Notes under the pieces: generated by a model
Database searches by the model: none
The model's input: only the letters and a program-made list of their open reading frames with translations
What the model was told of the DNA's origin: nothing
Made by a program: the position numbers and the translations under genes
From: Acidovorax sp. T1
GTDB lineage: Bacteria; Pseudomonadota; Gammaproteobacteria; Burkholderiales; Burkholderiaceae_C
Length of the DNA stretch: 64,000 nucleotides
Reading direction: 5' to 3'
Assembly: GCF_002176815.1 (NCBI RefSeq)
Contig: NZ_CP021648.1
Location: 930,001 to 994,000, forward strand
Shown here: positions 1-64,000 of the stretch, in pieces
Layout of the letters: each line of letters starts with the position of its first letter
Numbering within the stretch: position 1 is the first letter of the stretch

Positions 1-1
1 T

Positions 2-904
2 GCAAAACGAAGTACCAACTTGGCAAGCATCAACTCTTCACAGTTGAAGTCATTTCCTGTTTTGTTACCGCCACTTGCCGAACAGAATCGGATCGCACGC
101 ATTCTCTCCATCTGGGATCAAGCCATAGCCACCTCGGAGCGGTTGCTGGCCAACAGCCGAACGCAGAGACAAGCGCTGATCGGCATCACCTTGCATCTCC
201 CTTCCGCCAACCCCGATGCTCTGGCGCCTGCAGACAACGGCGGCTTCCCAGCCTCAGTGCAGCCGGGCATACCAAACTTGCCAGCAACACCTTCAGGCTG
301 GCGGCGCATTCACCTGCGCGACCACCTGGGGGAAGTGCGCCGCCCCGTAGTCCTGGTGGACGAGGAGTCGTACTCGCTGGTGACTGTCAAACGCTCCCGT
401 GGTGGTGTTGAATTGCGTGCAAACTTGCGAGGCAACGAGGTAAAAACGCCGACACAGTTTTATGTTCAGGCGGGTGATTTCCTGATTTCAAAACGCCAGA
501 TCGTGCATGGAGCGTGCGGCGTTGTACCGCCAGAACTAGACGGTGCGGTGGTTTCCAATGAATACGCGGTTCTCAACTCGGACGGTGAGATCGACCTGCA
601 GTTTTTGCGATATCTGTCGGAGTCACGGTACTTTCAACAGACGTGCTTTCACTCCAGCATTGGCGTACATGTTGAAAAGATGATTTTCAAGACCGACCAC
701 TGGCTCAACTGGCCATTCAATATTCCCCCACTGGCACAGCAGAAGCACATTGTCGAAATCTTGGACACGGCGAGCCGGGAGGTTGTCGCTATCGCCGAGC
801 AGTTGAAGGCACTCAAGCGCGAGAAATCCGCGTTGATGGCCCAACTGCTGACCGGCAAGCGCCGTGTCAAGCTGTCCGAAGCCGAAATGAAAGCGCGGGC
901 ATGA
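2..904 (+). CDS. hsdS: Type I restriction-modification specificity subunit HsdS, 3' part
   Basis: This is the C-terminal part of the DNA-recognition subunit of a type I restriction-modification enzyme; the reading frame is open at the window edge, so the gene starts upstream. A TTG at 20 is only an internal codon. Two copies of the conserved HsdS motif are visible: PPLAEQ near the start, closing the first target-recognition domain and leading into a helical spacer (NRIARILSIWDQ), and PPLAQQ about 60 residues from the end, closing the second domain and leading into the second spacer. The half-site domain between them would define one part of the bipartite target, which cannot be predicted from sequence alone. 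The stop overlaps the hsdR start (ATGA), so the two are translationally coupled. HsdM should lie just upstream, outside the window. Confidence 0.9.
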   Translation, partial: AKRSTNLASINSSQLKSFPVLLPPLAEQNRIARILSIWDQAIATSERLLANSRTQRQALIGITLHLPSANPDALAPADNGGFPASVQPGIPNLPATPSGWRRIHLRDHLGEVRRPVVLVDEESYSLVTVKRSRGGVELRANLRGNEVKTPTQFYVQAGDFLISKRQIVHGACGVVPPELDGAVVSNEYAVLNSDGEIDLQFLRYLSESRYFQQTCFHSSIGVHVEKMIFKTDHWLNWPFNIPPLAQQKHIVEILDTASREVVAIAEQLKALKREKSALMAQLLTGKRRVKLSEAEMKARA

Positions 905-3900
905 CCACCACGCCCAATTCCCGCGAGCAATACAGCGCCCACCTGCCCGCGCTGCACCTGCTGTGCAACCTGGGCTGGAATTTCCTGACCACGGCCCAGG
1001 CCTTGGCCTTGCGCGGCAGCACACGCGAGGTGCTGCTCAAGCCCCGGCTGATCGAGGTGTTGCAGACCCGAAGGTATGAATACAAGGGCGAGTGGTACCC
1101 GCTATCACCCAGCGGCATCGACCAGATCGTGCGGGAGTTGTCGGCGCTCAGTCTGGCTGAAGGGTTGATGCCCGCCAACGAGCGGTTGTACGGCAAACTG
1201 GCGCTGGGCATCACGGTGACCGAGTTCATGCCCGATGGCAAGAAGCACCAACCCACGATCCACGTGATCGACTGGGCGGAAGCCACCGCCAACCGCTGGG
1301 ACGTGACCGAAGAGCTGGAGGTGCTGGCCGCACAGGGAACGCACCACCGCACGCCCGATGTGGTGTGCTACGTCAACGGCATCCCGCTGGTGGTGATTGA
1401 GGCCAAACGGCCCGAGTCGGGCGGCGGCAGCCACCCGGCCAAAGCCATGGTGAACGAGGGCATCAGCCAGCATTTGCGCAACCAGCGGCCCGACGAAATT
1501 CCGAACCTGTTTGGCTATGCCCAGTTGCTGCTGTCCATCAGCCAGACCGAGGGGCGCTACGGCACCACGCACACGGCCGCGAAGTTCTGGGCCAAGTGGC
1601 GTGAAGAGGAATTCGACGACACGCACATGCAAACCGTTAAGAACGTAGCCCTGAATCCTGCAACGCACGCCGCATTGTTTGATGGCAAGCCCGCCGACCT
1701 GACCGCCTACTTCGATGCGCTGTGGAGTGCGCCCATGCAGGCCACCGACCAGGATCGCTTGCTGGTGAGCCTGCTCACGCCCGCGCGGCTGCTGGAGTTC
1801 CTGCGCGGCTACGTGCTGTTCGACCGCAAGGTGGGCAAGATTGTGGCGCGCTACCAGCAGTTCTTTGGCATCCGTGCCCTGCTGGCGCGCATCAGCCTGC
1901 TGCGACCAGACGGTGGTCGCGAGGGCGGCGTGGTGTGGCACACCACCGGGTCTGGCAAGAGCTTCACCATGGTGTTCCTGACCAAGGCGCTGCTACTGGT
2001 GGACGCCTTGAAAGAATGCCGCGTGGTGGTGGTGACCGACCGCATTGATCTGGAAAGCCAGCTCTCGCGCAACTTTATGACGGGCGGTGCGTTTGGCTCC
2101 AGCATTGCCACGCAGAAGGAGGGCGAGAAGAGCCGCAGCCTGTCTGGCCGGGATCTGGCCAAGCGCATCGGAAGCGGCACGGAGCGCATCTCATTCACGC
2201 TGGTGCACAAGTTCAACACGGCGTCCAAGTTGCCGGAGTGTCGCAACGACTCGCCGAACCTGATCGTGCTGGTGGACGAAGGCCACCGCAGCCATGGCGG
2301 CGAGACGCACGAGCGCATGAAGAACGCGCTGCCCAAAGCAGCCTACATCGCCTTCACCGGCACGCCCCTGCTGAAGAACGAGAAAACCGCCAACAAGTTC
2401 GGACCCATCGTGCATGCCTACACCATGCAGCGCGCCGTGGAAGACGAGACTGTGGCCCCGCTGCTGTATGAAGAGCGCGTGCCCGAACTCGACATCAACG
2501 AAGATGCCGTCAACCGCTGGTTCGACAAGATCACCGTTAATCTCAGTGATGCGCAACGCACCGACCTGAAAAGGAAATTCGCCAAGAAGGGCGCTATCTA
2601 CGGCGCGGCCAACCGCATCGAGTTGATCGCTTGGGACATCGCCACCCACTTCAACGAGAACATAAAGCAACTCGACCTGGGCCTGAAAGGTCAAGTGGCC
2701 ACGGATAGCAAGCTCGACGCCATCCGCTACAAGAAAGCCTTGGACGACACCGGCCTGGTCACCAGCGCAGTGGTGATCTCGGCCCCCGACACGCGCGAAG
2801 GCAATTCCGATGTGGATGAGGACACCCTGCCTGAGGTGCAGAAGTGGTGGAAGCAAAACATGGCCACGGGATCGTCGAGTTGGGGCCATGACCCGGAGAC
2901 TTATGAAAAGCAGATCGTCAGGGACTTTGGCACGGACGGCGCCCCCGACTTGCTGATCGTGGTGGACAAGCTACTGACCGGGTTCGACGAGCCTCGTAAC
3001 ACCGTGCTCTACATCGACAAACCCATGAAGGGCCACAACCTGATTCAGGCGGTGGCGCGCGTTAACCGCCTGCACGACGCGAAGCGGTATGGCGTGCTGG
3101 TGGACTACCGAGGTATCTTGAAGGAGTTGGACACCGCCATCCGCGCCTACCAAGACCTGGAGACACGCACCCAAGGAGGCTTTGACGTGAGCGACCTCGA
3201 AGGCCTCTACCAGCAGTTCAGCACCGAGTACAAGCAGCTACCTGCCTTGCACGACAAGCTGTGGTCGTTTTTCAAGTCCGTGGCGAACAAGCTCGACCGC
3301 GAACAGTACCGCCAGTTGTTGACCCCCAAGTTCGTCAAGGGTGAAGATGGTGAGGACTACGACGAGCGGCAGAAGCTGCGCGATGACTTTTATGAGGCCT
3401 TGACCGCATTTGGCCTCTGCCTGCAAACCGCGCTGTCTTCCCGCAGTTTCTTTGAGGACAAGAGCTTTTCTGAAGGCTTGATTACCCGTTACAAAGCCGA
3501 TCTGCGATTCTTCACCGAGCTGCGGCAGACGGCCCGCCGCGATGCCATGGAAACGGTGGATTACAGCGCCTATGAGGAGCAAATCCGTAAGCTGGTGGAC
3601 AAGCAAGTGATTGGCACCGAAGTGCGTGAGCCCGAGGGTGTGTATCTGGTGCACCAGTTGGGCAAAGCCGAAGACCCGAAGGATTGGTCAGACGAGAAAA
3701 CGCGCAACGAAACGGACATGATCCGCACGCGCCTGCGCAAGACCATCGAACAGGAACTGGCCGAAGACCCCTATGCTCAAAAGGTGTTCGGCGAGCTGCT
3801 GAAGCAGGCCATTGCCGAGGCTGAAGCCATGTTTGACCACCCGCTGAAGCAATACGCACTGTTTCAGTCTTTCGAGCAAAAGCTGGTGTCCCGCGCAACA

Positions 3901-4215
3901 CCGGGCGTACCCGACGTGTTGGCGGAAAAGCCGCACGCCAAGGCCTACTTTGGTGCGATCCGCTTGGTGCTGGGCGATGAAGCCTTTGCTGGCTTGAGTG
4001 CCATGGCCGTGGATGACATGGTGCAGCAAGCCATGGCGATGGACACCATGGTGCGCGACGCGGTGGCTGAAAACTCGCTCAACCCGCAGAACATCGAAGC
4101 GGCTATCCGAAAGGGCCTGCTGCCCCTGCTGTTCGGCACTCTGGGTCTCGACAGCGCCAAACAGGTGGTAGATCAGGTCATTCAGATAACGCGCGTTGGT
4201 CTTAGCAAGTCTTGA
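901..4215 (+). CDS. hsdR: Type I restriction enzyme motor/endonuclease subunit HsdR
   Basis: This 1104-residue protein is the ATP-dependent translocase and nuclease subunit of the type I enzyme. The N-terminal nuclease domain has a PD-(D/E)xK site: P152-D153 followed by E167-A-K169 (VVIEAKRP). The SF2 helicase core follows with Walker A HTTGSGKSF at about 347-355, a DExH-type box VDEGHRS at about 458-464 and motif III FTGTPLL. Motif V/VI-like sequence (DKLLTGFDEPR, QAVARVNR) closes the second RecA fold. The long C-terminal part is the helical region that docks on HsdM/HsdS. All catalytic residues I looked for are present and the length is normal, so the subunit appears functional. It overlaps hsdS by 4 bp and is followed within 2 bp by a metallopeptidase gene, an arrangement common in type I operons. 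Confidence 0.95.
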   Translation: MTTTPNSREQYSAHLPALHLLCNLGWNFLTTAQALALRGSTREVLLKPRLIEVLQTRRYEYKGEWYPLSPSGIDQIVRELSALSLAEGLMPANERLYGKLALGITVTEFMPDGKKHQPTIHVIDWAEATANRWDVTEELEVLAAQGTHHRTPDVVCYVNGIPLVVIEAKRPESGGGSHPAKAMVNEGISQHLRNQRPDEIPNLFGYAQLLLSISQTEGRYGTTHTAAKFWAKWREEEFDDTHMQTVKNVALNPATHAALFDGKPADLTAYFDALWSAPMQATDQDRLLVSLLTPARLLEFLRGYVLFDRKVGKIVARYQQFFGIRALLARISLLRPDGGREGGVVWHTTGSGKSFTMVFLTKALLLVDALKECRVVVVTDRIDLESQLSRNFMTGGAFGSSIATQKEGEKSRSLSGRDLAKRIGSGTERISFTLVHKFNTASKLPECRNDSPNLIVLVDEGHRSHGGETHERMKNALPKAAYIAFTGTPLLKNEKTANKFGPIVHAYTMQRAVEDETVAPLLYEERVPELDINEDAVNRWFDKITVNLSDAQRTDLKRKFAKKGAIYGAANRIELIAWDIATHFNENIKQLDLGLKGQVATDSKLDAIRYKKALDDTGLVTSAVVISAPDTREGNSDVDEDTLPEVQKWWKQNMATGSSSWGHDPETYEKQIVRDFGTDGAPDLLIVVDKLLTGFDEPRNTVLYIDKPMKGHNLIQAVARVNRLHDAKRYGVLVDYRGILKELDTAIRAYQDLETRTQGGFDVSDLEGLYQQFSTEYKQLPALHDKLWSFFKSVANKLDREQYRQLLTPKFVKGEDGEDYDERQKLRDDFYEALTAFGLCLQTALSSRSFFEDKSFSEGLITRYKADLRFFTELRQTARRDAMETVDYSAYEEQIRKLVDKQVIGTEVREPEGVYLVHQLGKAEDPKDWSDEKTRNETDMIRTRLRKTIEQELAEDPYAQKVFGELLKQAIAEAEAMFDHPLKQYALFQSFEQKLVSRATPGVPDVLAEKPHAKAYFGAIRLVLGDEAFAGLSAMAVDDMVQQAMAMDTMVRDAVAENSLNPQNIEAAIRKGLLPLLFGTLGLDSAKQVVDQVIQITRVGLSKS

Positions 4216-4217
4216 GC

Positions 4218-4967
4218 ATGCCGTTACTGGAGCGCACCTCTCAACATCGGTTGACCTACGGCGATGAAGTCATTGTTTTCAGCGTGCGTCGCCAGCCATC
4301 GCGCACTGTGCAACGCATCGCGATCCACGTTGAGCCTGATGGCCGTGTTTTGGTGGATGCGCCGGACACCGCCCCCTTGGCTGACGTGTTGGCGGCCGTC
4401 AAGAAACGGTCACGGTGGATCAGCCAGCACGTAGGCTCCGCCAAAGCGCGAATGGCCCACGTACTCCCGCGCGAATACGTGAGCGGTGAGTCACTGCATT
4501 ACCTGGGTCGGCGCTATCGCCTGCGTGTCATCGTCAACGCCGAGGCCAAGGTGGAGGCCCGCATGCGCGGCGCATTCATCACCGTGACTGTGCCGGAGCA
4601 CGCCCCGAACACGATCAGAACTGCCCTGGATGACTGGTACCGCCAGCGTGCGCGTGATCTGTTCGCTGCTCGTCTTGCAGCCGTGGCCGCGCCGCTGCGC
4701 TGGGTCAAGCATCTACCGCCAACACGCCTCCAGTTCATGACGGTTCAATGGGGAAGCTGTTCACCCTCTGGCCGTATTACGCTGAACCCTCTGCTGGTCA
4801 AAGCGCCGCGCGAGTGCATTGACTACGTTCTGCTGCACGAGCTGTGTCATTTACTTCACCACAATCACAGCCCAAAGTTCTACAGGGCCTTGGACAGGCA
4901 CATGCCGAACTGGCGTGGTGTGAAGGAAAAGTTGGACAACATGGTGGAAGCGGTGTTTCGCGCCTGA
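4218..4967 (+). CDS. YgjP-like (DUF45) zinc metallopeptidase of the type I RM operon
   Basis: This is a 249-residue protein of the YgjP/DUF45 family, SprT-like zinc metallopeptidases. The signature LLHELCHLLHHNHSPKFY sits near residue 205-222; H207, E208 and H211 form the HExxH site and a later His in the HNHSP segment is the likely third ligand. The sequence WGSCSPSGRITLNP upstream is typical of the family. I chose the ATG at 4218, two bases after the hsdR stop, over the in-frame TTG at 4212. The gene is last in the hsdS-hsdR operon. Members are often found next to type I restriction genes, but their role there is not established; proteolytic control of the restriction subunit is a possible inference. 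Confidence 0.85.
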   Translation: MPLLERTSQHRLTYGDEVIVFSVRRQPSRTVQRIAIHVEPDGRVLVDAPDTAPLADVLAAVKKRSRWISQHVGSAKARMAHVLPREYVSGESLHYLGRRYRLRVIVNAEAKVEARMRGAFITVTVPEHAPNTIRTALDDWYRQRARDLFAARLAAVAAPLRWVKHLPPTRLQFMTVQWGSCSPSGRITLNPLLVKAPRECIDYVLLHELCHLLHHNHSPKFYRALDRHMPNWRGVKEKLDNMVEAVFRA

Positions 4968-5328
4968 AGTGTTGGTTCAGTGGTGGCGCACTTTAAGCGC
5001 GTTTTCCGCGACTTTGTTGAGACGTGGCGCCGCCCAATGTGCTATCAATCTGCGTCGTTCCTGCGATGCTCTGAAACTCCCTGAAGTACTCTGGCTGATT
5101 TTCTGCTAACCAACGAACAATCGGTGCGCAGTCCATCCACTTCTCTAAAAATCGCTTCATCACTGTGAGGTGTAGCACGTCAGGGCCATATGTTTCTTCG
5201 ACCGCTTTGTTCTGTACTTGCAGCGCAGCCATTTCGCGTTCCATTTTTGCCATGGACTCCACTGAAATGGTGTCATTGGCAGCGGCTTGCGCGACCAACA
5301 TGTTTGATTGCGTGTTGTAGAGGAGTGC

Positions 5329-5334
5329 GTTCGC
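5329..5334. repeat. Target-site duplication, left copy (IS21 family)
   Basis: The hexamer GTTCGC abuts the left end of the IS and is repeated exactly at 7941-7946 on the other side. Collapsing the two copies restores the reading frame of the interrupted ParB-like gene. Confidence 0.9.
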
Positions 5335-5387
5335 CCCCGATGGCCAGGTCAAATTCCCCCACCCTTGGCCACCCCAAATTCCCCCAG
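5335..5387. repeat. IS21-family left terminal region with two transposase-binding motifs
   Basis: Two tandem motifs of the form TGGCCA followed by a few bases and AAATTCCCCC lie at about 5341-5360 and 5367-5385. They are mirrored at the right end (7888-7940) and fit the paired terminal repeats of IS21-type elements. Confidence 0.75.
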
Positions 5388-5401
5388 GCAGGACGGTCGG
5401 A

Positions 5402-6166
5402 TTATGACGACTCGGGTGTGATGGCGATGCGTGCAGCGGCCTCCTTGAGGCGGTAGCTCTTGCCCTCGAACTCCAGCATCGCGCAGCGGTGCATGAGGCG
5501 ATCCAGGATGGTGCTGGCCATGGTGGCGTCGCCGAGGTATTTGCCCCAGTCCTGCACCACGCGGTTGGACGTGATGAGAACAGCGCGGCGCAGCTTGTAG
5601 CGCTGGTGCACGATGGCCTGTAGGACTTCAGCGGCATGCTCGCTGATGCGTCTGGCCAGGAACAGGTCATCGAGGACGAGCAGGTCCGGCGCGACCCAGT
5701 CCTTGAGCAGCTCGGTGCGCTCTGCCGTAGTGGCCAGCGCGTAACGGGCGAACTCGGTGTCGGCTTCCAGGTAACGCACGTCATAGCCCTGCAGCGTGGC
5801 CTGGTAGGCCACGGCCTTGGCCACATGGCTCTTGCCGGTGCCCGGCTTGCCGATGATCAGCGCGTTGGCCCCCTCGCCGATGAACTTCAGGGTGTGCAAC
5901 TCGAAGCAGGCGCTGCGCGGCAGCTTCGGGTTGAAACGCCAGTCGAAGTCAGCCAGCGAGGGGCGCTCATCCAGACCCGAGCGCTTGAAGCGGCGCTCGG
6001 TCAGGCGAGAGCGCCGGCGGTCCAGCTCGTCTTGCAGCATGGCGGCGAAGGTCTCCAGGAAAGGCTGCTGGGCGGCCTGGGCCTGCATCACGCGGGTGGA
6101 CAGGGTCTCGGCGATGCCGGACAGGCGCAGCTCGCGCAGCGCGCGTTCGATCTCGATCATGTTCAT
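5402..6166 (-). CDS. istB: IS21-family helper ATPase IstB
   Basis: IstB is the AAA+ ATPase that loads the IstA transposase onto target DNA. The 254-residue product has an N-terminal helical domain (ERALRELRLSGIAETL), Walker A GKPGTGKSHVA, Walker B LLVLDDLFL, the sensor sequence VLITSNR and a C-terminal LDRLMHRCAML segment, all typical. I chose the start at 6166 (MNMIEIERAL) because GGGAG lies about ten bases upstream and family members begin here; a longer in-frame extension to 6295 reads through a low-complexity proline run and is unlikely. It overlaps the 3' part of the istA frame. Confidence 0.92.
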   Translation of the reverse strand: MNMIEIERALRELRLSGIAETLSTRVMQAQAAQQPFLETFAAMLQDELDRRRSRLTERRFKRSGLDERPSLADFDWRFNPKLPRSACFELHTLKFIGEGANALIIGKPGTGKSHVAKAVAYQATLQGYDVRYLEADTEFARYALATTAERTELLKDWVAPDLLVLDDLFLARRISEHAAEVLQAIVHQRYKLRRAVLITSNRVVQDWGKYLGDATMASTILDRLMHRCAMLEFEGKSYRLKEAAARIAITPESS

Positions 6167-7787
6167 GGCTGAACTCCCGGTGGCGTTTGGTGGTGTTGTT
6201 GTTGGTGGTGGTGGTGGTGGTGGTGGTGGTGTTTGCCGTGGCGGCGGCGAGCGCGAAGAGATCGCTGTACTCCTCAGCGTCTCGGATGAGCTCATGCTGC
6301 TGCGTCAGCGCGTGGGCACCGGCGGCGGGTGCTTCGCCGCAGGTAGCCTCGATGGCCGCCATCGCCTGGGCAAAGAGGGCTTCGGTCAGCGCCAGCACGC
6401 GCTTGTAGCTGTAGACCCCTTGCTCCAGGGCCTGGGCGCAGGCGGCATTGATGCAGTGCGCCGGGTAACGGCGCATGAGTCCCACAATGCCCCAGAGCTT
6501 GCGCTGCCCGACACGACCCTCGATGGCAAAGAGCAGCTCACACAGCCGGCTGGCGTGCTCACCAATCTCGCCGGCCTGACGCAGGATCAGGCGGGTCTCG
6601 CGAGACGGATTGAACACCCGCTCCTCCATGGGCAGAATCACCGTGCCGGGACGCTCGGCCTTGGCGTGGGTGCGCAGCAAGGCACGGGTGTGCATGTCAC
6701 GAATCTCGATGCGCTGGGCGTAGATGCGCACCAACACCTTGGAGCCGATGTTCGCCGGGCGAGCGGCGTAGCTGCTGTGATCCACCCGCACACAGCTGTC
6801 GTCGCAGACGGTGCGCACCGCCTCGTCGAAATACTGCATTCCCAGCACTGGCAGGGGTTTGAGGTGGCTGCGCTCTTCCTCGAACATGGCCTGCACCTGG
6901 CGTCGCTCGGTGCCGTGGATGCGCTTGGATGCCCAGCTCTTCTCCCAGTGCGCCAGGAACTCGTTCTGGGCCTCGATGGACTCAAAGCGCCGGCCCTTCA
7001 AGGCCGTGGCCTGGGTATGGCCGATGGCATGCTCCACCGTGCCCTTGCGGTTGGGGTCTCGCACCCGCGCCGGGTCGGCCACCACGCCGTAGTGCGCCAG
7101 GGCGGCGGCGTACACCGGGTTGAGATCGGGCTCGTACAGGTCGGGCTTGAGGACGCCTTCCTTCAGATTGTCCAGCACCACGTACTGGGGGCAGCCCCCG
7201 AAGTACCGCAGGGCCCGCTCGTGCAGCTCGGCCCAGATCTGCTGGCTGGACTTCCAGACCACGCACCGGAAACTGGCACGGGAATACCGCAAGGTGGCCA
7301 CGAACAGGCGGGGCTTGCGGTACCGGTCGCTGCCGGGCACGCGGGTGGGCGCGCCCTCGCCGTAGTCCACCTGCATCTCCTCGCCGGGCAGGAAGGACAG
7401 GCGATCGAACTGCTCGGGCTCCTTGTGCCGCAACTTTGCACAGAAGCGTTTGACCGAGTTGTACTGGCCATCAAAGCCGTGCTGGTCGACCAGGTCCTGG
7501 TAGATGGCCGTGGCGTTTCGCTTCAGCCGCAGCTGGGCTTCGATGAACTCGCGCCAGGGTTCGCACAGGGAGGTGGCCACCGGCCCAGGAGCCGGTGGCC
7601 AGGGTGGGGGAATTTGACCTGCCGAGCCGGTGGCCACCCCGGGGGAATTTGACTGCAGTTGCTCCAGCCAGCGCTGGTGGTAGCTCCTGACCGTCTTGCG
7701 GTCGATGCCCGTGATGCGGGCGATCTCGCGTTGCGATGTGTTGCGCTCCAGCAGTGTCTCTATGGTGGCGCGTTGGTTGGACTTCAA
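5967..7787 (-). CDS. istA: IS21-family transposase IstA with an unusual C-terminal run-on
   Basis: IstA is the DDE transposase of the element. An N-terminal HTH (NTSQREIARITGIDRKTVRSYH) is followed by an rve-type catalytic core with MQVDYGEG, VVLDNLKEG and KGTVEHAIGHTQ carrying the acidic residues. I place the start at the TTG at 7787, eight bases after AAGGAG; a GTG at 7796 overlaps that site. Two oddities are visible. The linker after the HTH (SNSPGVATGSAGQIPPPWPP) is encoded by DNA almost identical to the IS left end. Near the C-terminus the frame passes through a run of Thr and Asn codons and then continues about 200 bp inside istB in another frame. Family members usually stop at or just after the istB start, so an indel near the triplet repeat is likely. 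Activity is plausible but not assured. Confidence 0.85.
   Translation of the reverse strand: MKSNQRATIETLLERNTSQREIARITGIDRKTVRSYHQRWLEQLQSNSPGVATGSAGQIPPPWPPAPGPVATSLCEPWREFIEAQLRLKRNATAIYQDLVDQHGFDGQYNSVKRFCAKLRHKEPEQFDRLSFLPGEEMQVDYGEGAPTRVPGSDRYRKPRLFVATLRYSRASFRCVVWKSSQQIWAELHERALRYFGGCPQYVVLDNLKEGVLKPDLYEPDLNPVYAAALAHYGVVADPARVRDPNRKGTVEHAIGHTQATALKGRRFESIEAQNEFLAHWEKSWASKRIHGTERRQVQAMFEEERSHLKPLPVLGMQYFDEAVRTVCDDSCVRVDHSSYAARPANIGSKVLVRIYAQRIEIRDMHTRALLRTHAKAERPGTVILPMEERVFNPSRETRLILRQAGEIGEHASRLCELLFAIEGRVGQRKLWGIVGLMRRYPAHCINAACAQALEQGVYSYKRVLALTEALFAQAMAAIEATCGEAPAAGAHALTQQHELIRDAEEYSDLFALAAATANTTTTTTTTTNNNTTKRHREFSHEHDRDRTRAARAAPVRHRRDPVHPRDAGPGRPAAFPGDLRRHAARRAGPPALSPDRAPLQALGSG
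6189..6231. repeat. Triplet microsatellite at the istA-istB junction
   Basis: A run of GGT units (ACC on the coding strand) interrupted by three GTT units lies here. It encodes consecutive Thr and Asn residues in the istA frame and a proline run in the istB frame. Such tracts slip easily, and this one sits where the istA frame departs from the usual stop. Confidence 0.85.
7594..7652. repeat. Internal copy of the IS terminal sequence inside istA
   Basis: A GTGGCCA, GGGTGGGGGAATTTGACCT, GCC segment matches the reverse complement of the IS left end (about 5341-5373) at about 28 of 30 positions. A second motif, GGTGGCCACCCC followed by GGGGGAATTTGAC, follows directly. Both lie within the istA coding sequence, between the HTH and the catalytic domain. 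Confidence 0.75.
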
Positions 7788-7887
7788 GACATTCACTCCT
7801 TGGCCTTCCCTCGGGGAAGACTGGATCAATGTCCTGCCAACAGGTGCCGACGACGCCGGCGTTAAACCCCTATCCCCGATCAGTTCA

Positions 7888-7940
7888 GGTGGGGGAGTTT
7901 GAGGTGGCCATAGACGGGGGAATTTGGGTGGCCATCAGGG
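7888..7940. repeat. IS21-family right terminal region
   Basis: Two tandem GGGGGA(A/G)TTTG...GGTGGCCAT motifs lie here and mirror the left end as inverted repeats; the outermost bases read CATCAGGG before the target duplication. Confidence 0.75.
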
Positions 7941-7946
7941 GTTCGC
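7941..7946. repeat. Target-site duplication, right copy (IS21 family)
   Basis: An exact second copy of GTTCGC (see 5329-5334), after which the N-terminal half of the ParB-like gene begins on the minus strand. Confidence 0.9.
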
Positions 7947-8569
7947 GAAAGCAGTGGTGAAGTTGTTCTGGCCAGACATCAACTCGGCCGCTTCAATTTG
8001 CCTGATGGGCTTCATGCGACGCAGTATCGTGAATGTCTTGGCTGGACAGGGTTTGTCTTGCAACTGTTCAATGACCTCCGGGCAAATGCCATCCAGCAGT
8101 CGGAAGTGATTCTTGATCGTTGACGGTGAGAGATGCAGTGTCTTTCCTAGTCGCTCAGCAGAGACGCCGTGTTCCATGGCTTTGACGATCATCTTGTGTG
8201 CCTGGACAACCGTCATTCGATTGATACGCTTGTTATAGGTGTATGTGTCGCCATCGGTTGCAATCAGGCAAGCCACCTCAGTGGCTCCCAAAGCCTTCAG
8301 TGCTTCAATGCGCAGATGCCCATCCATCACGAAGTAATGACTTTTGTGACTCGGGTCGGGAAAAACTACTGGGGGTTCGACCAAGCCGACGTCTTTCACT
8401 GATGACAGGATCTGCTGGAAGGTGATGCTGTCCTTGACGCGGGGCCGTAGTGTTTTAAGGTAGATGAGATTCGGCAGGGGAATCACCACGCAATCTTTCA
8501 AGAAGGCGGCTTTGGTTTTATCCGATGGAGCGGTAGATTGCCCATCGTCGGCATCGTTGTCCCTCTTGC

Positions 8570-9457
8570 TCATGGTCTGTCTCCAGCCGCCATACGATCT
8601 TTGATGAGCTTCGGAATTGAGTCCATTTTCTCGGCGCGAAGAATGGAAACAAAGCCGTTATCTGCAAATAGCTCCTTCAACGCTTGGGTCGCAAAAATCA
8701 ACTTGTCGTGCGTGAAATCGGCCTTTTTTGCAGCGAGCCGCTGGTTTTCCGCCTCGCGCTCGAAGATACGCCTCAGTTCAAGTGGGGTTAGTTTCTTGCG
8801 TTTGGCAGTTCTCCCAAGCGGGGCATTGCCAACCAACTTGCTGCGATTTGCTCTCTGTTCTAGAAGTCGGCGTAGTGTGGATAGCTTCTTGCCGCGAAAC
8901 CCCTGTTCGTAGGCGTCGGAAAGCAGGTCTTGAATTTCGCTCGCACTGCTCCTGGCAATGGTCGTTGCCATGCTCAGAGGAATTGCCCCATTCTCTACTG
9001 CAACAAGCAGCTTCTCTTCTCCGCGGTGCAGTAGGCCGCTGATCATGTTCACCCAGGATGGGGTAACGCCAATTTTCTGCGCTATCTGGGTGTCGTTGAA
9101 GCCGCGTTCTTTGAGGCTGCCCACTTCGCGCATCAGGTCGATAGGACGATGCTGCCGTCGGGCAATGTTTTCAACCAGACTCATCACCAAGCAGTCGTCC
9201 TCTGGAGCGTCTGTCACAAATGCAGGAATTTCCCCCTGGTTCAGCATCTGAAAAGCCTCTAGGCGGCCTTGGCCGCATATCAGGTCGTATCGACACGAAC
9301 CATCTTTCAGCGCTCGACGGCTTACCTTTATTGGCCGCTTGAGGCCGACACAGCGAATGTTCTCCACGATAGCCTCGTGCTGCCGTTTGTTGCGTGTACG
9401 AGGGTTGAGGACGTCAACCAAATTGATGGGAATCATCTCCACGCTTTGATGAGTCAT
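8570..9457 (-). CDS. ParB/RepB-family DNA-binding protein of the recombinase module
   Basis: This 295-residue protein has the ParB/Srx N-terminal domain: a start motif setting out NLVDVLNPRTRNKR, the nucleotide-pocket-like segment LICGQGRLEAFQML and the VENIARRQHRP box (about residues 92-103), followed by an HTH (NDTQIAQKIGVTPSWVNMISGLLHRG). The C-terminal third is helical and charged. It is the middle gene of a tightly coupled set: its ATG overlaps the recombinase stop (9454-9457) and its stop overlaps the start of the second ParB-like gene. In plasmids such proteins bind centromere sites. Here no ParA ATPase accompanies it, so a role in recombination or its control is more likely than segregation; that is an inference. 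Confidence 0.8.
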   Translation of the reverse strand: MTHQSVEMIPINLVDVLNPRTRNKRQHEAIVENIRCVGLKRPIKVSRRALKDGSCRYDLICGQGRLEAFQMLNQGEIPAFVTDAPEDDCLVMSLVENIARRQHRPIDLMREVGSLKERGFNDTQIAQKIGVTPSWVNMISGLLHRGEEKLLVAVENGAIPLSMATTIARSSASEIQDLLSDAYEQGFRGKKLSTLRRLLEQRANRSKLVGNAPLGRTAKRKKLTPLELRRIFEREAENQRLAAKKADFTHDKLIFATQALKELFADNGFVSILRAEKMDSIPKLIKDRMAAGDRP

Positions 9458-11019
9458 GCTGCGTCCTTCAGGCTGTATCTGGCAGCCATCTCGTTCAGGA
9501 TGTCTAGAGTGTCGAACCTGTAGCTGTCAATCAGCCCATAGTTCTCTTCGCTGAGCCTCTCAGGCCATGCGCCAGTGTCGATGCGTGGAATAAGGTAGTA
9601 GTCCCTGACATTTGTGTTCGAGCTGTCCATCCGTACCGCAATGGTGACGTCGGGCTCCAGACTGGTATCGAAGCGGACCCGCCAACGCAGTGTTCCAACT
9701 GGCGTTGTTTGGCATCTTGCAATGACCAAGGAGACGGTCCATTCCCCATTTATGGTGAGTAAATCAGTGCCTGCATCGCGATGAACATCAGCGTTGACTT
9801 CATGCAGTCGCTGGATGATCTGGCCCACCAAATCGGGGCGTTGCTTTCTAAGTGCTCGATTGATTTCCAGATAGCGGTAGTCCCGATCAGGGTGAAATCC
9901 GACCAATGCGTAAGCGGTGATCAGTCCGCCAAATCGCTCCTGATAGGCAGAACTAGAGGGCATGTCCTCCTGCTCGTCGATGATCAGGCCTGACAACGTA
10001 CCAGCCCGTGTCAGTAGCTCGCGAAGGAGCGCCAGCATCTGCGAATCATCGAGTCGATGCGAGCGCGCCACAATGATCTCGCGCGCTCTCTCGAATAGAG
10101 ATGCCGAGATGATCCCCTCGAAGGCGCCGTCGCAACGAATCCATAGTTCGGGCGCATTCCGAACTCGCACTTGTTTCAGCTTGAATGACCGACGGTTGTA
10201 GACGTTGTTGCCGATGTATTTTTCGTTAGTCAGGATTTGGTGGACGGTGCCACGTGTCCATGCCTTTCCCAGGTCCGTGAGCAGACCTTCGGCATTGAGT
10301 GCACTGGCGATCTCCCGCTCCGGTTTACCAATCTCAATGAAGTCGTGATAGATGCGATGCACCACGGAAACTTCTTCGGGCGGGCCACGCACCAGGATCA
10401 CGCGATCCGTCTGAATACTCTTGTGCTCCCCTGATTGGAGCTGCCCCTTCGACTCGCGTTGCTCGTTGATCAATTCACGGCGTAAACCATAGCCAGGGAT
10501 TCCCCCTTGATAAAAACCTCGTCCGGCGAGATTGCACTGGCCAATGAAGACTTTCGTGGATAGCACTCGGCTGAACTCACCATCCATGGACCGCTTGAAG
10601 TTTTTGAAAACGGCGGCCATTGGTGTCCCATCGTTATCGAAGGGTTCCGCGCAATAGGAGACGGGGGCACCAGCTTGGGTGCAGAGATATTCGTAATGCG
10701 CGCTTTCGTCGGTGTCTTGAAATCGACCCCAACGGCTCACGTCATACACAAGGATTCCGCGATACACGGCGTGACGACCCTGTACGTCAATGAGCAATTT
10801 CCGAAACTGTTCACGCCCTCCAACGTTCAAACCGCTCTTACCTTCGTCGGCATAGATTTTTACGACAACCATGCCGTGGGCTTCGGCATACTGATTGATC
10901 GCGAGGGTCTGATTCTCCGTGGAGTACCGTTGATGGTCGGTTGACATGCGCACATACGCAGCCATCGGTATCAGGCCGTGAGTCTCGGTTGTCTCCGCTG
11001 TGGCATTTAGATGGGTCAA
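9454..11019 (-). CDS. Large serine recombinase
   Basis: This 521-residue site-specific recombinase has an N-terminal resolvase domain (AAYVRMSTDHQRYSTENQ; catalytic Ser at about residue 26), the downstream GKSGLNVGGREQFRKLL and VYDVSRWGR motifs of the catalytic fold, and a recombinase domain (GKAWTRGTVHQILTNEKYIG). Length and layout fit large serine integrases, although the usual zinc ribbon with four Cys is not obvious. The TTG start at 11019 is supported by GGGAGG five bases upstream. It heads a three-gene unit with two ParB-like proteins, all with ATGA overlaps. It probably mobilised this segment, but no attachment sites can be identified within the window. Confidence 0.85.
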   Translation of the reverse strand: MTHLNATAETTETHGLIPMAAYVRMSTDHQRYSTENQTLAINQYAEAHGMVVVKIYADEGKSGLNVGGREQFRKLLIDVQGRHAVYRGILVYDVSRWGRFQDTDESAHYEYLCTQAGAPVSYCAEPFDNDGTPMAAVFKNFKRSMDGEFSRVLSTKVFIGQCNLAGRGFYQGGIPGYGLRRELINEQRESKGQLQSGEHKSIQTDRVILVRGPPEEVSVVHRIYHDFIEIGKPEREIASALNAEGLLTDLGKAWTRGTVHQILTNEKYIGNNVYNRRSFKLKQVRVRNAPELWIRCDGAFEGIISASLFERAREIIVARSHRLDDSQMLALLRELLTRAGTLSGLIIDEQEDMPSSSAYQERFGGLITAYALVGFHPDRDYRYLEINRALRKQRPDLVGQIIQRLHEVNADVHRDAGTDLLTINGEWTVSLVIARCQTTPVGTLRWRVRFDTSLEPDVTIAVRMDSSNTNVRDYYLIPRIDTGAWPERLSEENYGLIDSYRFDTLDILNEMAARYSLKDAA

Positions 11020-11183
11020 ACTGACCTCCCAACTGGCGAGGGATGTCAGTGGTTATTCAGTATGGCAATATATTCAAGGAAAAGGGTATAAAAAACCGCA
11101 TGCAACACAAACATTTTCTTGTGTAACGTTTTCTGAATCTTTGCTTGTGGCGAGTGTCCATGGAGTTGATCAATGTACTCCTG

Positions 11184-11492
11184 CTACTCTGCCAGCAGTT
11201 TCCGAACCGCCTTGCGCACACTTGGTTCGACCTTGCCGTAGCGAAATAGCAGCTCCGCGATCTCGTCTTCCTCATCGGCATAAAAGTATGCCATCGGAAC
11301 GCCCAGCACTTGGGCCAGCTTGCGCACCGTGAGCAAATCTGGCCGGTGCACGCCCAGCTCATAGCGGTTGATCCGCGCGCTCGCCACGAATTCATCAATC
11401 CCCGCCTCGATCCCCAGCATCTTCTGGGACAGGCCCGCCGCCAGCCTCGCTTGCTTCAGCCTCGCGCCCCACTGTTGATCCGCATCGCTCAT
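11184..11492 (-). CDS. XRE-family transcriptional regulator
   Basis: This is a 102-residue helix-turn-helix protein. The HTH covers roughly residues 10-65: ARLKQARLAAGLSQKMLGIEAG then ARINRYELGVHRPDL and KLAQVLGVPMAYFYADEED. The short C-terminal tail is helical. It has AAGG about ten bases upstream of the start. Two perfect CTACG-N5-CGTAG palindromes lie 17-65 bp upstream, between it and the divergent membrane-protein gene, and two more lie upstream of the flagellin gene. It is the natural candidate for the protein that binds them, probably repressing its own promoter; that link is inferred from position and symmetry. Confidence 0.85.
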   Translation of the reverse strand: MSDADQQWGARLKQARLAAGLSQKMLGIEAGIDEFVASARINRYELGVHRPDLLTVRKLAQVLGVPMAYFYADEEDEIAELLFRYGKVEPSVRKAVRKLLAE

Positions 11493-11508
11493 CTCGCGCC
11501 TTAAAAGG

Positions 11509-11523
11509 CTACGAGACTCGTAG
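11509..11523. promoter_or_regulatory. Palindromic operator O1 (CTACG-N5-CGTAG)
   Basis: CTACGAGACTCGTAG is a perfect 5-bp inverted repeat with a 5-bp spacer, 17 bp upstream of the XRE gene start. It is one of four identical-arm sites in 0.95 kb. Confidence 0.7.
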
Positions 11524-11542
11524 TTCTGCGCTATTCTCGATA

Positions 11543-11557
11543 CTACGAGTTACGTAG
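11543..11557. promoter_or_regulatory. Palindromic operator O2 (CTACG-N5-CGTAG)
   Basis: CTACGAGTTACGTAG is a perfect match to the same arms, 34 bp from O1 centre to centre and immediately followed by another CTACG half. It is 63 bp before the membrane-protein start. Confidence 0.7.
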
Positions 11558-11619
11558 CTACGTGGCGGCATGGGGCTGCGCCGTGGTGCTCGGGCATCAA
11601 ATAAATACAGAGGGAAAAG

Positions 11620-12231
11620 ATGGCAACCAAGAAGGACGAACACGATGGCGTTTTCCTGTTCCTCATCGTTCCAGCGGTCCTGGCGACGCTGGTGTTTTCG
11701 CTGTACTACTTCTCGCGTCTAAAGAAGCAGTACCTGACGGGTCCGCATGCCCGTCGCATTTTTGACATCGGAGCGCAAGGCACGTCCCTTCTCGTCAGCG
11801 GTGTGTTGGGCTATTTGTATTACATGATTGCCGTGGTGCTGTGGCACTACGTCCCATTGACGCTGGTGCTCACGCTGCCGCTGGGGCTTGTGCTTTTGAT
11901 CTGGATGGGCAAGGCGCAGGCTTACGCTTTCTTGGGTGTGATCGTGGATTACGACAAGGGGGTCGTATTTTTCCGTCCTAACGAGGAAAGCCTGGACATC
12001 GGAGACATGCTTCTGGTGGTGCCGCTGCTGCGCCAGTTCACATCGCTGGACAGCGTGCCGCTGAGCGCCATTGATCGAATCACGCGCCAAGCTGGCAAAC
12101 GAGTGTTCATCCATGGCGAGTTCGGTTCACGCCATATCTCCTTCACCAACAAGCTCAAGCGCGACGAGTGCATCCACCTGCTAACGGCACGCAGCAAAGG
12201 CCGCCTCAAGGTGATGGCCGAATTGGAGTAG
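11620..12231 (+). CDS. Membrane protein of unknown function
   Basis: I do not recognise a family. The 203-residue product has an N-terminal hydrophobic helix (VFLFLIVPAVLATLVFSLYY, about 11-30) and then a hydrophobic block (about 55-105) that could hold two or three helices, followed by a soluble C-terminal domain of about 95 residues with DYDKGVVFFRP and FGSRHISFTNKLKRDECI. GAGGGAAAAG precedes the ATG. It is divergent from the XRE gene and shares its intergenic region with operators O1 and O2, so the two are probably co-regulated. The soluble tail has the look of a bacterial PH-like sheet domain, but this is only an impression. Confidence 0.7.
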   Translation: MATKKDEHDGVFLFLIVPAVLATLVFSLYYFSRLKKQYLTGPHARRIFDIGAQGTSLLVSGVLGYLYYMIAVVLWHYVPLTLVLTLPLGLVLLIWMGKAQAYAFLGVIVDYDKGVVFFRPNEESLDIGDMLLVVPLLRQFTSLDSVPLSAIDRITRQAGKRVFIHGEFGSRHISFTNKLKRDECIHLLTARSKGRLKVMAELE

Positions 12232-12357
12232 CTGTACGCGCATCACCGAGTTCCCGCATCTTCCCGGCACTGGCGCGACCCACCTCCTGCACTGATCGAC
12301 CGCATGCGCCTTGGTACTCAGGGCCCCGCAATTCGCTGTTTTTCGCTCATCGCAATG

Positions 12358-12372
12358 CTACGTATTGCGTAG
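12358..12372. promoter_or_regulatory. Palindromic operator O3 (CTACG-N5-CGTAG)
   Basis: CTACGTATTGCGTAG is a perfect match to the arms of O1 and O2, about 240 bp upstream of the flagellin start. Confidence 0.7.
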
Positions 12373-12426
12373 TTTTTGCGGCGCAATTCATGCCATTGCC
12401 ACCAGTGTGTCCAAGTATTCTTTGAG

Positions 12427-12441
12427 CTACGAAATACGTAG
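12427..12441. promoter_or_regulatory. Palindromic operator O4 (CTACG-N5-CGTAG)
   Basis: CTACGAAATACGTAG is the fourth perfect copy, 69 bp downstream of O3 and about 170 bp upstream of the flagellin start. Confidence 0.7.
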
Positions 12442-12610
12442 TTTTGCCAGCGATGAGGCATCGAAACGGCCTAACGCGGCGGAGAAAGGTGGCAGCAATG
12501 GGGATGAAGTGGATGCGATGGGGGAGCTTGCCCTCGTCCAGGACTTGGCCTGAAGTCGATGCGCGAGCGGCAAGCGCTGCCTATGGGCTGAGCCATGGTG
12601 AAGCTCAGTC

Positions 12611-14266
12611 GTGGTGACAATTAACACCAACATTCCCTCGCTGAATGCCCAGCGCTATTTGAGCGCGAACCAAGCAGGGCTTGTGACGACGATGCAGCGC
12701 CTGTCATCGGGCCTGCGCGTCAACAGCGCCAGGGACGACGCGGCAGGACTTGCCATCAGTGAACGCATGCTCACGCAGATCAAGGGCATGGAGGTTGCCA
12801 GGCGAAACGCTAACGATGGAATCTCGCTTGCTCAGGTAGCCGAGGGGGCAATGCAGAAGATGACCGACATCCTGCAACGTGGCCGCGAGTTGGCTGTGCA
12901 GGCAGCAAACGGCACCAATTCCAAGAGCGACCGACAGGCACTATTCGCTGAGTACTCTCAACTGCTGCAAGAGTTTGAGCGCATGTCGCGTACATCAAAC
13001 TTCAATGGGCACAATCTGTTGGATGGCAGCTTCACGTCCCAGGTGTTCCAAGTCGGTGCCAATGCGGGGCAGACCATTGATGCCTCTATCTCCTCCTTGA
13101 AAGAGACCGACATTGGCCATCACCAACTCGACTTTGGAATTTACGCCCAAGGTTCATTGGCTGCGACCGAGTGGACTCAAAAGTTCACAGCAGTAAGTGA
13201 ACAAAACTACGAAGGCAATATTGCCTACATGAATTCGCACCCTATGCCACGTTCAATGGTGATCCGTGGCACCGAAATCCCTGTTGACGTAAATGACGGT
13301 TCGATCAAAGCCTACGCCGACAAGATCAATGCGGCGTCCTTCGATCCCGAGATTATCGCCTACGCGAAGACCACGATGGGCTTTGGTGCAGCACCGCTAC
13401 CAGCAGGTCAGAACCTCACGCTCACCATCGTGGCAGGTGAAGACTACTCGAAGGCCAAAACGGTGAGTTTTCCGTGGGATGGTTCGACGGCTGCCGCTCA
13501 AGCTGCGGTTGAAGCAATCAACGCGGTATCAGCAGAGACGGGAGTACGTGCCGACAACTTGCTGCCTGTCGAAAAATCGACAACTATTCCGATCCCGAAC
13601 TTGACACCCTACTTTCAGCTTGTAAATGACGAGGGTGAAAACCTACATGTCATGAACGTTTCGGGGAACGGTGCGCAGTTGTTGATGCAGCAACGCGGTT
13701 GGAACTCGAACGGTTTCGTCAGCCCTAACGGTTCAATTATCTCAGACATAGTCTACGGAAATCCTATTTCAGATGTTGGAGGTGGGGGTGTGCTTGGCAA
13801 GGACGATGCTTTCGTCATTGGCTCTATGTCGGTCGTTTCGTCCGGCGAGTTCAAAATAAAGGGTGACACCGTAGAGGATTGGGATACTGGTGAAACCTTT
13901 GGACTTGTTGCCACTCCATTTTCGGATTTCCAAGATTCCAAACTCAAACCAATTGAAGATATTTCCTTTGACGATGCGCGTTCGGCAGGCATTGCACTGC
14001 TGACATTTGATGGCGCAATAAATGCAGTGAGTAGCGCAAGGGCTCAACTCGGAGCGGTACAGTCGCGTTTTGAAGCCACGATTGCCAACTTGGATATTGC
14101 ATCGGAAAACACTGCTGCTGCAAAGTCACGTATTGTGGATGCCGACTTTGCACAGGAGACGGCGCAACTGGCACGACATCAAATTTTGCAAAACGCAGGT
14201 ACAGCAATGGTGGCGCAGGCCAATTCCATGCCTGAGCAAGTTTTGACCCTGCTCAAGGGGATCTGA
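12611..14266 (+). CDS. Orphan flagellin
   Basis: This 551-residue protein is a flagellin. The N-terminal D0/D1 part is classical ([59 protein letters not shown]) and the C-terminal D1/D0 part matches ([56 protein letters not shown]). The roughly 300 residues between them form a large surface-exposed D2/D3 region with no motif I recognise. The start is GTG (12611 or 12614) without a good ribosome-binding site, which is unusual for a flagellin. No other flagellar gene is nearby, and the gene is more A+T-rich toward its middle. Two CTACG-N5-CGTAG palindromes upstream tie it to the XRE regulator. It may be an alternative filament subunit acquired with the island. Confidence 0.9.
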
Positions 14267-14267
14267 G

Positions 14268-14756
14268 CTAGCAATTCAGGTCGTTGAACTGTTTGCGCGC
14301 CTTGTACAGCTCCACGTCGGCCCTGGCTTTTTCGCTGGACAGCGCCGTAGCGGCGCGCTGCTTGAGTTCCGGCAGATGGGTGTCCAGTCGCGCGCATTCC
14401 GCTTTGTCCCCTGGACTGAGCTTGAATCGGTGTTTGTACACGCGGTATTGATCGGCGCTCATTCCCGTCAAAGGCTTCAGTGCATCGGCCATCACGGCAT
14501 TGTGTTCATCCCGTCGCACATCGGCACCCTTGCGGCTTGTGCCGGTCATCTTGTCCATGCCCTGCGTGGGCGTTGCGTCGATTTCCCTGGCCCCAACACA
14601 AGGCGCATCCGAGTAGCTCACCTTGCCCGCCGTCTCGCAGCGGTAGACGGGTTTTTGCGCGTGAACATGGAAACCAAAGCACAGAAGGCCCAGCAGGGCG
14701 AACAACCAACGAAATCGGCGGTTTTGTTGCAGTCGTGGAGATAGAAAGAAGCGCAT
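14268..14756 (-). CDS. Secreted DUF4124-domain protein
   Basis: A 162-residue protein with an N-terminal signal sequence (hydrophobic LFALLGLLCFGFHVHA ending before QKPVY) and a DUF4124-like motif, VYRCETAGKVSYSDAPC, near residues 37-53. The rest is charged and helical and ends in Cys. It is likely periplasmic or envelope-associated. The function of the family is unknown. It converges on the flagellin gene with one base between the stops. Confidence 0.75.
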   Translation of the reverse strand: MRFFLSPRLQQNRRFRWLFALLGLLCFGFHVHAQKPVYRCETAGKVSYSDAPCVGAREIDATPTQGMDKMTGTSRKGADVRRDEHNAVMADALKPLTGMSADQYRVYKHRFKLSPGDKAECARLDTHLPELKQRAATALSSEKARADVELYKARKQFNDLNC

Positions 14757-14774
14757 AGATTCACAAACTGAAAA

Positions 14775-15695
14775 CTAGCCAGCCGCAATCGTTCCACGGC
14801 ACTTCGGATAGGTTGAGCACCCCCAGAATGCATTGCCCGCATTGGCACCCTGTCGAGCGGTACGCAGCGCCATGGCGGCACCGCAACGCGGGCATTCAGG
14901 CTGGGATACTGCCTTGGCGGCGACTGATGGTTCGAGGGCTGCAGTCCTGGCATGGGCTTCTGAGGTACCAGTCGTGCTTGGAGCTTCGCGTTGCGCGGTC
15001 GCTGGTTGGCTTTGCGCCTGCCGTGCTTGTTGAATCAACGCGAAGAGCCCGAGGCCGTCAATGAGTTCAATGTTGCAACCCTGCGCAAAATCTTTGGCAT
15101 CGGCGGTAAAGCGCCCCGAGGTGACAACGAAGCCGCCCGTGGCTCCCTTGGCCGCCATGACGCCATAGAGTTCGCGCACGGTGGTGACACCCACCTTGTA
15201 GGCCTTCCACTGCTTGCACTGCACGAATAATTTCTCGCTGCCCTTGGCGAGTACGAGATCGACGCCGCCATCCGGCCCGCCGCCGCCGATTTCGGTAACG
15301 CGGTATCCCTGCAGACGATAGGCTTCACCGACCAACAGCTCAAATTCCCGCCAGCTCATTCCGTCCAAGGCATCGGCATTACGTGCTTGCACCACATTCG
15401 AGACCAAGGTTTGACGCTGTTTGCGTCGCCAGGCGGAGAGAGCTGCCGCTGCGAGGCAAAGAATCGGCACGATGTACTGACCGGCCGTTGCCAGGCCATG
15501 GATCACGGCCTTTTGCATCATGGCCCCCACCATGGCGCCCCCTTGACCCTGAATGTCGGACGCTTGAATGGGAGTTGCCAGGCGGTGCAGCAGGAAATAG
15601 CTCACCGCAGCGAGCACCACGCAGACCCACCAAGGGAGCATTGCAAGCAGGTCCAGCACATCCTCCAAGGGACTGGTTTTCTTGCGTCTGGCCAT
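14775..15695 (-). CDS. Membrane-anchored Mrr-type restriction endonuclease with zinc ribbon
   Basis: This protein of about 306 residues has two N-terminal transmembrane helices (WWVCVVLAAVSYFLL; IVPILCLAAAALSAW), then an Mrr_cat nuclease domain with GGGGPDGGVDLVLAKG and LFVQCKQWK, the usual D...QxK catalytic layout, and GGFVVTSGRFTADA. A proline/alanine-rich linker leads to a C-terminal topoisomerase-type C4 zinc ribbon (CPRCGAAM then FWGCSTYPKCRG). I chose the start at 15695 because GGGAGG lies just upstream; the longer frame adds 19 unlikely residues. Mrr-like proteins cleave modified DNA. A membrane-bound form could act on incoming DNA, which is an inference. Confidence 0.85.
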   Translation of the reverse strand: MARRKKTSPLEDVLDLLAMLPWWVCVVLAAVSYFLLHRLATPIQASDIQGQGGAMVGAMMQKAVIHGLATAGQYIVPILCLAAAALSAWRRKQRQTLVSNVVQARNADALDGMSWREFELLVGEAYRLQGYRVTEIGGGGPDGGVDLVLAKGSEKLFVQCKQWKAYKVGVTTVRELYGVMAAKGATGGFVVTSGRFTADAKDFAQGCNIELIDGLGLFALIQQARQAQSQPATAQREAPSTTGTSEAHARTAALEPSVAAKAVSQPECPRCGAAMALRTARQGANAGNAFWGCSTYPKCRGTIAAG

Positions 15696-15924
15696 GCTTC
15701 CTCCCGTTGTTGGTGTGGTGTTTGCACTATTTTGGCGCGTGCATTTGAACATGGCTCAAGGCTAGCGTGGGGCAGGCGAAAACTCGGAATGGCTCCAGCA
15801 CACCTGCTTGCTGGGTTGTGAAGGAGCTCTGTGGGCTCGTTGCGAGTATGCGATGCGCGACATCTAGCGACTGGCAGGCAGCGATAGCTGACGTTCACGA
15901 AGCATCAGTAGAACTGAGTAACTC

Positions 15925-15963
15925 TAACGCACTTCTGCGTCAAAATGACGCAGAAGTGCGTTA
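15925..15963. promoter_or_regulatory. Perfect 18-bp-arm palindrome upstream of the restriction-like operon
   Basis: TAACGCACTTCTGCGTCA at 15925-15942 is followed by AAA and then its exact reverse complement at 15946-15963, ending 12 bp before the ATG of the HTH gene. The position fits an operator for an autoregulated HTH protein overlapping the promoter. As RNA it would be a strong hairpin right at the start codon, so translational control is an alternative. Confidence 0.75.
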
Positions 15964-15975
15964 CCATTCACAAAT

Positions 15976-16500
15976 ATGAGTTCCCGCCGCATTACATCTA
16001 CAGACTTGGTGGAAGTGACTGGCTTTTCGCGTCACCGGCTACGGGGCTTTTTAAAAGATCTGCCAGAGTATTCTGACAAAAAAGTCACTGCAAGAGTCGC
16101 GCGTGAGTACAGCCGTCAGGAACTAACGATCATTGCAGTTTGCTGTGAGTTGGAGGATGGTTACGGGTTACGCCGTGAAGTTATTGCTCAACTTGTGCCG
16201 GAAATTCGCAAAGCACTCGGTTTGCTCCGGTCAGTAGCCACCGATGCACTTCTTGTCGTTGGTCTAAATCCGCCTAGCGCTCATTACGTTGATGGCATTT
16301 CAAATTTGAGAAAAGGTACTGTTGTGCCATTGAGTGATATTTTGAATAGGATTGACGTCTACCTATTGGGCGACCAAGCAGTCGGTGTCGATGGTCAGCG
16401 CAATCTTGATCTCGGTTTGCTGCCTATCGTGACGACTCGCCCGACGAAGGTGGCGAAAAATTATCAACAACGACCGCGTTCAAAAAATGCAGCCGGTTGA
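15976..16500 (+). CDS. HTH (MerR-like) protein, first gene of a restriction-like operon
   Basis: A 174-residue protein. The N-terminus (ITSTDLVEVTGFSRHRLRGFL) looks like a MerR-type winged helix-turn-helix, followed by a helical part (REYSRQELTIIAVCCELEDGYG) and an undefined C-terminal half. There is no Shine-Dalgarno sequence; the ATG lies 12 bp after an 18-bp-arm palindrome, so a leaderless message or a structured leader is possible. It overlaps the methylase-like gene by 14 bp. Its base composition is clearly more A+T-rich than the core genes. The likely role is control of the operon, comparable to controller proteins of restriction systems. Confidence 0.65.
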   Translation: MSSRRITSTDLVEVTGFSRHRLRGFLKDLPEYSDKKVTARVAREYSRQELTIIAVCCELEDGYGLRREVIAQLVPEIRKALGLLRSVATDALLVVGLNPPSAHYVDGISNLRKGTVVPLSDILNRIDVYLLGDQAVGVDGQRNLDLGLLPIVTTRPTKVAKNYQQRPRSKNAAG

Positions 16501-19500
16501 CCTTTACGAAGAGCTAAACAAGGCAGGCGTACTGCCCGAAAGTTTGGTTCGCCTTGACGAGGCTGCGACACCCAGACATATCCGCTACCTGGACCTACTT
16601 GGCGGGAGAGACGACAGCGAAACGGTGTTTCCTGACGCGGTAATCGAATCTTCTGGGCAGCCATATCTTTATGTCGTACGTCATGACCGTCTGGGTGATT
16701 CCGGCCATGCTCAAACTCATCTCGCGGGGCTGGTTCGCATTCTTGCTTGCCGTTCGGATGCGCGATTTCTTGCAGTAGTGAAACCCGGTTCAATAGATGT
16801 TTATCCTGTAGGACTCTTTGAAAATGTGCCGGATGCCATGCTGTCGGGTCCGAGTGACAGCAAAAGCGCCGACTTGCGGGGCCTACTTACTGGTGCAACT
16901 TTCGCATCGCATGATATGAACGCCGGGAGTTCAAAAATCGCTAAACAGTGGCTCGAAGCCCTGCTGTTTCGCTTGCTGACTGACGCCGCACGTGGCATCA
17001 AGCTCGTTGCTCCAAAGTTATCGGAACAGCAGGTAATTGCTTTGGTCGGACGCGCTTTGTTTTTTCGCTTTCTCGTTGACCGCCGAATAGTGGTCGAAAT
17101 GGATGCGACAGCCATTGCAAAGAATGTCAATCGACTGGTCGAAATGTTCTCGACACCGGCCAATCTCGTACAAGTGTGTCGCTGGATGGACAGCACATTC
17201 AATGGTGACTTGTTGTCTATCGGTGGCAAGGACTACGAAGCGCTGATAGCAACCATTGGCGATGGGGTGAATGAGGTATGCCGACAACTAGGCAATATCC
17301 AGTATCGCGCCGTTGGCGGTCAATTGCCGCTGGATTGGGGGGGTATAGAATTCCGTCACGTACCCGTCGATATGCTCAGTCAAGTGTATGAAGACTTCGC
17401 TCATGAGTTTGTACCGGATTTGGCACAAGCTACGAGCATTCATTTCACGCCAAGACGGTTGGCTGAAATAGTGCTTGATGGGGCATTCAGCGCAGTGCAG
17501 TCCGCGCAGCCGTATAAAGCGAAGGTTCTTGACCCGGCCGTTGGTGGTGGAGTATTTCTTGTGCTCGCGTTTCGCCGACTTGTTGCCGAACGCTGGCTTG
17601 AAAAGGGCGTACGACCAACACGGGCAGTGATTCGCGAAATATTGATGACGCAGCTCACAGGCTTTGACATTAATCGAGATGCCCTCAACATTACCGCTCT
17701 CAGCTTGTACTTGGCCGCACTTGAACTCGACCCAAGGCCAAGTCCACTGTCCGATCTGAAGTTCCGGAAACTGATCGGCACCGTTTTGCATGCGGTGGAC
17801 CAAGAAGGGCTAGGTAGCAATGATGGCGACTCATTGCTCGGCAGCCTGTCGTCAATCATGCTAAATAGTTTTCGGCATCAATTTGATATCGTCATAGGTA
17901 ACCCACCCTGGACTGGCTTTAAGAGCATGAGTAAAACGGCTCTTAATAAGACGCTGGGTGATTTGATGATGGAGCCAAGTGTCGAATCCAGCCAAGACAA
18001 AATAAATGTAACTGTGCGAGCACGTTATGGATCGCCTGACATCCCGTTCTTACTCGCCGCCACTAGATGGGCCAAACCCAGGGGCGCGCTCGGTTTTGCT
18101 CTACATGCGCGCTTCGCGTTCCAACCCGAGTCATTTGAATTGCGAAGACACGTATTCAAATCGATCCGTATCACTGGGATAATGAACTTCGCAGCCCTAT
18201 CTCAAGATTCGAGACTGTGGCCAAGCAACTCTGCCCCATTTATGCTTTTGGTAGCACGCAATGAGCTACCCGGTAATGGGGACAGTTTTTACTTCATAAG
18301 TCCTAAGTACGAGTCTCAACTTTCAGCTACTGGTCAGTTCCGCATTGACCCGTGTGCTGCGACGCCAATATCGCTTGCCGCAGTGCAGGAAGATCCCTTT
18401 GCGATTCGAGCCATCTACAAGGGCGGGATATTGGGTGCGGACCTCCTAAGGCGTATTCGAAGTGGCAGGGTGATCCCGGTGCGGGAATTTTTATCACGGC
18501 ACTACAATACCGAGTTATCCAATGGATACCAGCTCGGTAAACCTGAAAAACGCACCCGTGACGCGAAGCATCTGATCGGGCTACCCGTGGTCACGACAGA
18601 TATGTCTCCGTTTGGAGTAAGTGAACAAAACGGTGAGCTCTTCCGTTACCCATTTGCTGAATGGCCGCGTGACTCCGGAATATTTAAGAGCCCATTGCTC
18701 TTGCTTCGTGCATCGCCAAAGAGAGATAGACATTTACGTGGTGCATTGTTCTATGAAACCGACGTTGCATACACTAATGCTTTTTTCGGGCTCTCGCTCG
18801 CTGAGCGTCCTGAGCTACGGCCAGTTGCTAACTTGCTGCATGTGCTTTCCTACAGTGATTTACTACTGTACTTTCAGTTACTAACAAGTCCAAAGTTCGG
18901 CGTGGAGCGGAAGTCCAGCTTGCAGGCGGATTTAGAGGACTTTCCACTTGTAAACCCAGAATCAATGTCCATTTCTCAAGTTGCTGCAATCAGAGGCTTG
19001 TCGGACCGCTTGCGAAAGGGCGACCCTTGCTGGAAGCAGGTCGATGAACTTGTATCGGAGCTCTACGGCCTCACGTCATGGGACTGTCAGTTGATTCGCG
19101 ACACGTTGGAGTTTGAGCTTCCTTTTCTCGACAACGCTCAACGTGCGAGTATGCCAACGACCGTTGAATACCGCTCAGCCTTCAGAAATACGTTCAATAT
19201 CCTTGTTAAACCATTCGCAGAAGATAATGCCCCGCCAACTCGCATCGCTGATGTAAATAGTGTTGTGATTGAAGGTTGGCGGCACGTCCACATCGGACGA
19301 ACAGCAGAGCGTGATTTGGGCGCTGCAACTATCTTGGAAAAGGATTCGCGTCAATTGGCCGCATTAGCTGAAAGCTACTGGGCTTCGCGCCTCAATGTGC
19401 GGCTATCTGATGGCAGTGCGGTCGTTGGCTATCTCGATCAACGAAGATATTGGAGCAAAACTCAGGCGCGTTTGTTAGCGCTGGAGTGGCTGCAAGGTGA

Positions 19501-19525
19501 TGTCTCGCTCAGCGAAACGGTTTGA
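16487..19525 (+). CDS. N6-adenine DNA methylase-like protein (type IIG/Eco57I-like)
   Basis: This 1012-residue protein has the gamma-class amino-methyltransferase layout. Motif I is DPAVGGGVFLVLAFRRL (D349), an acidic FDINRDALNITALSLYLAAL follows, and motif IV is FDIVIGNPPWTGF (N472-P-P-W475). The roughly 340 residues before motif I include a charged region (LYVVRHDRLG, RFLAVVKPGSIDVYP) that might be a nuclease-like fold without a complete catalytic signature. The C-terminal 400 residues (LLRIRSGRVIPVREFLSRHYN, YFQLLTSPKFGVERKSS) resemble target-recognition domains of type IIG enzymes. It sits between an HTH gene and a PD-(D/E)xK-like gene with overlaps at both ends. The likely job is site-specific adenine methylation, with self-protection or marking of DNA. 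The specificity is unknown. Confidence 0.8.
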   Translation: MQPVDLYEELNKAGVLPESLVRLDEAATPRHIRYLDLLGGRDDSETVFPDAVIESSGQPYLYVVRHDRLGDSGHAQTHLAGLVRILACRSDARFLAVVKPGSIDVYPVGLFENVPDAMLSGPSDSKSADLRGLLTGATFASHDMNAGSSKIAKQWLEALLFRLLTDAARGIKLVAPKLSEQQVIALVGRALFFRFLVDRRIVVEMDATAIAKNVNRLVEMFSTPANLVQVCRWMDSTFNGDLLSIGGKDYEALIATIGDGVNEVCRQLGNIQYRAVGGQLPLDWGGIEFRHVPVDMLSQVYEDFAHEFVPDLAQATSIHFTPRRLAEIVLDGAFSAVQSAQPYKAKVLDPAVGGGVFLVLAFRRLVAERWLEKGVRPTRAVIREILMTQLTGFDINRDALNITALSLYLAALELDPRPSPLSDLKFRKLIGTVLHAVDQEGLGSNDGDSLLGSLSSIMLNSFRHQFDIVIGNPPWTGFKSMSKTALNKTLGDLMMEPSVESSQDKINVTVRARYGSPDIPFLLAATRWAKPRGALGFALHARFAFQPESFELRRHVFKSIRITGIMNFAALSQDSRLWPSNSAPFMLLVARNELPGNGDSFYFISPKYESQLSATGQFRIDPCAATPISLAAVQEDPFAIRAIYKGGILGADLLRRIRSGRVIPVREFLSRHYNTELSNGYQLGKPEKRTRDAKHLIGLPVVTTDMSPFGVSEQNGELFRYPFAEWPRDSGIFKSPLLLLRASPKRDRHLRGALFYETDVAYTNAFFGLSLAERPELRPVANLLHVLSYSDLLLYFQLLTSPKFGVERKSSLQADLEDFPLVNPESMSISQVAAIRGLSDRLRKGDPCWKQVDELVSELYGLTSWDCQLIRDTLEFELPFLDNAQRASMPTTVEYRSAFRNTFNILVKPFAEDNAPPTRIADVNSVVIEGWRHVHIGRTAERDLGAATILEKDSRQLAALAESYWASRLNVRLSDGSAVVGYLDQRRYWSKTQARLLALEWLQGDVSLSETV

Positions 19526-20268
19526 TAAACGTGTCGTTCTCAAATATCGGCGTCCCGCCCTCATCACTGGCCCCCTATCCCTCATGGGGAATAAAGCTAG
19601 TTAAGGTAGTGGAACAGGCATTAAGTGAGGCATGGCTGCGCCTCCTTCGTGATCATTCGGCGCTGGTTTCTGGAGGCAACGAAGATGCCATCACGAATCA
19701 ATTGATGACCGAACTTGTCGTCTTAAGAAGTATTGAATGCCCAGCTGGATTTCATGCGGGATTATTCGGTATGCCAGTTCGTGACGGAAAAGTACCTAGC
19801 TGGGACGGTAAGTCAATTGATCAGATGCCGGACATAACAATATATCCCGCGATACCTCGTCACAACATCGCTGATCAGCGACATGATGCCTTGTTCTATG
19901 AATGCAAGGTGCTGGATAAAACCCGTGGCTTAAACTTATACAGGTCACAAGGCATAGAACGGTTTACCCAAGGGCGTTACGCATGGCGCATGCCGCACGC
20001 TGGGATGGTGGCGTATGTGCTCGAGAGCTCTGAAATTTCACCCACTACGGCTCTTACCGATTATTTTTCTCATGTCAATAAGGCAGGAAAAACAATAGGT
20101 AGCGAACTCGGAGCATTCATCGCCCCGACCTCGGTGGAGAAGGCCAAAACTGTATATGTATCCGACGTTGCCGAAAGCAAACACTTTCGTACTGTCCCTG
20201 TCTTAAGTGGCAAGATGGGCGTGATATCGCTCAGGCACTTATGGCTAATCGCTACTCCGATTTCTTAG
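19522..20268 (+). CDS. Putative PD-(D/E)xK nuclease, third gene of the restriction-like operon
   Basis: No family name comes to mind, but the 248-residue sequence has the marks of a PD-(D/E)xK nuclease. An N-terminal helix carries a conserved-looking Glu (NEDAITNQLMTELVVLR), then MPDITIYP with D104, DALFYECKVLD with E127 and K129, then a helix and strand (GIERFTQGRYAW, AGMVAYVLES). The spacing between D and ExK is longer than usual because of an inserted loop. The start is either TTG 19522, overlapping the methylase stop, or GTG 19531. Context makes a restriction nuclease the most likely role; the assignment rests on motif spacing and neighbours only. Confidence 0.6.
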   Translation: MINVSFSNIGVPPSSLAPYPSWGIKLVKVVEQALSEAWLRLLRDHSALVSGGNEDAITNQLMTELVVLRSIECPAGFHAGLFGMPVRDGKVPSWDGKSIDQMPDITIYPAIPRHNIADQRHDALFYECKVLDKTRGLNLYRSQGIERFTQGRYAWRMPHAGMVAYVLESSEISPTTALTDYFSHVNKAGKTIGSELGAFIAPTSVEKAKTVYVSDVAESKHFRTVPVLSGKMGVISLRHLWLIATPIS

Positions 20269-20400
20269 CCTTGAAGCGGCTTTCGCGAATCATCACCTAG
20301 GTAACAAGGACCGATATGGGCCTATGCCGTCGTTCACGACGGGTCGGCTGCCAGCCTAAAGCGGGCATATGCATGCCGTCAAGGTCCCATGAGGTGCAGG

Positions 20401-20673
20401 TCACACCACACACTCCTCGCGATTTTTCCCTTCGATCCATTTCGGCGCTCTCCCTCTGCCGCTCCAGGTCCGCCCTGTCTTTGGATCGCGGTACTTGGCC
20501 TCAACCTTTTTGGCTGCAGGCTTCCACGGAAAGACCTGTTGCGCAGTGAATCCGAACTCGGCTATCAGGGAATGGACGGCATCCAGCGCTTGCTTGGCTT
20601 CAGCCTTGCGCGCGATAGCAATCTGTTGATCCAGCGCGCTTTTCTGCTCCAGCAGTTCTCGGTAGGTACTCAT
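20401..20673 (-). CDS. H-NS-family nucleoid protein, small form
   Basis: This 90-residue protein ends in the H-NS DNA-binding signature: YRDPKTGRTWSGRGRAPKWI, with the basic loop and the Trp-Ser-Gly-Arg-Gly-Arg core. The N-terminal half (YRELLEQKSALDQQIAIARKAEAK) is a short coiled coil for oligomerisation. Betaproteobacterial islands often carry such small H-NS paralogs. It lies between two A+T-rich clusters, which are its likely silencing targets. It is transcribed opposite to its neighbours. Confidence 0.88.
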   Translation of the reverse strand: MSTYRELLEQKSALDQQIAIARKAEAKQALDAVHSLIAEFGFTAQQVFPWKPAAKKVEAKYRDPKTGRTWSGRGRAPKWIEGKNREECVV

Positions 20674-21368
20674 GATTCTTCGTCTGTATTTCCTGTCAAT
20701 CCGACGAGGATAGCGTCAAACGTTGTGGTCTCTTTCTCTCTGCATGAATTTTTCATGGAGTCGCTCGACTGCTGCGAATCATGAACAGAGATCGACAATA
20801 AACCGGCATTTCGCTTCGAGCGTTGATCGCTGATTTGACCCACTCCATAGTGGCGCCAGTACAGTCGCAGCCAACTCTTGCGCAGGATGCGCGCTTGCAG
20901 TATTTGCCGAGCTGAAGGGCTAGCTTGGATAATGTGTCAATTCATATATTGAATATAAGGTGCATTTTGCTGGTTATTTTGATGATATTGCGAATGTGGT
21001 ATAATTATTTCGCGTAAATATTGATTTCGTTGGCTGCATTTTTTGCTGTTGATAATCGAAAAATCAATATCGCCCTTCTTCCTGCCTGCACTCCCAGGCC
21101 TATTTCCCCCGTTTGATTCCACCGAACGCCGTGCCACCACGGCGGCTCGCTTGCGCGCGGCTGTCGCCATGACAGCACGCATGGCGTTGCCGTGGCCGTG
21201 GTCATCGCTGTGGTCGTGGCGGTATGGCGGCGTATCGCGCCAGGGTCTGTAGCGGGAAGGAGCGAGTGCAGTGCCGCGCCGCGCGTGGTTCGGTGCTTGG
21301 CACTCGGCACAGCGCTTTCGTCTTTTCCTTTCACTTCCTTTTCTCTCTTTCTTTTCAGGAGCATTTCC
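20674..21368. other. Long non-coding region with A+T-rich promoter segment and G+C-rich leader
   Basis: No convincing gene in about 700 bp. About 20930-21080 is strongly A+T-rich and includes an extended -10 promoter at 20998-21005. Then comes G+C-rich sequence with short internal repeats (GGCCGTGG/GGTCGTGG type), and finally a pyrimidine-rich tract (about 21305-21358) before the next gene. Confidence 0.6.
20978..21005 (+). promoter_or_regulatory. Extended -10 promoter upstream of the peptidase cluster
   Basis: TATAAT at 21000-21005 is preceded by TGG (extended -10, TGn), with TTTGAT at 20978-20983 at 16-bp spacing as a weak -35. It lies in an A+T-rich patch about 360 bp upstream of the first gene of the cluster, implying a long leader. 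Confidence 0.6.
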
Positions 21369-21695
21369 ATGACCTCTTCGCCTGGTCAGGCCGCGGCATT
21401 GGCGCGTTACGAACAACAACGCCGTCCCTTGTTCACCTTGGGCCAAGTGCTGATCACGCCCGGTGCGCTCGACATGCTCGAAGCGCTCGAACTCGCGCCA
21501 CTGCCGTTCGTGCTGCGCCATGTCACGGGGGATTGGGGTGACTTGTGCGACGAGGACAAGCAAGCGAATGCTGCAGCGCTCACGTATGGCAGCCGTGTGC
21601 TGTCCGCCTACGACATCCCGCCGAACCACCGGCTTTGGATCATCACCGAGGCCGACCGGCGCTCGACCACGTTGCTGCTGCCGGAGGAATACTGA
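21369..21695 (+). CDS. Unknown small protein, first gene of the C39-like peptidase cluster
   Basis: A 108-residue protein I cannot assign. It has ITPGALDMLEALELAPLPFVLRHV in the middle and an acidic GDWGDLCDEDKQANAAAL segment, then LWIITEADRRSTTLLLPEEY at the end. No signal peptide or membrane helix is visible. AGGAG lies about ten bases before the ATG, at the end of a pyrimidine-rich stretch. The next gene begins three bases after its stop, so the two form one transcription unit. Similar short proteins are sometimes labelled as restriction subunits in annotations; nothing in the sequence supports that. Confidence 0.7.
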   Translation: MTSSPGQAAALARYEQQRRPLFTLGQVLITPGALDMLEALELAPLPFVLRHVTGDWGDLCDEDKQANAAALTYGSRVLSAYDIPPNHRLWIITEADRRSTTLLLPEEY

Positions 21696-21698
21696 GTA

Positions 21699-22310
21699 AT
21701 GCAGCATTCCTACCATTGCCATCCCCGGCTGGACGCTGGCATGCACGGCCCCATGGTGGGCAACCAGCGGCTGCATGTACGCCAGGGCGAGGTCGATGCC
21801 ACGTGTGGCTACCACTGCGTATTGATGGCGCTGATGCTGTTTGGCCAAGTGCGGCGCAATGCGCTGATTTGGGACACCAAGGATGCGCGGCTCGAAGCGT
21901 TGCGCAAGGTGGCGCAGCGCTACTACTTCGATGGCTGCGAGGTCGAACAGCTTCAGCAGCAACTGGCTCCCTATGCGGAGCGGGTGCACTGCAAGGAATT
22001 GCGCTCGCGCGTGGTCGAACGCACCTTGGATGCCTTGGAAGAAGGCAAGCTGTGTTTGGTGTGCTTTTCTACCGAGCGCTACATGCACTGGGTGCTGGCC
22101 GTGGGGGTGCGCTGCGAGGCGGGAGAGCGCAGCGATTTGCTGGTCCTCGACCCTGCCATGGCGCCGATACCGCTGGTGCCGTGGAATGCCATGCTGACTG
22201 GCTGGACGAGCAAGCAGCCACGGCGTGTGGTCGCCAGCTTCAGTGAACGCGTGAACATCGACGCCGTGCTGGTGCTATCGCCTGTGGCGCAGGCCCAAGG
22301 GGACGAATAA
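21699..22310 (+). CDS. C39-like papain-fold cysteine peptidase (putative)
   Basis: A 203-residue protein with the layout of a C39-type cysteine peptidase. The segment VRQGEVDATCGYHCVLMAL places Q29 as a possible oxyanion-hole residue and C36 as nucleophile; YMHWVLAVGV gives H130 as base; and LLVLDPAMAPIPLVPW gives D151 as the third member. The order and distances match the papain-like fold used in bacteriocin-leader peptidases and related enzymes. There is no transporter domain and no signal peptide, so it acts alone in the cytosol or with its two partner genes. The substrate is unknown. The call rests on motif order, not on a family match. Confidence 0.6.
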   Translation: MQHSYHCHPRLDAGMHGPMVGNQRLHVRQGEVDATCGYHCVLMALMLFGQVRRNALIWDTKDARLEALRKVAQRYYFDGCEVEQLQQQLAPYAERVHCKELRSRVVERTLDALEEGKLCLVCFSTERYMHWVLAVGVRCEAGERSDLLVLDPAMAPIPLVPWNAMLTGWTSKQPRRVVASFSERVNIDAVLVLSPVAQAQGDE

Positions 22311-22462
22311 CTCGATTCGGCACATTCGTCCTTTCGGTTTTCTTTCTCCTTTTCTTTTCTGGATTTCCGCCTTTGGTCGCGCCGAGCTTTGTGCAAGGTG
22401 CCGCTGCTGCATGGGCGGGAGTTTCTTTTCTGCGTTTTCTCGCTTCTTTGGAGGTGCTTTCC

Positions 22463-23794
22463 ATGCTCGACGATTCCTTGACGCCCGAGCCGTTTGAGCG
22501 GCTACTGACCGCACTGCTGGAGTTACCGCCGTCGCAGTCGGCCCATGAATCTGGTGAGGGTGCGGCACAACTGCTGCTCGAAGTGATTGATACGGCGCTG
22601 CACACACCACCAGCGTGGCCGCAGCGCATGGCGGCGGTGCGGTATTTCTGCCAGCATGCCCGACACCGCCTGGGGTTGGAGTCCTTGCTGGATTTGCAGG
22701 CCTTGCTGGCGCAGTACCCGCAAGGTGACGAAAGCGATGCCGAGGTGGCTCGCCTGCTTTGGAATGTGGAAGCCCGGGGGCATGTGCGTGCGCTGCGCGT
22801 GCTGTTGTGGTTCATGGCTGCGTACGACATCACCGAGCGGGTGCAGTGGCAGGCGTGGATGGGCACGCCCGGTTTTGAGGAAGCCTTGCGCGAGTCGCTC
22901 GATACGCTGGGCGCTGTGGCGGTGGTGCTTTTGTGGCAAGCCAAGTCAGGGCGCACCGACCATGCCTGGGTACTGCGGTTCGCCCGCAGGGCGCTGGGGC
23001 GCTCGGTCAGCGAGGGCCATGCCATGCTGGCGTTTCGGGATGCGGCGGAGGCAATGGGCACGCCGCAATTGATGCTGGCGCGCAGGGTGACTCATCTGGA
23101 ACGGGCAACGATGAGTATTGGCGATGCGCCGGGCCTGCGTGTGTTGTGGTGGCAGTGTGTCGCCGAAGCTTTGCACATGCATATCGCCCAGGAACTGGGC
23201 AACGCCGATATGGATGGCACAAGCCATCAAACCGCTGATGCCGCCGATACCGACCAAGCCACCGGAAGCGGCACTATGGCCAACAGCGATGAATGGCGCG
23301 TCGAACTGTCACCGGCTGCGGCATTGCGCTACGCCGAAGCGGGGGTGGTGCTGGAGCCGCAGGCGCGGGCGCTGCGAACTGATACGCCGATGGCCACGGC
23401 GCTGCGGCTGCGCCAGAAGAGCTGGGCCCAGGGGTTGGGGCTTTGGCTGGAGATCGAGGGCGAGGGACGGCTGTCGGCTGCGCAGCAAGCGGCGATTGCC
23501 GAGCGGTTTGAGGCGGCTGGGCATCGGGCGCCGCAGGTGCGATATGCCAGTGCAAATGGTAGCCAGCGCGCCACATGGCTGGCGACATGGCGCTGGGAAG
23601 AAGCTGTGTGGATGTCCCGCGACATGGCGGTGGCCGATGTCAGGCGCTGGGCGCAGGATACGGCGCTGAACGCTGCCGAGCACTGGCTGCTGATGCGCGG
23701 CATGGTGGCGCTGGCAGGAAGGCCGCTGGGGCCGGAGGCCGCATTGGTGGCTGGTGATGTAAAAAGGGAAGCCAGCAATGAAAAAAAGTTCTAG
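22463..23794 (+). CDS. Unknown 443-residue protein of the C39-like peptidase cluster
   Basis: I do not recognise this protein. The start at 22463 (MLDDSLTPEPFERLL) has GGAGG nine bases upstream and avoids a 30-residue upstream extension. The sequence is rich in Ala, Leu and Trp and predicted to be mostly helical (RLLTALLELPPSQSA, VRALRVLLWFMAAYDI, RVLWWQCVAEALHMHI), with a hinge rich in Asp, Thr and Gly at about residues 250-275. The second half (LRLRQKSWAQGLGLWLEIEG, ATWLATWRWEEAVW) may be a separate domain. There is no signal peptide. It is probably the effector or substrate-binding partner of the C39-like protein, an inference from position only. Confidence 0.65.
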   Translation: MLDDSLTPEPFERLLTALLELPPSQSAHESGEGAAQLLLEVIDTALHTPPAWPQRMAAVRYFCQHARHRLGLESLLDLQALLAQYPQGDESDAEVARLLWNVEARGHVRALRVLLWFMAAYDITERVQWQAWMGTPGFEEALRESLDTLGAVAVVLLWQAKSGRTDHAWVLRFARRALGRSVSEGHAMLAFRDAAEAMGTPQLMLARRVTHLERATMSIGDAPGLRVLWWQCVAEALHMHIAQELGNADMDGTSHQTADAADTDQATGSGTMANSDEWRVELSPAAALRYAEAGVVLEPQARALRTDTPMATALRLRQKSWAQGLGLWLEIEGEGRLSAAQQAAIAERFEAAGHRAPQVRYASANGSQRATWLATWRWEEAVWMSRDMAVADVRRWAQDTALNAAEHWLLMRGMVALAGRPLGPEAALVAGDVKREASNEKKF

Positions 23795-23811
23795 AGCCGG
23801 GGGCGCTAGAA
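23789..23811 (+). terminator. Hairpin at the end of the peptidase cluster
   Basis: TTCTAGAGCC, loop GGG, GGCGCTAGAA form a 10-bp stem with one mismatch, starting in the stop codon and flanked by A-rich sequence on the left. No long T-run follows, so termination is likely but weak. Confidence 0.5.
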
Positions 23812-23940
23812 CTTCTTCATGCTGGTGTGGGTGCCACTTTCGATGCCATTTACTGGCTGAAAGCAATCGTATAACCAGCCGTATAACGATTTGATGACTT
23901 GCTGAAAAGTTGTTTAAAATCAACAACTTAGAGCTGTATC

Positions 23941-24028
23941 TGGCGGAGACTGTGAGATTCGAACTCACGGACGGTTGCCCGTCGGCAGTTTTCAAGACTG
24001 CTGGTTTAAACCACTCACCCAAGTCTCC
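23941..24028 (-). tRNA. tRNA-Ser (anticodon UGA)
   Basis: The 88-nt minus-strand gene starts GGAGACT, ends AGTCTCC-G-CCA with the CCA encoded, has anticodon stem GCAGT/ACTGC with loop CTTGAAA (anticodon TGA), a long variable arm and the T-loop GTTCGAATC. The 3' end faces the accessory island, the usual orientation for tRNA-targeted integration. Confidence 0.97.
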
Positions 24029-24126
24029 GGGTTGGAAGCCACATATTCTAGCTGCCCGCCTGCACCGTTTTCTGTTGCCGGCCCTTGGCGCAGACAAAGG
24101 CCGCCACGCTCGCCAGGCCCTGTGGC

Positions 24127-24816
24127 TCACATGCCCAGTGACTTGAGCAGCTCGTCGGTGTCGCTGGAGGGCACGGGGGGCAGGGGCGCTTCTGCGTCTG
24201 CATCTGCGCGGGTCTGCGCCATCAGTGCGTCGGGATCGGGGGTTTCCTGCGGCTCGAAGTCATACAGCTTGATGAATTCGGTGCGGTCGATGGCCAGCTC
24301 CAGATAGAAGATGTTGTTGTTGCCGGTGTAAAAGGTCACGCGCCGGGCCTCGGGCTTGTCCAGGTTGGCGTCCACGCTCAGCATCACCTGCTTGTTCAGC
24401 ACCAGCATCTTGGGCTGGTTCTGGGTGATGTGGGTTTGCAGCTCGCGCCGCACCTTGCCGGTGAAGTCGCCCACCACCTGGTTCATGAGTTCACCCATCA
24501 CGTTGCTCACCTCGTCCGAGGTGTAGGACGTGACCAGGTCGTCTTTCGACATGCCCATGTTGAGCAGATAGCTCTGGTACAGCTCCATGGCGGCTGGTGC
24601 CGAGAAGTTGATGATCACCAGGCCCGAGAAGCCGCCGTCGAACAGCACAAAGCAGCCAATGTCGGGTTTGAGGCAGGTCTTGCTGATGCGCTGCACCATG
24701 CCGGAATAGTGGATCTGGCCCTGAGTGGCCACGTTCAGCACGCGGGTGACCGAGTTGCACAGGCTGATCAGCAGATCTTCGGTGCCGTAAACGACGGAGG
24801 TTTCTGGGGTGCTCAT
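24127..24816 (-). CDS. DUF3334-family protein, CheX/CheC-like
   Basis: A 229-residue protein of the DUF3334 type. The segment SYTSDEVSNVMGELMNQVVG resembles the E...N..GE helix of CheC/CheX phosphatases, and VTFYTGNNNIFYLELAI forms a strand pair. The N-terminal half (LCNSVTRVLNVATQGQIHYSG) and C-terminal acidic tail (DADAEAPLPPVPSSDTDELL) complete it. I chose the ATG at 24816; a longer frame adds 14 residues. It may dephosphorylate a response regulator, but this is not proven for the family. No chemotaxis genes are adjacent. Confidence 0.7.
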   Translation of the reverse strand: MSTPETSVVYGTEDLLISLCNSVTRVLNVATQGQIHYSGMVQRISKTCLKPDIGCFVLFDGGFSGLVIINFSAPAAMELYQSYLLNMGMSKDDLVTSYTSDEVSNVMGELMNQVVGDFTGKVRRELQTHITQNQPKMLVLNKQVMLSVDANLDKPEARRVTFYTGNNNIFYLELAIDRTEFIKLYDFEPQETPDPDALMAQTRADADAEAPLPPVPSSDTDELLKSLGM

Positions 24817-24964
24817 GGTGCGAAATGTGGGGGGCTTTGGAAGATGACGGGTGTGCACAGCATAGGTGACGAATGGCTTGGGGCACCAACGATATGCGTG
24901 CTGGCCCTGGGCTGGCGCCTGGCCAGGGTGATGTCAACCGATGCGTGACTGATTATGGCTGGTA

Positions 24965-25022
24965 TTTGCTATTAATTGTATAGCTGTTAGCGCTTATCCA
25001 GTAAGCGCTAGAGGCATATTTT
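24965..25022 (+). repeat. Dispersed hairpin repeat, copy A
   Basis: Contains TAGCGCTTA-TCCAG-TAAGCGCTA, a perfect 9-bp stem with a 5-nt loop, preceded by TGCTATTAATTGTATAGCTG and followed by GAGGCATATTTT. It lies between the DUF3334 and smr genes and ends at the smr stop codon. Confidence 0.85.
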
Positions 25023-25742
25023 CTATGTATTTCTGTTGTGTACGGGCTTGAGCAGCACCACCAAGGCCCCCGCGCCACCATCCATGGGCCGCGCCTGCAC
25101 AAAGGCCAGCACTTCGTTTTTTTGCACCAGCCAGCGCTGCACGCGGCTTTTGAGCACGGGGCTTTTGCCCGGTGAGCCCAGGCCTTTGCCATGCACCACG
25201 CGCACGCAGCGCAGGCCGGTTTTGTGCGCGTGGCGGATGAACTGGCCCAGCGCCTCGCGGGCCTCGTCCACGCGCAGGCCGTGCAGATCGAGCTGGCGCT
25301 GAATGCTCCAGTGCCCGGCGCGCAGGCGGCGCGTCACTTCCACGCCGATGCCGGGGCTGCGAAAGCTGAGCTGGTCGTCGGTGTCGAGCAGGGTGCTCAC
25401 ATCGAAATCGTCGCTGATGGATTCGAGCAGCACGCGCTCTTCGTCCATCCAGTGCTGCACGGGCAGTGGCGGTGGCTGGCGATCGCGCAGGCGCGCCAGG
25501 TTGGGGCTGCGCAGTGCGGTCACCGGCCCCACGCTGCGGCTGAACAGGTGGCGCTCGGCCTCCAGCCGGGCCGCGGCCTCGCGCTGGGCTTGGGCCTGCG
25601 CCTCGGCGCGCTCGCGCTCTTCGCGCAGCTGGCGGGCCACGCTGGCCAGGTCGTGCAGGCCCTGGATGCGCAGGCTGGCGCGGCGCGGCGCCGGGGTGGT
25701 GCGGCGGGTTGGGGCTGGCGCGGCAGGCCTGGACGGTATCAC
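25023..25742 (-). CDS. Smr-domain protein
   Basis: A 239-residue protein with a C-terminal Smr (small MutS-related) domain: [39 protein letters not shown] and the closing [21 protein letters not shown]. Smr domains nick or bind branched DNA or act on mRNA. The N-terminal half is a coiled coil rich in Arg, Glu and Ala. The ATG overlaps the radC stop (25739-25742), giving a radC-smr pair that is common in this family. The function is probably nucleic-acid processing. Confidence 0.88.
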
Positions 25743-26449
25743 ACCAGCCCTTTCTCGGCCATCGACAAGGCCTGGCCCGGCGCCACGATGACATGGTCGA
25801 GCACGCGCACGTCCACCAGCGCCAGCGTGGTTTTGAGGGTTTGCGTCAGGGCCTCGTCGGCCCGGCTGGGCTGCACGCTGCCGCTGGGGTGGTTGTGCGC
25901 CAGCACCACGGCGGCGGCCTGGTGGTGCAGGGCGCGCAGCACCACTTCGCGCGGGTACACGCTGGTCTGCGTGAGCGTGCCCCGGAAAAGCTCTTCCATG
26001 GCCAGCAGGCGGTTTTGGCTGTCGAGAAACAGCACGGCAAACACCTCGTGGCCCTTGGCCGCCAGGTGCAGCTGCAGGTAGTGCTTGACGGCGTCGGGCG
26101 AGTCGAACACCTCGCGCTCGCGCAGTTGCTGCGCCAGGGCGCGGCGGGCCAGTTCGAGCACGGCGACCAGCTCGGCGCGCTTGGCGGGGCCCAGGCCTTT
26201 GATGCGCTCCAGGTCGGCCGCGCTGGTGTGCAGCAGGCCGGCAATGCCGCCAAAGCCGCCGCTGAGCTGGCCGGTGGCATTGACCGCGGGTGGGTCGAGC
26301 AGCTCTTGCGCCATCTGCAGCACGCCCTTGCCCACGATGCCGGTGCGTAGCAAGATGGCCAGCAGTTCGGCATCGGCCAGCGCGGCGGGGCCGCGTGCCA
26401 GCAGTTTTTCGCGGGGCTGGGCATCGGCGGGCAGGTCTTTGAGGGGCAT
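25739..26449 (-). CDS. radC: DNA repair-associated JAB-domain protein RadC
   Basis: A 236-residue RadC (UPF0758) protein. The N-terminal HhH-like part ([20 protein letters not shown]) precedes an MPN/JAB-type metallohydrolase domain with the metal motif [16 protein letters not shown] (His-x-His and Asp) and VLDHVIVAP. The JAMM-like residues are conserved, but the in vivo role of RadC is still disputed. The start is at [15 protein letters not shown]. The gene is followed by smr with a 4-bp overlap and is divergent from fkpB. Confidence 0.93.
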
Positions 26450-26539
26450 GGCGCTGGAGGGCAGGGCGCCCGCCAAGGAGCGAGGGGCGTAGGGCTTTGC
26501 CCGGCTTTCTACAATATGGGCCAGTTTATCGGGAATTTC

Positions 26540-27004
26540 ATGACATCTACCGCTGCCTCCCTTCCCTCCGTCCAGTCCGGCTCTTTCCTTACGCTGCACT
26601 ACCGTCTGGCCGGTCCGGCCGGGGATGTGATCAACACGTTTGAGGACAAGCCCGCCACCTTGTCGCTGGGCACGGGCGAGTTGTCGCCCGCCATGGAGCA
26701 GCGCCTGCTGGGCCTGCCCGAGGGCACGCACGCCACGTTCGAGCTGGCCGCCGGCGAAGCCTTTGGCGAGCGCAACGCCGACATGCAGCAATGGGTGGCG
26801 CGCAAGCTGCTCAATGAGCTGGGCGACCCTGACGAGCGCTACAACGTGGGCGATGTGGTGCAGTTCCCCACGCCCGACGGGCAGGGCAGCTACGCGGGCG
26901 CCGTGATGCAGGTGCGTGAAGATGGCGCCGTGCTGTTCGACTTCAACCATCCGCTGGCGGGCCAGCCGGTGACGTTTGAAGTGCAGATCATCGGGGTGCT
27001 CTGA
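26540..27004 (+). CDS. fkpB: FKBP-type peptidyl-prolyl isomerase, SlpA/FkpB-like
   Basis: A 154-residue cytosolic cis-trans isomerase of the SlyD/SlpA type. [15 protein letters not shown] opens the FKBP fold, [22 protein letters not shown] carries the active-site turn, and the insert-in-flap segment ([17 protein letters not shown]) follows. The closing part [19 protein letters not shown] has the conserved DxNHPLAG motif of the family. The start was chosen at ATG 26540. It precedes ispH by three bases, a very common pair. Confidence 0.93.
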
Positions 27005-27007
27005 GCC

Positions 27008-28003
27008 ATGCAGAAGCCTCAAGAAATATTGCTGGCCGAGCCGCGCGGCTTTTGCGCCGGCGTGGACCGCGCCATCGAGATCGTCGAGCGTGCGCTGCAA
27101 AAGTTTGGCCGCCCCATCTATGTGCGCCATGAAATCGTGCACAACACCTATGTGGTCAACGACCTCAAGGCCAAGGGCGCTGTCTTCATCGAAGAGCTGT
27201 CTGACGTGCCGCCCGGCGCCACGCTGGTGTTCAGCGCCCACGGCGTGAGTCGCGCGGTGCAGCAAGAGGCCCAGGCGCGCGGCTTCAGCATTTTTGACGC
27301 CACCTGCCCGCTGGTGACCAAGGTGCATGTCGAGGTGGCCAAGCTCGCCAAAGAGGGCTACGAGTTCATCATGATCGGGCACAAGGGCCATCCCGAGGTG
27401 GAAGGCACCATGGGCCAGCTCGACCACGGCATTCACCTGGTGGAAGACGTGGCCGATGTGGCCCGTGTGCAGCCCGGGCAGACCGAAAAGCTGGCGGTGG
27501 TCACGCAAACCACGCTGAGCGTGGACGACGCGGCCCAGATCACCGCTGCCGTGCGGGCGCGCTTCCCCACGGTGCGCGAACCCAAGCAGCAGGACATCTG
27601 CTACGCCACGCAAAACCGGCAGGATGCCGTCAAGCTGCTGAGCCCGCAGGTGGACGTGGTGATCGTGGTGGGCAGCCCCACCAGCTCCAACAGCAACCGG
27701 CTGCGCGAGCTGGCGGCCCGCCTGGGCACCACGGCCTACATGGTGGACAGTGCGGACGAGCTGCGCCACGAATGGTTTGACGGCATCGCCCGCGTGGGCC
27801 TCACGGCTGGCGCCTCGGCCCCCGAAATTCTGGTGCAGCAGGTGATCGAACGCATCAAGGCGCTGGGCGCGGTGTCGGTGCGCAAGATGCACGGCATCGA
27901 GGAAACCATCAAGTTCCCGCTGCCCAAAGGCCTCAAGATCGACGCGGCCACCGGCCTCGAAATTTCCGAGCGCCTGCCCGAGACGGGGCCAGCGGGGCAT
28001 TGA
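27008..28003 (+). CDS. ispH: 4-hydroxy-3-methylbut-2-enyl diphosphate reductase
   Basis: This 331-residue enzyme catalyses the last step of the non-mevalonate isoprenoid pathway, converting HMBPP to IPP and DMAPP at a [4Fe-4S] cluster. Three cluster cysteines are visible: [31 protein letters not shown] and [14 protein letters not shown]. The substrate-binding HEIVHN, SAHGVS and [14 protein letters not shown] segments are intact, as are the SSNSNRL and [14 protein letters not shown] motifs. The length is normal. The gene follows fkpB in one operon. Confidence 0.98.
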
Positions 28004-28020
28004 GCCCGTAGGTTGCAACT

Positions 28021-28080
28021 ACTGAATTGATAGCTGCTAGCGCTTATTGGACGTGCGCTGGAGGCTTGTTTGGTTCAAAT
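28021..28080 (+). repeat. Dispersed hairpin repeat, copy B
   Basis: GAATTGATAGCTGCTAGCGC, TTATTGGACGTGCGCTGGAG and GCTTGTTTGGTTCAAAT match the repeat family. It lies between convergent ispH and a CBS-domain gene, so it may also help termination. Confidence 0.85.
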
Positions 28081-28096
28081 TCCTGCCGGGATGACG

Positions 28097-28795
28097 CTAC
28101 AGCAACACCGCAGGCCCGCTCCACAAATCCAGCGGCGGGTCGGCCGCAACGGCCCGCAAGATGTCGGTGCGCGCGATGAAGCCTGACAGCACGCCGGCTT
28201 CGTCAGTCACCGGCAGGCCCGGCAGCCCGGTGTCGAGCAGCACGGCGGCCACGCGGCGCAGCTCGGTGTCGGCCGCCACCGTGGGCACGGGGTTCACCAT
28301 GACCTCGGACACCGGGCGGCGCGCCAGCTCGATGGTCTTTTTCACGGCACCGGGTTCGGGCAACAAATCCAGCGGCGCCATGTCGGCCCGCAGCAGCAGC
28401 CCGATCACGCGGCCCAGCGCATCCACCACCGGGGCCTGCGCCACCTGGCGCTCGGCCAGGATCTGCCAGGCATCATTCACGCGCAGGTCGGGGGGCACGC
28501 TGAGGGGGGGTGTGGTCATCACGTCGCGCACTTGGGTCAGGGGCTGGCGTGCCAACTGGGGACCTTGCCCGGCCTGCGAATAAGCGCTGACCGCGCCTTG
28601 CATGCGCAGGTTGACGGTGGCGGCCGCCGAGTGCGGCATGGGCGCAGGTGCGGGCGGCGAAAGCGCGCCATCCACCTCCGGGCCGCGCGTGCGCAGCGCC
28701 TGGGGGCGCGCCACCCGCCGCACGGCCGCGATGTGCGCCAGATTCTCTGGCCCGCCCCGGTACATCTGGCCCGACGGGCCGAATACAAAGAACAT
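28097..28795 (-). CDS. CBS-domain protein
   Basis: A 232-residue protein with a tandem pair of CBS domains in the C-terminal half (VRDVMTTPPLSVPPDLRVND to RVIGLLLRAD; VSEVMVNPVPTVAADTELRR to LSGFIARTDILRAV). The N-terminal MFFVFGPSGQMYRGGPENL segment is typical of a Comamonadaceae family. CBS pairs bind adenosyl ligands and usually regulate a partner. The start at 28795 has GGAGG nearby. No partner gene is adjacent, so the regulated target is unknown. It is divergent from serS. Confidence 0.85.
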   Translation of the reverse strand: MFFVFGPSGQMYRGGPENLAHIAAVRRVARPQALRTRGPEVDGALSPPAPAPMPHSAAATVNLRMQGAVSAYSQAGQGPQLARQPLTQVRDVMTTPPLSVPPDLRVNDAWQILAERQVAQAPVVDALGRVIGLLLRADMAPLDLLPEPGAVKKTIELARRPVSEVMVNPVPTVAADTELRRVAAVLLDTGLPGLPVTDEAGVLSGFIARTDILRAVAADPPLDLWSGPAVLL

Positions 28796-28935
28796 GCATG
28801 CCTCCTGCAGGCCGCGTGCAGCCCATATGACCGATGTTATCGACAGGTTCGGCCGCGCACAGCAGTGCTGTGTGTATCGGTGTGTTGCACCCCGCGTGGC
28901 CCACCCTGCACTGGGGCAGACACGCCACCCCCTAA

Positions 28936-30276
<1,341 letters not shown>

Positions 30277-30294
30277 CGCAGGCTTCGACACACA

Positions 30295-30385
<91 letters not shown>

Positions 30386-30392
30386 TATGCAC

Positions 30393-30431
30393 AAAGGTTT
30401 GCTGCTATATATTTAGCAGCAAACCTTTTTT
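30393..30431 (+). terminator. Rho-independent terminator after tRNA-Ser(CGA)
   Basis: AAAGGTTTGCTGCTA and TAGCAGCAAACCTTT form a perfect 15-bp stem around a 6-nt loop, followed by a T-run. Confidence 0.93.
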
Positions 30432-30528
30432 GCTTTTTGCACGGCTTCGTTTGCGCAGATGCCTGAAGAAAGCCGCTGGACAATGATCCAGCCGTGTGGC
30501 TGTGATCGCTCGGCGCAGGGCTTTGGCG

Positions 30529-31596
30529 TCACCGGGTGCTCAGCAAGGATGAGATCAGGTTCATGCCAATGGGGGCGCCCGACTTGTCCTTGATGGACGT
30601 GATTGTCTTGAAGGCGGTGGCCTGTACGCGGTCTGGCAAGCGGACGAAATTGTTTTCCTGCACCAGCGTATCGCCATTGAGGAACGCCCAGGCAAAGAAT
30701 TTGAGGGCCGCCAGCGTTTGCTCCGGGTTGTTGGCCACCTTGGGGACGACAACAAAAGTACCCATGGTGATGGGCCACGAGCCTTTGCCTGATTTCTGGG
30801 TCAATGTTTCTGAAAACGACCCGGATGTGGCCCATTCGCTGTTGGCCAGCGCGGCCTTGAATGCAATAACCGATGGGCGGACAAAATTGCCTTCTGCGTT
30901 TTTCATCTGGGCGGTGGCAAGTCCATATTCCTTTACATAACCGTGGTCGATATACGCAATGGAGCCCGGAGTGTCCTTCAGAGCCTTGGCGACACCGTCA
31001 CTGCCTTTGGCGCCGATAAATCCGTCAGCCCATTGGATGCTTGTTTTTGCACCATAGGTCGTCTTCCATTTGGAAGAAACCTTGCTGAGATAATCCGCAA
31101 AGTTGTAGGTGGTGCCCGAACCGTCCGAGCGCACTATGACCTTGATTGCCTCGTCGGGCAGTGCGACGCCGGGGTTGAGTGCGGTGATTTCTGGCGCATT
31201 CCAGCGACTGATTTCTCCCATGTAGATGCGACTCAATAATTCGCCAGACAGGCGCAGTTGGCCATCGGATATTTTGGTCAGATTGAATACGGGTGATATC
31301 CCGGTAATGGCAACCGGGAAGGTGACCAGGCCACCTTCGGTAAGTTCCTTGGCGGCAGGCGCCACATCCGATCCTCCGAATCCCACGTCGTTTTGGCGGA
31401 TCTTCCGGAGGCCGCTCGATGATCCCACGGGATCGTATTCAACCGTTACGCCTGTTGCGTGGGCGTACGCCTTGGCCCAGCTGCGGTAGATGGGCGCGGC
31501 TGCCGAAGAGCCAGCACCGGTAATGCTTTGGGCCATTGTGCTCATGGAACCCACCGTGAAAATGATAAAAACCAATACGAAACAAATGCGATTCAT
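30529..31596 (-). CDS. pstS: Phosphate ABC transporter substrate-binding protein PstS-like
   Basis: A 355-residue periplasmic binding protein of the PstS family. A signal peptide (NRICFVLVFIIFTVGSMSTMA) ends near residue 22. The mature part shows ITGAGSSAAAPIYRSWAKAY, VGSSSGLRKIRQNDVGFGGSD and VIVRSDGSGTTYNFADYL, the phosphate-binding segments of PstS. The length is normal. No pstC, pstA or pstB is adjacent, so it either works with a transporter elsewhere or has a separate role, such as surface-bound phosphate capture. Confidence 0.9.
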   Translation of the reverse strand: MNRICFVLVFIIFTVGSMSTMAQSITGAGSSAAAPIYRSWAKAYAHATGVTVEYDPVGSSSGLRKIRQNDVGFGGSDVAPAAKELTEGGLVTFPVAITGISPVFNLTKISDGQLRLSGELLSRIYMGEISRWNAPEITALNPGVALPDEAIKVIVRSDGSGTTYNFADYLSKVSSKWKTTYGAKTSIQWADGFIGAKGSDGVAKALKDTPGSIAYIDHGYVKEYGLATAQMKNAEGNFVRPSVIAFKAALANSEWATSGSFSETLTQKSGKGSWPITMGTFVVVPKVANNPEQTLAALKFFAWAFLNGDTLVQENNFVRLPDRVQATAFKTITSIKDKSGAPIGMNLISSLLSTR

Positions 31597-32158
31597 GACG
31601 ATTGTTGTAATCTCTGTATGTATTTAAAGCATCAAATAAATGAGACGCTTTATTGGAATGGAGGTGGAGTGGGTCAATGTGCGGACAAGGTTATCTTGCG
31701 CACTTGAATGCCTGCTGGCATTTATGGGGCATTGAAATTTTTGCCATGCCAATGACGAAGAAATGAATCGTAACAGAGCCCCTATTTCCCTTGTGGAGGT
31801 CAGGAAACCAGGTTGGTTGCAATGGGATTCAATGGGGCTCGTGCACGGTGCGGCGAGGCTGCGGCGACTGCCGACCGTCTCGCAAGCTGTGTTGGCCCTC
31901 GTGCGCAACGGTGGGGACCGATGAGCGTCCTTGTGCTTTTCCACGCCTTGCGTGACCTCAATAGTCAACTGAAGCGGGGATCAGGGCGGCCCCCCCTGCA
32001 GCAGGTTCGACTTGAGAATCGCCCCGCAAATCCCCTGCAACAGGCCTTTCGTTGCCGTGTTCGTTCAACACCGCCATGCGACCGTGAATCCGGCAAAAAG
32101 CCCTCATTGCCGGGGCGGACGCCAGTTTTCAATGCCCAAGGCCGTCAGATGGTTGCGA
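31597..32158. other. Intergenic region upstream of pstS and the dikinase-like gene
   Basis: About 560 bp without a gene I can support. It contains a candidate pstS promoter and a CCTGCAGCAGG palindrome at about 31997-32007, but no recognisable PHO box (CTGTCAT type). Confidence 0.5.
31649..31677 (-). promoter_or_regulatory. Candidate pstS promoter
   Basis: On the minus strand TTGACC (31677-31672) and AATAAA (31654-31649) are separated by 17 bp, about 50 bp upstream of the pstS start. The match is moderate. Confidence 0.4.
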
Positions 32159-33790
32159 TCAATGCTTGTGGTGGCGCGCTTTCTTGTCATGGTTGTGGTT
32201 GCGCAGGTCTTCCAGCCGCGCGCGCAGCGCGGTGTCGGGCACCAGGGCGCTGGTGGCCTGGCCCGCGTAGATGGCGCCGTCGTTGCCGTCCAGGGTGATC
32301 AGCTCGTTCTCGGCCAGGGTCTGGCCGCCCATCTGCACGGTGCGCGCGGCTTCGTCGATGTGCAGCGCCGTGCAGCCCACCAGGCAGGTCTTGCCCATTT
32401 GCCGCGCCACCACGGCGGCGTGCGATGTGCGGGCGCCGCGCTGGGTGAGCAGGCCTTGCGCCCCTTGCATGGCGGCGATGTCGCTGGTTTCGGCGTCCTG
32501 GCGCACCAGGATGGCTGGCACGCCGCGCTGCACCAGGCGCTCGACGGCCTGCGCATCCAGCGCAATGGCGCCCGACACCACGCCAGAGCACGCCGGGTTG
32601 GCCAGTCCCAGCGGGGCGGGGGCATTGTCGGGGTCGTCGCCGGCGACCATGCGCACGGTGCCCAGCGCGTCCATGGCGATGGCCTGGGTGCGCGCCAGGG
32701 CCTCGGTGCTGTCGATCAGCCCTTCTTCCAGCAAGTCCAGGGCAATGCGCGCGGCGGCCAGCGGGGTGCGCTTGCCGTCGCGGGTTTGCAGCATGTGCAG
32801 CACGCCGTCCTGCACGGTGAATTCGAAATCCTGCATGTCCTTGAAATGCTGCTCCAGTGCCTGGGCCGAGGCTTGCAGCTGCTGCCAGGCATCGGGCGCC
32901 ACCGCCGCCAGGGTGGCATGGCCGTGGGCATTGCGCCGGCCCGAGACCACGTCTTCGCCCTGCGCGTTGGCCAGAAAATCCACCCACAGGCGCCTCTCGC
33001 CGGTGCTGGGGTCGCGCGTGAAGCCCACGCCAGCACCTGAATGCCCACCGGTGTTGCCGAACACCATGCGCTGCAGGATCACGGCGGTGCCCATGTCGTG
33101 GTCGATCTGGTGGATGCGCCGGTATTCCACCGCCTTGTCGGCGTTCCACGAGGCAAACACCGCCTCGATGGCACCCGAGAGCTGCTCGCGGGCGTCCTGC
33201 GGGAAGGGCCGGCCGGCATGGGTTTCATAAAGGGCCAGAAAAGTGCGCGTGAGCTGGCGCAGCTGGCTGAAGTCGAGCAGCCGTTCGTCCTCGCCCTGGG
33301 TAAGGCGGTCGATTTCGGCTTCGAAAAGCGCTGCAGGCAGCCCTTGCACCACCTCGCCGTAGCTGGCCACCAGGCGCCGGTAGGCATCCCAGGCCATGCG
33401 GGGGTTGCCGGTCTGGCGCACCAGGCCGGGCAGGGTGTGGTCGTTCAGGCCGATGTTGAGCAGGGTCTCCAGCATGCCTGGCATCGACACCGGGGCGCCC
33501 GAACGCACCGACAGGATCAGCGGGTTGCGCTCGTCGCCAAACAGCAGGCCGGTGCTTTCTTCCAGCGCGTGCAGGCCCACGGAAAACACCGGCAAAAAGC
33601 AATCTTGCGGGGCATGGGTGTAGTGCGTTCCAATGACCAGCGCGACGGGAACATTCAGCCCGGCCTGGGTCATGCGGTGCAGGTTGTAGCCCTTGCCGCC
33701 CATGGTGGCGGGCGAGGGCTTGTGCAGGTTCTGGCTGGGCGGCGTGCGAACAAGGTACAGATGCTTGGGCAGGCTGGAGCTCGATTTCAT
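32159..33790 (-). CDS. Pyruvate-phosphate-dikinase-like protein lacking the PEP/pyruvate domain
   Basis: A 543-residue protein that matches the first two domains of pyruvate phosphate dikinase. The ATP-grasp part shows MGGKGYNLHRMTQAGLNVP, SVRSGAPVSMPGMLETLLN and GAGVGFTRDPSTGERRLW with NAQGEDVVSGRRN. The phosphohistidine domain shows LTQRGARTSHAAVVARQMGK with the catalytic His. The third domain, the TIM barrel that binds pyruvate/PEP, is absent; the protein ends in a His/Lys-rich tail. It cannot catalyse the full reaction alone. The ATG overlaps the upstream gene's stop by 4 bp. It could pass a phosphoryl group from ATP to a partner protein, which is an inference. Confidence 0.8.
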   Translation of the reverse strand: MKSSSSLPKHLYLVRTPPSQNLHKPSPATMGGKGYNLHRMTQAGLNVPVALVIGTHYTHAPQDCFLPVFSVGLHALEESTGLLFGDERNPLILSVRSGAPVSMPGMLETLLNIGLNDHTLPGLVRQTGNPRMAWDAYRRLVASYGEVVQGLPAALFEAEIDRLTQGEDERLLDFSQLRQLTRTFLALYETHAGRPFPQDAREQLSGAIEAVFASWNADKAVEYRRIHQIDHDMGTAVILQRMVFGNTGGHSGAGVGFTRDPSTGERRLWVDFLANAQGEDVVSGRRNAHGHATLAAVAPDAWQQLQASAQALEQHFKDMQDFEFTVQDGVLHMLQTRDGKRTPLAAARIALDLLEEGLIDSTEALARTQAIAMDALGTVRMVAGDDPDNAPAPLGLANPACSGVVSGAIALDAQAVERLVQRGVPAILVRQDAETSDIAAMQGAQGLLTQRGARTSHAAVVARQMGKTCLVGCTALHIDEAARTVQMGGQTLAENELITLDGNDGAIYAGQATSALVPDTALRARLEDLRNHNHDKKARHHKH

Positions 33791-35736
33791 GCCGACATTC
33801 CCGTTTTGTTGAGCACCATCTGGCGTAAGGCATAGCCGACCCGCAGCAGGTTGTCGGTGGCTTTTTCCAGCGTGGCGGCCAGGTCGTTGGCGAGCATCAG
33901 GTCCACCGGGGCGTTGCGCAGGTTCTTGACCATGGTGGCGCGTGCCTGGCGAAACAGTTCGTCGCACTGGCGCTCGGCGCGCAGCATGCGCCACAGGGTC
34001 TGCAAAAACAGTTCGCTGTCGGGGCCATCGGCCCGCTGGCTGACCTGGCGGGCAATCTCGATGGCCTTGACCTGATCCTGGATGGCCGCCAGGGTGGTGG
34101 CTGCCAGCTGGCACAGCGCTGCGCGCACTTCAGCGGGCAAGCCGGGCGCTGGATGGATCAGCGTCAGCGAGTGCATGAAGGTGGCTTCTTCCAGCGCATC
34201 GGCCACGTCGTCGGCTTTGGCCAGGCAGTCCATCACCGGCTGCCAGCGGGGCCGGCGTTCGGCCCGCTGGCGCGCATCCATGAGCAGGTGGTCGGCCTGG
34301 CGCTCCCAGTTCTTGGCGCGCAGTACCTGGGCCTGGGTCTGGGCGGCGTCGCCGGGGTTTTCCAGGGCATCGCACAGGCCCTCGGCCAGCGCGTGGGTGA
34401 AGGCGGCGTGTTCGGCCAGCAGGTCGAATTCGAAGGTGCGCTGGCGCAGCACGCGGGCCAGCAGCAGGCGCGCTTCGTCGGCCACCAGCGACAAGGGTTG
34501 CTGCTGGCGCAGCAACACGCTGGAGATGCGCAGCAACTCCAGTAGATAGTTGCTGGCGGCGGCCTCACCCAGCACGTCGTCGAGCCGGTCGCCCACATGG
34601 AAGGCCTCGCTGTCCACGGCCTGCATGGCGTTGTAGACCAGGCGCTCGGCCCCCGCCATGAGCCAGGCCATGTGCCCCCAGTTGTTGTGCGCGGCCTGCG
34701 TGAGCAGCTCGATGGCCCGGGCCTTGCCCACGAAATGCTGCAGACGCTTTCGCGCCCGGTTCCAGTCGATCACGAAGACGATGCGCGAGGCCACGTTTTC
34801 CAGGCCGGTTTGCAGCTGGGCGTTGCTCTGCGCCTCCAGACAGGCCTGGCCCACCACGTAGGGTTTGCCGGCATTGAGCCCTTCGGAGACCCGCGGGTCG
34901 AACACCTTCCAGGCAAACCCCATGTCTTCGAGCATCTGCCGGAAAAAGCCGAAGCGCCCCGGGTGCAGGTCGGAATAGGTCAACGCGATGGTGCTGTCCT
35001 GCACCTCGATGACCAGCACATGGACGTCGTTGGTGCCGATGTCGTTCTGGATCAGCAGCCGCTGGCCGTCGCGCGTGACGGCAGTGTCCAGCCCGGGGTG
35101 TGAAAACTTCAGGGGGGCGGTGCGGTGCAGGCCGCGCATGAACGCCTGGATCAGCGGCCGGTCGTCGTCGTGCACCTGCCAGGCGTGGGCGCCGTCGATA
35201 TCTTCGGTGGCCAGTTCGCTCGACAGGGCGTTGATCTGCTTGTGCAGGTCCATCACCAGCAGGTGCAGGCTGTCGCCGCGCTGGTGGTCGCCGTGGGTGA
35301 GTTCGTTCAGGGCAGTGCGGCGCAAGCCTTCGTCGTCGGCCAGGGCGTGCAGTTGATGCAGCCAGTGGTCGCGCCGCCTAGCCAGCGGGGCGGCACTGGC
35401 CTGCCCGGTGTCGCACACGGGGCGGGCCATGGCGGTCAGATCGTTGGCCAGCGCATCCAGCAGGCTCTCCATGCGGGGCAGGATCAGCAGGTCGTCGTCG
35501 TAATAAGCGCCGCTCACCAGTTCCTGGGCCCAGGGGGCGTCCTGCAGCCCGCCTTGCGCGATGTCCTTTTCCCAACGCCCCACGGGCCCATCGGGCGCCG
35601 AGGCATGCTGCGCCGCCGATTGCAGCAAGGTCAGGTAAAGCTTGAGCCGGTCATTGGCCGCCAGTGCCGCCTTGATCCACGCGGGCATCAGAAGCGAGGG
35701 CTGCCCCAGGGTTGCAACCGCTTTTTCCTTGAGCAT
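33787..35736 (-). CDS. Unknown large protein coupled to the dikinase-like gene, PhoU-like C-terminus
   Basis: A 649-residue protein I cannot assign as a whole. The start at 35736 (MLKEKAVATLG) has GGAG about nine bases upstream; a start ten codons earlier is possible. Residues near the middle (FSHPGLDTAVTRDGQRLLIQ, DIGTNDVHVLVIEVQDSTI) look like a novel domain. The last 180 residues are helical with LEEATFMHSLTLIHPAPGLP and MLANDLAATLEKATDNLLRV, resembling PhoU/DUF47 helical bundles. It overlaps the truncated dikinase gene by 4 bp, so the two proteins are made together. A phosphate- or phosphoryl-linked role is suggested by both partners and by pstS nearby. Confidence 0.55.
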   Translation of the reverse strand: MLKEKAVATLGQPSLLMPAWIKAALAANDRLKLYLTLLQSAAQHASAPDGPVGRWEKDIAQGGLQDAPWAQELVSGAYYDDDLLILPRMESLLDALANDLTAMARPVCDTGQASAAPLARRRDHWLHQLHALADDEGLRRTALNELTHGDHQRGDSLHLLVMDLHKQINALSSELATEDIDGAHAWQVHDDDRPLIQAFMRGLHRTAPLKFSHPGLDTAVTRDGQRLLIQNDIGTNDVHVLVIEVQDSTIALTYSDLHPGRFGFFRQMLEDMGFAWKVFDPRVSEGLNAGKPYVVGQACLEAQSNAQLQTGLENVASRIVFVIDWNRARKRLQHFVGKARAIELLTQAAHNNWGHMAWLMAGAERLVYNAMQAVDSEAFHVGDRLDDVLGEAAASNYLLELLRISSVLLRQQQPLSLVADEARLLLARVLRQRTFEFDLLAEHAAFTHALAEGLCDALENPGDAAQTQAQVLRAKNWERQADHLLMDARQRAERRPRWQPVMDCLAKADDVADALEEATFMHSLTLIHPAPGLPAEVRAALCQLAATTLAAIQDQVKAIEIARQVSQRADGPDSELFLQTLWRMLRAERQCDELFRQARATMVKNLRNAPVDLMLANDLAATLEKATDNLLRVGYALRQMVLNKTGMSA

Positions 35737-35858
35737 CGATCCATTCTCCGCAAGTTCAAGGGGCATTTACGCCCGTGCGGATGGCAGGCTGATGACAGCC
35801 CTGCAGGGCCCCCTTGCACGGGCAGGGCCAAGGCGTGCCTCAGATCGTCAACACCTGC

Positions 35859-36293
35859 TCAGCGGGTGGTCAGGGCGGGCAGGTAGGCGCGGCAGAATTC
35901 CTCGGGCATGCGCCGCGGCTTGCCGCTGCCCAGCTCGATGCACACCAGCTCCCAGTGGCCCCGCAGGATGGTGGCCTGGTCGCGGTTGCGGATGAGCTGG
36001 AAGCGCCGGTCCATGGTCAGCTTGCCGTCGCTGGCCACCAGCCAGGTGCCCAAGGTGAGCGCGTCACCCTCCACCGACGGCAGCAGGTAGTTGTATTCGC
36101 TGCGGCGGATGGCCATGGCCCGGTCCAGGCGGTGGTAATCGTGCAGGTCCAACCCCAGGGCCCGCGAGTGCGCCCAGGCGGTTTTTTCGCACCACTGCAC
36201 ATAGACGGCGTTGTTGGTGTGGTTCAGTCCGTCAATGTCCGGTGCCTGCGGCATGGCGGGCTGGGTGAACGGTTGTGGATAGTCCCATGGCAT
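35859..36293 (-). CDS. Hotdog-fold thioesterase (4HBT/YbgC type)
   Basis: A 144-residue single-domain hotdog protein. DIDGLNHTNNAVYVQWCEKTAW has the 4HBT active-site pattern (Asp in DxxGxNxxxxY), and the strand RRSEYNYLLPSVEGDALTLGTW and the C-terminal RDQATILRGHWELVCIEL complete the fold. It would hydrolyse short- or medium-chain acyl-CoA. It begins 103 bp before the IS630-family element on the opposite side. Confidence 0.85.
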   Translation of the reverse strand: MPWDYPQPFTQPAMPQAPDIDGLNHTNNAVYVQWCEKTAWAHSRALGLDLHDYHRLDRAMAIRRSEYNYLLPSVEGDALTLGTWLVASDGKLTMDRRFQLIRNRDQATILRGHWELVCIELGSGKPRRMPEEFCRAYLPALTTR

Positions 36294-36377
36294 GTGGGTG
36301 ATTGTCGCCTGCGCCGTGAAGCCACCGGTGCCCGCTTTATGCGGCGGGGAAGAGAGCCGGGAAAGACCGCTGTGGCT

Positions 36378-36395
36378 GATATGTATAAAGCGCTA
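36378..36395 (-). repeat. Dispersed hairpin repeat copy L, one half split by the IS630 element
   Basis: The left flank ATGTATAAAGCGCTA joined to the right flank beginning at 37559 gives, on the minus strand, AATAGCTGCTAGCGCTTTAT, the first half of the repeat. The IS is inserted exactly at the TA of its CTAG core. Confidence 0.8.
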
Positions 36396-37484
36396 GTGTC
36401 CTGTCCCGCTGATACGTGAGCAAAGTCGATGCAACTTCTCAAGAATCGAATCTGCGGTGGCCGTCCATTTGAACGGCTGGCTGTTGGCGTTGTGGTGAGC
36501 GACGAACTGATCGATGCGCTGCACGAGCTGCTTGACGCTGGTGAACGATCCGCGCCGGATGGCCTTGTCGGTGATCAGTGCGAAGAAACGCTCAACCTGA
36601 TTCAGCCAGGAGCTGTAGGTCGGAATGAAGTGCATGTGCCAGCGCGGCCGGGTGGCCAGCCAAGCCTTGATCTTTGGGTGACTGTGCGTGGCGTAGTTAT
36701 CCACGATGCAATGGATGTCGAGCTCGGGTGGCACAGCGGTCTCGATCTCGCGCAGAAACGACAGGAACTCCTGATGCCGATGGCGCGGTTTGCAACTGGC
36801 CAGCACCGCGCCGTTGAGTACATTCAACGCGGCAAACAACGTTGTGGTGCCATGGCGCTTGTAGTCGTGAGTGACACCTTCGGCGTAGCCAAAGCCCATG
36901 GGCAGCATCGGCTGCGTGCGCTCCAGCGCCTGGCATTGACTTTTCTCGTCCACGCAGATGACCAAGGCGTTGTCCGGGGGACTCAGGTACAGACCCACCA
37001 CGTCGCGCAACTTCTCCACAAAGAATGGATCATTGGACAGTTTGAAGCCCTCGGTGCGATGCGGCTGCAGACCAAAGAGCTGGAAGTAGCGCTGCACGCT
37101 GGTCTTGGAGATGCCCGTCTCTGCGGCCACGCCGCGCACGCTCCAGTGCGTCGAGCCGTTTACCGGCTTGGTGTGCAGCGTGGTGTTGATCAACTCGGCG
37201 ATCCGCTCATCGTCGATGGTGCGTGGCGCGCCGGGGCGAATGTCATCGTACAGACCGGCGATGCGCCGCTCGATGAAACGCGAGCGCCACTTGCCTACGG
37301 TGGCGTTGGTCAATTTCAGCCGCGCGGCGATCGCGTTGTTGGGCTCGCCCTCAGCGCTGCTAAGAACAATGCGCGCCCGGCTGCTCAATGCCGCAGGCAA
37401 CGAGCGGCTGCGCGCAAACAACTGCAATTGCGATCGCTCCTCGTCACTCAGTACCAATTCAGATTTCGGTCTGCCTGTTCTCAT
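36393..37484 (-). CDS. IS630-family transposase, intact
   Basis: A 363-residue transposase with an N-terminal HTH (LTNATVGKWRSRFIERRIAGLYDD) and a DDE/D domain: VICVDEKSQCQALER with D, IVDNYATHSHPKIKAWL with D and YSSWLNQVERFFALITDKAI with E. The frame is uninterrupted, so the element may be active. The last codon of the element is CAC and the stop TAG is made of the duplicated target TA plus a flanking G; the protein therefore ends at the element boundary. The gene covers almost the whole element. Confidence 0.93.
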   Translation of the reverse strand: MRTGRPKSELVLSDEERSQLQLFARSRSLPAALSSRARIVLSSAEGEPNNAIAARLKLTNATVGKWRSRFIERRIAGLYDDIRPGAPRTIDDERIAELINTTLHTKPVNGSTHWSVRGVAAETGISKTSVQRYFQLFGLQPHRTEGFKLSNDPFFVEKLRDVVGLYLSPPDNALVICVDEKSQCQALERTQPMLPMGFGYAEGVTHDYKRHGTTTLFAALNVLNGAVLASCKPRHRHQEFLSFLREIETAVPPELDIHCIVDNYATHSHPKIKAWLATRPRWHMHFIPTYSSWLNQVERFFALITDKAIRRGSFTSVKQLVQRIDQFVAHHNANSQPFKWTATADSILEKLHRLCSRISGTGH

Positions 37485-37556
37485 CGCGGTATCTCCATTT
37501 CAAAGATACCGCACTGGCATGCAAGACTAATGCCAGTTATTTGCAGGACGGGACAC
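36396..37556 (-). mobile_element. IS630-family insertion sequence, about 1.16 kb
   Basis: The ends are inverted repeats, GTGTCCTGTCCCGC at the left and GTGTCCCGTCCTGC at the right (reverse complement), flanked by the TA duplication (36394-36395 and 37557-37558) within CTAG. The IS630 family inserts at TA, often within CTAG. The target is a copy of the dispersed hairpin repeat. Confidence 0.93.
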
Positions 37557-37583
37557 TAGCAGCTATTGAAATAATAGCATTTT
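37557..37583 (-). repeat. Dispersed hairpin repeat copy L, other half
   Basis: TAGCAGCTATTGAAATAATAG follows the IS. Joined with 36378-36395 it restores TGCTATTATTTC, AATAGCTGCTAGCGC on the minus strand. The second stem half is not clearly present, so this copy was partial. Confidence 0.75.
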
Positions 37584-37594
37584 GTGACAACTTG

Positions 37595-38899
37595 TCAGGC
37601 GTTGGCGGCCTCGGCCAGTTGCTGCAGCGCGGCGATCAATTCCTGCGCCAGCACGCCTTCCACGGGTGCCAGCTGGCCCGCCAGGGCGGTGAGGGCGCTT
37701 TCGCCCTGCTGCTGCAGGCGGGCGATGGCCTGGCCCGCATCCTTGGGCGCGGCAAAGCCCGTGCTTTGCAGCAGCAAGCGGCCGTCGGCGGCCACGAACT
37801 TGAAATAGAACTGGCCGTCGGCTTCGCGGTATTGCTTGAAGCTGGGCAGTGCGGCCTTGGCTGCTTTGGCGGCCTTGGGGGCGGCGCTGGCCTGGGCCAG
37901 GCTGCGCAGGCCCACGGCAGAGCGCAGCGAGCGCACAAACGGCGTGGCAATCTGGCGCGCGCGCTCGGCACCCGCCAGCAGGGTTTGCTCGATCTTTTCC
38001 GGGTGGGCCATCAGGTCGTCGTAGCGCGCGCGCATCGGGGCCACGTCGCGGTCGATGCGCTCGAACAGCAATTGCTTGGCATCGCCCCAGGCAATGCCCT
38101 CGGCATATTGCTTGCGCAGCGCCTCGGTTTCAGCGGGCGTGGCAAAGGCCTGGTAGATCTGGAACAGGGCCGAGCCTTCCACGTCCTTGGGCTCGCCGGG
38201 GGCGCGCGAATCGGTCAGGATGCCGCCAATCAGCTTTTTGAGTTGCTCGCGCGAGGAGAACAGCGGAATCGTGTTGTCGTAGCTCTTGCTCATCTTGCGG
38301 CCATCGAGCCCCGGCAGCGTGGCCACATGCTCGTCGATGGCGGCCTCGGGCAGCGTGAAGTGCTCGCCGTAAAGGTGGTTGAAGCTGGCCGCCATGTCGC
38401 GCGCCATCTCGATGTGCTGAATCTGGTCGCGGCCCACGGGCACCTTGTGGGCGTTGAAGATCAGGATGTCGGCACCCATGAGCACGGGGTACATGAACAG
38501 GCCGGCCGTCACGCCGTCGTCGGGCTCGCGGCCTGCGGCGGCGTTCTTGTCCTGCGCAGCCTTATAGGCATGCGCGCGGTTGAGCAGGCCCTTGCCGGTC
38601 ACGCAGGTCAGCAGCCAGGTCAGCTCGGTCGTCTCGGGGATGTCGGACTGGCGGTAGAACGTGACGCGCTCGGGGTCCAGCCCCGCAGCCAGCCAGCTGG
38701 CGGCGATCTCTAGCGTGGAGCGCTGGATGCGCGCCGGGTCTTCGCACTTGATGAGCGCGTGGTAGTCGGCCAGAAAGTAAAAGCTCTGCACGCCAGGCGT
38801 GAGGCTGGCCGCCACCGAGGGGCGGATGGAGCCCACGAAGTTGCCCAGGTGGGGCGTGCCCGTGGTGGTGATGCCGGTGAGAAAGCGCGTGGTGCTCAT
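37595..38899 (-). CDS. trpS: Tryptophanyl-tRNA synthetase, long C-terminal form
   Basis: A 434-residue class I synthetase. The HIGH-like motif is TGTPHLGNFVGS and the KMSKS motif is RKMSKSYDN. LTWLLTCVTGKGLLNRAHAYK and MGADILIFNAHKVPVGRDQIQH are typical. The C-terminal 90 residues (KAAKAALPSFKQYREADGQF) go beyond the standard enzyme and are an extension found in many betaproteobacteria. The core length is otherwise normal. It is divergent from no gene; downstream lies the IS630 element. Confidence 0.95.
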   Translation of the reverse strand: MSTTRFLTGITTTGTPHLGNFVGSIRPSVAASLTPGVQSFYFLADYHALIKCEDPARIQRSTLEIAASWLAAGLDPERVTFYRQSDIPETTELTWLLTCVTGKGLLNRAHAYKAAQDKNAAAGREPDDGVTAGLFMYPVLMGADILIFNAHKVPVGRDQIQHIEMARDMAASFNHLYGEHFTLPEAAIDEHVATLPGLDGRKMSKSYDNTIPLFSSREQLKKLIGGILTDSRAPGEPKDVEGSALFQIYQAFATPAETEALRKQYAEGIAWGDAKQLLFERIDRDVAPMRARYDDLMAHPEKIEQTLLAGAERARQIATPFVRSLRSAVGLRSLAQASAAPKAAKAAKAALPSFKQYREADGQFYFKFVAADGRLLLQSTGFAAPKDAGQAIARLQQQGESALTALAGQLAPVEGVLAQELIAALQQLAEAANA

Positions 38900-38935
38900 G
38901 GGGGCGAAATCAGCAGATAAAGGGAAAGAAACGCT

Positions 38936-39598
38936 TCAGCGCAGCAGGGCGGTGAGCGGTGTGAGAAGCAGGTTGATGGCCGCGTAGCCCAGGCCCATCA
39001 GCGGGCGCAGCCACAGCGCGCCCACCACACCGGCAATCACCAGCCCCATCACGATGAAGAAGCCCCAGGGCTCGATGCGCGACACCATGTGCGCCTGCTT
39101 CCAGGGCAGCAGGCCCACCAGGATGCGCCCGCCATCAAGCGGTGGCAGCGGAAACAGGTTGAACGCCCACATCACCAGGTTGACCAGCACGCCGGCGCGC
39201 GCCATTTCAATGAAAAAGCGCTCGTCCACGCCCGTGCCCACCAGCACCACCAGCAAAATGGCCCACAGCACCGCTTGGATGAAGTTGGAGGCCGGTCCCG
39301 CCAGCGCCACCCACACCATGTGGCGTTTGGGGTTGCGCAGGTTGCCAAAATTCACCGGCACCGGCTTGGCGTAGCCGAACAAAAAGGCGCCCGAGGTGGC
39401 GAAATACAGCAGCAGCGGCATCAGGATGGTGCCAACCGGGTCGATGTGCTTGATGGGGTTGAGGGTGATGCGGCCCTGCATATAGGCCGTGTTGTCGCCA
39501 AAGTGGCGCGCGGCGTAGCCATGGGCCGCCTCGTGCACGGTAATGGCAAACAACACCGGCAGGGCGTAGATCAGAACAGTTTGGATGATGTTTTCCAC
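38936..39598 (-). CDS. M50-family site-2 protease-like membrane metallopeptidase
   Basis: A 220-residue polytopic membrane protein. LFAITVHEAAHGYAARHFG holds the HExxH zinc site and WAFNLFPLPPLDGGRILVG holds the second metal-binding Asp. YFATSGAFLFGYAKPVPVNF is the usual beta-hairpin. Five or six transmembrane helices are visible. It is the short rhomboid-like S2P form without a PDZ domain. The substrate is unknown. Confidence 0.9.
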   Translation of the reverse strand: MENIIQTVLIYALPVLFAITVHEAAHGYAARHFGDNTAYMQGRITLNPIKHIDPVGTILMPLLLYFATSGAFLFGYAKPVPVNFGNLRNPKRHMVWVALAGPASNFIQAVLWAILLVVLVGTGVDERFFIEMARAGVLVNLVMWAFNLFPLPPLDGGRILVGLLPWKQAHMVSRIEPWGFFIVMGLVIAGVVGALWLRPLMGLGYAAINLLLTPLTALLR

Positions 39599-39621
39599 CG
39601 GGCGATTGTCTCAGGCTGTAG

Positions 39622-39690
39622 ATTGCTGCAAAAAAGAGAGCTGTCAGCGCTTTCTGTATAAGCGCTGGAGGGTGATTTTGCTTGAATTCG
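39622..39690 (+). repeat. Dispersed hairpin repeat, copy C
   Basis: AGAGAGCTGTCAGCGCTTTC, TGTATAAGCGCTGGAGGGTG and ATTTTGCTTGAATT match the family. It lies between the M50 protease start and the YciO stop. Confidence 0.8.
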
Positions 39691-39699
39691 TATACAGGC

Positions 39700-40335
39700 T
39701 CAAAGCCCCAGCGCCTGCACGCTGCCGCGGCCTTCGCGCAGCACTTCGGGGTCGCCGCCCGCGCCCATGGGCGTGAGGTCGATCACGGTGGTGGGCTCCT
39801 GCGGGCAGGCGCCCGCGTCCACGATGGCGTCCAGCAGCTTTTCGTAGCGCTCGCGGATGTTCTGCGGATCGTTGAGCGGCTCGGTCTCGCCGGCTGGAAT
39901 CAGCGTGGTGGCCAGCAGCGGCGCGCCGTGCAGCTCCAGCAGCAATTGCAGCCCCTTGCGGTCGGGAACGCGCAGGCCGATGGTCTTGCGCGAAGGGTGG
40001 CTCACGCGGCGCGGCACCTCTTTGGTGGCTTCCAGGATGAAGGTGTAGGGCCCCGGCGTACCCAGCTTGAGCAGCCGGTATTGCCGGTTATCGACGCGCG
40101 CGTAGTTGGCCAGCTCCGACAGGTCGCGGCACAGCAGGGTCAGGTGGTGCTTGTCGTCCACCTGGCGGATGCGGCGCAGGCGATCAACGGCGTCCTTGTC
40201 ATCGAGGTGGCACACCAGGGCGTAGCTCGAATCGGTGGGCACGGCCACGATGCCGCCTTTTTGCAGCAGGGCCGCCGCCTGCTTGAGCAGCCTCGGTTGC
40301 GGGTTTTCGGGGTGAACTTCGAAATACTGGGCCAT
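39700..40335 (-). CDS. Sua5/YciO/YrdC-family protein
   Basis: A 211-residue YrdC-fold protein of the YciO type. GGIVAVPTDSSYALVCHLDD, KHHLTLLCRDLSELANYARV and TPGPYTFILEATKEVPRR are the nucleotide/RNA-binding segments; RKTIGLRVPD and GAPLLATTLIPAGE follow. The N-terminal YFEVHPENPQPRLL is typical of YciO rather than TsaC. ATG 40335 is preferred to the upstream TTG and has GGAGG 12 bases before it. It may bind RNA or act in threonylcarbamoyl-AMP chemistry, but YciO is not essential for that. Confidence 0.88.
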   Translation of the reverse strand: MAQYFEVHPENPQPRLLKQAAALLQKGGIVAVPTDSSYALVCHLDDKDAVDRLRRIRQVDDKHHLTLLCRDLSELANYARVDNRQYRLLKLGTPGPYTFILEATKEVPRRVSHPSRKTIGLRVPDRKGLQLLLELHGAPLLATTLIPAGETEPLNDPQNIRERYEKLLDAIVDAGACPQEPTTVIDLTPMGAGGDPEVLREGRGSVQALGL

Positions 40336-40360
40336 GGCAGCCAACGCCTCCAGGTAGTTG

Positions 40361-41224
40361 TCAGGCGGCCGGGCGCACCCGCTCGGCCAGCAGTTCCCAC
40401 ACGGGGGTCAGGGTGCCGGGCAGCAGGGGCAGGGCGCCCAGGTCGGTGTGGGATTCGTCGGGGCTGTGAAAGTCGCTGCCGCGCGAGGCAGCCAGGCCAA
40501 ATTCTTGTGCCATGGCCCCGTAGGTGATGTATTCGGCCGCGCTGTGGCTGCCGGTGACCACTTCTACCCCCTGGCCGCCATGGGCCTTGAATTCGGAGAA
40601 CAGCGCGTATTCCTCATTGGCCGTGAGCTTGTAGCGGGCCGGGTGGGCAATCACCGCCACACCCCCGGCCTCGGTGATCCAGCGCACCGCATCACCGAGC
40701 GCCGCCCAGCGGTGCGGCACATAGCCCGGCTTGCCTTCGACCAGGTATTTGCGAAACACCTCCGAGGTGTCGCGGCAGACCTTGGTGTCCACCAGAAAAC
40801 GCGCAAAGTGCGTGCGCGAGACCAGCTCGGGGTTGCCCACGAACTGCAGGGCGCCCTCGTAGGCGCCGTGGATACCCACCTGCGCCAGCTGCGCGGCCAT
40901 TTCGCGGGCACGCCCGCCACGGCCACCCCGGGTGGCGGCCAGGCCTTGCGCAAGCTGCGGGTTGTCGGGGTCGAACCCCAGGCCCACGATGTGCACCGTG
41001 GCGCTGGCAAAGCTGACAGAGATTTCCGTGCCGGTGAGGTAGGCCATGCCCAGGGCGCGGGCGGCTGCGGCGGCGCGGTGCTGGCCGCCGATCTCATCGT
41101 GGTCGGTCAGGGCCCACAGCTCTACGCCGTTGGCCTTGGCACGCGCGGCCAAGTCTTCGGGTGCCATGGTGCCGTCCGATACCACGGAGTGGGAGTGCAG
41201 GTCGGCGTTGAGGTAAGTGGTCAC
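40361..41224 (-). CDS. PHP-domain phosphoesterase (YciV/RNase AM type)
   Basis: A 287-residue PHP metal-dependent phosphoesterase. Metal ligands are visible in NADLHSHSVVSDGTMAPEDL, ALTDHDEIGG, LTGTEISV and VAVIAHPARYKLT, with a closing GSDFHSPDE. The family includes 3',5'-nucleoside bisphosphate phosphatases and 5'-3' exonucleases. It precedes yciO by 25 bp in the same direction, a pair often kept together. Confidence 0.9.
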   Translation of the reverse strand: MTTYLNADLHSHSVVSDGTMAPEDLAARAKANGVELWALTDHDEIGGQHRAAAAARALGMAYLTGTEISVSFASATVHIVGLGFDPDNPQLAQGLAATRGGRGGRAREMAAQLAQVGIHGAYEGALQFVGNPELVSRTHFARFLVDTKVCRDTSEVFRKYLVEGKPGYVPHRWAALGDAVRWITEAGGVAVIAHPARYKLTANEEYALFSEFKAHGGQGVEVVTGSHSAAEYITYGAMAQEFGLAASRGSDFHSPDESHTDLGALPLLPGTLTPVWELLAERVRPAA

Positions 41225-41320
41225 TGATCAATTCTACGGGTTTGCTGCAGCGGGCGCTGGCGTTGGCGACCCGCGCCGCCGCCATGGTGCCTGCGCAAAC
41301 CGGGCATGCGCGAGATGCCA

Positions 41321-41385
41321 GAATGCTTCTGAATTAATAGCTGTAGGCGCTTTACCAGTAAGCGCTACAGGCATTTTTCATCGCA
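41321..41385 (+). repeat. Dispersed hairpin repeat, copy D
   Basis: GAATTAATAGCTGTAGGCGC, TTTACCAGTAAGCGCTACAG and GCATTTTTCATCGCAT. It lies between the PHP gene start and the recJ stop. Confidence 0.85.
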
Positions 41386-41388
41386 TAT

Positions 41389-43161
41389 TCAACCCGCCCC
41401 TTCCACCAGAAACTGCACCTTGCGCTCGCCCTTCCACTCGTTCACGTCGAGCCGAAAGGCCAGCAGCACGCGCGCGGGCAGGGGCTCGGTGTGGCCGAAC
41501 CAGATGGCGTCGATGGGGTGGCCCTGATGGATGAGCTTGATGGACAGGTGGTTCTTGCCATCGCCCACCAGCCGCTGGCTCAGCACCTGCACTTCTTCGC
41601 TGAAGGTGGGCGGTGCAAAGCCCTGGCCCCAGACCTCGCGGTGCAGGGTGTCCACCATGTCGGCGCGGCAGTATTCGGGCGCCAGCGGGCCGTCGGTTTC
41701 GATGCGGCGGGTGAGCGCGGCCCCATCGAGCCATTCGCGCGCCACCTGGGCGAGGGCCTGCTCGAACACGTCAAACGCTTCTTCGGCCACCGTGCAGCCG
41801 GCCGCCATGGCATGGCCGCCGAACTTCAGCAGCACGCCCGGATGGCGCTTGGCCACCAGATCCAGCGCATCGCGCAGGTGAAAGCCGGGGATGGAGCGGC
41901 CCGAGCCCTTGAGCTCGTGCGCCTTGCCCGGCGCGCTGCTGGCGGCGAACACGAAGGTGGGGCGGTGCAGTTTGTCCTTGATGCGCGAGGCCACGATGCC
42001 GACCACGCCTTCGTGAAAGTCGGGGTTGAACACGCTGATGGCGGGCGGGGGCTCCTCGCTCTCGTCAAACAGGCTTTCGGCCATCAGCAGGGCCTGGTCG
42101 CGCATGCCGCCCTCGATCTCGCGGCGCTCGCGGTTGATGCCGTCGAGCGTGGCGGCCAGCTCGGCGGCGCGGCCCGCGTCGTCGGTCAGCAGGCATTCGA
42201 TGCCCAGTGTCATGTCGGCCAGGCGGCCTGCGGCGTTGATGCGCGGGCCCAAAGCGAAGCCGAAGTCGAACGTGGTGGCCACGGGCGTCTTGCGGCCAGC
42301 GGCGGTGAACAGCGCGGCCACGCCGGCGGGCATCTGGCCCGCGCGGATGCGCTTGAGGCCCTGTGCCACCAGGCGCCGGTTGTTGGCGTCGAGCTTGACC
42401 ACGTCGGCCACGGTGCCCAGGGCGACGAGGGGGAGCAGCGGGTCGAGCTTGGGTTGTAAGGGCTTGTGCGCTCCCACGCTCCCCGCTGCGCGTGGTTCGC
42501 TGCCCCCCGAGGGGGCGCTCGGCACGTCAAAAACCCCACGTGCCCGCAGCTCGGCCCGCAGCGCCAGCAGCACATAGAACATCACGCCCACACCGGCCAT
42601 GGACTTGCTCTCGAACGTGCAGCCGGGCTGGTTGGGGTTGACGATGGCGTCGGCCACCGGCAGCTCGGGGCCGGGCAGGTGGTGGTCGGTGACGAGGACT
42701 TGCAGGCCCAGCGCCTTGGCCTCGGCCACGCCCTCCACGCTGGCGATGCCGTTGTCCACGGTGATCAGCACGTCGGCGCCGCGCTCGGCCACGCGCCGGG
42801 CGATGGAAGCGGTGAGGCCGTAGCCATCGGTCACGCGGTCGGGCACCAGATAGTCCACGTTGGTTGCGCCCAGCAGGCGCAGGCCGCGCACGGCCACGGC
42901 GCAGGCGGTGGCGCCGTCACAGTCGTAGTCGGCCACGATCATCAGGCGCTTGTGGTGTGCCATGGCGTCGGCCAGCAGCCGCGCGGCGGCGTCGATGCCT
43001 TTCAAGCCGCTGGGGGGCAACAGGCGGGCCAGGCCATCGTCGAGCTCGTCTTTCGCGCGCACGCCGCGCGCGGCATACAGGCGCGCCAGCAGCGGGTGCA
43101 CGCCGGCCTGTTCCAGCGCCCAGGCGGCGCGGGGGGGAATGTCTCTTGCTACTATTTTCAT
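41389..43161 (-). CDS. recJ: Single-stranded-DNA-specific exonuclease RecJ
   Basis: A 590-residue 5'-3' exonuclease. DHH-domain motifs: MIVADYDCDGATACAVAV, LITVDNGIAS, VTDHHLPGPELP and the DHHA1 motif LKFGGHAMAAGCTVAEEAF. INAAGRLADMTLGIECLL is the usual linker. All catalytic Asp and His residues are intact; the length is normal. The ATG overlaps the upstream gene's stop (TCAT at 43158-43161), and the first codons (MKIVAR) are supplied by a copy of the dispersed repeat. Confidence 0.96.
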   Translation of the reverse strand: MKIVARDIPPRAAWALEQAGVHPLLARLYAARGVRAKDELDDGLARLLPPSGLKGIDAAARLLADAMAHHKRLMIVADYDCDGATACAVAVRGLRLLGATNVDYLVPDRVTDGYGLTASIARRVAERGADVLITVDNGIASVEGVAEAKALGLQVLVTDHHLPGPELPVADAIVNPNQPGCTFESKSMAGVGVMFYVLLALRAELRARGVFDVPSAPSGGSEPRAAGSVGAHKPLQPKLDPLLPLVALGTVADVVKLDANNRRLVAQGLKRIRAGQMPAGVAALFTAAGRKTPVATTFDFGFALGPRINAAGRLADMTLGIECLLTDDAGRAAELAATLDGINRERREIEGGMRDQALLMAESLFDESEEPPPAISVFNPDFHEGVVGIVASRIKDKLHRPTFVFAASSAPGKAHELKGSGRSIPGFHLRDALDLVAKRHPGVLLKFGGHAMAAGCTVAEEAFDVFEQALAQVAREWLDGAALTRRIETDGPLAPEYCRADMVDTLHREVWGQGFAPPTFSEEVQVLSQRLVGDGKNHLSIKLIHQGHPIDAIWFGHTEPLPARVLLAFRLDVNEWKGERKVQFLVEGAG

Positions 43162-43205
43162 AGCTTATTGCGCAGGTCGATAAAGCGCTGGGGCCTGAAA
43201 AAGCC
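43142..43205 (+). repeat. Dispersed hairpin repeat, copy I, across the recJ start and upstream gene end
   Basis: GCTACTATTTTCATAGCTTA, TTGCGCAGGTCGATAAAGCG, CTGGGGCCTGAAAAAGCC. It encodes the last 14 or so codons of the mutase-like gene and the first codons of recJ. Confidence 0.8.
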
Positions 43206-44114
43206 TTGAATGCGTTGTGCCAGGCCGCGCGGCGCGTTGCGGAAGCCCAGCGCATGGCGCTCGCCACTCAGCGTGAGTTGCACGGGCGCGCCGCTTTCGG
43301 CCTGGCGCAGCAGTTCGGCCACGGGGCCGGCGTCGAGTGCCGCCCAGGCCGTGGCCCAGGCGCGCCAGTCTTCGCGCAGCGCCGCATCGCGCAGCGTGGT
43401 GGCCACCGTGGGCGCGGTGGTGGTTGCCGGGGCGGGCGTGGGCAGGGGGCCCGTGCCATGCACCCAGAACGAGTTGACCTCCGGCAGGCCGCGCGCGGCG
43501 CGCTCGCCGTTGAAGGCGTGGGTGTAGAGCAGCATCTGCATCTCGCTGTGCAGGCGGTGCAGGGTGCGGGCCTGTTTCGCATCGGGCATCCAGGCACGCA
43601 CGTCGCGCAGCAGCACGCGCTCCAGCGATGCGGTGGTCAGGTCGGCAAACAGCGCGCCGCTGGCCAGCCAGCGCGTGGGCTGGTCGTAGTGCAGGGTGAC
43701 GCCATCGTCGGCAAACCAGGGCGCCACGATGGCCAGCAGCGCGCGCGAGGCGGCTTCATCCAGCGCAAGGTGCTCGGGGTCGCGCAGGGTGATGTGGTCG
43801 GTGCTTACATGCCACTGGCAGGGCGTGACAAAGGCCCAGGCCTGGCCGTCGGTGGGCTGGCCCTGCTGGTGGCGGTGCCAGGCGGCCCAGGGGATGCGGC
43901 CATCTTCAACGGGCAGGCCCAGGGCTTGCGCCAGTGCGCGCTCGTGCGGGGCGGAGAAGCTGGTTTCCTCGCCGGTATGGATGTGGGGTGTGTGGGGGCT
44001 GAGCCGGGCAAGCAGCCGGTCCAGGTGGGGCAGGCTCAGGCCCTGCAGGGCTTGCTGGCTTCCCTCGGAAGCACTGGCGGCGTAGGGAATGAGCAAATGG
44101 GTGGTGTCCGACAT
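43158..44114 (-). CDS. Phosphoglycerate-mutase-like protein
   Basis: A 318-residue protein found next to recJ in this family and usually labelled as a cofactor-independent phosphoglycerate mutase-like regulatory protein. It starts HLLIPYAASASEGSQQAL and has LALDEAASRALLAIVAPWF and VNSFWVHGTGPLP. I see no complete set of iPGM metal ligands, so true mutase activity is doubtful. The C-terminal FFRPQRFIDLRNKL is written by the dispersed repeat. Its stop overlaps the recJ start. Confidence 0.75.
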   Translation of the reverse strand: MSDTTHLLIPYAASASEGSQQALQGLSLPHLDRLLARLSPHTPHIHTGEETSFSAPHERALAQALGLPVEDGRIPWAAWHRHQQGQPTDGQAWAFVTPCQWHVSTDHITLRDPEHLALDEAASRALLAIVAPWFADDGVTLHYDQPTRWLASGALFADLTTASLERVLLRDVRAWMPDAKQARTLHRLHSEMQMLLYTHAFNGERAARGLPEVNSFWVHGTGPLPTPAPATTTAPTVATTLRDAALREDWRAWATAWAALDAGPVAELLRQAESGAPVQLTLSGERHALGFRNAPRGLAQRIQGFFRPQRFIDLRNKL

Positions 44115-44194
44115 GGCTCTATTGTCCGGGATGCCACAATCGGATCTGTCTGGCGCTTGCCATCCGCGTAGGGCGCAGACCTTCTTTTCAAACC

Positions 44195-45448
44195 ATGCAA
44201 ATTCCCTACGAACTGGCCCTGGGCTGGCGCTACACGCGCGCGGGCCGCGCCACGCGGCGCAACGGTTTCATCTCGTTCATCTCGGGCGTGTCCATGCTGG
44301 GCATTGCGCTGGGGGTGGCGGCGCTGATCATCGTGCTCAGTGTGATGAACGGCTTTCAGAAAGAGGTGCGCGACCGCATGCTGAGCGTGGTCTCGCATAT
44401 TGAGATTTTTGCGCCCCAGGGCGCGGCCCTGCCCGATGTGGCGCGCACGCTGGCCGAGGCCAAGCAAAACCCCAACGTGATCGGCGCTGCGCCCTTTGTG
44501 GGCGCGCAGGCCTTGCTGGCGCGCGGCGAGGACATGAAGGGCACGCTGGTGCGCGGCATCGACCCGGCGCTCGAAGGCGCGGTGACCGATCTGGCAGCCA
44601 CCAACGAAGAGACGCTCAAATTGCTGGTGCCCGGCGAGTTTCGCGTGGTGCTGGGCGGCGAGCTGGCCCGCGCCCTGGGCGTGCGCGCGGGCGACGCCGT
44701 GACGCTGATCGCACCGGCCGGACAGGTCACGCCCGCCGGTGTGGTGCCGCGCCTCAAGCAGATGACGGTGGCGGGCACGTTTGATTCGGGCCACTATGAA
44801 TACGACGCGGCGCTGGTGCTGCTGCACCACGAGGACGCGCAGCGCATCTTCCGCCTTGAGGGCCCCACGGGCATTCGCCTCAAGCTCAAGGACCTGCACC
44901 AGGCGCGCGAGGTGACCCAGCAACTGGCGGGCAGCCTGAGCGACCAGCTGCTGATCCGCGACTGGACGCAGCAAAACCGCACCTGGTTTGCCGCCGTGCA
45001 GCTCGAAAAACGCATGATGTTCATCATCCTCACGCTGATCGTGGCCGTGGCCGCGTTCAACCTGGTGAGCACGCTGGTGATGACGGTGACCGACAAGCGC
45101 GCCGACATCGCCATCCTGCGCACGCTGGGCGCCAGCCCCAAAAGCATCATGGGCATCTTTGTCGTGCAGGGCGCCATGGTGGGCGTGATCGGCACGCTGT
45201 CCGGCCTGCTGCTGGGCCTGGCCATTGCCAGCAACATCGACGTGATCGTGCCCGCCATCGAGCGCGCGCTCAATGCCAGCTTTTTGCCCAAGGATATTTA
45301 CCTCATCAGCAAGATGCCCAGCGAGCCACAGAGCAGCGACATCGTGCCGATCACGGTCATCTCCCTCGTGCTGGCCTTCGTGGCCACGCTCTACCCCAGC
45401 TGGCGCGCCAGCCGTGTGAATCCCGCCGAGGCACTTCGCTATGAATAA
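44195..45448 (+). CDS. lolC: Lipoprotein-releasing ABC transporter permease LolC/E
   Basis: A 417-residue inner-membrane permease of the LolCDE system, which extracts lipoproteins for transfer to LolA. There is a first transmembrane helix ([20 protein letters not shown]), a periplasmic MacB-type core domain (about 50-260) and a three-helix FtsX domain ([58 protein letters not shown]). It overlaps lolD by 8 bp. Only one permease gene is present, as in many beta-proteobacteria that use a homodimer. Confidence 0.95.
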
Positions 45449-45502
45449 TGTAGCTGCTAGCGCTTATCCAGAAAGCGCCAAAGGCCAAAATGGCTTGAAA
45501 AA
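45441..45502 (+). repeat. Dispersed hairpin repeat, copy E, in the lolC-lolD junction
   Basis: ATAATGTAGCTGCTAGCGCT, TATCCAGAAAGCGCCAAAGG, CCAAAATGGCTTGAAAAAT. It encodes the N-terminal extension of LolD and the lolC stop. Confidence 0.85.
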
Positions 45503-46175
45503 TGACGTGGTGCTGGAGGCCAAGGGCCTGACCAAGCGCTTCACCGAAGGCCGCCTGGATGTGACCGTGCTGCAGGGCGTGGACTTGCAGATCCATGCCG
45601 GCGCAACGCTGGCCATCGTGGGCGCCTCGGGCTCGGGCAAAAGCACCTTGCTGCACCTGCTGGGCGGGCTGGATGCGCCCACTTCGGGCACGGTGCGCCT
45701 CAAGGGCGAAGAAATGTCCGCGCTGTCGGCCGAACGCCAGGGCCAGCTGCGCAACCAGCACCTGGGCTTTATCTACCAGTTCCACCACCTGCTGCCCGAG
45801 TTCAGCGCGCTCGACAACGTCGCCATGCCGCTGCGCATCCGCCGCCTGCCGCTGGCGCAATGCCGTGCAGAGGCCGAGCGGGTGCTTACCTCCGTCGGTT
45901 TGAAAGACCGCCTGCAGCACCGCCCGGCCGAGCTGTCGGGCGGCGAGCGCCAGCGGGTGGCCATTGCCCGCGCGCTGGTGACGCGGCCGGCCTGCGTGCT
46001 GGCCGACGAGCCCACCGGCAACCTCGACCGCAGCACGGCCGATGGCGTGTTTGACCTGATGCTGCAGCTGGCGCGCGACCAGGGCACCGCGTTTGTGATG
46101 GTGACGCACGACGAGTCGCTCGCCGCCCGCTGCGACCGCGTGGTGCGGCTGGTGGCAGGGCACCTGAGCGAGTGA
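45441..46175 (+). CDS. lolD: Lipoprotein-releasing ABC transporter ATPase LolD
   Basis: A 244-residue ABC ATPase. Walker [10 protein letters not shown] at 61-69, Q-loop [14 protein letters not shown], signature [15 protein letters not shown], Walker [12 protein letters not shown] and H-switch MVTHDES are all intact. The ATG at 45441 overlaps the end of lolC. The first 21 codons ([15 protein letters not shown] and so on) are written by a copy of the dispersed repeat and go beyond the usual LolD start near [11 protein letters not shown]; an internal GTG at 45507 could also be used. Confidence 0.95.
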
Positions 46176-46217
46176 GGGCGTAGGCGTCGTTGGCCAGTGG
46201 CGTAGGGCCGGTGGCCC

Positions 46218-46727
46218 TTAGCGCGCGTTCCTCACGCGCAGCAGCTCGTCCAGGATCAGGCAGATCGCACCCACGGTGATGGCTGCATCGGCAATGTTGA
46301 ACGCCGGGAAATGCCAGCCGCGTACATGGACGTCGAGAAAATCGACCACATAGCCGTGCATCAGCCGGTCCACCACGTTGCCCACGGCGCCGCCAAGGAT
46401 GCTCGACAGCGCAAAGCAGAACAGCTTTTGCCCTGGGTGCGCGCGCAGTTGCCAGACGATGAACAGCGTGGCGGCCACGCCGATGCCCGTGAACAGCCAG
46501 CGCTGCCAGCCGCCCGCGTCGGCCAGAAACGAGAAGGCCGCGCCGGTGTTGTGCGCCCGCACGATGTTGAAGAAGCTGGTGATGGTGGTGGTGTCGCCCA
46601 ACTGGTAGTAGCCCAGGATCAGCGTCTTGGTGAACTGGTCGGCGATCAGGATGATGACCGCCCAGGCCAGCCAGGGCCACAGGCTGGCGCCCGAGCCGCG
46701 CACGAGCGAGGTGTTGCCCCGGGCCAT
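46218..46727 (-). CDS. lspA: Lipoprotein signal peptidase
   Basis: A 169-residue inner-membrane aspartic protease that cleaves prolipoprotein signal peptides. [20 protein letters not shown] starts the fold; [20 protein letters not shown] and [16 protein letters not shown] hold the two catalytic Asp. Four transmembrane helices are visible. The ATG at 46727 lies one base past the ileS stop, so the two genes are coupled. The frame continues upstream but only as antisense-like sequence. Confidence 0.96.
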
Positions 46728-46728
46728 C

Positions 46729-49572
46729 TCAGGCCACCTTGCGGTCTTCACCGCTGCCAAACAGGTTGCTGGTGCAGCGCCCGCACAGCGTGGGGTGGGC
46801 CGCGTCGTGGCCCACGTCGTCGCGGTAATGCCAGCAGCGCTCGCATTTGGCATCAGAACTGGCACTGGCGCTTACCTGCAAAGCGTCTCCAGCTATTAAT
46901 TCGATAGTGGATGTGATGAAGACGAACTTCAGGTCGTCACCCAGGCTGGCGAGCAGGGCGTGGTCTTCGGGTGCCGCCGTCAGCGTGACGCGGGCCTGCA
47001 GCGACGAGCCTACCTGGCTGGCGGCGCGCAGGGCTTCGATTTCTTTGTTCACCGCATCGCGGATCTCGCGGATGCGGCTCCACTTGGCCAGCAGGCCGTC
47101 GTCGCTTTGGCCCAGCGCCGAGAAGGTCTCCAGGAAGATCGACTCGGAATCGCCAAAGATCTTCCACGCCTCTTCGGCGGTGAAGCTCAGGAATGGCGCC
47201 ATCCAGCGCAGCATGGCGTGCGTGATCTGGTGCAGCGCGGTCTGGGCGCTGCGCCTCGCCAGGCTCTTGGGGGCGGTGGTGTAGAGGCGGTCCTTGAGCA
47301 CATCCAGGTAAAAGCCGCCCAGGTCTTCCGAGCAATACAGCTGCAGCTTGGCGACCACCGGGTGGAACTCGTACACCTTGTAATGGGCCAGGATGTTCTC
47401 CTGGAACTGCGCGGCGCGCACCAGCGCATAGCGGTCGATTTCGAGCATCTGCTCGAACGGCACGGCATCGTTGGCGGGGTCGAAGTCGCTCACGTTGGCC
47501 AGCAAGAAGCGCAGCGTGTTGCGGATGCGGCGGTAGGCATCGACCACGCGCGCCAGGATCTTGTCGTCAATGGCCAGGTCGCCCGAGTAGTCGGTGGCGG
47601 CGCACCACAGGCGGATGATTTCGGCGCCGAGCTTGCCGCTCACTTCTTGCGGCGAGACGGTGTTGCCGACCGACTTGCTCATCTTCTTGCCCTGGCCGTC
47701 CACCGTGAAGCCGTGCGTGAGCAGGCCGCGGTAGGGCGCGCGGCCATAGATGGCGCTGGCCAGCAGCAGCGAGCTGTGGAACCAGCCGCGGTGCTGGTCG
47801 TGGCCTTCGAGGTACAGGTCGGCCTCGGGGCCTTCGTCATGGTGCATGCTGCCGTGCGTGCCGCGCATCACATGCCAGAAGGTCGAGCCCGAGTCGAACC
47901 ACACTTCGAGAATGTCGGTGCTCTTGGTGTAGTGCGCGGCGTCCTCAGCACCCAGCACTTCCTCGGCCGTCATGCGGCTCCAGGCCTCGATGCCGCCCTC
48001 CTCGACGATGGACGCGGCCTGGTCGATGATCTCCATGGTGCGCGGGTGCAGCTCGCCCGAATCCTTGTGCAGGAAAAACGGCAGGGGCACGCCCCAGCTG
48101 CGCTGGCGCGAGATGCACCAGTCGGGCCGGCCGGCGATCATGTCGCGCAGGCGCGATTTGCCGTTTTCGGGGTAGAAGTGGGTCTGCTCGATGGCGGCCA
48201 GGGCGGTCTGGCGCAGCGTGCCAGGGGCCTTGTCGGTGGTGAACACGCCTTCGCCCTCGTCCATGCGCACGAACCACTGGGCGGCGGCGCGGTAGATCAC
48301 GGGCGTCTTGTGGCGCCAGCAGTGCGGGTAGCTGTGGGTGATGGTGGTGGTGCCCAGCAGGCGGCCCGCGGCCTGCAGCGCCTCGATGATGATCGGGCAG
48401 GCCTTCCAGATGTTGAGCCCGCCGAACAGCGCCAGCGATTCGTCATAGCGTCCGTTGCCCAGCACCGGGTTGAGGATGTCGTCGTACGGCATGCCGTGCG
48501 CCATGCAGGAGTTGAAATCTTCCACGCCATAGGCGGGCGACGAGTGCACCAGGCCCGTGCCGTCGGTGGCCGTGGCGTATTCGGCCAGGTACACGGGCGA
48601 CAGGCGGCGGTAGCCGGCATCCACATCGTGCAGTGGGTGCTCGAACTCGATGCCCGCGAGCTTTTCGCCCTGGGCCACGGCCAGCACCTGGCCTTGCAGG
48701 TTCCAGCGCTGCAGGCAGGATTCGACCAGGGTTTCGGCCACGATCAGCAGGCCGCGCTCGGTGTCGACCAGCGCATAGGGCAGATCGGGGTTGAGGTTGA
48801 GCGCCTGGTTGGCGGGGATGGTCCAGGCGGTGGTGGTCCAGATGACGGCGAAGGCGTCTTTCTGTAACGCGGACAGGCCGAAGGCGGCGGCCAGCCGGGC
48901 CGGGTCGTGCGCCTTGAAGGCCACGTCCAGCGTCTGGCTTTTCTTGTCCTGGTATTCGATCTCGAACTCGGCCAGCGACGAGCCGCAGTCAAAGCACCAG
49001 TACACGGGCTTGAGGCCGCGGTACACGTAGCCGCGCTCCATCACGCGCTTCAAGGCGCGCAACTCGCCCGCCTCGCTGGCGAAGTTCATGGTCTTGTAGG
49101 GGTTGTCCCAGTCGCCCAGCACGCCCAGGCGCTTGAAGTCGGCCATCTGCTGCGCGATCTGCTCGGTGGCAAAGGCGCGGCCCTTGGCCTGCATCTCGTC
49201 GCGCGGCAGGTTGCGGCCATGCAGCTTTTCGATGGCGTTCTCGATCGGCAGGCCATGGCAGTCCCAGCCGGGCACATACAGCGCGTCAAAGCCTTCGAGC
49301 TGGCGCGCCTTGGTGATCATGTCCTTCAAGATCTTGTTGACCGCGTGGCCGATGTGCAGTTGCCCGTTGGCATAGGGCGGGCCGTCGTGCAGGATGAACT
49401 TGGGCTTGCCGCAGCGCGCGTCGCGCAGCTTTTTGTAGATGCCCTGGTCTTCCCACTCCTTGACCCAGCCTGGCTCGCGCTTGGGCAAGTCGCCGCGCAT
49501 TGGGAAGGGCGTGTCGGGCAGGTTCAGCGTGCTGCGGTAGTCGGTGGGTGCGGGGCTGGCGTTGTCGGACAT
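46729..49572 (-). CDS. ileS: Isoleucyl-tRNA synthetase
   Basis: A 947-residue class I synthetase. HIGH motif [21 protein letters not shown] motif [15 protein letters not shown]1 editing domain including [16 protein letters not shown], tRNA-binding helical domain, and a C-terminal zinc site [12 protein letters not shown] with CGRC. Length is normal apart from a short stretch ([20 protein letters not shown]) before the zinc site that is encoded by a copy of the dispersed repeat. It is the middle gene of a ribF-ileS-lspA unit. Confidence 0.97.
46850..46906 (-). repeat. Dispersed hairpin repeat, copy J, inside ileS
   Basis: On the minus strand: GAATTAATAGCTGGAGACGC, TTTGCAGGTAAGCGCCAGTG, CCAGTT. 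It matches copy D closely and is translated in frame as part of IleS just before its CERC zinc motif. Confidence 0.75.
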
Positions 49573-49680
49573 GGATAAGCCTTAAAGCGGGGCATTGCGG
49601 GGCGGGCCCGGGTCAAAACGGGAAGAGGGCAAGAGAGGCGAAGGGGGTCGCCCGAGCAGGCGCTGCGCAGGGCAGCCACC

Positions 49681-50730
49681 TCAAATTCGGTCGCGCGTGG
49701 TCTGGCGCCGGGTCTCGGTATCGGAGGGGGCGTGGGCCGAGGCAAAGTAGGCACGCGCATCGGCGCAGTCTTTGGCAATGCCCGCCGTCAGGGCATCGAG
49801 ACCGTCGTATTTCAGCTCGTCGTGCAGTTTGTGCAGCAGTTCCACGCGGATGATTTTACCGTACGCCCCTTCGGGCCCCAGATTGGCGGGCCAGGTCAGG
49901 CAATGGGTTTCAAGCAGCACGCGGCCCCCGTTCACATCTGCCGGATCGAGCGAGGGGCGCACGCCCAGGTTGGCCACACCTGGCAGCGGCGCGTCACCGA
50001 GGCCGTGCACCAGCACGGCAAAGATGCCGCTGGCGGCGGGCTTCCAGTGGGCAAAGCGCAGGTTGAGGGTGCGAAAACCATCCCCGGCCTCGGCGTTGCT
50101 GGCGCCCAGGGCACGCCCGAGCTTGCGCCCATGCACCACATGGCCGCTGATGGTGTAGGGCCGGCCCAGCAGGCGGGCAGCGGCAGCCATGTCGCCGCGC
50201 TGCAGGGCATCGCGCACGGCCGAGCTGGACACGCGCAGCCCGTGCACCTCGTAACTGTTCATGCGTGCCACGTCAAAGCCCTGGGCTGGGCCGGCGGCGT
50301 CGAGCATGGCGTAGTCGCCCGCACGCTGGGCGCCAAAGCGGAAATCATCGCCCACCAGCACATAGCGTGCCCCCAGGCCGCGCACCAGCACTTCGTCGAT
50401 GAAGGCCTGGGGCGGCTGGGCAGCCAGCCGGGCGTCGAACGGCAGCACCACCGTTTGCTGCACGCCGCAGCGCTGCAGTTCGGTGAGCTTGTCGCGCAGC
50501 GTGCCGATGCGTGCCGGGGCCAGATCGGGCTTGTGGTGCACGCCCGCGAAATAGTCGCGCGGATGGGGCTCGAAGGTCAGCACGCAGCTTTCCACGCCCC
50601 GGTGCGCAGCTTCGCTGTTCAGCAAGGCCAGCATGGCCTGGTGGCCCCGGTGCACACCGTCGAAATTGCCAATGGTCAGCGCGCAGGCGCGGGCGATGCC
50701 CGGGTGGTGAAAGCCGCGAAAAATCTTCAT
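49681..50730 (-). CDS. ribF: Bifunctional riboflavin kinase/FAD synthetase
   Basis: A 349-residue enzyme making FMN and FAD. The N-terminal adenylyltransferase has LTIGNFDGVHRGHQAMLALL and VLVGDDFRFGAQRAGDYA with the SSSAVRDAL turn. The C-terminal kinase has HGRKLGRALGASNAE and RPSLDPADVNGGRVLLETH. A short insertion (ASNAEAGDG) interrupts the kinase phosphate loop just before FRTLNLRF, where homologs usually read straight through; the enzyme may still work. It precedes ileS by 108 bp. Confidence 0.95.
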   Translation of the reverse strand: MKIFRGFHHPGIARACALTIGNFDGVHRGHQAMLALLNSEAAHRGVESCVLTFEPHPRDYFAGVHHKPDLAPARIGTLRDKLTELQRCGVQQTVVLPFDARLAAQPPQAFIDEVLVRGLGARYVLVGDDFRFGAQRAGDYAMLDAAGPAQGFDVARMNSYEVHGLRVSSSAVRDALQRGDMAAAARLLGRPYTISGHVVHGRKLGRALGASNAEAGDGFRTLNLRFAHWKPAASGIFAVLVHGLGDAPLPGVANLGVRPSLDPADVNGGRVLLETHCLTWPANLGPEGAYGKIIRVELLHKLHDELKYDGLDALTAGIAKDCADARAYFASAHAPSDTETRRQTTRDRI

Positions 50731-50734
50731 CGGT

Positions 50735-50791
50735 TTGATATTGTTTTGATAGCAGCTTGCGCTGATGCATCAAGCACGAGACGCCAATTTG
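50735..50791 (+). repeat. Dispersed hairpin repeat, degenerate copy K
   Basis: TTGTTTTGATAGCAGCTTGC, GCTGATGCATCAAGCACGAG, ACGCC match the repeat with several changes. It lies just upstream of ribF. Confidence 0.55.
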
Positions 50792-50986
50792 TCATGAAAT
50801 CGGAGTATATTGTGACCCATGGCTTGCCCCGCGCAGGGCTGCCCGCGAGACATCTGCGTTCAGAATCCTTTAGGACTTGCGCAATTCGGGATGCAACAAC
50901 CGCCTTTTCCCAGGGGCGAGCCACTTGTGAGAGTCCTGTTTTGCGTAAGTCATGTCCTTGTGTACTTTTGTTCCAGGAGGCGTGTT

Positions 50987-51544
50987 TTGAAGGTCTTGAA
51001 GCTGTCAGCCCAAGGGCTGCCCCAATCGTGGATCACGTTGGAGCAGGCGGTGATTCACTATGCCGCCGGAGAGGTGCGCTGGGAATCGGGCGGACAGATC
51101 GCCCGTTTCCGGGGCGGCTACAGCGCCATCACGGGCGAGCAATCGGTGATTGCCGTCAACAGCATCATCGGCACGCGTGGCGTGCCGGGCATCAACCCCT
51201 TCGATCTCAAGCCCAGCCTCACCAACAGCAAGCTGTTTGCGCGCGATCGCAACATTTGCGCCTATTGCGGTGGGCACTTTCACGAAGAAGACCTCACGCG
51301 CGAGCACATCGTGCCTTTTGCGCGCAACGGGCAGAACCACTGGATGAACGTGGTCACCGCCTGCCGCCCCTGCAACCACCGCAAGGGCCCGCGCACGCCC
51401 GAGCAGGCCCACATGCCGCTGCTGTATGCGCCCTATGTGCCCAGCCTGTGGGAAGACTTCATCCTGCGCAACCGGCGCATCCTGGCCGACCAGATGGAGT
51501 TTTTGATGGCGCATGTGCCCAAATCGTCGCGCCTGCTGGTGTGA
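50987..51544 (+). CDS. HNH endonuclease
   Basis: A 185-residue HNH-family nuclease. LFARDRNICAYCGGHFHEED and TACRPCNHRKG give two CxxC zinc pairs around the LTREHIVPFARNGQNHWMN catalytic HNH segment. The TTG start at 50987 has GGAGG six bases upstream; upstream codons in the same frame are not supported. Stand-alone HNH proteins of this type are common in betaproteobacterial core genomes, with no defined role. Confidence 0.88.
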   Translation: MKVLKLSAQGLPQSWITLEQAVIHYAAGEVRWESGGQIARFRGGYSAITGEQSVIAVNSIIGTRGVPGINPFDLKPSLTNSKLFARDRNICAYCGGHFHEEDLTREHIVPFARNGQNHWMNVVTACRPCNHRKGPRTPEQAHMPLLYAPYVPSLWEDFILRNRRILADQMEFLMAHVPKSSRLLV

Positions 51545-51640
51545 AGGGGCTGCCGGCCGCCTGTTTATTGCGGCGCACACGGCCTTCGTCCCAGGCCGTT
51601 TGGCTGTGGTCCAATAGGCGTTTTCCCTTGGTTTTTTGGC

Positions 51641-52582
51641 ATGATCGTTCGTGATCGCCCCTCCGGGCTACGGTTGTTTCTGGTGCTGCGCGGCTCGGTG
51701 CTGCAGCGCATTCGCCTCACCCTGCTGCTCAACATCCTGCTGGCGACGCTGGTCACCCTGCTGCATGGCAACTTGTTCACGCTCAAGATCACGCTCACTG
51801 CCATTCCCTTCACCCTGATTGGCCTGCCACTGGCCATTTTTCTGGGGTTTCGCAACACCACCGCCTACGACCGCTATTGGGAAGCCCGCAAGCTGTGGGG
51901 CGAGATCGTGCACCGCACCCGCTCGCTGTCGCGCCAGTGCCTGGGCCTGATGAACCTGCCCGCGCCGCTGGACGCCGCCCGGCGTGACGACGATGTGCGG
52001 GTGCGCATGGTGCACCGGGCCATTGCCTTTGTGCATGCGCTGCGGCTGCAACTGCGCGATCAGCGCGATGACGCGGTGCTGCAGCGCTGGCTGACTGCAG
52101 CCGAGTTTGAAAAGGCGCGCAGCACGTCGAACCCCGCCGACACCATCATGCTGCACATGGGGCGCGACCTGGGCGAGTGCGTGCGCCGGGGCCAGATCGA
52201 GCCTTGTCTGGCGGCATCGGTGGATGCCACGCTGTCGTCCCTCACCGCTGCTGGCGCATCGTGCGAGCGCATCAAGAACACGCCGGTGCCGTTTTCCTAC
52301 ACTCTGCTGCTGCACCGCACGGCGTACATGTATTGCTTTTTGCTGCCCTTCGGGCTGGTGGATACCACGGGGTTCATGACGCCCTTTGTGGTGGGCATCG
52401 TGGCCTACACCTTCTTTGGCCTGGATGCGCTGGGCGACGAGATCGAGGAGCCCTTCGGTCTGGAAAGCAACGACCTACCGCTCGACACCCTGTGCCGGGC
52501 CATCGAGATCAATTTGCGGGAATCGCTGGGCGAGAAAGACCTGCCGGCGCCCTTGCTGCCCGTGAATTTCAGGCTGACCTGA
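51641..52582 (+). CDS. Bestrophin-family membrane protein
   Basis: A 313-residue bestrophin/UPF0187 protein. The hydrophobic segments LTLLLNILLATLVTLLHG, AIPFTLIGLPLAIFLGFRNT, FSYTLLLHRTAYMYCFLLPF and VVGIVAYTFFGLDALGDEIE fit its four-helix layout. AYDRYWEARKLWGEIVHRTR and GDEIEEPFG are conserved. Bacterial bestrophins form cation- or anion-selective pentameric channels. The role here is unknown. Confidence 0.9.
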   Translation: MIVRDRPSGLRLFLVLRGSVLQRIRLTLLLNILLATLVTLLHGNLFTLKITLTAIPFTLIGLPLAIFLGFRNTTAYDRYWEARKLWGEIVHRTRSLSRQCLGLMNLPAPLDAARRDDDVRVRMVHRAIAFVHALRLQLRDQRDDAVLQRWLTAAEFEKARSTSNPADTIMLHMGRDLGECVRRGQIEPCLAASVDATLSSLTAAGASCERIKNTPVPFSYTLLLHRTAYMYCFLLPFGLVDTTGFMTPFVVGIVAYTFFGLDALGDEIEEPFGLESNDLPLDTLCRAIEINLRESLGEKDLPAPLLPVNFRLT

Positions 52583-52617
52583 ACGATGGCTGCGGGCGGG
52601 GTGGCGCGGCAACGAAG

Positions 52618-52637
52618 AACCGCCCTCGGGCGGTTTT
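52618..52637. terminator. Bidirectional terminator between bestrophin and acyl-CoA dehydrogenase genes
   Basis: AACCGCC, loop CTCG, GGCGGTT then TTCC. A 7-bp stem between two convergent genes. Confidence 0.75.
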
Positions 52638-52659
52638 CCGTTGGGCCAGACCCGCACTT

Positions 52660-53775
52660 TCAGGCAAACACGCCTGCGGTGTCTTGCATGCGAGCGGACA
52701 CTTCGCCCAGGTGGTGCAGCGTGTCGCCAAAGGTCACTTCCAGCTGGGTGAGCTTCTTGAAGTAGTGGCTCACGATGTATTCGTCCGTCACGCCGATGCC
52801 GCCATGCAGTTGCACGGCCTGTTGGCCCACAAAGCGCATCGACTGGCCCAGTTGCACCTTGGCGCGGGCCATGGCGGCGCGGCGTTCGGCGGTGGGGGCG
52901 CCCAGCTTGAGGCTGGCGTAGTAGCTCATCGAGCGGGCCAATTCGAGCTGCATCTTCATGTCGGCCACGCGGTGGCGCAGGGCCTGGAAGCTGGCAATGA
53001 ACACGCCGAACTGCTTGCGCTGGTTCATGTATTCGACGGTGATGGCCACGGTCTTGTCCATCACACCCACGGCCTCGGCGCAGGTGGCGGCGATGCCGGT
53101 GTCCACAGCCAGCTCCAGCGCGGCCAGGCCGTCGGTGGTGATGAGGGTGGCGGGGGCGTTGTTGAGCTTCAACTCGGCGGCGCGGCTGCCGTCTTGCGTG
53201 ACGTAACCCTGCGTGGTCACGCCAGTGGCCGTGCGCTCGACCAGGAAGAGGGCGATTTGGCCGCCGAGCTGTGCGGGCACGATGAAGGCGTCGGCCTTGT
53301 CACCGGCTGCCACTACGCTTTTGATAGCTGTTACCGCATATCCTGATTGCGCTGGGGCCGCTTTTGCCTCGCAAACGTCCAAACGGTAGCGCGCCTTGCG
53401 CTCCTGCTGCGCCAGCACCACCAGCGCCTCGCCACTGGCCACGCGGGGCAGCCAGGCCGATTGCACGTCGGCGGGGGCGTAGTGCGACAGCACGCTGCTG
53501 GCCATGAAGGCCTGGGCAATGGGCTCCAGCACGATGCCGCGGCCCAGCTCTTCGGCCACGACCATCGCGTCGATGGCGCCCTGGCCCATGCCGTCGTGTG
53601 CTTCGGGCACGGTCAGGGCGGTCAGGCCCAGCTCGGCCAGCTCGTTCCAGGCGGCGCGGTCAAAACCGCCAGCGGCCACCGCGGCGCGGCGACGCTCAAA
53701 GGTGTAGCCCTTGTCCACCCACTTGCGCACGGCGTCGCGCAGTTGTTCCTGGTCGTCAGAAAAATCGAAATCCAT
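52660..53775 (-). CDS. Acyl-CoA dehydrogenase, PimD-like small subunit
   Basis: A 371-residue flavoprotein of the acyl-CoA dehydrogenase family. FDFSDDQEQLRDAVRKWVDK starts the N-terminal helical domain, GQGAIDAMVVAEELGRG and RKQFGVFIASFQALRHRVAD are conserved, and LHGGIGVTDEYIVSHYFKKL near the end is the flavin-contact motif. Sequence and pairing with the upstream gene resemble the small subunit of pimeloyl-CoA-type dehydrogenases. A dispersed repeat is translated within it (AKAAPAQSGYAVTAIKSVV). Confidence 0.85.
   Translation of the reverse strand: MDFDFSDDQEQLRDAVRKWVDKGYTFERRRAAVAAGGFDRAAWNELAELGLTALTVPEAHDGMGQGAIDAMVVAEELGRGIVLEPIAQAFMASSVLSHYAPADVQSAWLPRVASGEALVVLAQQERKARYRLDVCEAKAAPAQSGYAVTAIKSVVAAGDKADAFIVPAQLGGQIALFLVERTATGVTTQGYVTQDGSRAAELKLNNAPATLITTDGLAALELAVDTGIAATCAEAVGVMDKTVAITVEYMNQRKQFGVFIASFQALRHRVADMKMQLELARSMSYYASLKLGAPTAERRAAMARAKVQLGQSMRFVGQQAVQLHGGIGVTDEYIVSHYFKKLTQLEVTFGDTLHHLGEVSARMQDTAGVFA
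53312..53368 (+). repeat. Dispersed hairpin repeat, copy H, inside an acyl-CoA dehydrogenase gene
   Basis: CTTTTGATAGCTGTTACCGC, ATATCCTGATTGCGCTGGGG, CCGCTTTTGCC. It matches the family at most positions and is translated in frame on the opposite strand. Confidence 0.7.
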
Positions 53776-53799
53776 GTTCTTGTCTCCTGGAACTTGGGA

Positions 53800-54981
53800 T
53801 CAGCCGAGGACGGTCTGAGCCACGATATTGCGCTGCACTTCGTTGGAGCCACCGTAAATCGTGGTCTTGCGCAGGTTGAAGTAAGTGGACGCCAGCGGGG
53901 CGTTGGCGGTGACGCCGCCAGGGAAGTTGCCCTGCCAGCCGGCCTCCATGGCCTCTTCGATGAAGGGCATGGCAAAGGGGCCAGCGGCCAGCATCATCAG
54001 CTCGGCGTAGCGCTGCTGGATCTCGCTGCCCTTGATCTTGAGCAGGCCCGCGATGTCGAGCGAGTTCTTGCCCGACTTCTCGTTGGATAGCACGCGCAGC
54101 ACCAGCATTTCCAGCGCGACGATGTCCACTTCGAGCAGCGCGATCTGGTCGCGGAAGCGTTGGTCGTCCCACACGCCTTCGGTCTTGGCGATGCGTTTGA
54201 GGCGCTCCAGTTCGCGCTTGCTGCGGTTCACGTCGGCGATGTTGGTGCGCTCGTGGCTCAGCAGGTGCTTGGCGTAGGTCCAGCCCTTGTTTTCTTCGCC
54301 AATCAGGTTCTCGGCAGGTACTTCGACGTTGTCGAAGAACACTTCGTTGACTTCGCACTCGCCGTCCAGCAGCTTGATGGGGCGCACAGTGACGCCCTTT
54401 GACTTCATGTCCAGCAGCAGGAAGGAGATGCCGGTCTGGGGCTTGCCCTCGGTGCTGGTGCGCACCAGGTTGAACATCCAGTCGCCGTGCTGGCCCAGGG
54501 TGGTCCAGGTCTTTTGGCCGTTGACGATGTACTTGTCGCCCACGCGCTCGGCGCGGGTCTTGACGCTGGCCAGGTCCGAGCCCGAGCCGGGTTCGCTGTA
54601 GCCCTGGCTCCACCACACCTCGCCGCTGGCGATGCCGGGCAAGAAGCGCTTTTGCTGCTCGGCATTGCCAAACGCCATGATCACCGGGGCCACCATCACG
54701 GGGCCGAAGGGGATGATGCGGGGCGCGCCAGCCAGCGCGCACTCTTCTTCAAACAAGTGCTTTTGCACAGCCGTCCAGCCGGGGCCGCCAAACTCTTTGG
54801 GCCAGCCAAAACCCAGCCAGCCTTTTTTACCCAGAATCTTGGCCCAGCCCTGCATGTCTGCGCGGGTCAGGCGCAAGGCGTTGTGGACCTTGTGAGAGAT
54901 TTCTTTGGGCAGATTGGCGTGAACCCAGGCGCGAACTTCTTCGCGGAAGGCCTGCTCTTCGGGGGTGAATGCGAGATCCAT
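53800..54981 (-). CDS. Acyl-CoA dehydrogenase, PimC-like large subunit
   Basis: A 393-residue acyl-CoA dehydrogenase. MDLAFTPEEQAFREEVRAWV, GPGWTAVQKHLFEEECALAG, WWSQGYSEPGSGSDLASVKT and the C-terminal STYFNLRKTTIYGGSNEVQR are typical; the usual catalytic Glu position is in the C-terminal helix. It is followed 24 bp later by the smaller partner. The pair resembles pimeloyl-CoA dehydrogenase subunits used for dicarboxylate or aromatic-ring degradation. The substrate is not certain. Confidence 0.87.
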   Translation of the reverse strand: MDLAFTPEEQAFREEVRAWVHANLPKEISHKVHNALRLTRADMQGWAKILGKKGWLGFGWPKEFGGPGWTAVQKHLFEEECALAGAPRIIPFGPVMVAPVIMAFGNAEQQKRFLPGIASGEVWWSQGYSEPGSGSDLASVKTRAERVGDKYIVNGQKTWTTLGQHGDWMFNLVRTSTEGKPQTGISFLLLDMKSKGVTVRPIKLLDGECEVNEVFFDNVEVPAENLIGEENKGWTYAKHLLSHERTNIADVNRSKRELERLKRIAKTEGVWDDQRFRDQIALLEVDIVALEMLVLRVLSNEKSGKNSLDIAGLLKIKGSEIQQRYAELMMLAAGPFAMPFIEEAMEAGWQGNFPGGVTANAPLASTYFNLRKTTIYGGSNEVQRNIVAQTVLG

Positions 54982-55028
54982 GCGGTGCGTCTCCTAATGA
55001 TTCTGTGTTTGTAGCACGGTCGTTCGTT

Positions 55029-55730
55029 TTAGGCCTGTCCGGGTGGTGACATTGGACTGAAGTCAGGTGAAATACCCAGCTCGGCGCACAGCCGCTGCAC
55101 GGTGTTGCGCAGGCTCGCCACTTCGGCCTCCAGGGCGTCCACGCGGGCATGCAATGCGGGCGATGGGTTGGAGCCCGCACTGCCTGCGGGCGCATGGCTG
55201 GCGGTGGTGTCCACCGGCCCGCACATCAAGTGCGCCCAGCGCTGCTCGCGGGCGCCGGGGGCGCGGGGCAACTGCACCACCAGCGGGCCGCCCTTTTCGG
55301 CACTGCGCTCCTGCAGTTCGTCCAGAAAGGCTTCGACTGACGAAATGTCGGCAAACCGGTACCAGCGCTCGGCGTTGATGCGCAACTCGCCCGCCGTCTG
55401 CGGGCCGCGCAGCATCAAGAGGCCCAGCAGCACGGCCGACTGCTCGGGCACCCCCACGCCGCGCTGAAAGTTGTGTTCCCAGCGCGTGGTGCGGTTGCCG
55501 CTGCTCTCAAACGCCAGGGTCAGCAGCTTGAGCGAATCCAGCGCCTCTTGCGCCTCAGCGTCGCTGAGGTTCATCACCGGGTCGCGGCTGGTTTTCTGGT
55601 TGCAGCCCGTCAGCAGGCCGTTGAGCGACATGGGGTAGCTGTCGGGCACGGTGCGGGCCTTCTCCATCAGGGTGGCGAGCACGCGGGCTTCGTTGGGAGT
55701 GAGGGGACGGGTCGCAGGATCAAAAGGCAT
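55029..55730 (-). CDS. YceH/DUF480-family winged-helix protein
   Basis: A 233-residue DUF480 protein. [40 protein letters not shown] and [20 protein letters not shown] are the conserved tandem winged-helix segments. The C-terminal tail has a short coiled coil ([20 protein letters not shown]). The role is unknown. It is divergent from purN with 24 bp between starts. Confidence 0.9.
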
Positions 55731-55754
55731 GGCAGGGATAATCCGGGGCAATTT

Positions 55755-56336
55755 ATGAAGAACATCGTCATTTTGATCTCTGGCGGCGGCTCCAACATGG
55801 CCACCATCGTTCGCACCGCACAACAAGAGAACTGGGCCCGGCGCTACGGCGCCCAGGTGGCGGCCGTCATCAGCAACAAGCCCGATGCCGCAGGGCTGGT
55901 TTTTGCCCGCGAGCAGGGCATTGCCACTGCCGTGCTGGACCACAAGGCCTTTGCCAGCCGCGAAGCGTTCGATGCCGAGCTGGCCGCAACCATCGACCGC
56001 CACCAGCCCGCGCTGGTGGTGCTGGCCGGGTTCATGCGCATCCTCACGCCGGGTTTTGTGGCGCATTACGCCGGGCGGCTGATCAACATCCATCCTTCGC
56101 TGCTGCCCGCTTTCACTGGGCTGCACACGCACCAGCGCGCCATCGATGCGGGCTGCAAGTTCGCGGGCGTGACGGTGCACCAGGTGACCGCCGAGCTGGA
56201 CGTGGGCCCGATCCTGGACCAGGCCGTGGTGCCGGTGCTGCCAGGCGACACCGCCGAAACGCTGGCGGCCCGCGTGCTCACCCAGGAGCATGTGATCTAC
56301 CCCCGCGCCGTGCGGGCGCTGGTGCAGGCGCTGTGA
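55755..56336 (+). CDS. purN: Phosphoribosylglycinamide formyltransferase PurN
   Basis: A 193-residue enzyme of purine synthesis that transfers a formyl group from 10-formyl-THF to GAR. The N-terminal [56 protein letters not shown], and the catalytic [20 protein letters not shown] with [20 protein letters not shown] are complete. The length is normal. Confidence 0.97.
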
Positions 56337-56357
56337 TCTTGAGCGCGGGGTGGCAGC

Positions 56358-56427
56358 ATGAAATGCTATCTAATTAGTAGCATATTGCGTTTGATTTATA
56401 AGCGCTAGAGCCTGTTTTCATTCAAAT
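56358..56427 (+). repeat. Dispersed hairpin repeat, copy F
   Basis: AAATGCTATCTAATTAGTAG, CATATTGCGTTTGATTTATA, AGCGCTAGAGCCTGTTTTCA, TTCAAAT. It lies between convergent purN and the DUF1653 gene and supplies the latter's last codons and stop. Confidence 0.8.
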
Positions 56428-56684
56428 TCGTTGCCAGGGGTTGCGCCTTCGCTGCACCGCTCAAAGCGCGACCGCATCTGCCCGTTGAACGACACGTTTT
56501 CCAGAAACATGGCCGCAGGCCGCACCCATAGGCCCCGTTGGCCATATAGCGCGCGGTACAGCGTCATGGGCTCCAGCGTTTCGCTGTGGCGCACGGTGTC
56601 GATCACTTCATAAAGCCCGCCCTTGTAGTGCCGGTACAGGCCCGGCGGCGTGTGGATGAGTGTGGGCAGGTCGTCGTCGGTCAT
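56418..56684 (-). CDS. DUF1653-family protein
   Basis: An 88-residue protein with the DUF1653 core GLYRHYKGGLYEVIDTVRHS, ETLEPMTLYRALYGQRGLWV and RPAAMFLENV. It is one short beta-rich domain of unknown role. The start at 56684 leaves 134 bp to the divergent methyltransferase gene. Its last residues (NEFE) and stop are written by a copy of the dispersed repeat. Confidence 0.85.
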   Translation of the reverse strand: MTDDDLPTLIHTPPGLYRHYKGGLYEVIDTVRHSETLEPMTLYRALYGQRGLWVRPAAMFLENVSFNGQMRSRFERCSEGATPGNEFE

Positions 56685-56817
56685 GTGGCAAGAGCGGGCC
56701 GTAGGGGCCGCAGAGAGAGGATGCGCCGATTGTGCGCGCCTGCCGGTGGACTGTGGCGGCTTTGCCGCTGGGGTGGTGTGTGCGTGCCGATCGCGGTGTC
56801 GGTGGGACAATCGGGGC

Positions 56818-58092
56818 ATGCACCCCAAAGTACTTATCGATGCCTGTGCAGAACTCATCAGGCTCACCCTCACCTTTGAACACCCCGCCGATGCCGTGGT
56901 GTCGCGTTTCTTTCGCGATAACCGGGGCCTGGGCCCCCGCGAGCGGGCCACGCTGGCCGAGACGGTCTACACCGTGCTGCGCAAGAAGCTGCTGTTTGAC
57001 CACATGGCCCCCTCGGGTTCCGGCCCCAAAGAGCGGCGCCTGGCCATTCTGGGCTTCCATGGCCCGCGCGATTTTTTGCTGGGCGGCCTGACCGAGCAGG
57101 AAAAAAACTGGCTGGCCCAGTGCGACGCCGTCAAGCCCGATGACCTGATGGAGCGCCATCGCCATAACCTGCCCGAGTGGCTGGTTCAGCCCCTCAAGGA
57201 GCAGCTGGGCGCGGGTTTCTGGCCGCTGGCGCAGAGCCTGTCGCAACCGGCCCCGCTCGATCTGCGCGTCAACGCGCTCAAGGACAAGCGCGCCGATGTG
57301 CAAAAAGAACTGGCCAAGGCGGGCATCAAGGCCAGTCCCACACCGTATTCGCCCTGGGGCCTGCGCATTGACGACAAGCCCGCTCTGACCAAACTGGATG
57401 CCTTCACGCGCGGCGCCATCGAGGTGCAGGACGAAGGCTCGCAGCTGCTGGCCCTGCTGCTGGACGCCAAGCGCGGCGAGATGGTGGTGGATTTTTGCGC
57501 CGGCGCGGGCGGCAAGACGCTGGCCATTGGCGCCACCATGCGCAGCACGGGCCGCCTGTATGCGTTTGACGTGTCGGCCCACCGGCTCGATGCGCTCAAG
57601 CCGCGGCTGGCGCGCAGTGGCCTGTCGAATGTGCACCCTGCCGCCATCGCCCATGAGCGGGACGAGCGCATCAAGCGCCTGGCCGGCAAGATCGACCGGG
57701 TGCTGGTGGATGCCCCCTGCTCGGGCCTGGGCACGCTGCGCCGCAACCCTGACCTCAAATGGCGCCAGTCGGCCCAAAGCGTGCAGGAGCTGGTGGCCAA
57801 GCAAACGGCCATCCTCGACAGCGCCGCGCGCTTGCTCAAGCCAGGCGGGCGCCTGGTGTATGCCACCTGCAGCATCCTGCCCCAGGAAAACGAGGCCATT
57901 GCCGAGGCCTTCAGTGCCGCGCACCCGGATTTCGAGATGCTCGATGTCGGCGAATTGCTGGAGCAGCTGAAGGTGGCGGACGCCCGCAGCCTGTGCAGCG
58001 GCGGCGCCTCGGGCACTGGCTATTTGCGCCTGTGGCCCCATTTGCACCAGACGGACGGATTTTTTGCAGCGGTCTGGGTTAAAAAGCCCTGA
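56818..58092 (+). CDS. RsmB-like RNA (cytosine-5) methyltransferase
   Basis: A 424-residue RsmB/NOP2-family SAM-dependent RNA m5C methyltransferase. The N-terminal helical part contains FEHPADAVVSRFFRDNRGLG. The catalytic domain has VVDFCAGAGGKTLAIGATMR (SAM loop), LVDAPCSGLGTLRRNPDLKW with one active-site Cys, and LVYATCSILPQENEAIAEAF with the second Cys. These fit a 16S rRNA C967-type enzyme or a paralog. The start at 56818 matches the family. Confidence 0.9.
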   Translation: MHPKVLIDACAELIRLTLTFEHPADAVVSRFFRDNRGLGPRERATLAETVYTVLRKKLLFDHMAPSGSGPKERRLAILGFHGPRDFLLGGLTEQEKNWLAQCDAVKPDDLMERHRHNLPEWLVQPLKEQLGAGFWPLAQSLSQPAPLDLRVNALKDKRADVQKELAKAGIKASPTPYSPWGLRIDDKPALTKLDAFTRGAIEVQDEGSQLLALLLDAKRGEMVVDFCAGAGGKTLAIGATMRSTGRLYAFDVSAHRLDALKPRLARSGLSNVHPAAIAHERDERIKRLAGKIDRVLVDAPCSGLGTLRRNPDLKWRQSAQSVQELVAKQTAILDSAARLLKPGGRLVYATCSILPQENEAIAEAFSAAHPDFEMLDVGELLEQLKVADARSLCSGGASGTGYLRLWPHLHQTDGFFAAVWVKKP

Positions 58093-58248
58093 GGTGGCGC
58101 TGGCGGGGGCATGAATGTGCCCGCCCCGTCGGCCGCACAATGGTCCTGAAAACAGCGCCGCGCCCCGAACTCCAGCGGGGTGCGGCATTCCAACGCCAGC
58201 ATCCCACCGTGTTGGGGGATGTTTCTTCTGGAGCAAGGTGATTTGACT

Positions 58249-59463
58249 ATGCTGTTACCCGATTGGGCTGTCCTGAACGCCGCCATTGACTGGCTGGGCC
58301 ATGGCTTGTGGCGCCTGACCTGGTGGCAGATCGTGCTGTACACCCTGGCAACCACCCACATCACCATTGCGGCGGTCACGATCTTTTTGCACCGCGCCCA
58401 GGCGCACCGTGCGCTGGATCTGCACGCCATTCCCGCGCATTTCTTTCGCTTCTGGCTGTGGCTTGCCACGGGCATGGTGACGAAGGAATGGGTGGCCATC
58501 CACCGCAAGCACCACGCCCGATGCGAAACCGTGGACGATCCCCACAGCCCCCAGACGCGAGGCCTGGCCACCGTGATGTGGCGCGGCGCCGAGCTGTACC
58601 GCGCCGAGTCGACGAACCTGGAAACGCTCCAAAAGTTCGGCCATGGCACGCCGGGCGACTGGATCGAGCGCAACCTGTACAGCCGCTTCAGCTGGCAGGG
58701 GGTGGCGCTCATGCTCGTCCTGGATCTGGCACTGTTCGGCGCGCTCGGCGCGGCCGTGTGGGCCGTACAGATGGTCTGGATTCCGTTCTGGGCGGCCGGC
58801 GTGGTCAATGGCGTGGGCCATTACTGGGGTTACCGCAACTTCGAGGCGCACGACGCCAGCACCAACCTCTCGCCCTGGGGCATCATCATCGGCGGCGAAG
58901 AGCTGCACAACAACCACCACACCTATCCCACATCGGCCAGGTTCTCGGTCAAGCCCTACGAGTTCGACATTGGCTGGGCCTACATCCGCCTGATGCAGGT
59001 GATCGGTTGGGCTACGGTGAAGAAGGTGCCACCCAGGCTGCAATTGGGCGAGGTGAAGCCCGTGGCCGATGAAAAGACGCTGGAGGCCCTGATAGCCAAC
59101 CGCTACGAGGTCATGGCCGCCTATGCGCGCGGTGTGCGCCAGGCCTGCAAGGCCGAGATGGCCGCGCTGCAAGCGCGCCAGGCCGATGCGTCGGTGCTCC
59201 AGGCGGCCAGGCGTTGGCTGCACCGGGATGCGGAGAAGGTGCCCGCCGTGGCTTTGCCGCAGCTGGCCCAGGCGTGCGCCGCGTCACCGGTGCTCGACAC
59301 GATGATCACCATGCGTGAAGAGCTGCGCCAGCTGTGGCTCAACACCTCGCACTCGCGCGAGCAGCTCACGGCGGACCTGCAGGCCTGGTGCCGCCGGGCC
59401 GAAGACAGCGGCATTGCGGCACTGCGTGATTTCTCGATGCGCTTGCGCGCTGCCAAGGCCTGA
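58249..59463 (+). CDS. Membrane fatty-acid desaturase (delta-9 acyl-lipid/acyl-CoA type)
   Basis: A 404-residue membrane di-iron desaturase. Three His boxes are visible: HRAQAHRALD (HxxxxH), HRKHHAR (HxxHH) and HNNHHTYP (HxxHH), with transmembrane helices between (VLYTLATTHITIAAVTIFL; GVALMLVLDLALFGALGAAV). It introduces a double bond into membrane acyl chains. The C-terminal 130 residues form a helical tail not needed for catalysis. I chose ATG 58249, which has AAGGTGA nine bases upstream. Confidence 0.9.
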   Translation: MLLPDWAVLNAAIDWLGHGLWRLTWWQIVLYTLATTHITIAAVTIFLHRAQAHRALDLHAIPAHFFRFWLWLATGMVTKEWVAIHRKHHARCETVDDPHSPQTRGLATVMWRGAELYRAESTNLETLQKFGHGTPGDWIERNLYSRFSWQGVALMLVLDLALFGALGAAVWAVQMVWIPFWAAGVVNGVGHYWGYRNFEAHDASTNLSPWGIIIGGEELHNNHHTYPTSARFSVKPYEFDIGWAYIRLMQVIGWATVKKVPPRLQLGEVKPVADEKTLEALIANRYEVMAAYARGVRQACKAEMAALQARQADASVLQAARRWLHRDAEKVPAVALPQLAQACAASPVLDTMITMREELRQLWLNTSHSREQLTADLQAWCRRAEDSGIAALRDFSMRLRAAKA

Positions 59464-59527
59464 TTTCATGCCCGCCCGCAGCCTGTGAAGGTGGTGGGTC
59501 ATTTGGGTGGGTTGGGCGCGGGCATGA

Positions 59528-59561
59528 AAAAACCGCCCAACCTTGCGGCAGGGCGGTTTTT
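59528..59561. terminator. Bidirectional terminator between desaturase and rpmG
   Basis: AAAAACCGCCC and GGGCGGTTTTT form an 11-bp stem between convergent genes, with A- and T-runs on both sides. Confidence 0.92.
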
Positions 59562-59581
59562 CCGAAAGATCGGAGGCTGAA

Positions 59582-59752
59582 TTACTTCAGCTTCATTTCC
59601 TTGTATTCCACATGCTTGCGAGCTTTTGGATCAAATTTCATGATCAGCATCTTCTCGGGCATGGTCTTCTTGTTTTTGGTGGTGGTGTAGAAGTGGCCGG
59701 TACCCGCAGTGGATTCCAGCTTGATTTTGTCGCGTCCGCCTTTGCTTGCCAT
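59582..59752 (-). CDS. rpmG: 50S ribosomal protein L33
   Basis: A 56-residue protein beginning [19 protein letters not shown] and containing [20 protein letters not shown] and [13 protein letters not shown], the usual L33 sequence. It is the Cys-free, zinc-independent form. It follows rpmB by 11 bp in one operon. Confidence 0.97.
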
Positions 59753-59763
59753 GGTGTTTCTCC

Positions 59764-59997
59764 TTAAGCCTGGCCACGTGCGCGCAGGTCTGCGAGCACA
59801 GAATCAATACCGTTCTTGTCGATCAGACGCAGACCGGCGTTGGAGATGCGCAGGCGCACCCAACGGTTTTCGGTCTCGACCCAGAAACGGCGGTATTGCA
59901 GGTTCGGCAGGAACCGGCGCTTGGTTTTGTTGTTGGCGTGGGAAACATTGTTTCCGACCATGGGCTTCTTGCCCGTTACGTCGCAGACGCGTGCCAT
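59764..59997 (-). CDS. rpmB: 50S ribosomal protein L28
   Basis: A 77-residue protein: [40 protein letters not shown] and [18 protein letters not shown]. The CxxC pairs of the zinc form are absent, so this is the zinc-independent type. It is the first gene of the rpmB-rpmG operon. Confidence 0.98.
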
Positions 59998-60157
59998 GAG
60001 GACATCCGATACTTTTTAACGGCCGTTTGCTGGCGCCCCCGGGCTTGATCCCGAAGGCCTGCTTGCGGCCTCACCTCGCCAGAAAGGGTGGCGGTAACCC
60101 GATTTGCCTGCCCGTAAGCGCGATTGAAAAACCGGCCCGAATTCAGCAAAGCCGCAG

Positions 60158-63810
<3,653 letters not shown>

Positions 63811-63864
63811 CCCGGGCAGGGCGACGGGCCTGGTTCCGTGGGTCTCCAAACCAAGGAGTTTTTG

Positions 63865-64000
63865 TTGAAAAAGATCGTTACTGCAATTTTGATAGCTGCT
63901 AGCGCAACACTGGCAAGCGCCGACGGGCTAAAAAGCCTCGAATCCTTCATGAAGGGCAGCCAGACGGGCCGCGCCGACTTCACCCAGGTCGTCACCTCGC
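63865..64000 (+). CDS. lolA: Outer-membrane lipoprotein carrier LolA, 5' part
   Basis: Only the first 45 codons are in the window. TTG at 63865 follows AAGGAG by six bases. The signal peptide (KKIVTAILIAASATLASA) and the mature start DGLKSLESFMKGSQTGRADF, TQVVTS fit periplasmic LolA, which receives lipoproteins from LolCDE. ftsK-lolA is the usual order in this family. The second half of the signal peptide is written by a copy of the dispersed repeat. Confidence 0.88.
   Translation, partial: MKKIVTAILIAASATLASADGLKSLESFMKGSQTGRADFTQVVTS
63882..63942 (+). repeat. Dispersed hairpin repeat, copy G, inside the lolA signal peptide
   Basis: TGCAATTTTGATAGCTGCTA, GCGCAACACTGGCAAGCGCC, GACGGGCTAAAAAGCC. 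The first half is nearly perfect and the second half has drifted. Confidence 0.75.

Follow-up and report, generated by a model that had tools for sequence, protein, structure and literature searches.

In the 64,000-nucleotide stretch of Acidovorax sp. T1 DNA analysed here (the window), three genes, C, M and R, follow one another directly behind a long perfect palindrome, raising the question of whether these genes belong together and what kind of system they may encode. An earlier note, made from the letters alone, had taken them for a modification-restriction or other defence system with a separate nuclease. The features are as follows:

15925-15963, no strand: palindrome TAACGCACTTCTGCGTCA-AAA-TGACGCAGAAGTGCGTTA, a perfect inverted repeat with 18-bp arms around an AAA loop, proposed to be the operator that serves C, M and R
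15976-16500, plus strand: C, MerR-like helix-turn-helix controller, 174 aa
16487-19525, plus strand: M, gamma-class N6-adenine DNA methyltransferase with a built-in target-recognition domain, 1012 aa
19531-20268, plus strand: R, putative small PD-(D/E)xK-like nuclease, 245 aa from the GTG at 19531, or 248 aa from the TTG at 19522

The three open reading frames (174, 1012 and 248 aa) and their order are as the note gave them, and the palindrome lies 12 bp upstream of the ATG of C at 15976. It is single in the window at up to three mismatches, with no matches in 100 shuffles, and a search of the 4.4-Mb genome with its inner 29 bases, three mismatches allowed, hits a single place; a chance origin was rejected on these results. 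As to the overlaps described between the genes, the 14 bp shared by C and M stand, but the 4 bp between M and R probably do not. Aligned relatives of R begin at the GTG at 19531 (MSFSNIG..., compare MSFNLGTPPVG in locus L012), and this is therefore the probable start, which would leave M and R non-overlapping with a 5-bp gap. The operon is also richer in A+T than its surroundings, as had been observed, with a GC content of 0.50-0.51 at 16-21 kb against mostly 0.59-0.71 beyond 21 kb.

Next to the operon, which lies in a lower-GC stretch, is an Mrr-type nuclease gene; a recombinase/RepB cluster is found further upstream. The Mrr-type gene (14775-15752, minus strand) combines an Mrr_cat restriction endonuclease domain with a topoisomerase-like zinc ribbon and is divergent from the operon. 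A serine recombinase with Resolvase and Recombinase domains, followed by two RepB/ParB-like genes in tandem (7935-11019, minus strand), looks, together with an HTH_3 gene at 11184-11492, like a small mobile module. A flagellin gene with a GTG start (12611-14266, plus strand) lies inside the lower-GC stretch, and a small H-NS-like gene (20401-20673) is found on the minus strand directly 3' of the operon. Among 30 genomes of the genus, two relatives match the flanks: their homology breaks off near 15740-15760 and, in one of the two, picks up again near 21060. This suggests that the operon stretch is an accessory insert, although the flank pieces lie on different draft contigs and thus do not amount to an empty site.

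M and R form one unit

M and R are a single unit. Counting R when it lay no more than 1.2 kb after M (mostly less than 100 bp), R followed M in all 64 testable loci where M scored at least 700 bits, a set that includes the window and the same or near-identical sets L011/L022, L019/L071 and L018/L066-L068, and in 26 of 29 testable loci with M at 200-700 bits, the misses being L016, L065 and L099. Three more loci in the first range and four in the second had too little DNA to enter these counts. At 50-200 bits, R followed M in none of 12 loci, all of which are viral contigs (five of them near-copies) with other methylases of M's fold.

A single R query against 300 genomes of the order matched only R itself, and a profile was therefore needed. 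Since this profile was built from 13 of the counted, M-found R sequences, searching with R alone is the more independent test. With up to seven candidates scored per genome, it matched at least 7 of 398 genomes of the phylum and at least 18 of 399 genomes of the family, at 25 distinct places, comprising the window, nine genomes known from the family search with the single M sequence and 15 outside that search; at 25 of 25 places, a frame matching the M profile lies upstream on the same strand. The single M sequence matched 9 of 399 family genomes at E <= 1e-30 and, at this threshold, none of the five same-genus genomes listed.

By their record titles, the best 80 of 214 confirmed loci include members from Pseudomonadota, Acidobacteria, Verrucomicrobia, Planctomycetota and Nitrospinae, and more distant ones from Chloroflexi, Bacteroidales, Oscillibacter and an archaeal MAG; many loci of the genome scan are MAGs. 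IMG/VR gave no match to a single query and 16 loci by profile, namely one close relative (L100), two distant ones (L101 and L102) and otherwise other methylases. On six plasmid loci M is annotated as 'N-6 DNA methylase' and R as 'hypothetical protein'; on L004 M is split over two annotated genes, and on L009 a small gene stands between M and R.

Neighbours shared across 66 loci, of which 40 have over 2.5 kb of sequence on the downstream side, are R, the controllers and minus-strand frames over R, the last judged by position only; the next cluster was present at three loci only, at varying places. A missing third conserved partner was considered and rejected, there being no such shared neighbour over the 66 loci, and the shared unit comprises two or three genes.

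The methylase, the putative nuclease and their proposed mode of action

M carries the DPAVGGG and NPPW motifs previously reported and has the features of a gamma-class methyltransferase with a C-terminal recognition domain; its model is that of an N6-adenine methylase of the PglX/MmeI type that carries a target-recognition domain of its own. A PDB search with the single M sequence gave no matches, and M scored far under the cut-off of the NCBIfam BREX methyltransferase models. Its N-terminal ~150 aa occupy the position of the MmeI nuclease domain, and in an alignment of 45 rows there is no conserved ExK in residues 26-112. This part of M resembles a nuclease domain of the MmeI type that has eroded. 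The window's own genome also holds two MmeI_N proteins (L152, at G000:C2:60157, and one at G000:C1:2159344) and, within a frame of 1313 aa, a further but weak match to M at G000:C1:1634852-1635277 (E 5.4e-6). By eye, the N-termini of the MmeI_N-family proteins L149-L155, L159 and L163 are without the D...ExK of L145-L148.

The PD...ECK pattern that had drawn attention to R is present, with PD at residues 103-104 and ECK at 127-129. Across aligned rows, window included, E54, E127 and K129 are kept in 55 of 55 and D104 in 54 of 55, giving the arrangement E...D...ExK, and R models as PD-(D/E)xK-like, with a modest Z. Members from different phyla align along the whole of R, and several residues beyond the catalytic set are invariant. 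A PDB search with the single R sequence returned one row at chance level, as did a search with the R profile, and the profile had no significant match to MmeI_N or to the N-terminus of M. Weak, scattered Pfam, PADLOC and NCBIfam matches in one or two of 55 R members, including one to a PADLOC 'Endonuclease' effector (E 0.013), were taken as chance. The original reading, of a modification-restriction system with a separate nuclease, is supported.

Passages of Blow et al. 2016 (PMC4752239) describe Type IIG-like systems in which the methyltransferase/TRD and the nuclease are on separate peptides: AchA6III, with a PLD nuclease/translocase; OspHL35III, with a translocase and GIY-YIG; and MexAMORF1192P, with two translocases and HNH. 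C-M-R resembles all three in pairing a methyltransferase/TRD protein with a separate, putative endonuclease, and, as far as those passages describe them, resembles AchA6III and OspHL35III in having an MmeI-like methyltransferase without an N-terminal PD-ExK motif. It differs in that R is small and PD-(D/E)xK-like, where these split Type IIG examples have a translocase and PLD, GIY-YIG or HNH, and in the MerR-like controller of the window's branch. Pfam revealed no helicase or translocase among 15 window proteins, and no shared translocase-type neighbour was seen in the 14 largest clusters of the 66 loci, the clusters being judged without a helicase profile. In MmeI and DrdV (Type IIL/IIG) the nuclease is in the same chain, whereas here it is M that is without a conserved ExK and the nuclease-like protein that has its own gene. 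DnmA-YeeB-YeeC, as described in part of PMC9973331, likewise has an MmeI-like methyltransferase without a nuclease motif and adjoining partner genes, but the partners are a helicase and GIY-YIG, unlike R. C-M-R is of the split Type IIG-like kind, but with no translocase seen, a PD-(D/E)xK-like nuclease and a MerR-like controller.

We consider it probable, though by no means certain, that C-M-R is a split restriction-modification operon of the Type IIG-like kind, compact and without a translocase. With its single target-recognition domain M would recognise one asymmetric site and methylate an adenine in it, and R would supply a PD-(D/E)xK active site and cut DNA with unmethylated sites. The seemingly eroded, nuclease-like N-terminus of M makes it likeliest that R works with M, and in the likeliest mechanism R would dock on M at unmethylated sites rather than act as an independent sequence-specific nuclease; R should need M for site finding and probably two sites for cutting. 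According to the parts of PMC3874165 and PMC4081073 that treat them, enzymes of the MmeI family generally have asymmetric sites in which one strand is methylated, and M should therefore methylate one strand.

An orthodox Type II arrangement, with R a free-standing restriction enzyme recognising the same site and M merely protecting it, is unlikely but has points in its favour. A length of 245 aa fits a Type IIP enzyme, and several VIA rows for R are Type II restriction enzymes. Where the methyltransferase part is 60-80% identical, R and M's recognition domain diverge in step (52.0% and 52.1%, respectively), and this equal divergence would speak against R needing M. In addition, in the otherwise near-identical systems L018 and L074 the DNA of M is 92-100% identical through most of the first part, 67-86% at codons ~465-862 and 95-98% after; the codon ~465-862 tract is a recognition-domain exchange in M. 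In the same pair, identity is 76-89% at R codons ~44-145, and this tract of R, changed along with that of M, would in this one case fit either an R-M interface or a specificity of R's own. Against the orthodox arrangement, M has a single recognition domain like MmeI and PglX, and with sites methylated on one strand a simple nuclease would face unmethylated newly replicated host sites; the invariant non-catalytic residues of R and its alignment along its length across phyla also count against it.

Less probable again is that M acts as discriminator and R as an effector working other than by site-directed cutting, whether in exclusion without cleavage (BREX-like or other) or in abortive infection. 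PglX, which has no N-terminal nuclease domain according to part of PMC11341690, stands beside BREX partners (PglX/BrxX), but no PglZ or other BREX gene was found with Pfam among the 15 window proteins scanned (7.9-24.9 kb). The near-invariance of the catalytic-type residues of R and the limited size of the shared unit also argue against exclusion without cutting, and we retain the split Type IIG-like operon as the preferred reading.

Controllers and the palindrome

C scored 19.1 bits (E 0.0014) against Pfam MerR_1, under the cut-off of 21.6, with a weak HTH_26 match also under cut-off, and its relatives scored 22.6 bits (L017, over the cut-off), 17.4 bits (L028, under it) or gave no match (L050). 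Of the HTH_3 family looked for in a C protein, Pfam gave no match to C. The C-protein-controlled Type II systems (AhdI and others) treated in part of PMC3874152 also have a helix-turn-helix controller preceded by an operator, but they are unlike the present family, in which C is MerR-like and relatives have XRE-like or LexA-like controllers. Profile classes upstream of M at 94 loci, counted when the end of the frame lay within 1 kb, were MerRa at 20 (the window's C among them), MerRb at 16, LexA-like at 11, XRE-like at 10 and none of these at 37. LexA-like repressors precede L032, L039, L041, L047, L055, L056 and L058, and LexA DNA-binding and S24 peptidase domains are over cut-off in 5/5 LexA-like controllers scanned.

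On a quick M tree of 59 of 85 near-full-length proteins (21 distant proteins and five near-copies left out), for which SH-aLRT was the only support measure and long-branch warnings were given, the window groups with L010 as its sister (support 100). Two changes account for the MerRa class on this tree, and 15 for all five controller labels, against a minimum of 4 and a shuffled mean of 33.9. Controllers mostly track the clades of M, with exchanges.

In 16 of 18 MerRa-class loci the pattern CTG[CT]-N10-12-[AG]C[AC]G lies in the 85 bp ahead of C, against 0 of 33 upstream regions of other classes (MerRb 0/12, XRE 0/10, LexA 0/11) and a mean of 0.27, maximum 3, in shuffled MerRa regions; it was drawn from the same MerRa regions in which it was counted, and related loci are not independent. 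The 18 are the 20 MerRa loci minus the duplicate L022 and the partial L029, with L011 and L036 missed by the pattern, and the 12 MerRb regions are the 16 minus four near-copies. The strict form CTGC-N11/12-GCAG occurs at 9 of the 18 MerRa loci and, over 160 bp, at 9/19 MerRa and 1/13 MerRb. Half-sites in the MerRa class are mostly at about -40 to -18 before C, and further up in L010 and L014; a sigma-70-like promoter scan gave no signal over shuffles. We propose that C binds the palindrome just upstream of its own start codon and would thereby control the operon, by repression or activation. In the LexA class, the SOS-box-like CTG-N10-CAG occurs at 5 of 11 loci (shuffle mean 0.37), with sequences such as ATACTGTATATTATAACAGTAT before the controller in L032, L039, L041, L056 and L058.

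Alternatively, the palindrome could work at the RNA level, as a hairpin for attenuation or processing, instead of serving as an operator in DNA, and its RNA fold of -32.5 kcal/mol (z -7.5) would suit this, as would the long arms in relatives (15 bp in L013, L020 and L031; 14 bp in L028; 11 bp in L004 and L012). We hold this to be improbable, given that the half-sites are kept in L005, L011, L021, L033, L035, L036 and L043, where the best arms are 4-7 bp. The palindrome matches no Rfam family, and a known Rfam RNA element was rejected on this basis. Regulation of the RptR type was also set aside, the protein and its TAGCTA sites, as given in part of PMC12255303, being different.

Meaning for restriction systems

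Judged from sequence, the operon very probably encodes two separate enzymes, one that marks DNA and one that cuts it, controlled by a switch that regulates itself. With the same high probability it would be an unlabelled variant, present in several bacterial phyla, of the known restriction systems that act against viruses. No C-M-R-type family in print was found in the open-licence literature, and REBASE may already include genes of this sort among its putative systems. More tentatively, and with somewhat more doubt than confidence, we propose a widespread, so far unlabelled two-protein restriction family: a methylase acting on a lone strand, its own nuclease domain inactivated, would recruit a separate PD-(D/E)xK nuclease with no translocase and under interchangeable controllers. 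In one branch the controller is a complete LexA-like repressor, with an SOS-box-like operator at about half of the loci, and may gate restriction by DNA damage. If true, R would represent a nuclease family that the searched copies of Pfam, NCBIfam and PADLOC do not recognise, and proteins now called 'hypothetical' would become restriction enzymes. The operon would then be a minimal, motor-free natural case in which specificity (M) and cutting (R) are split between proteins, and its exchangeable controllers, the LexA-like ones included, would make it well suited to studying the timing of restriction, both when the system enters a new host and following DNA damage.
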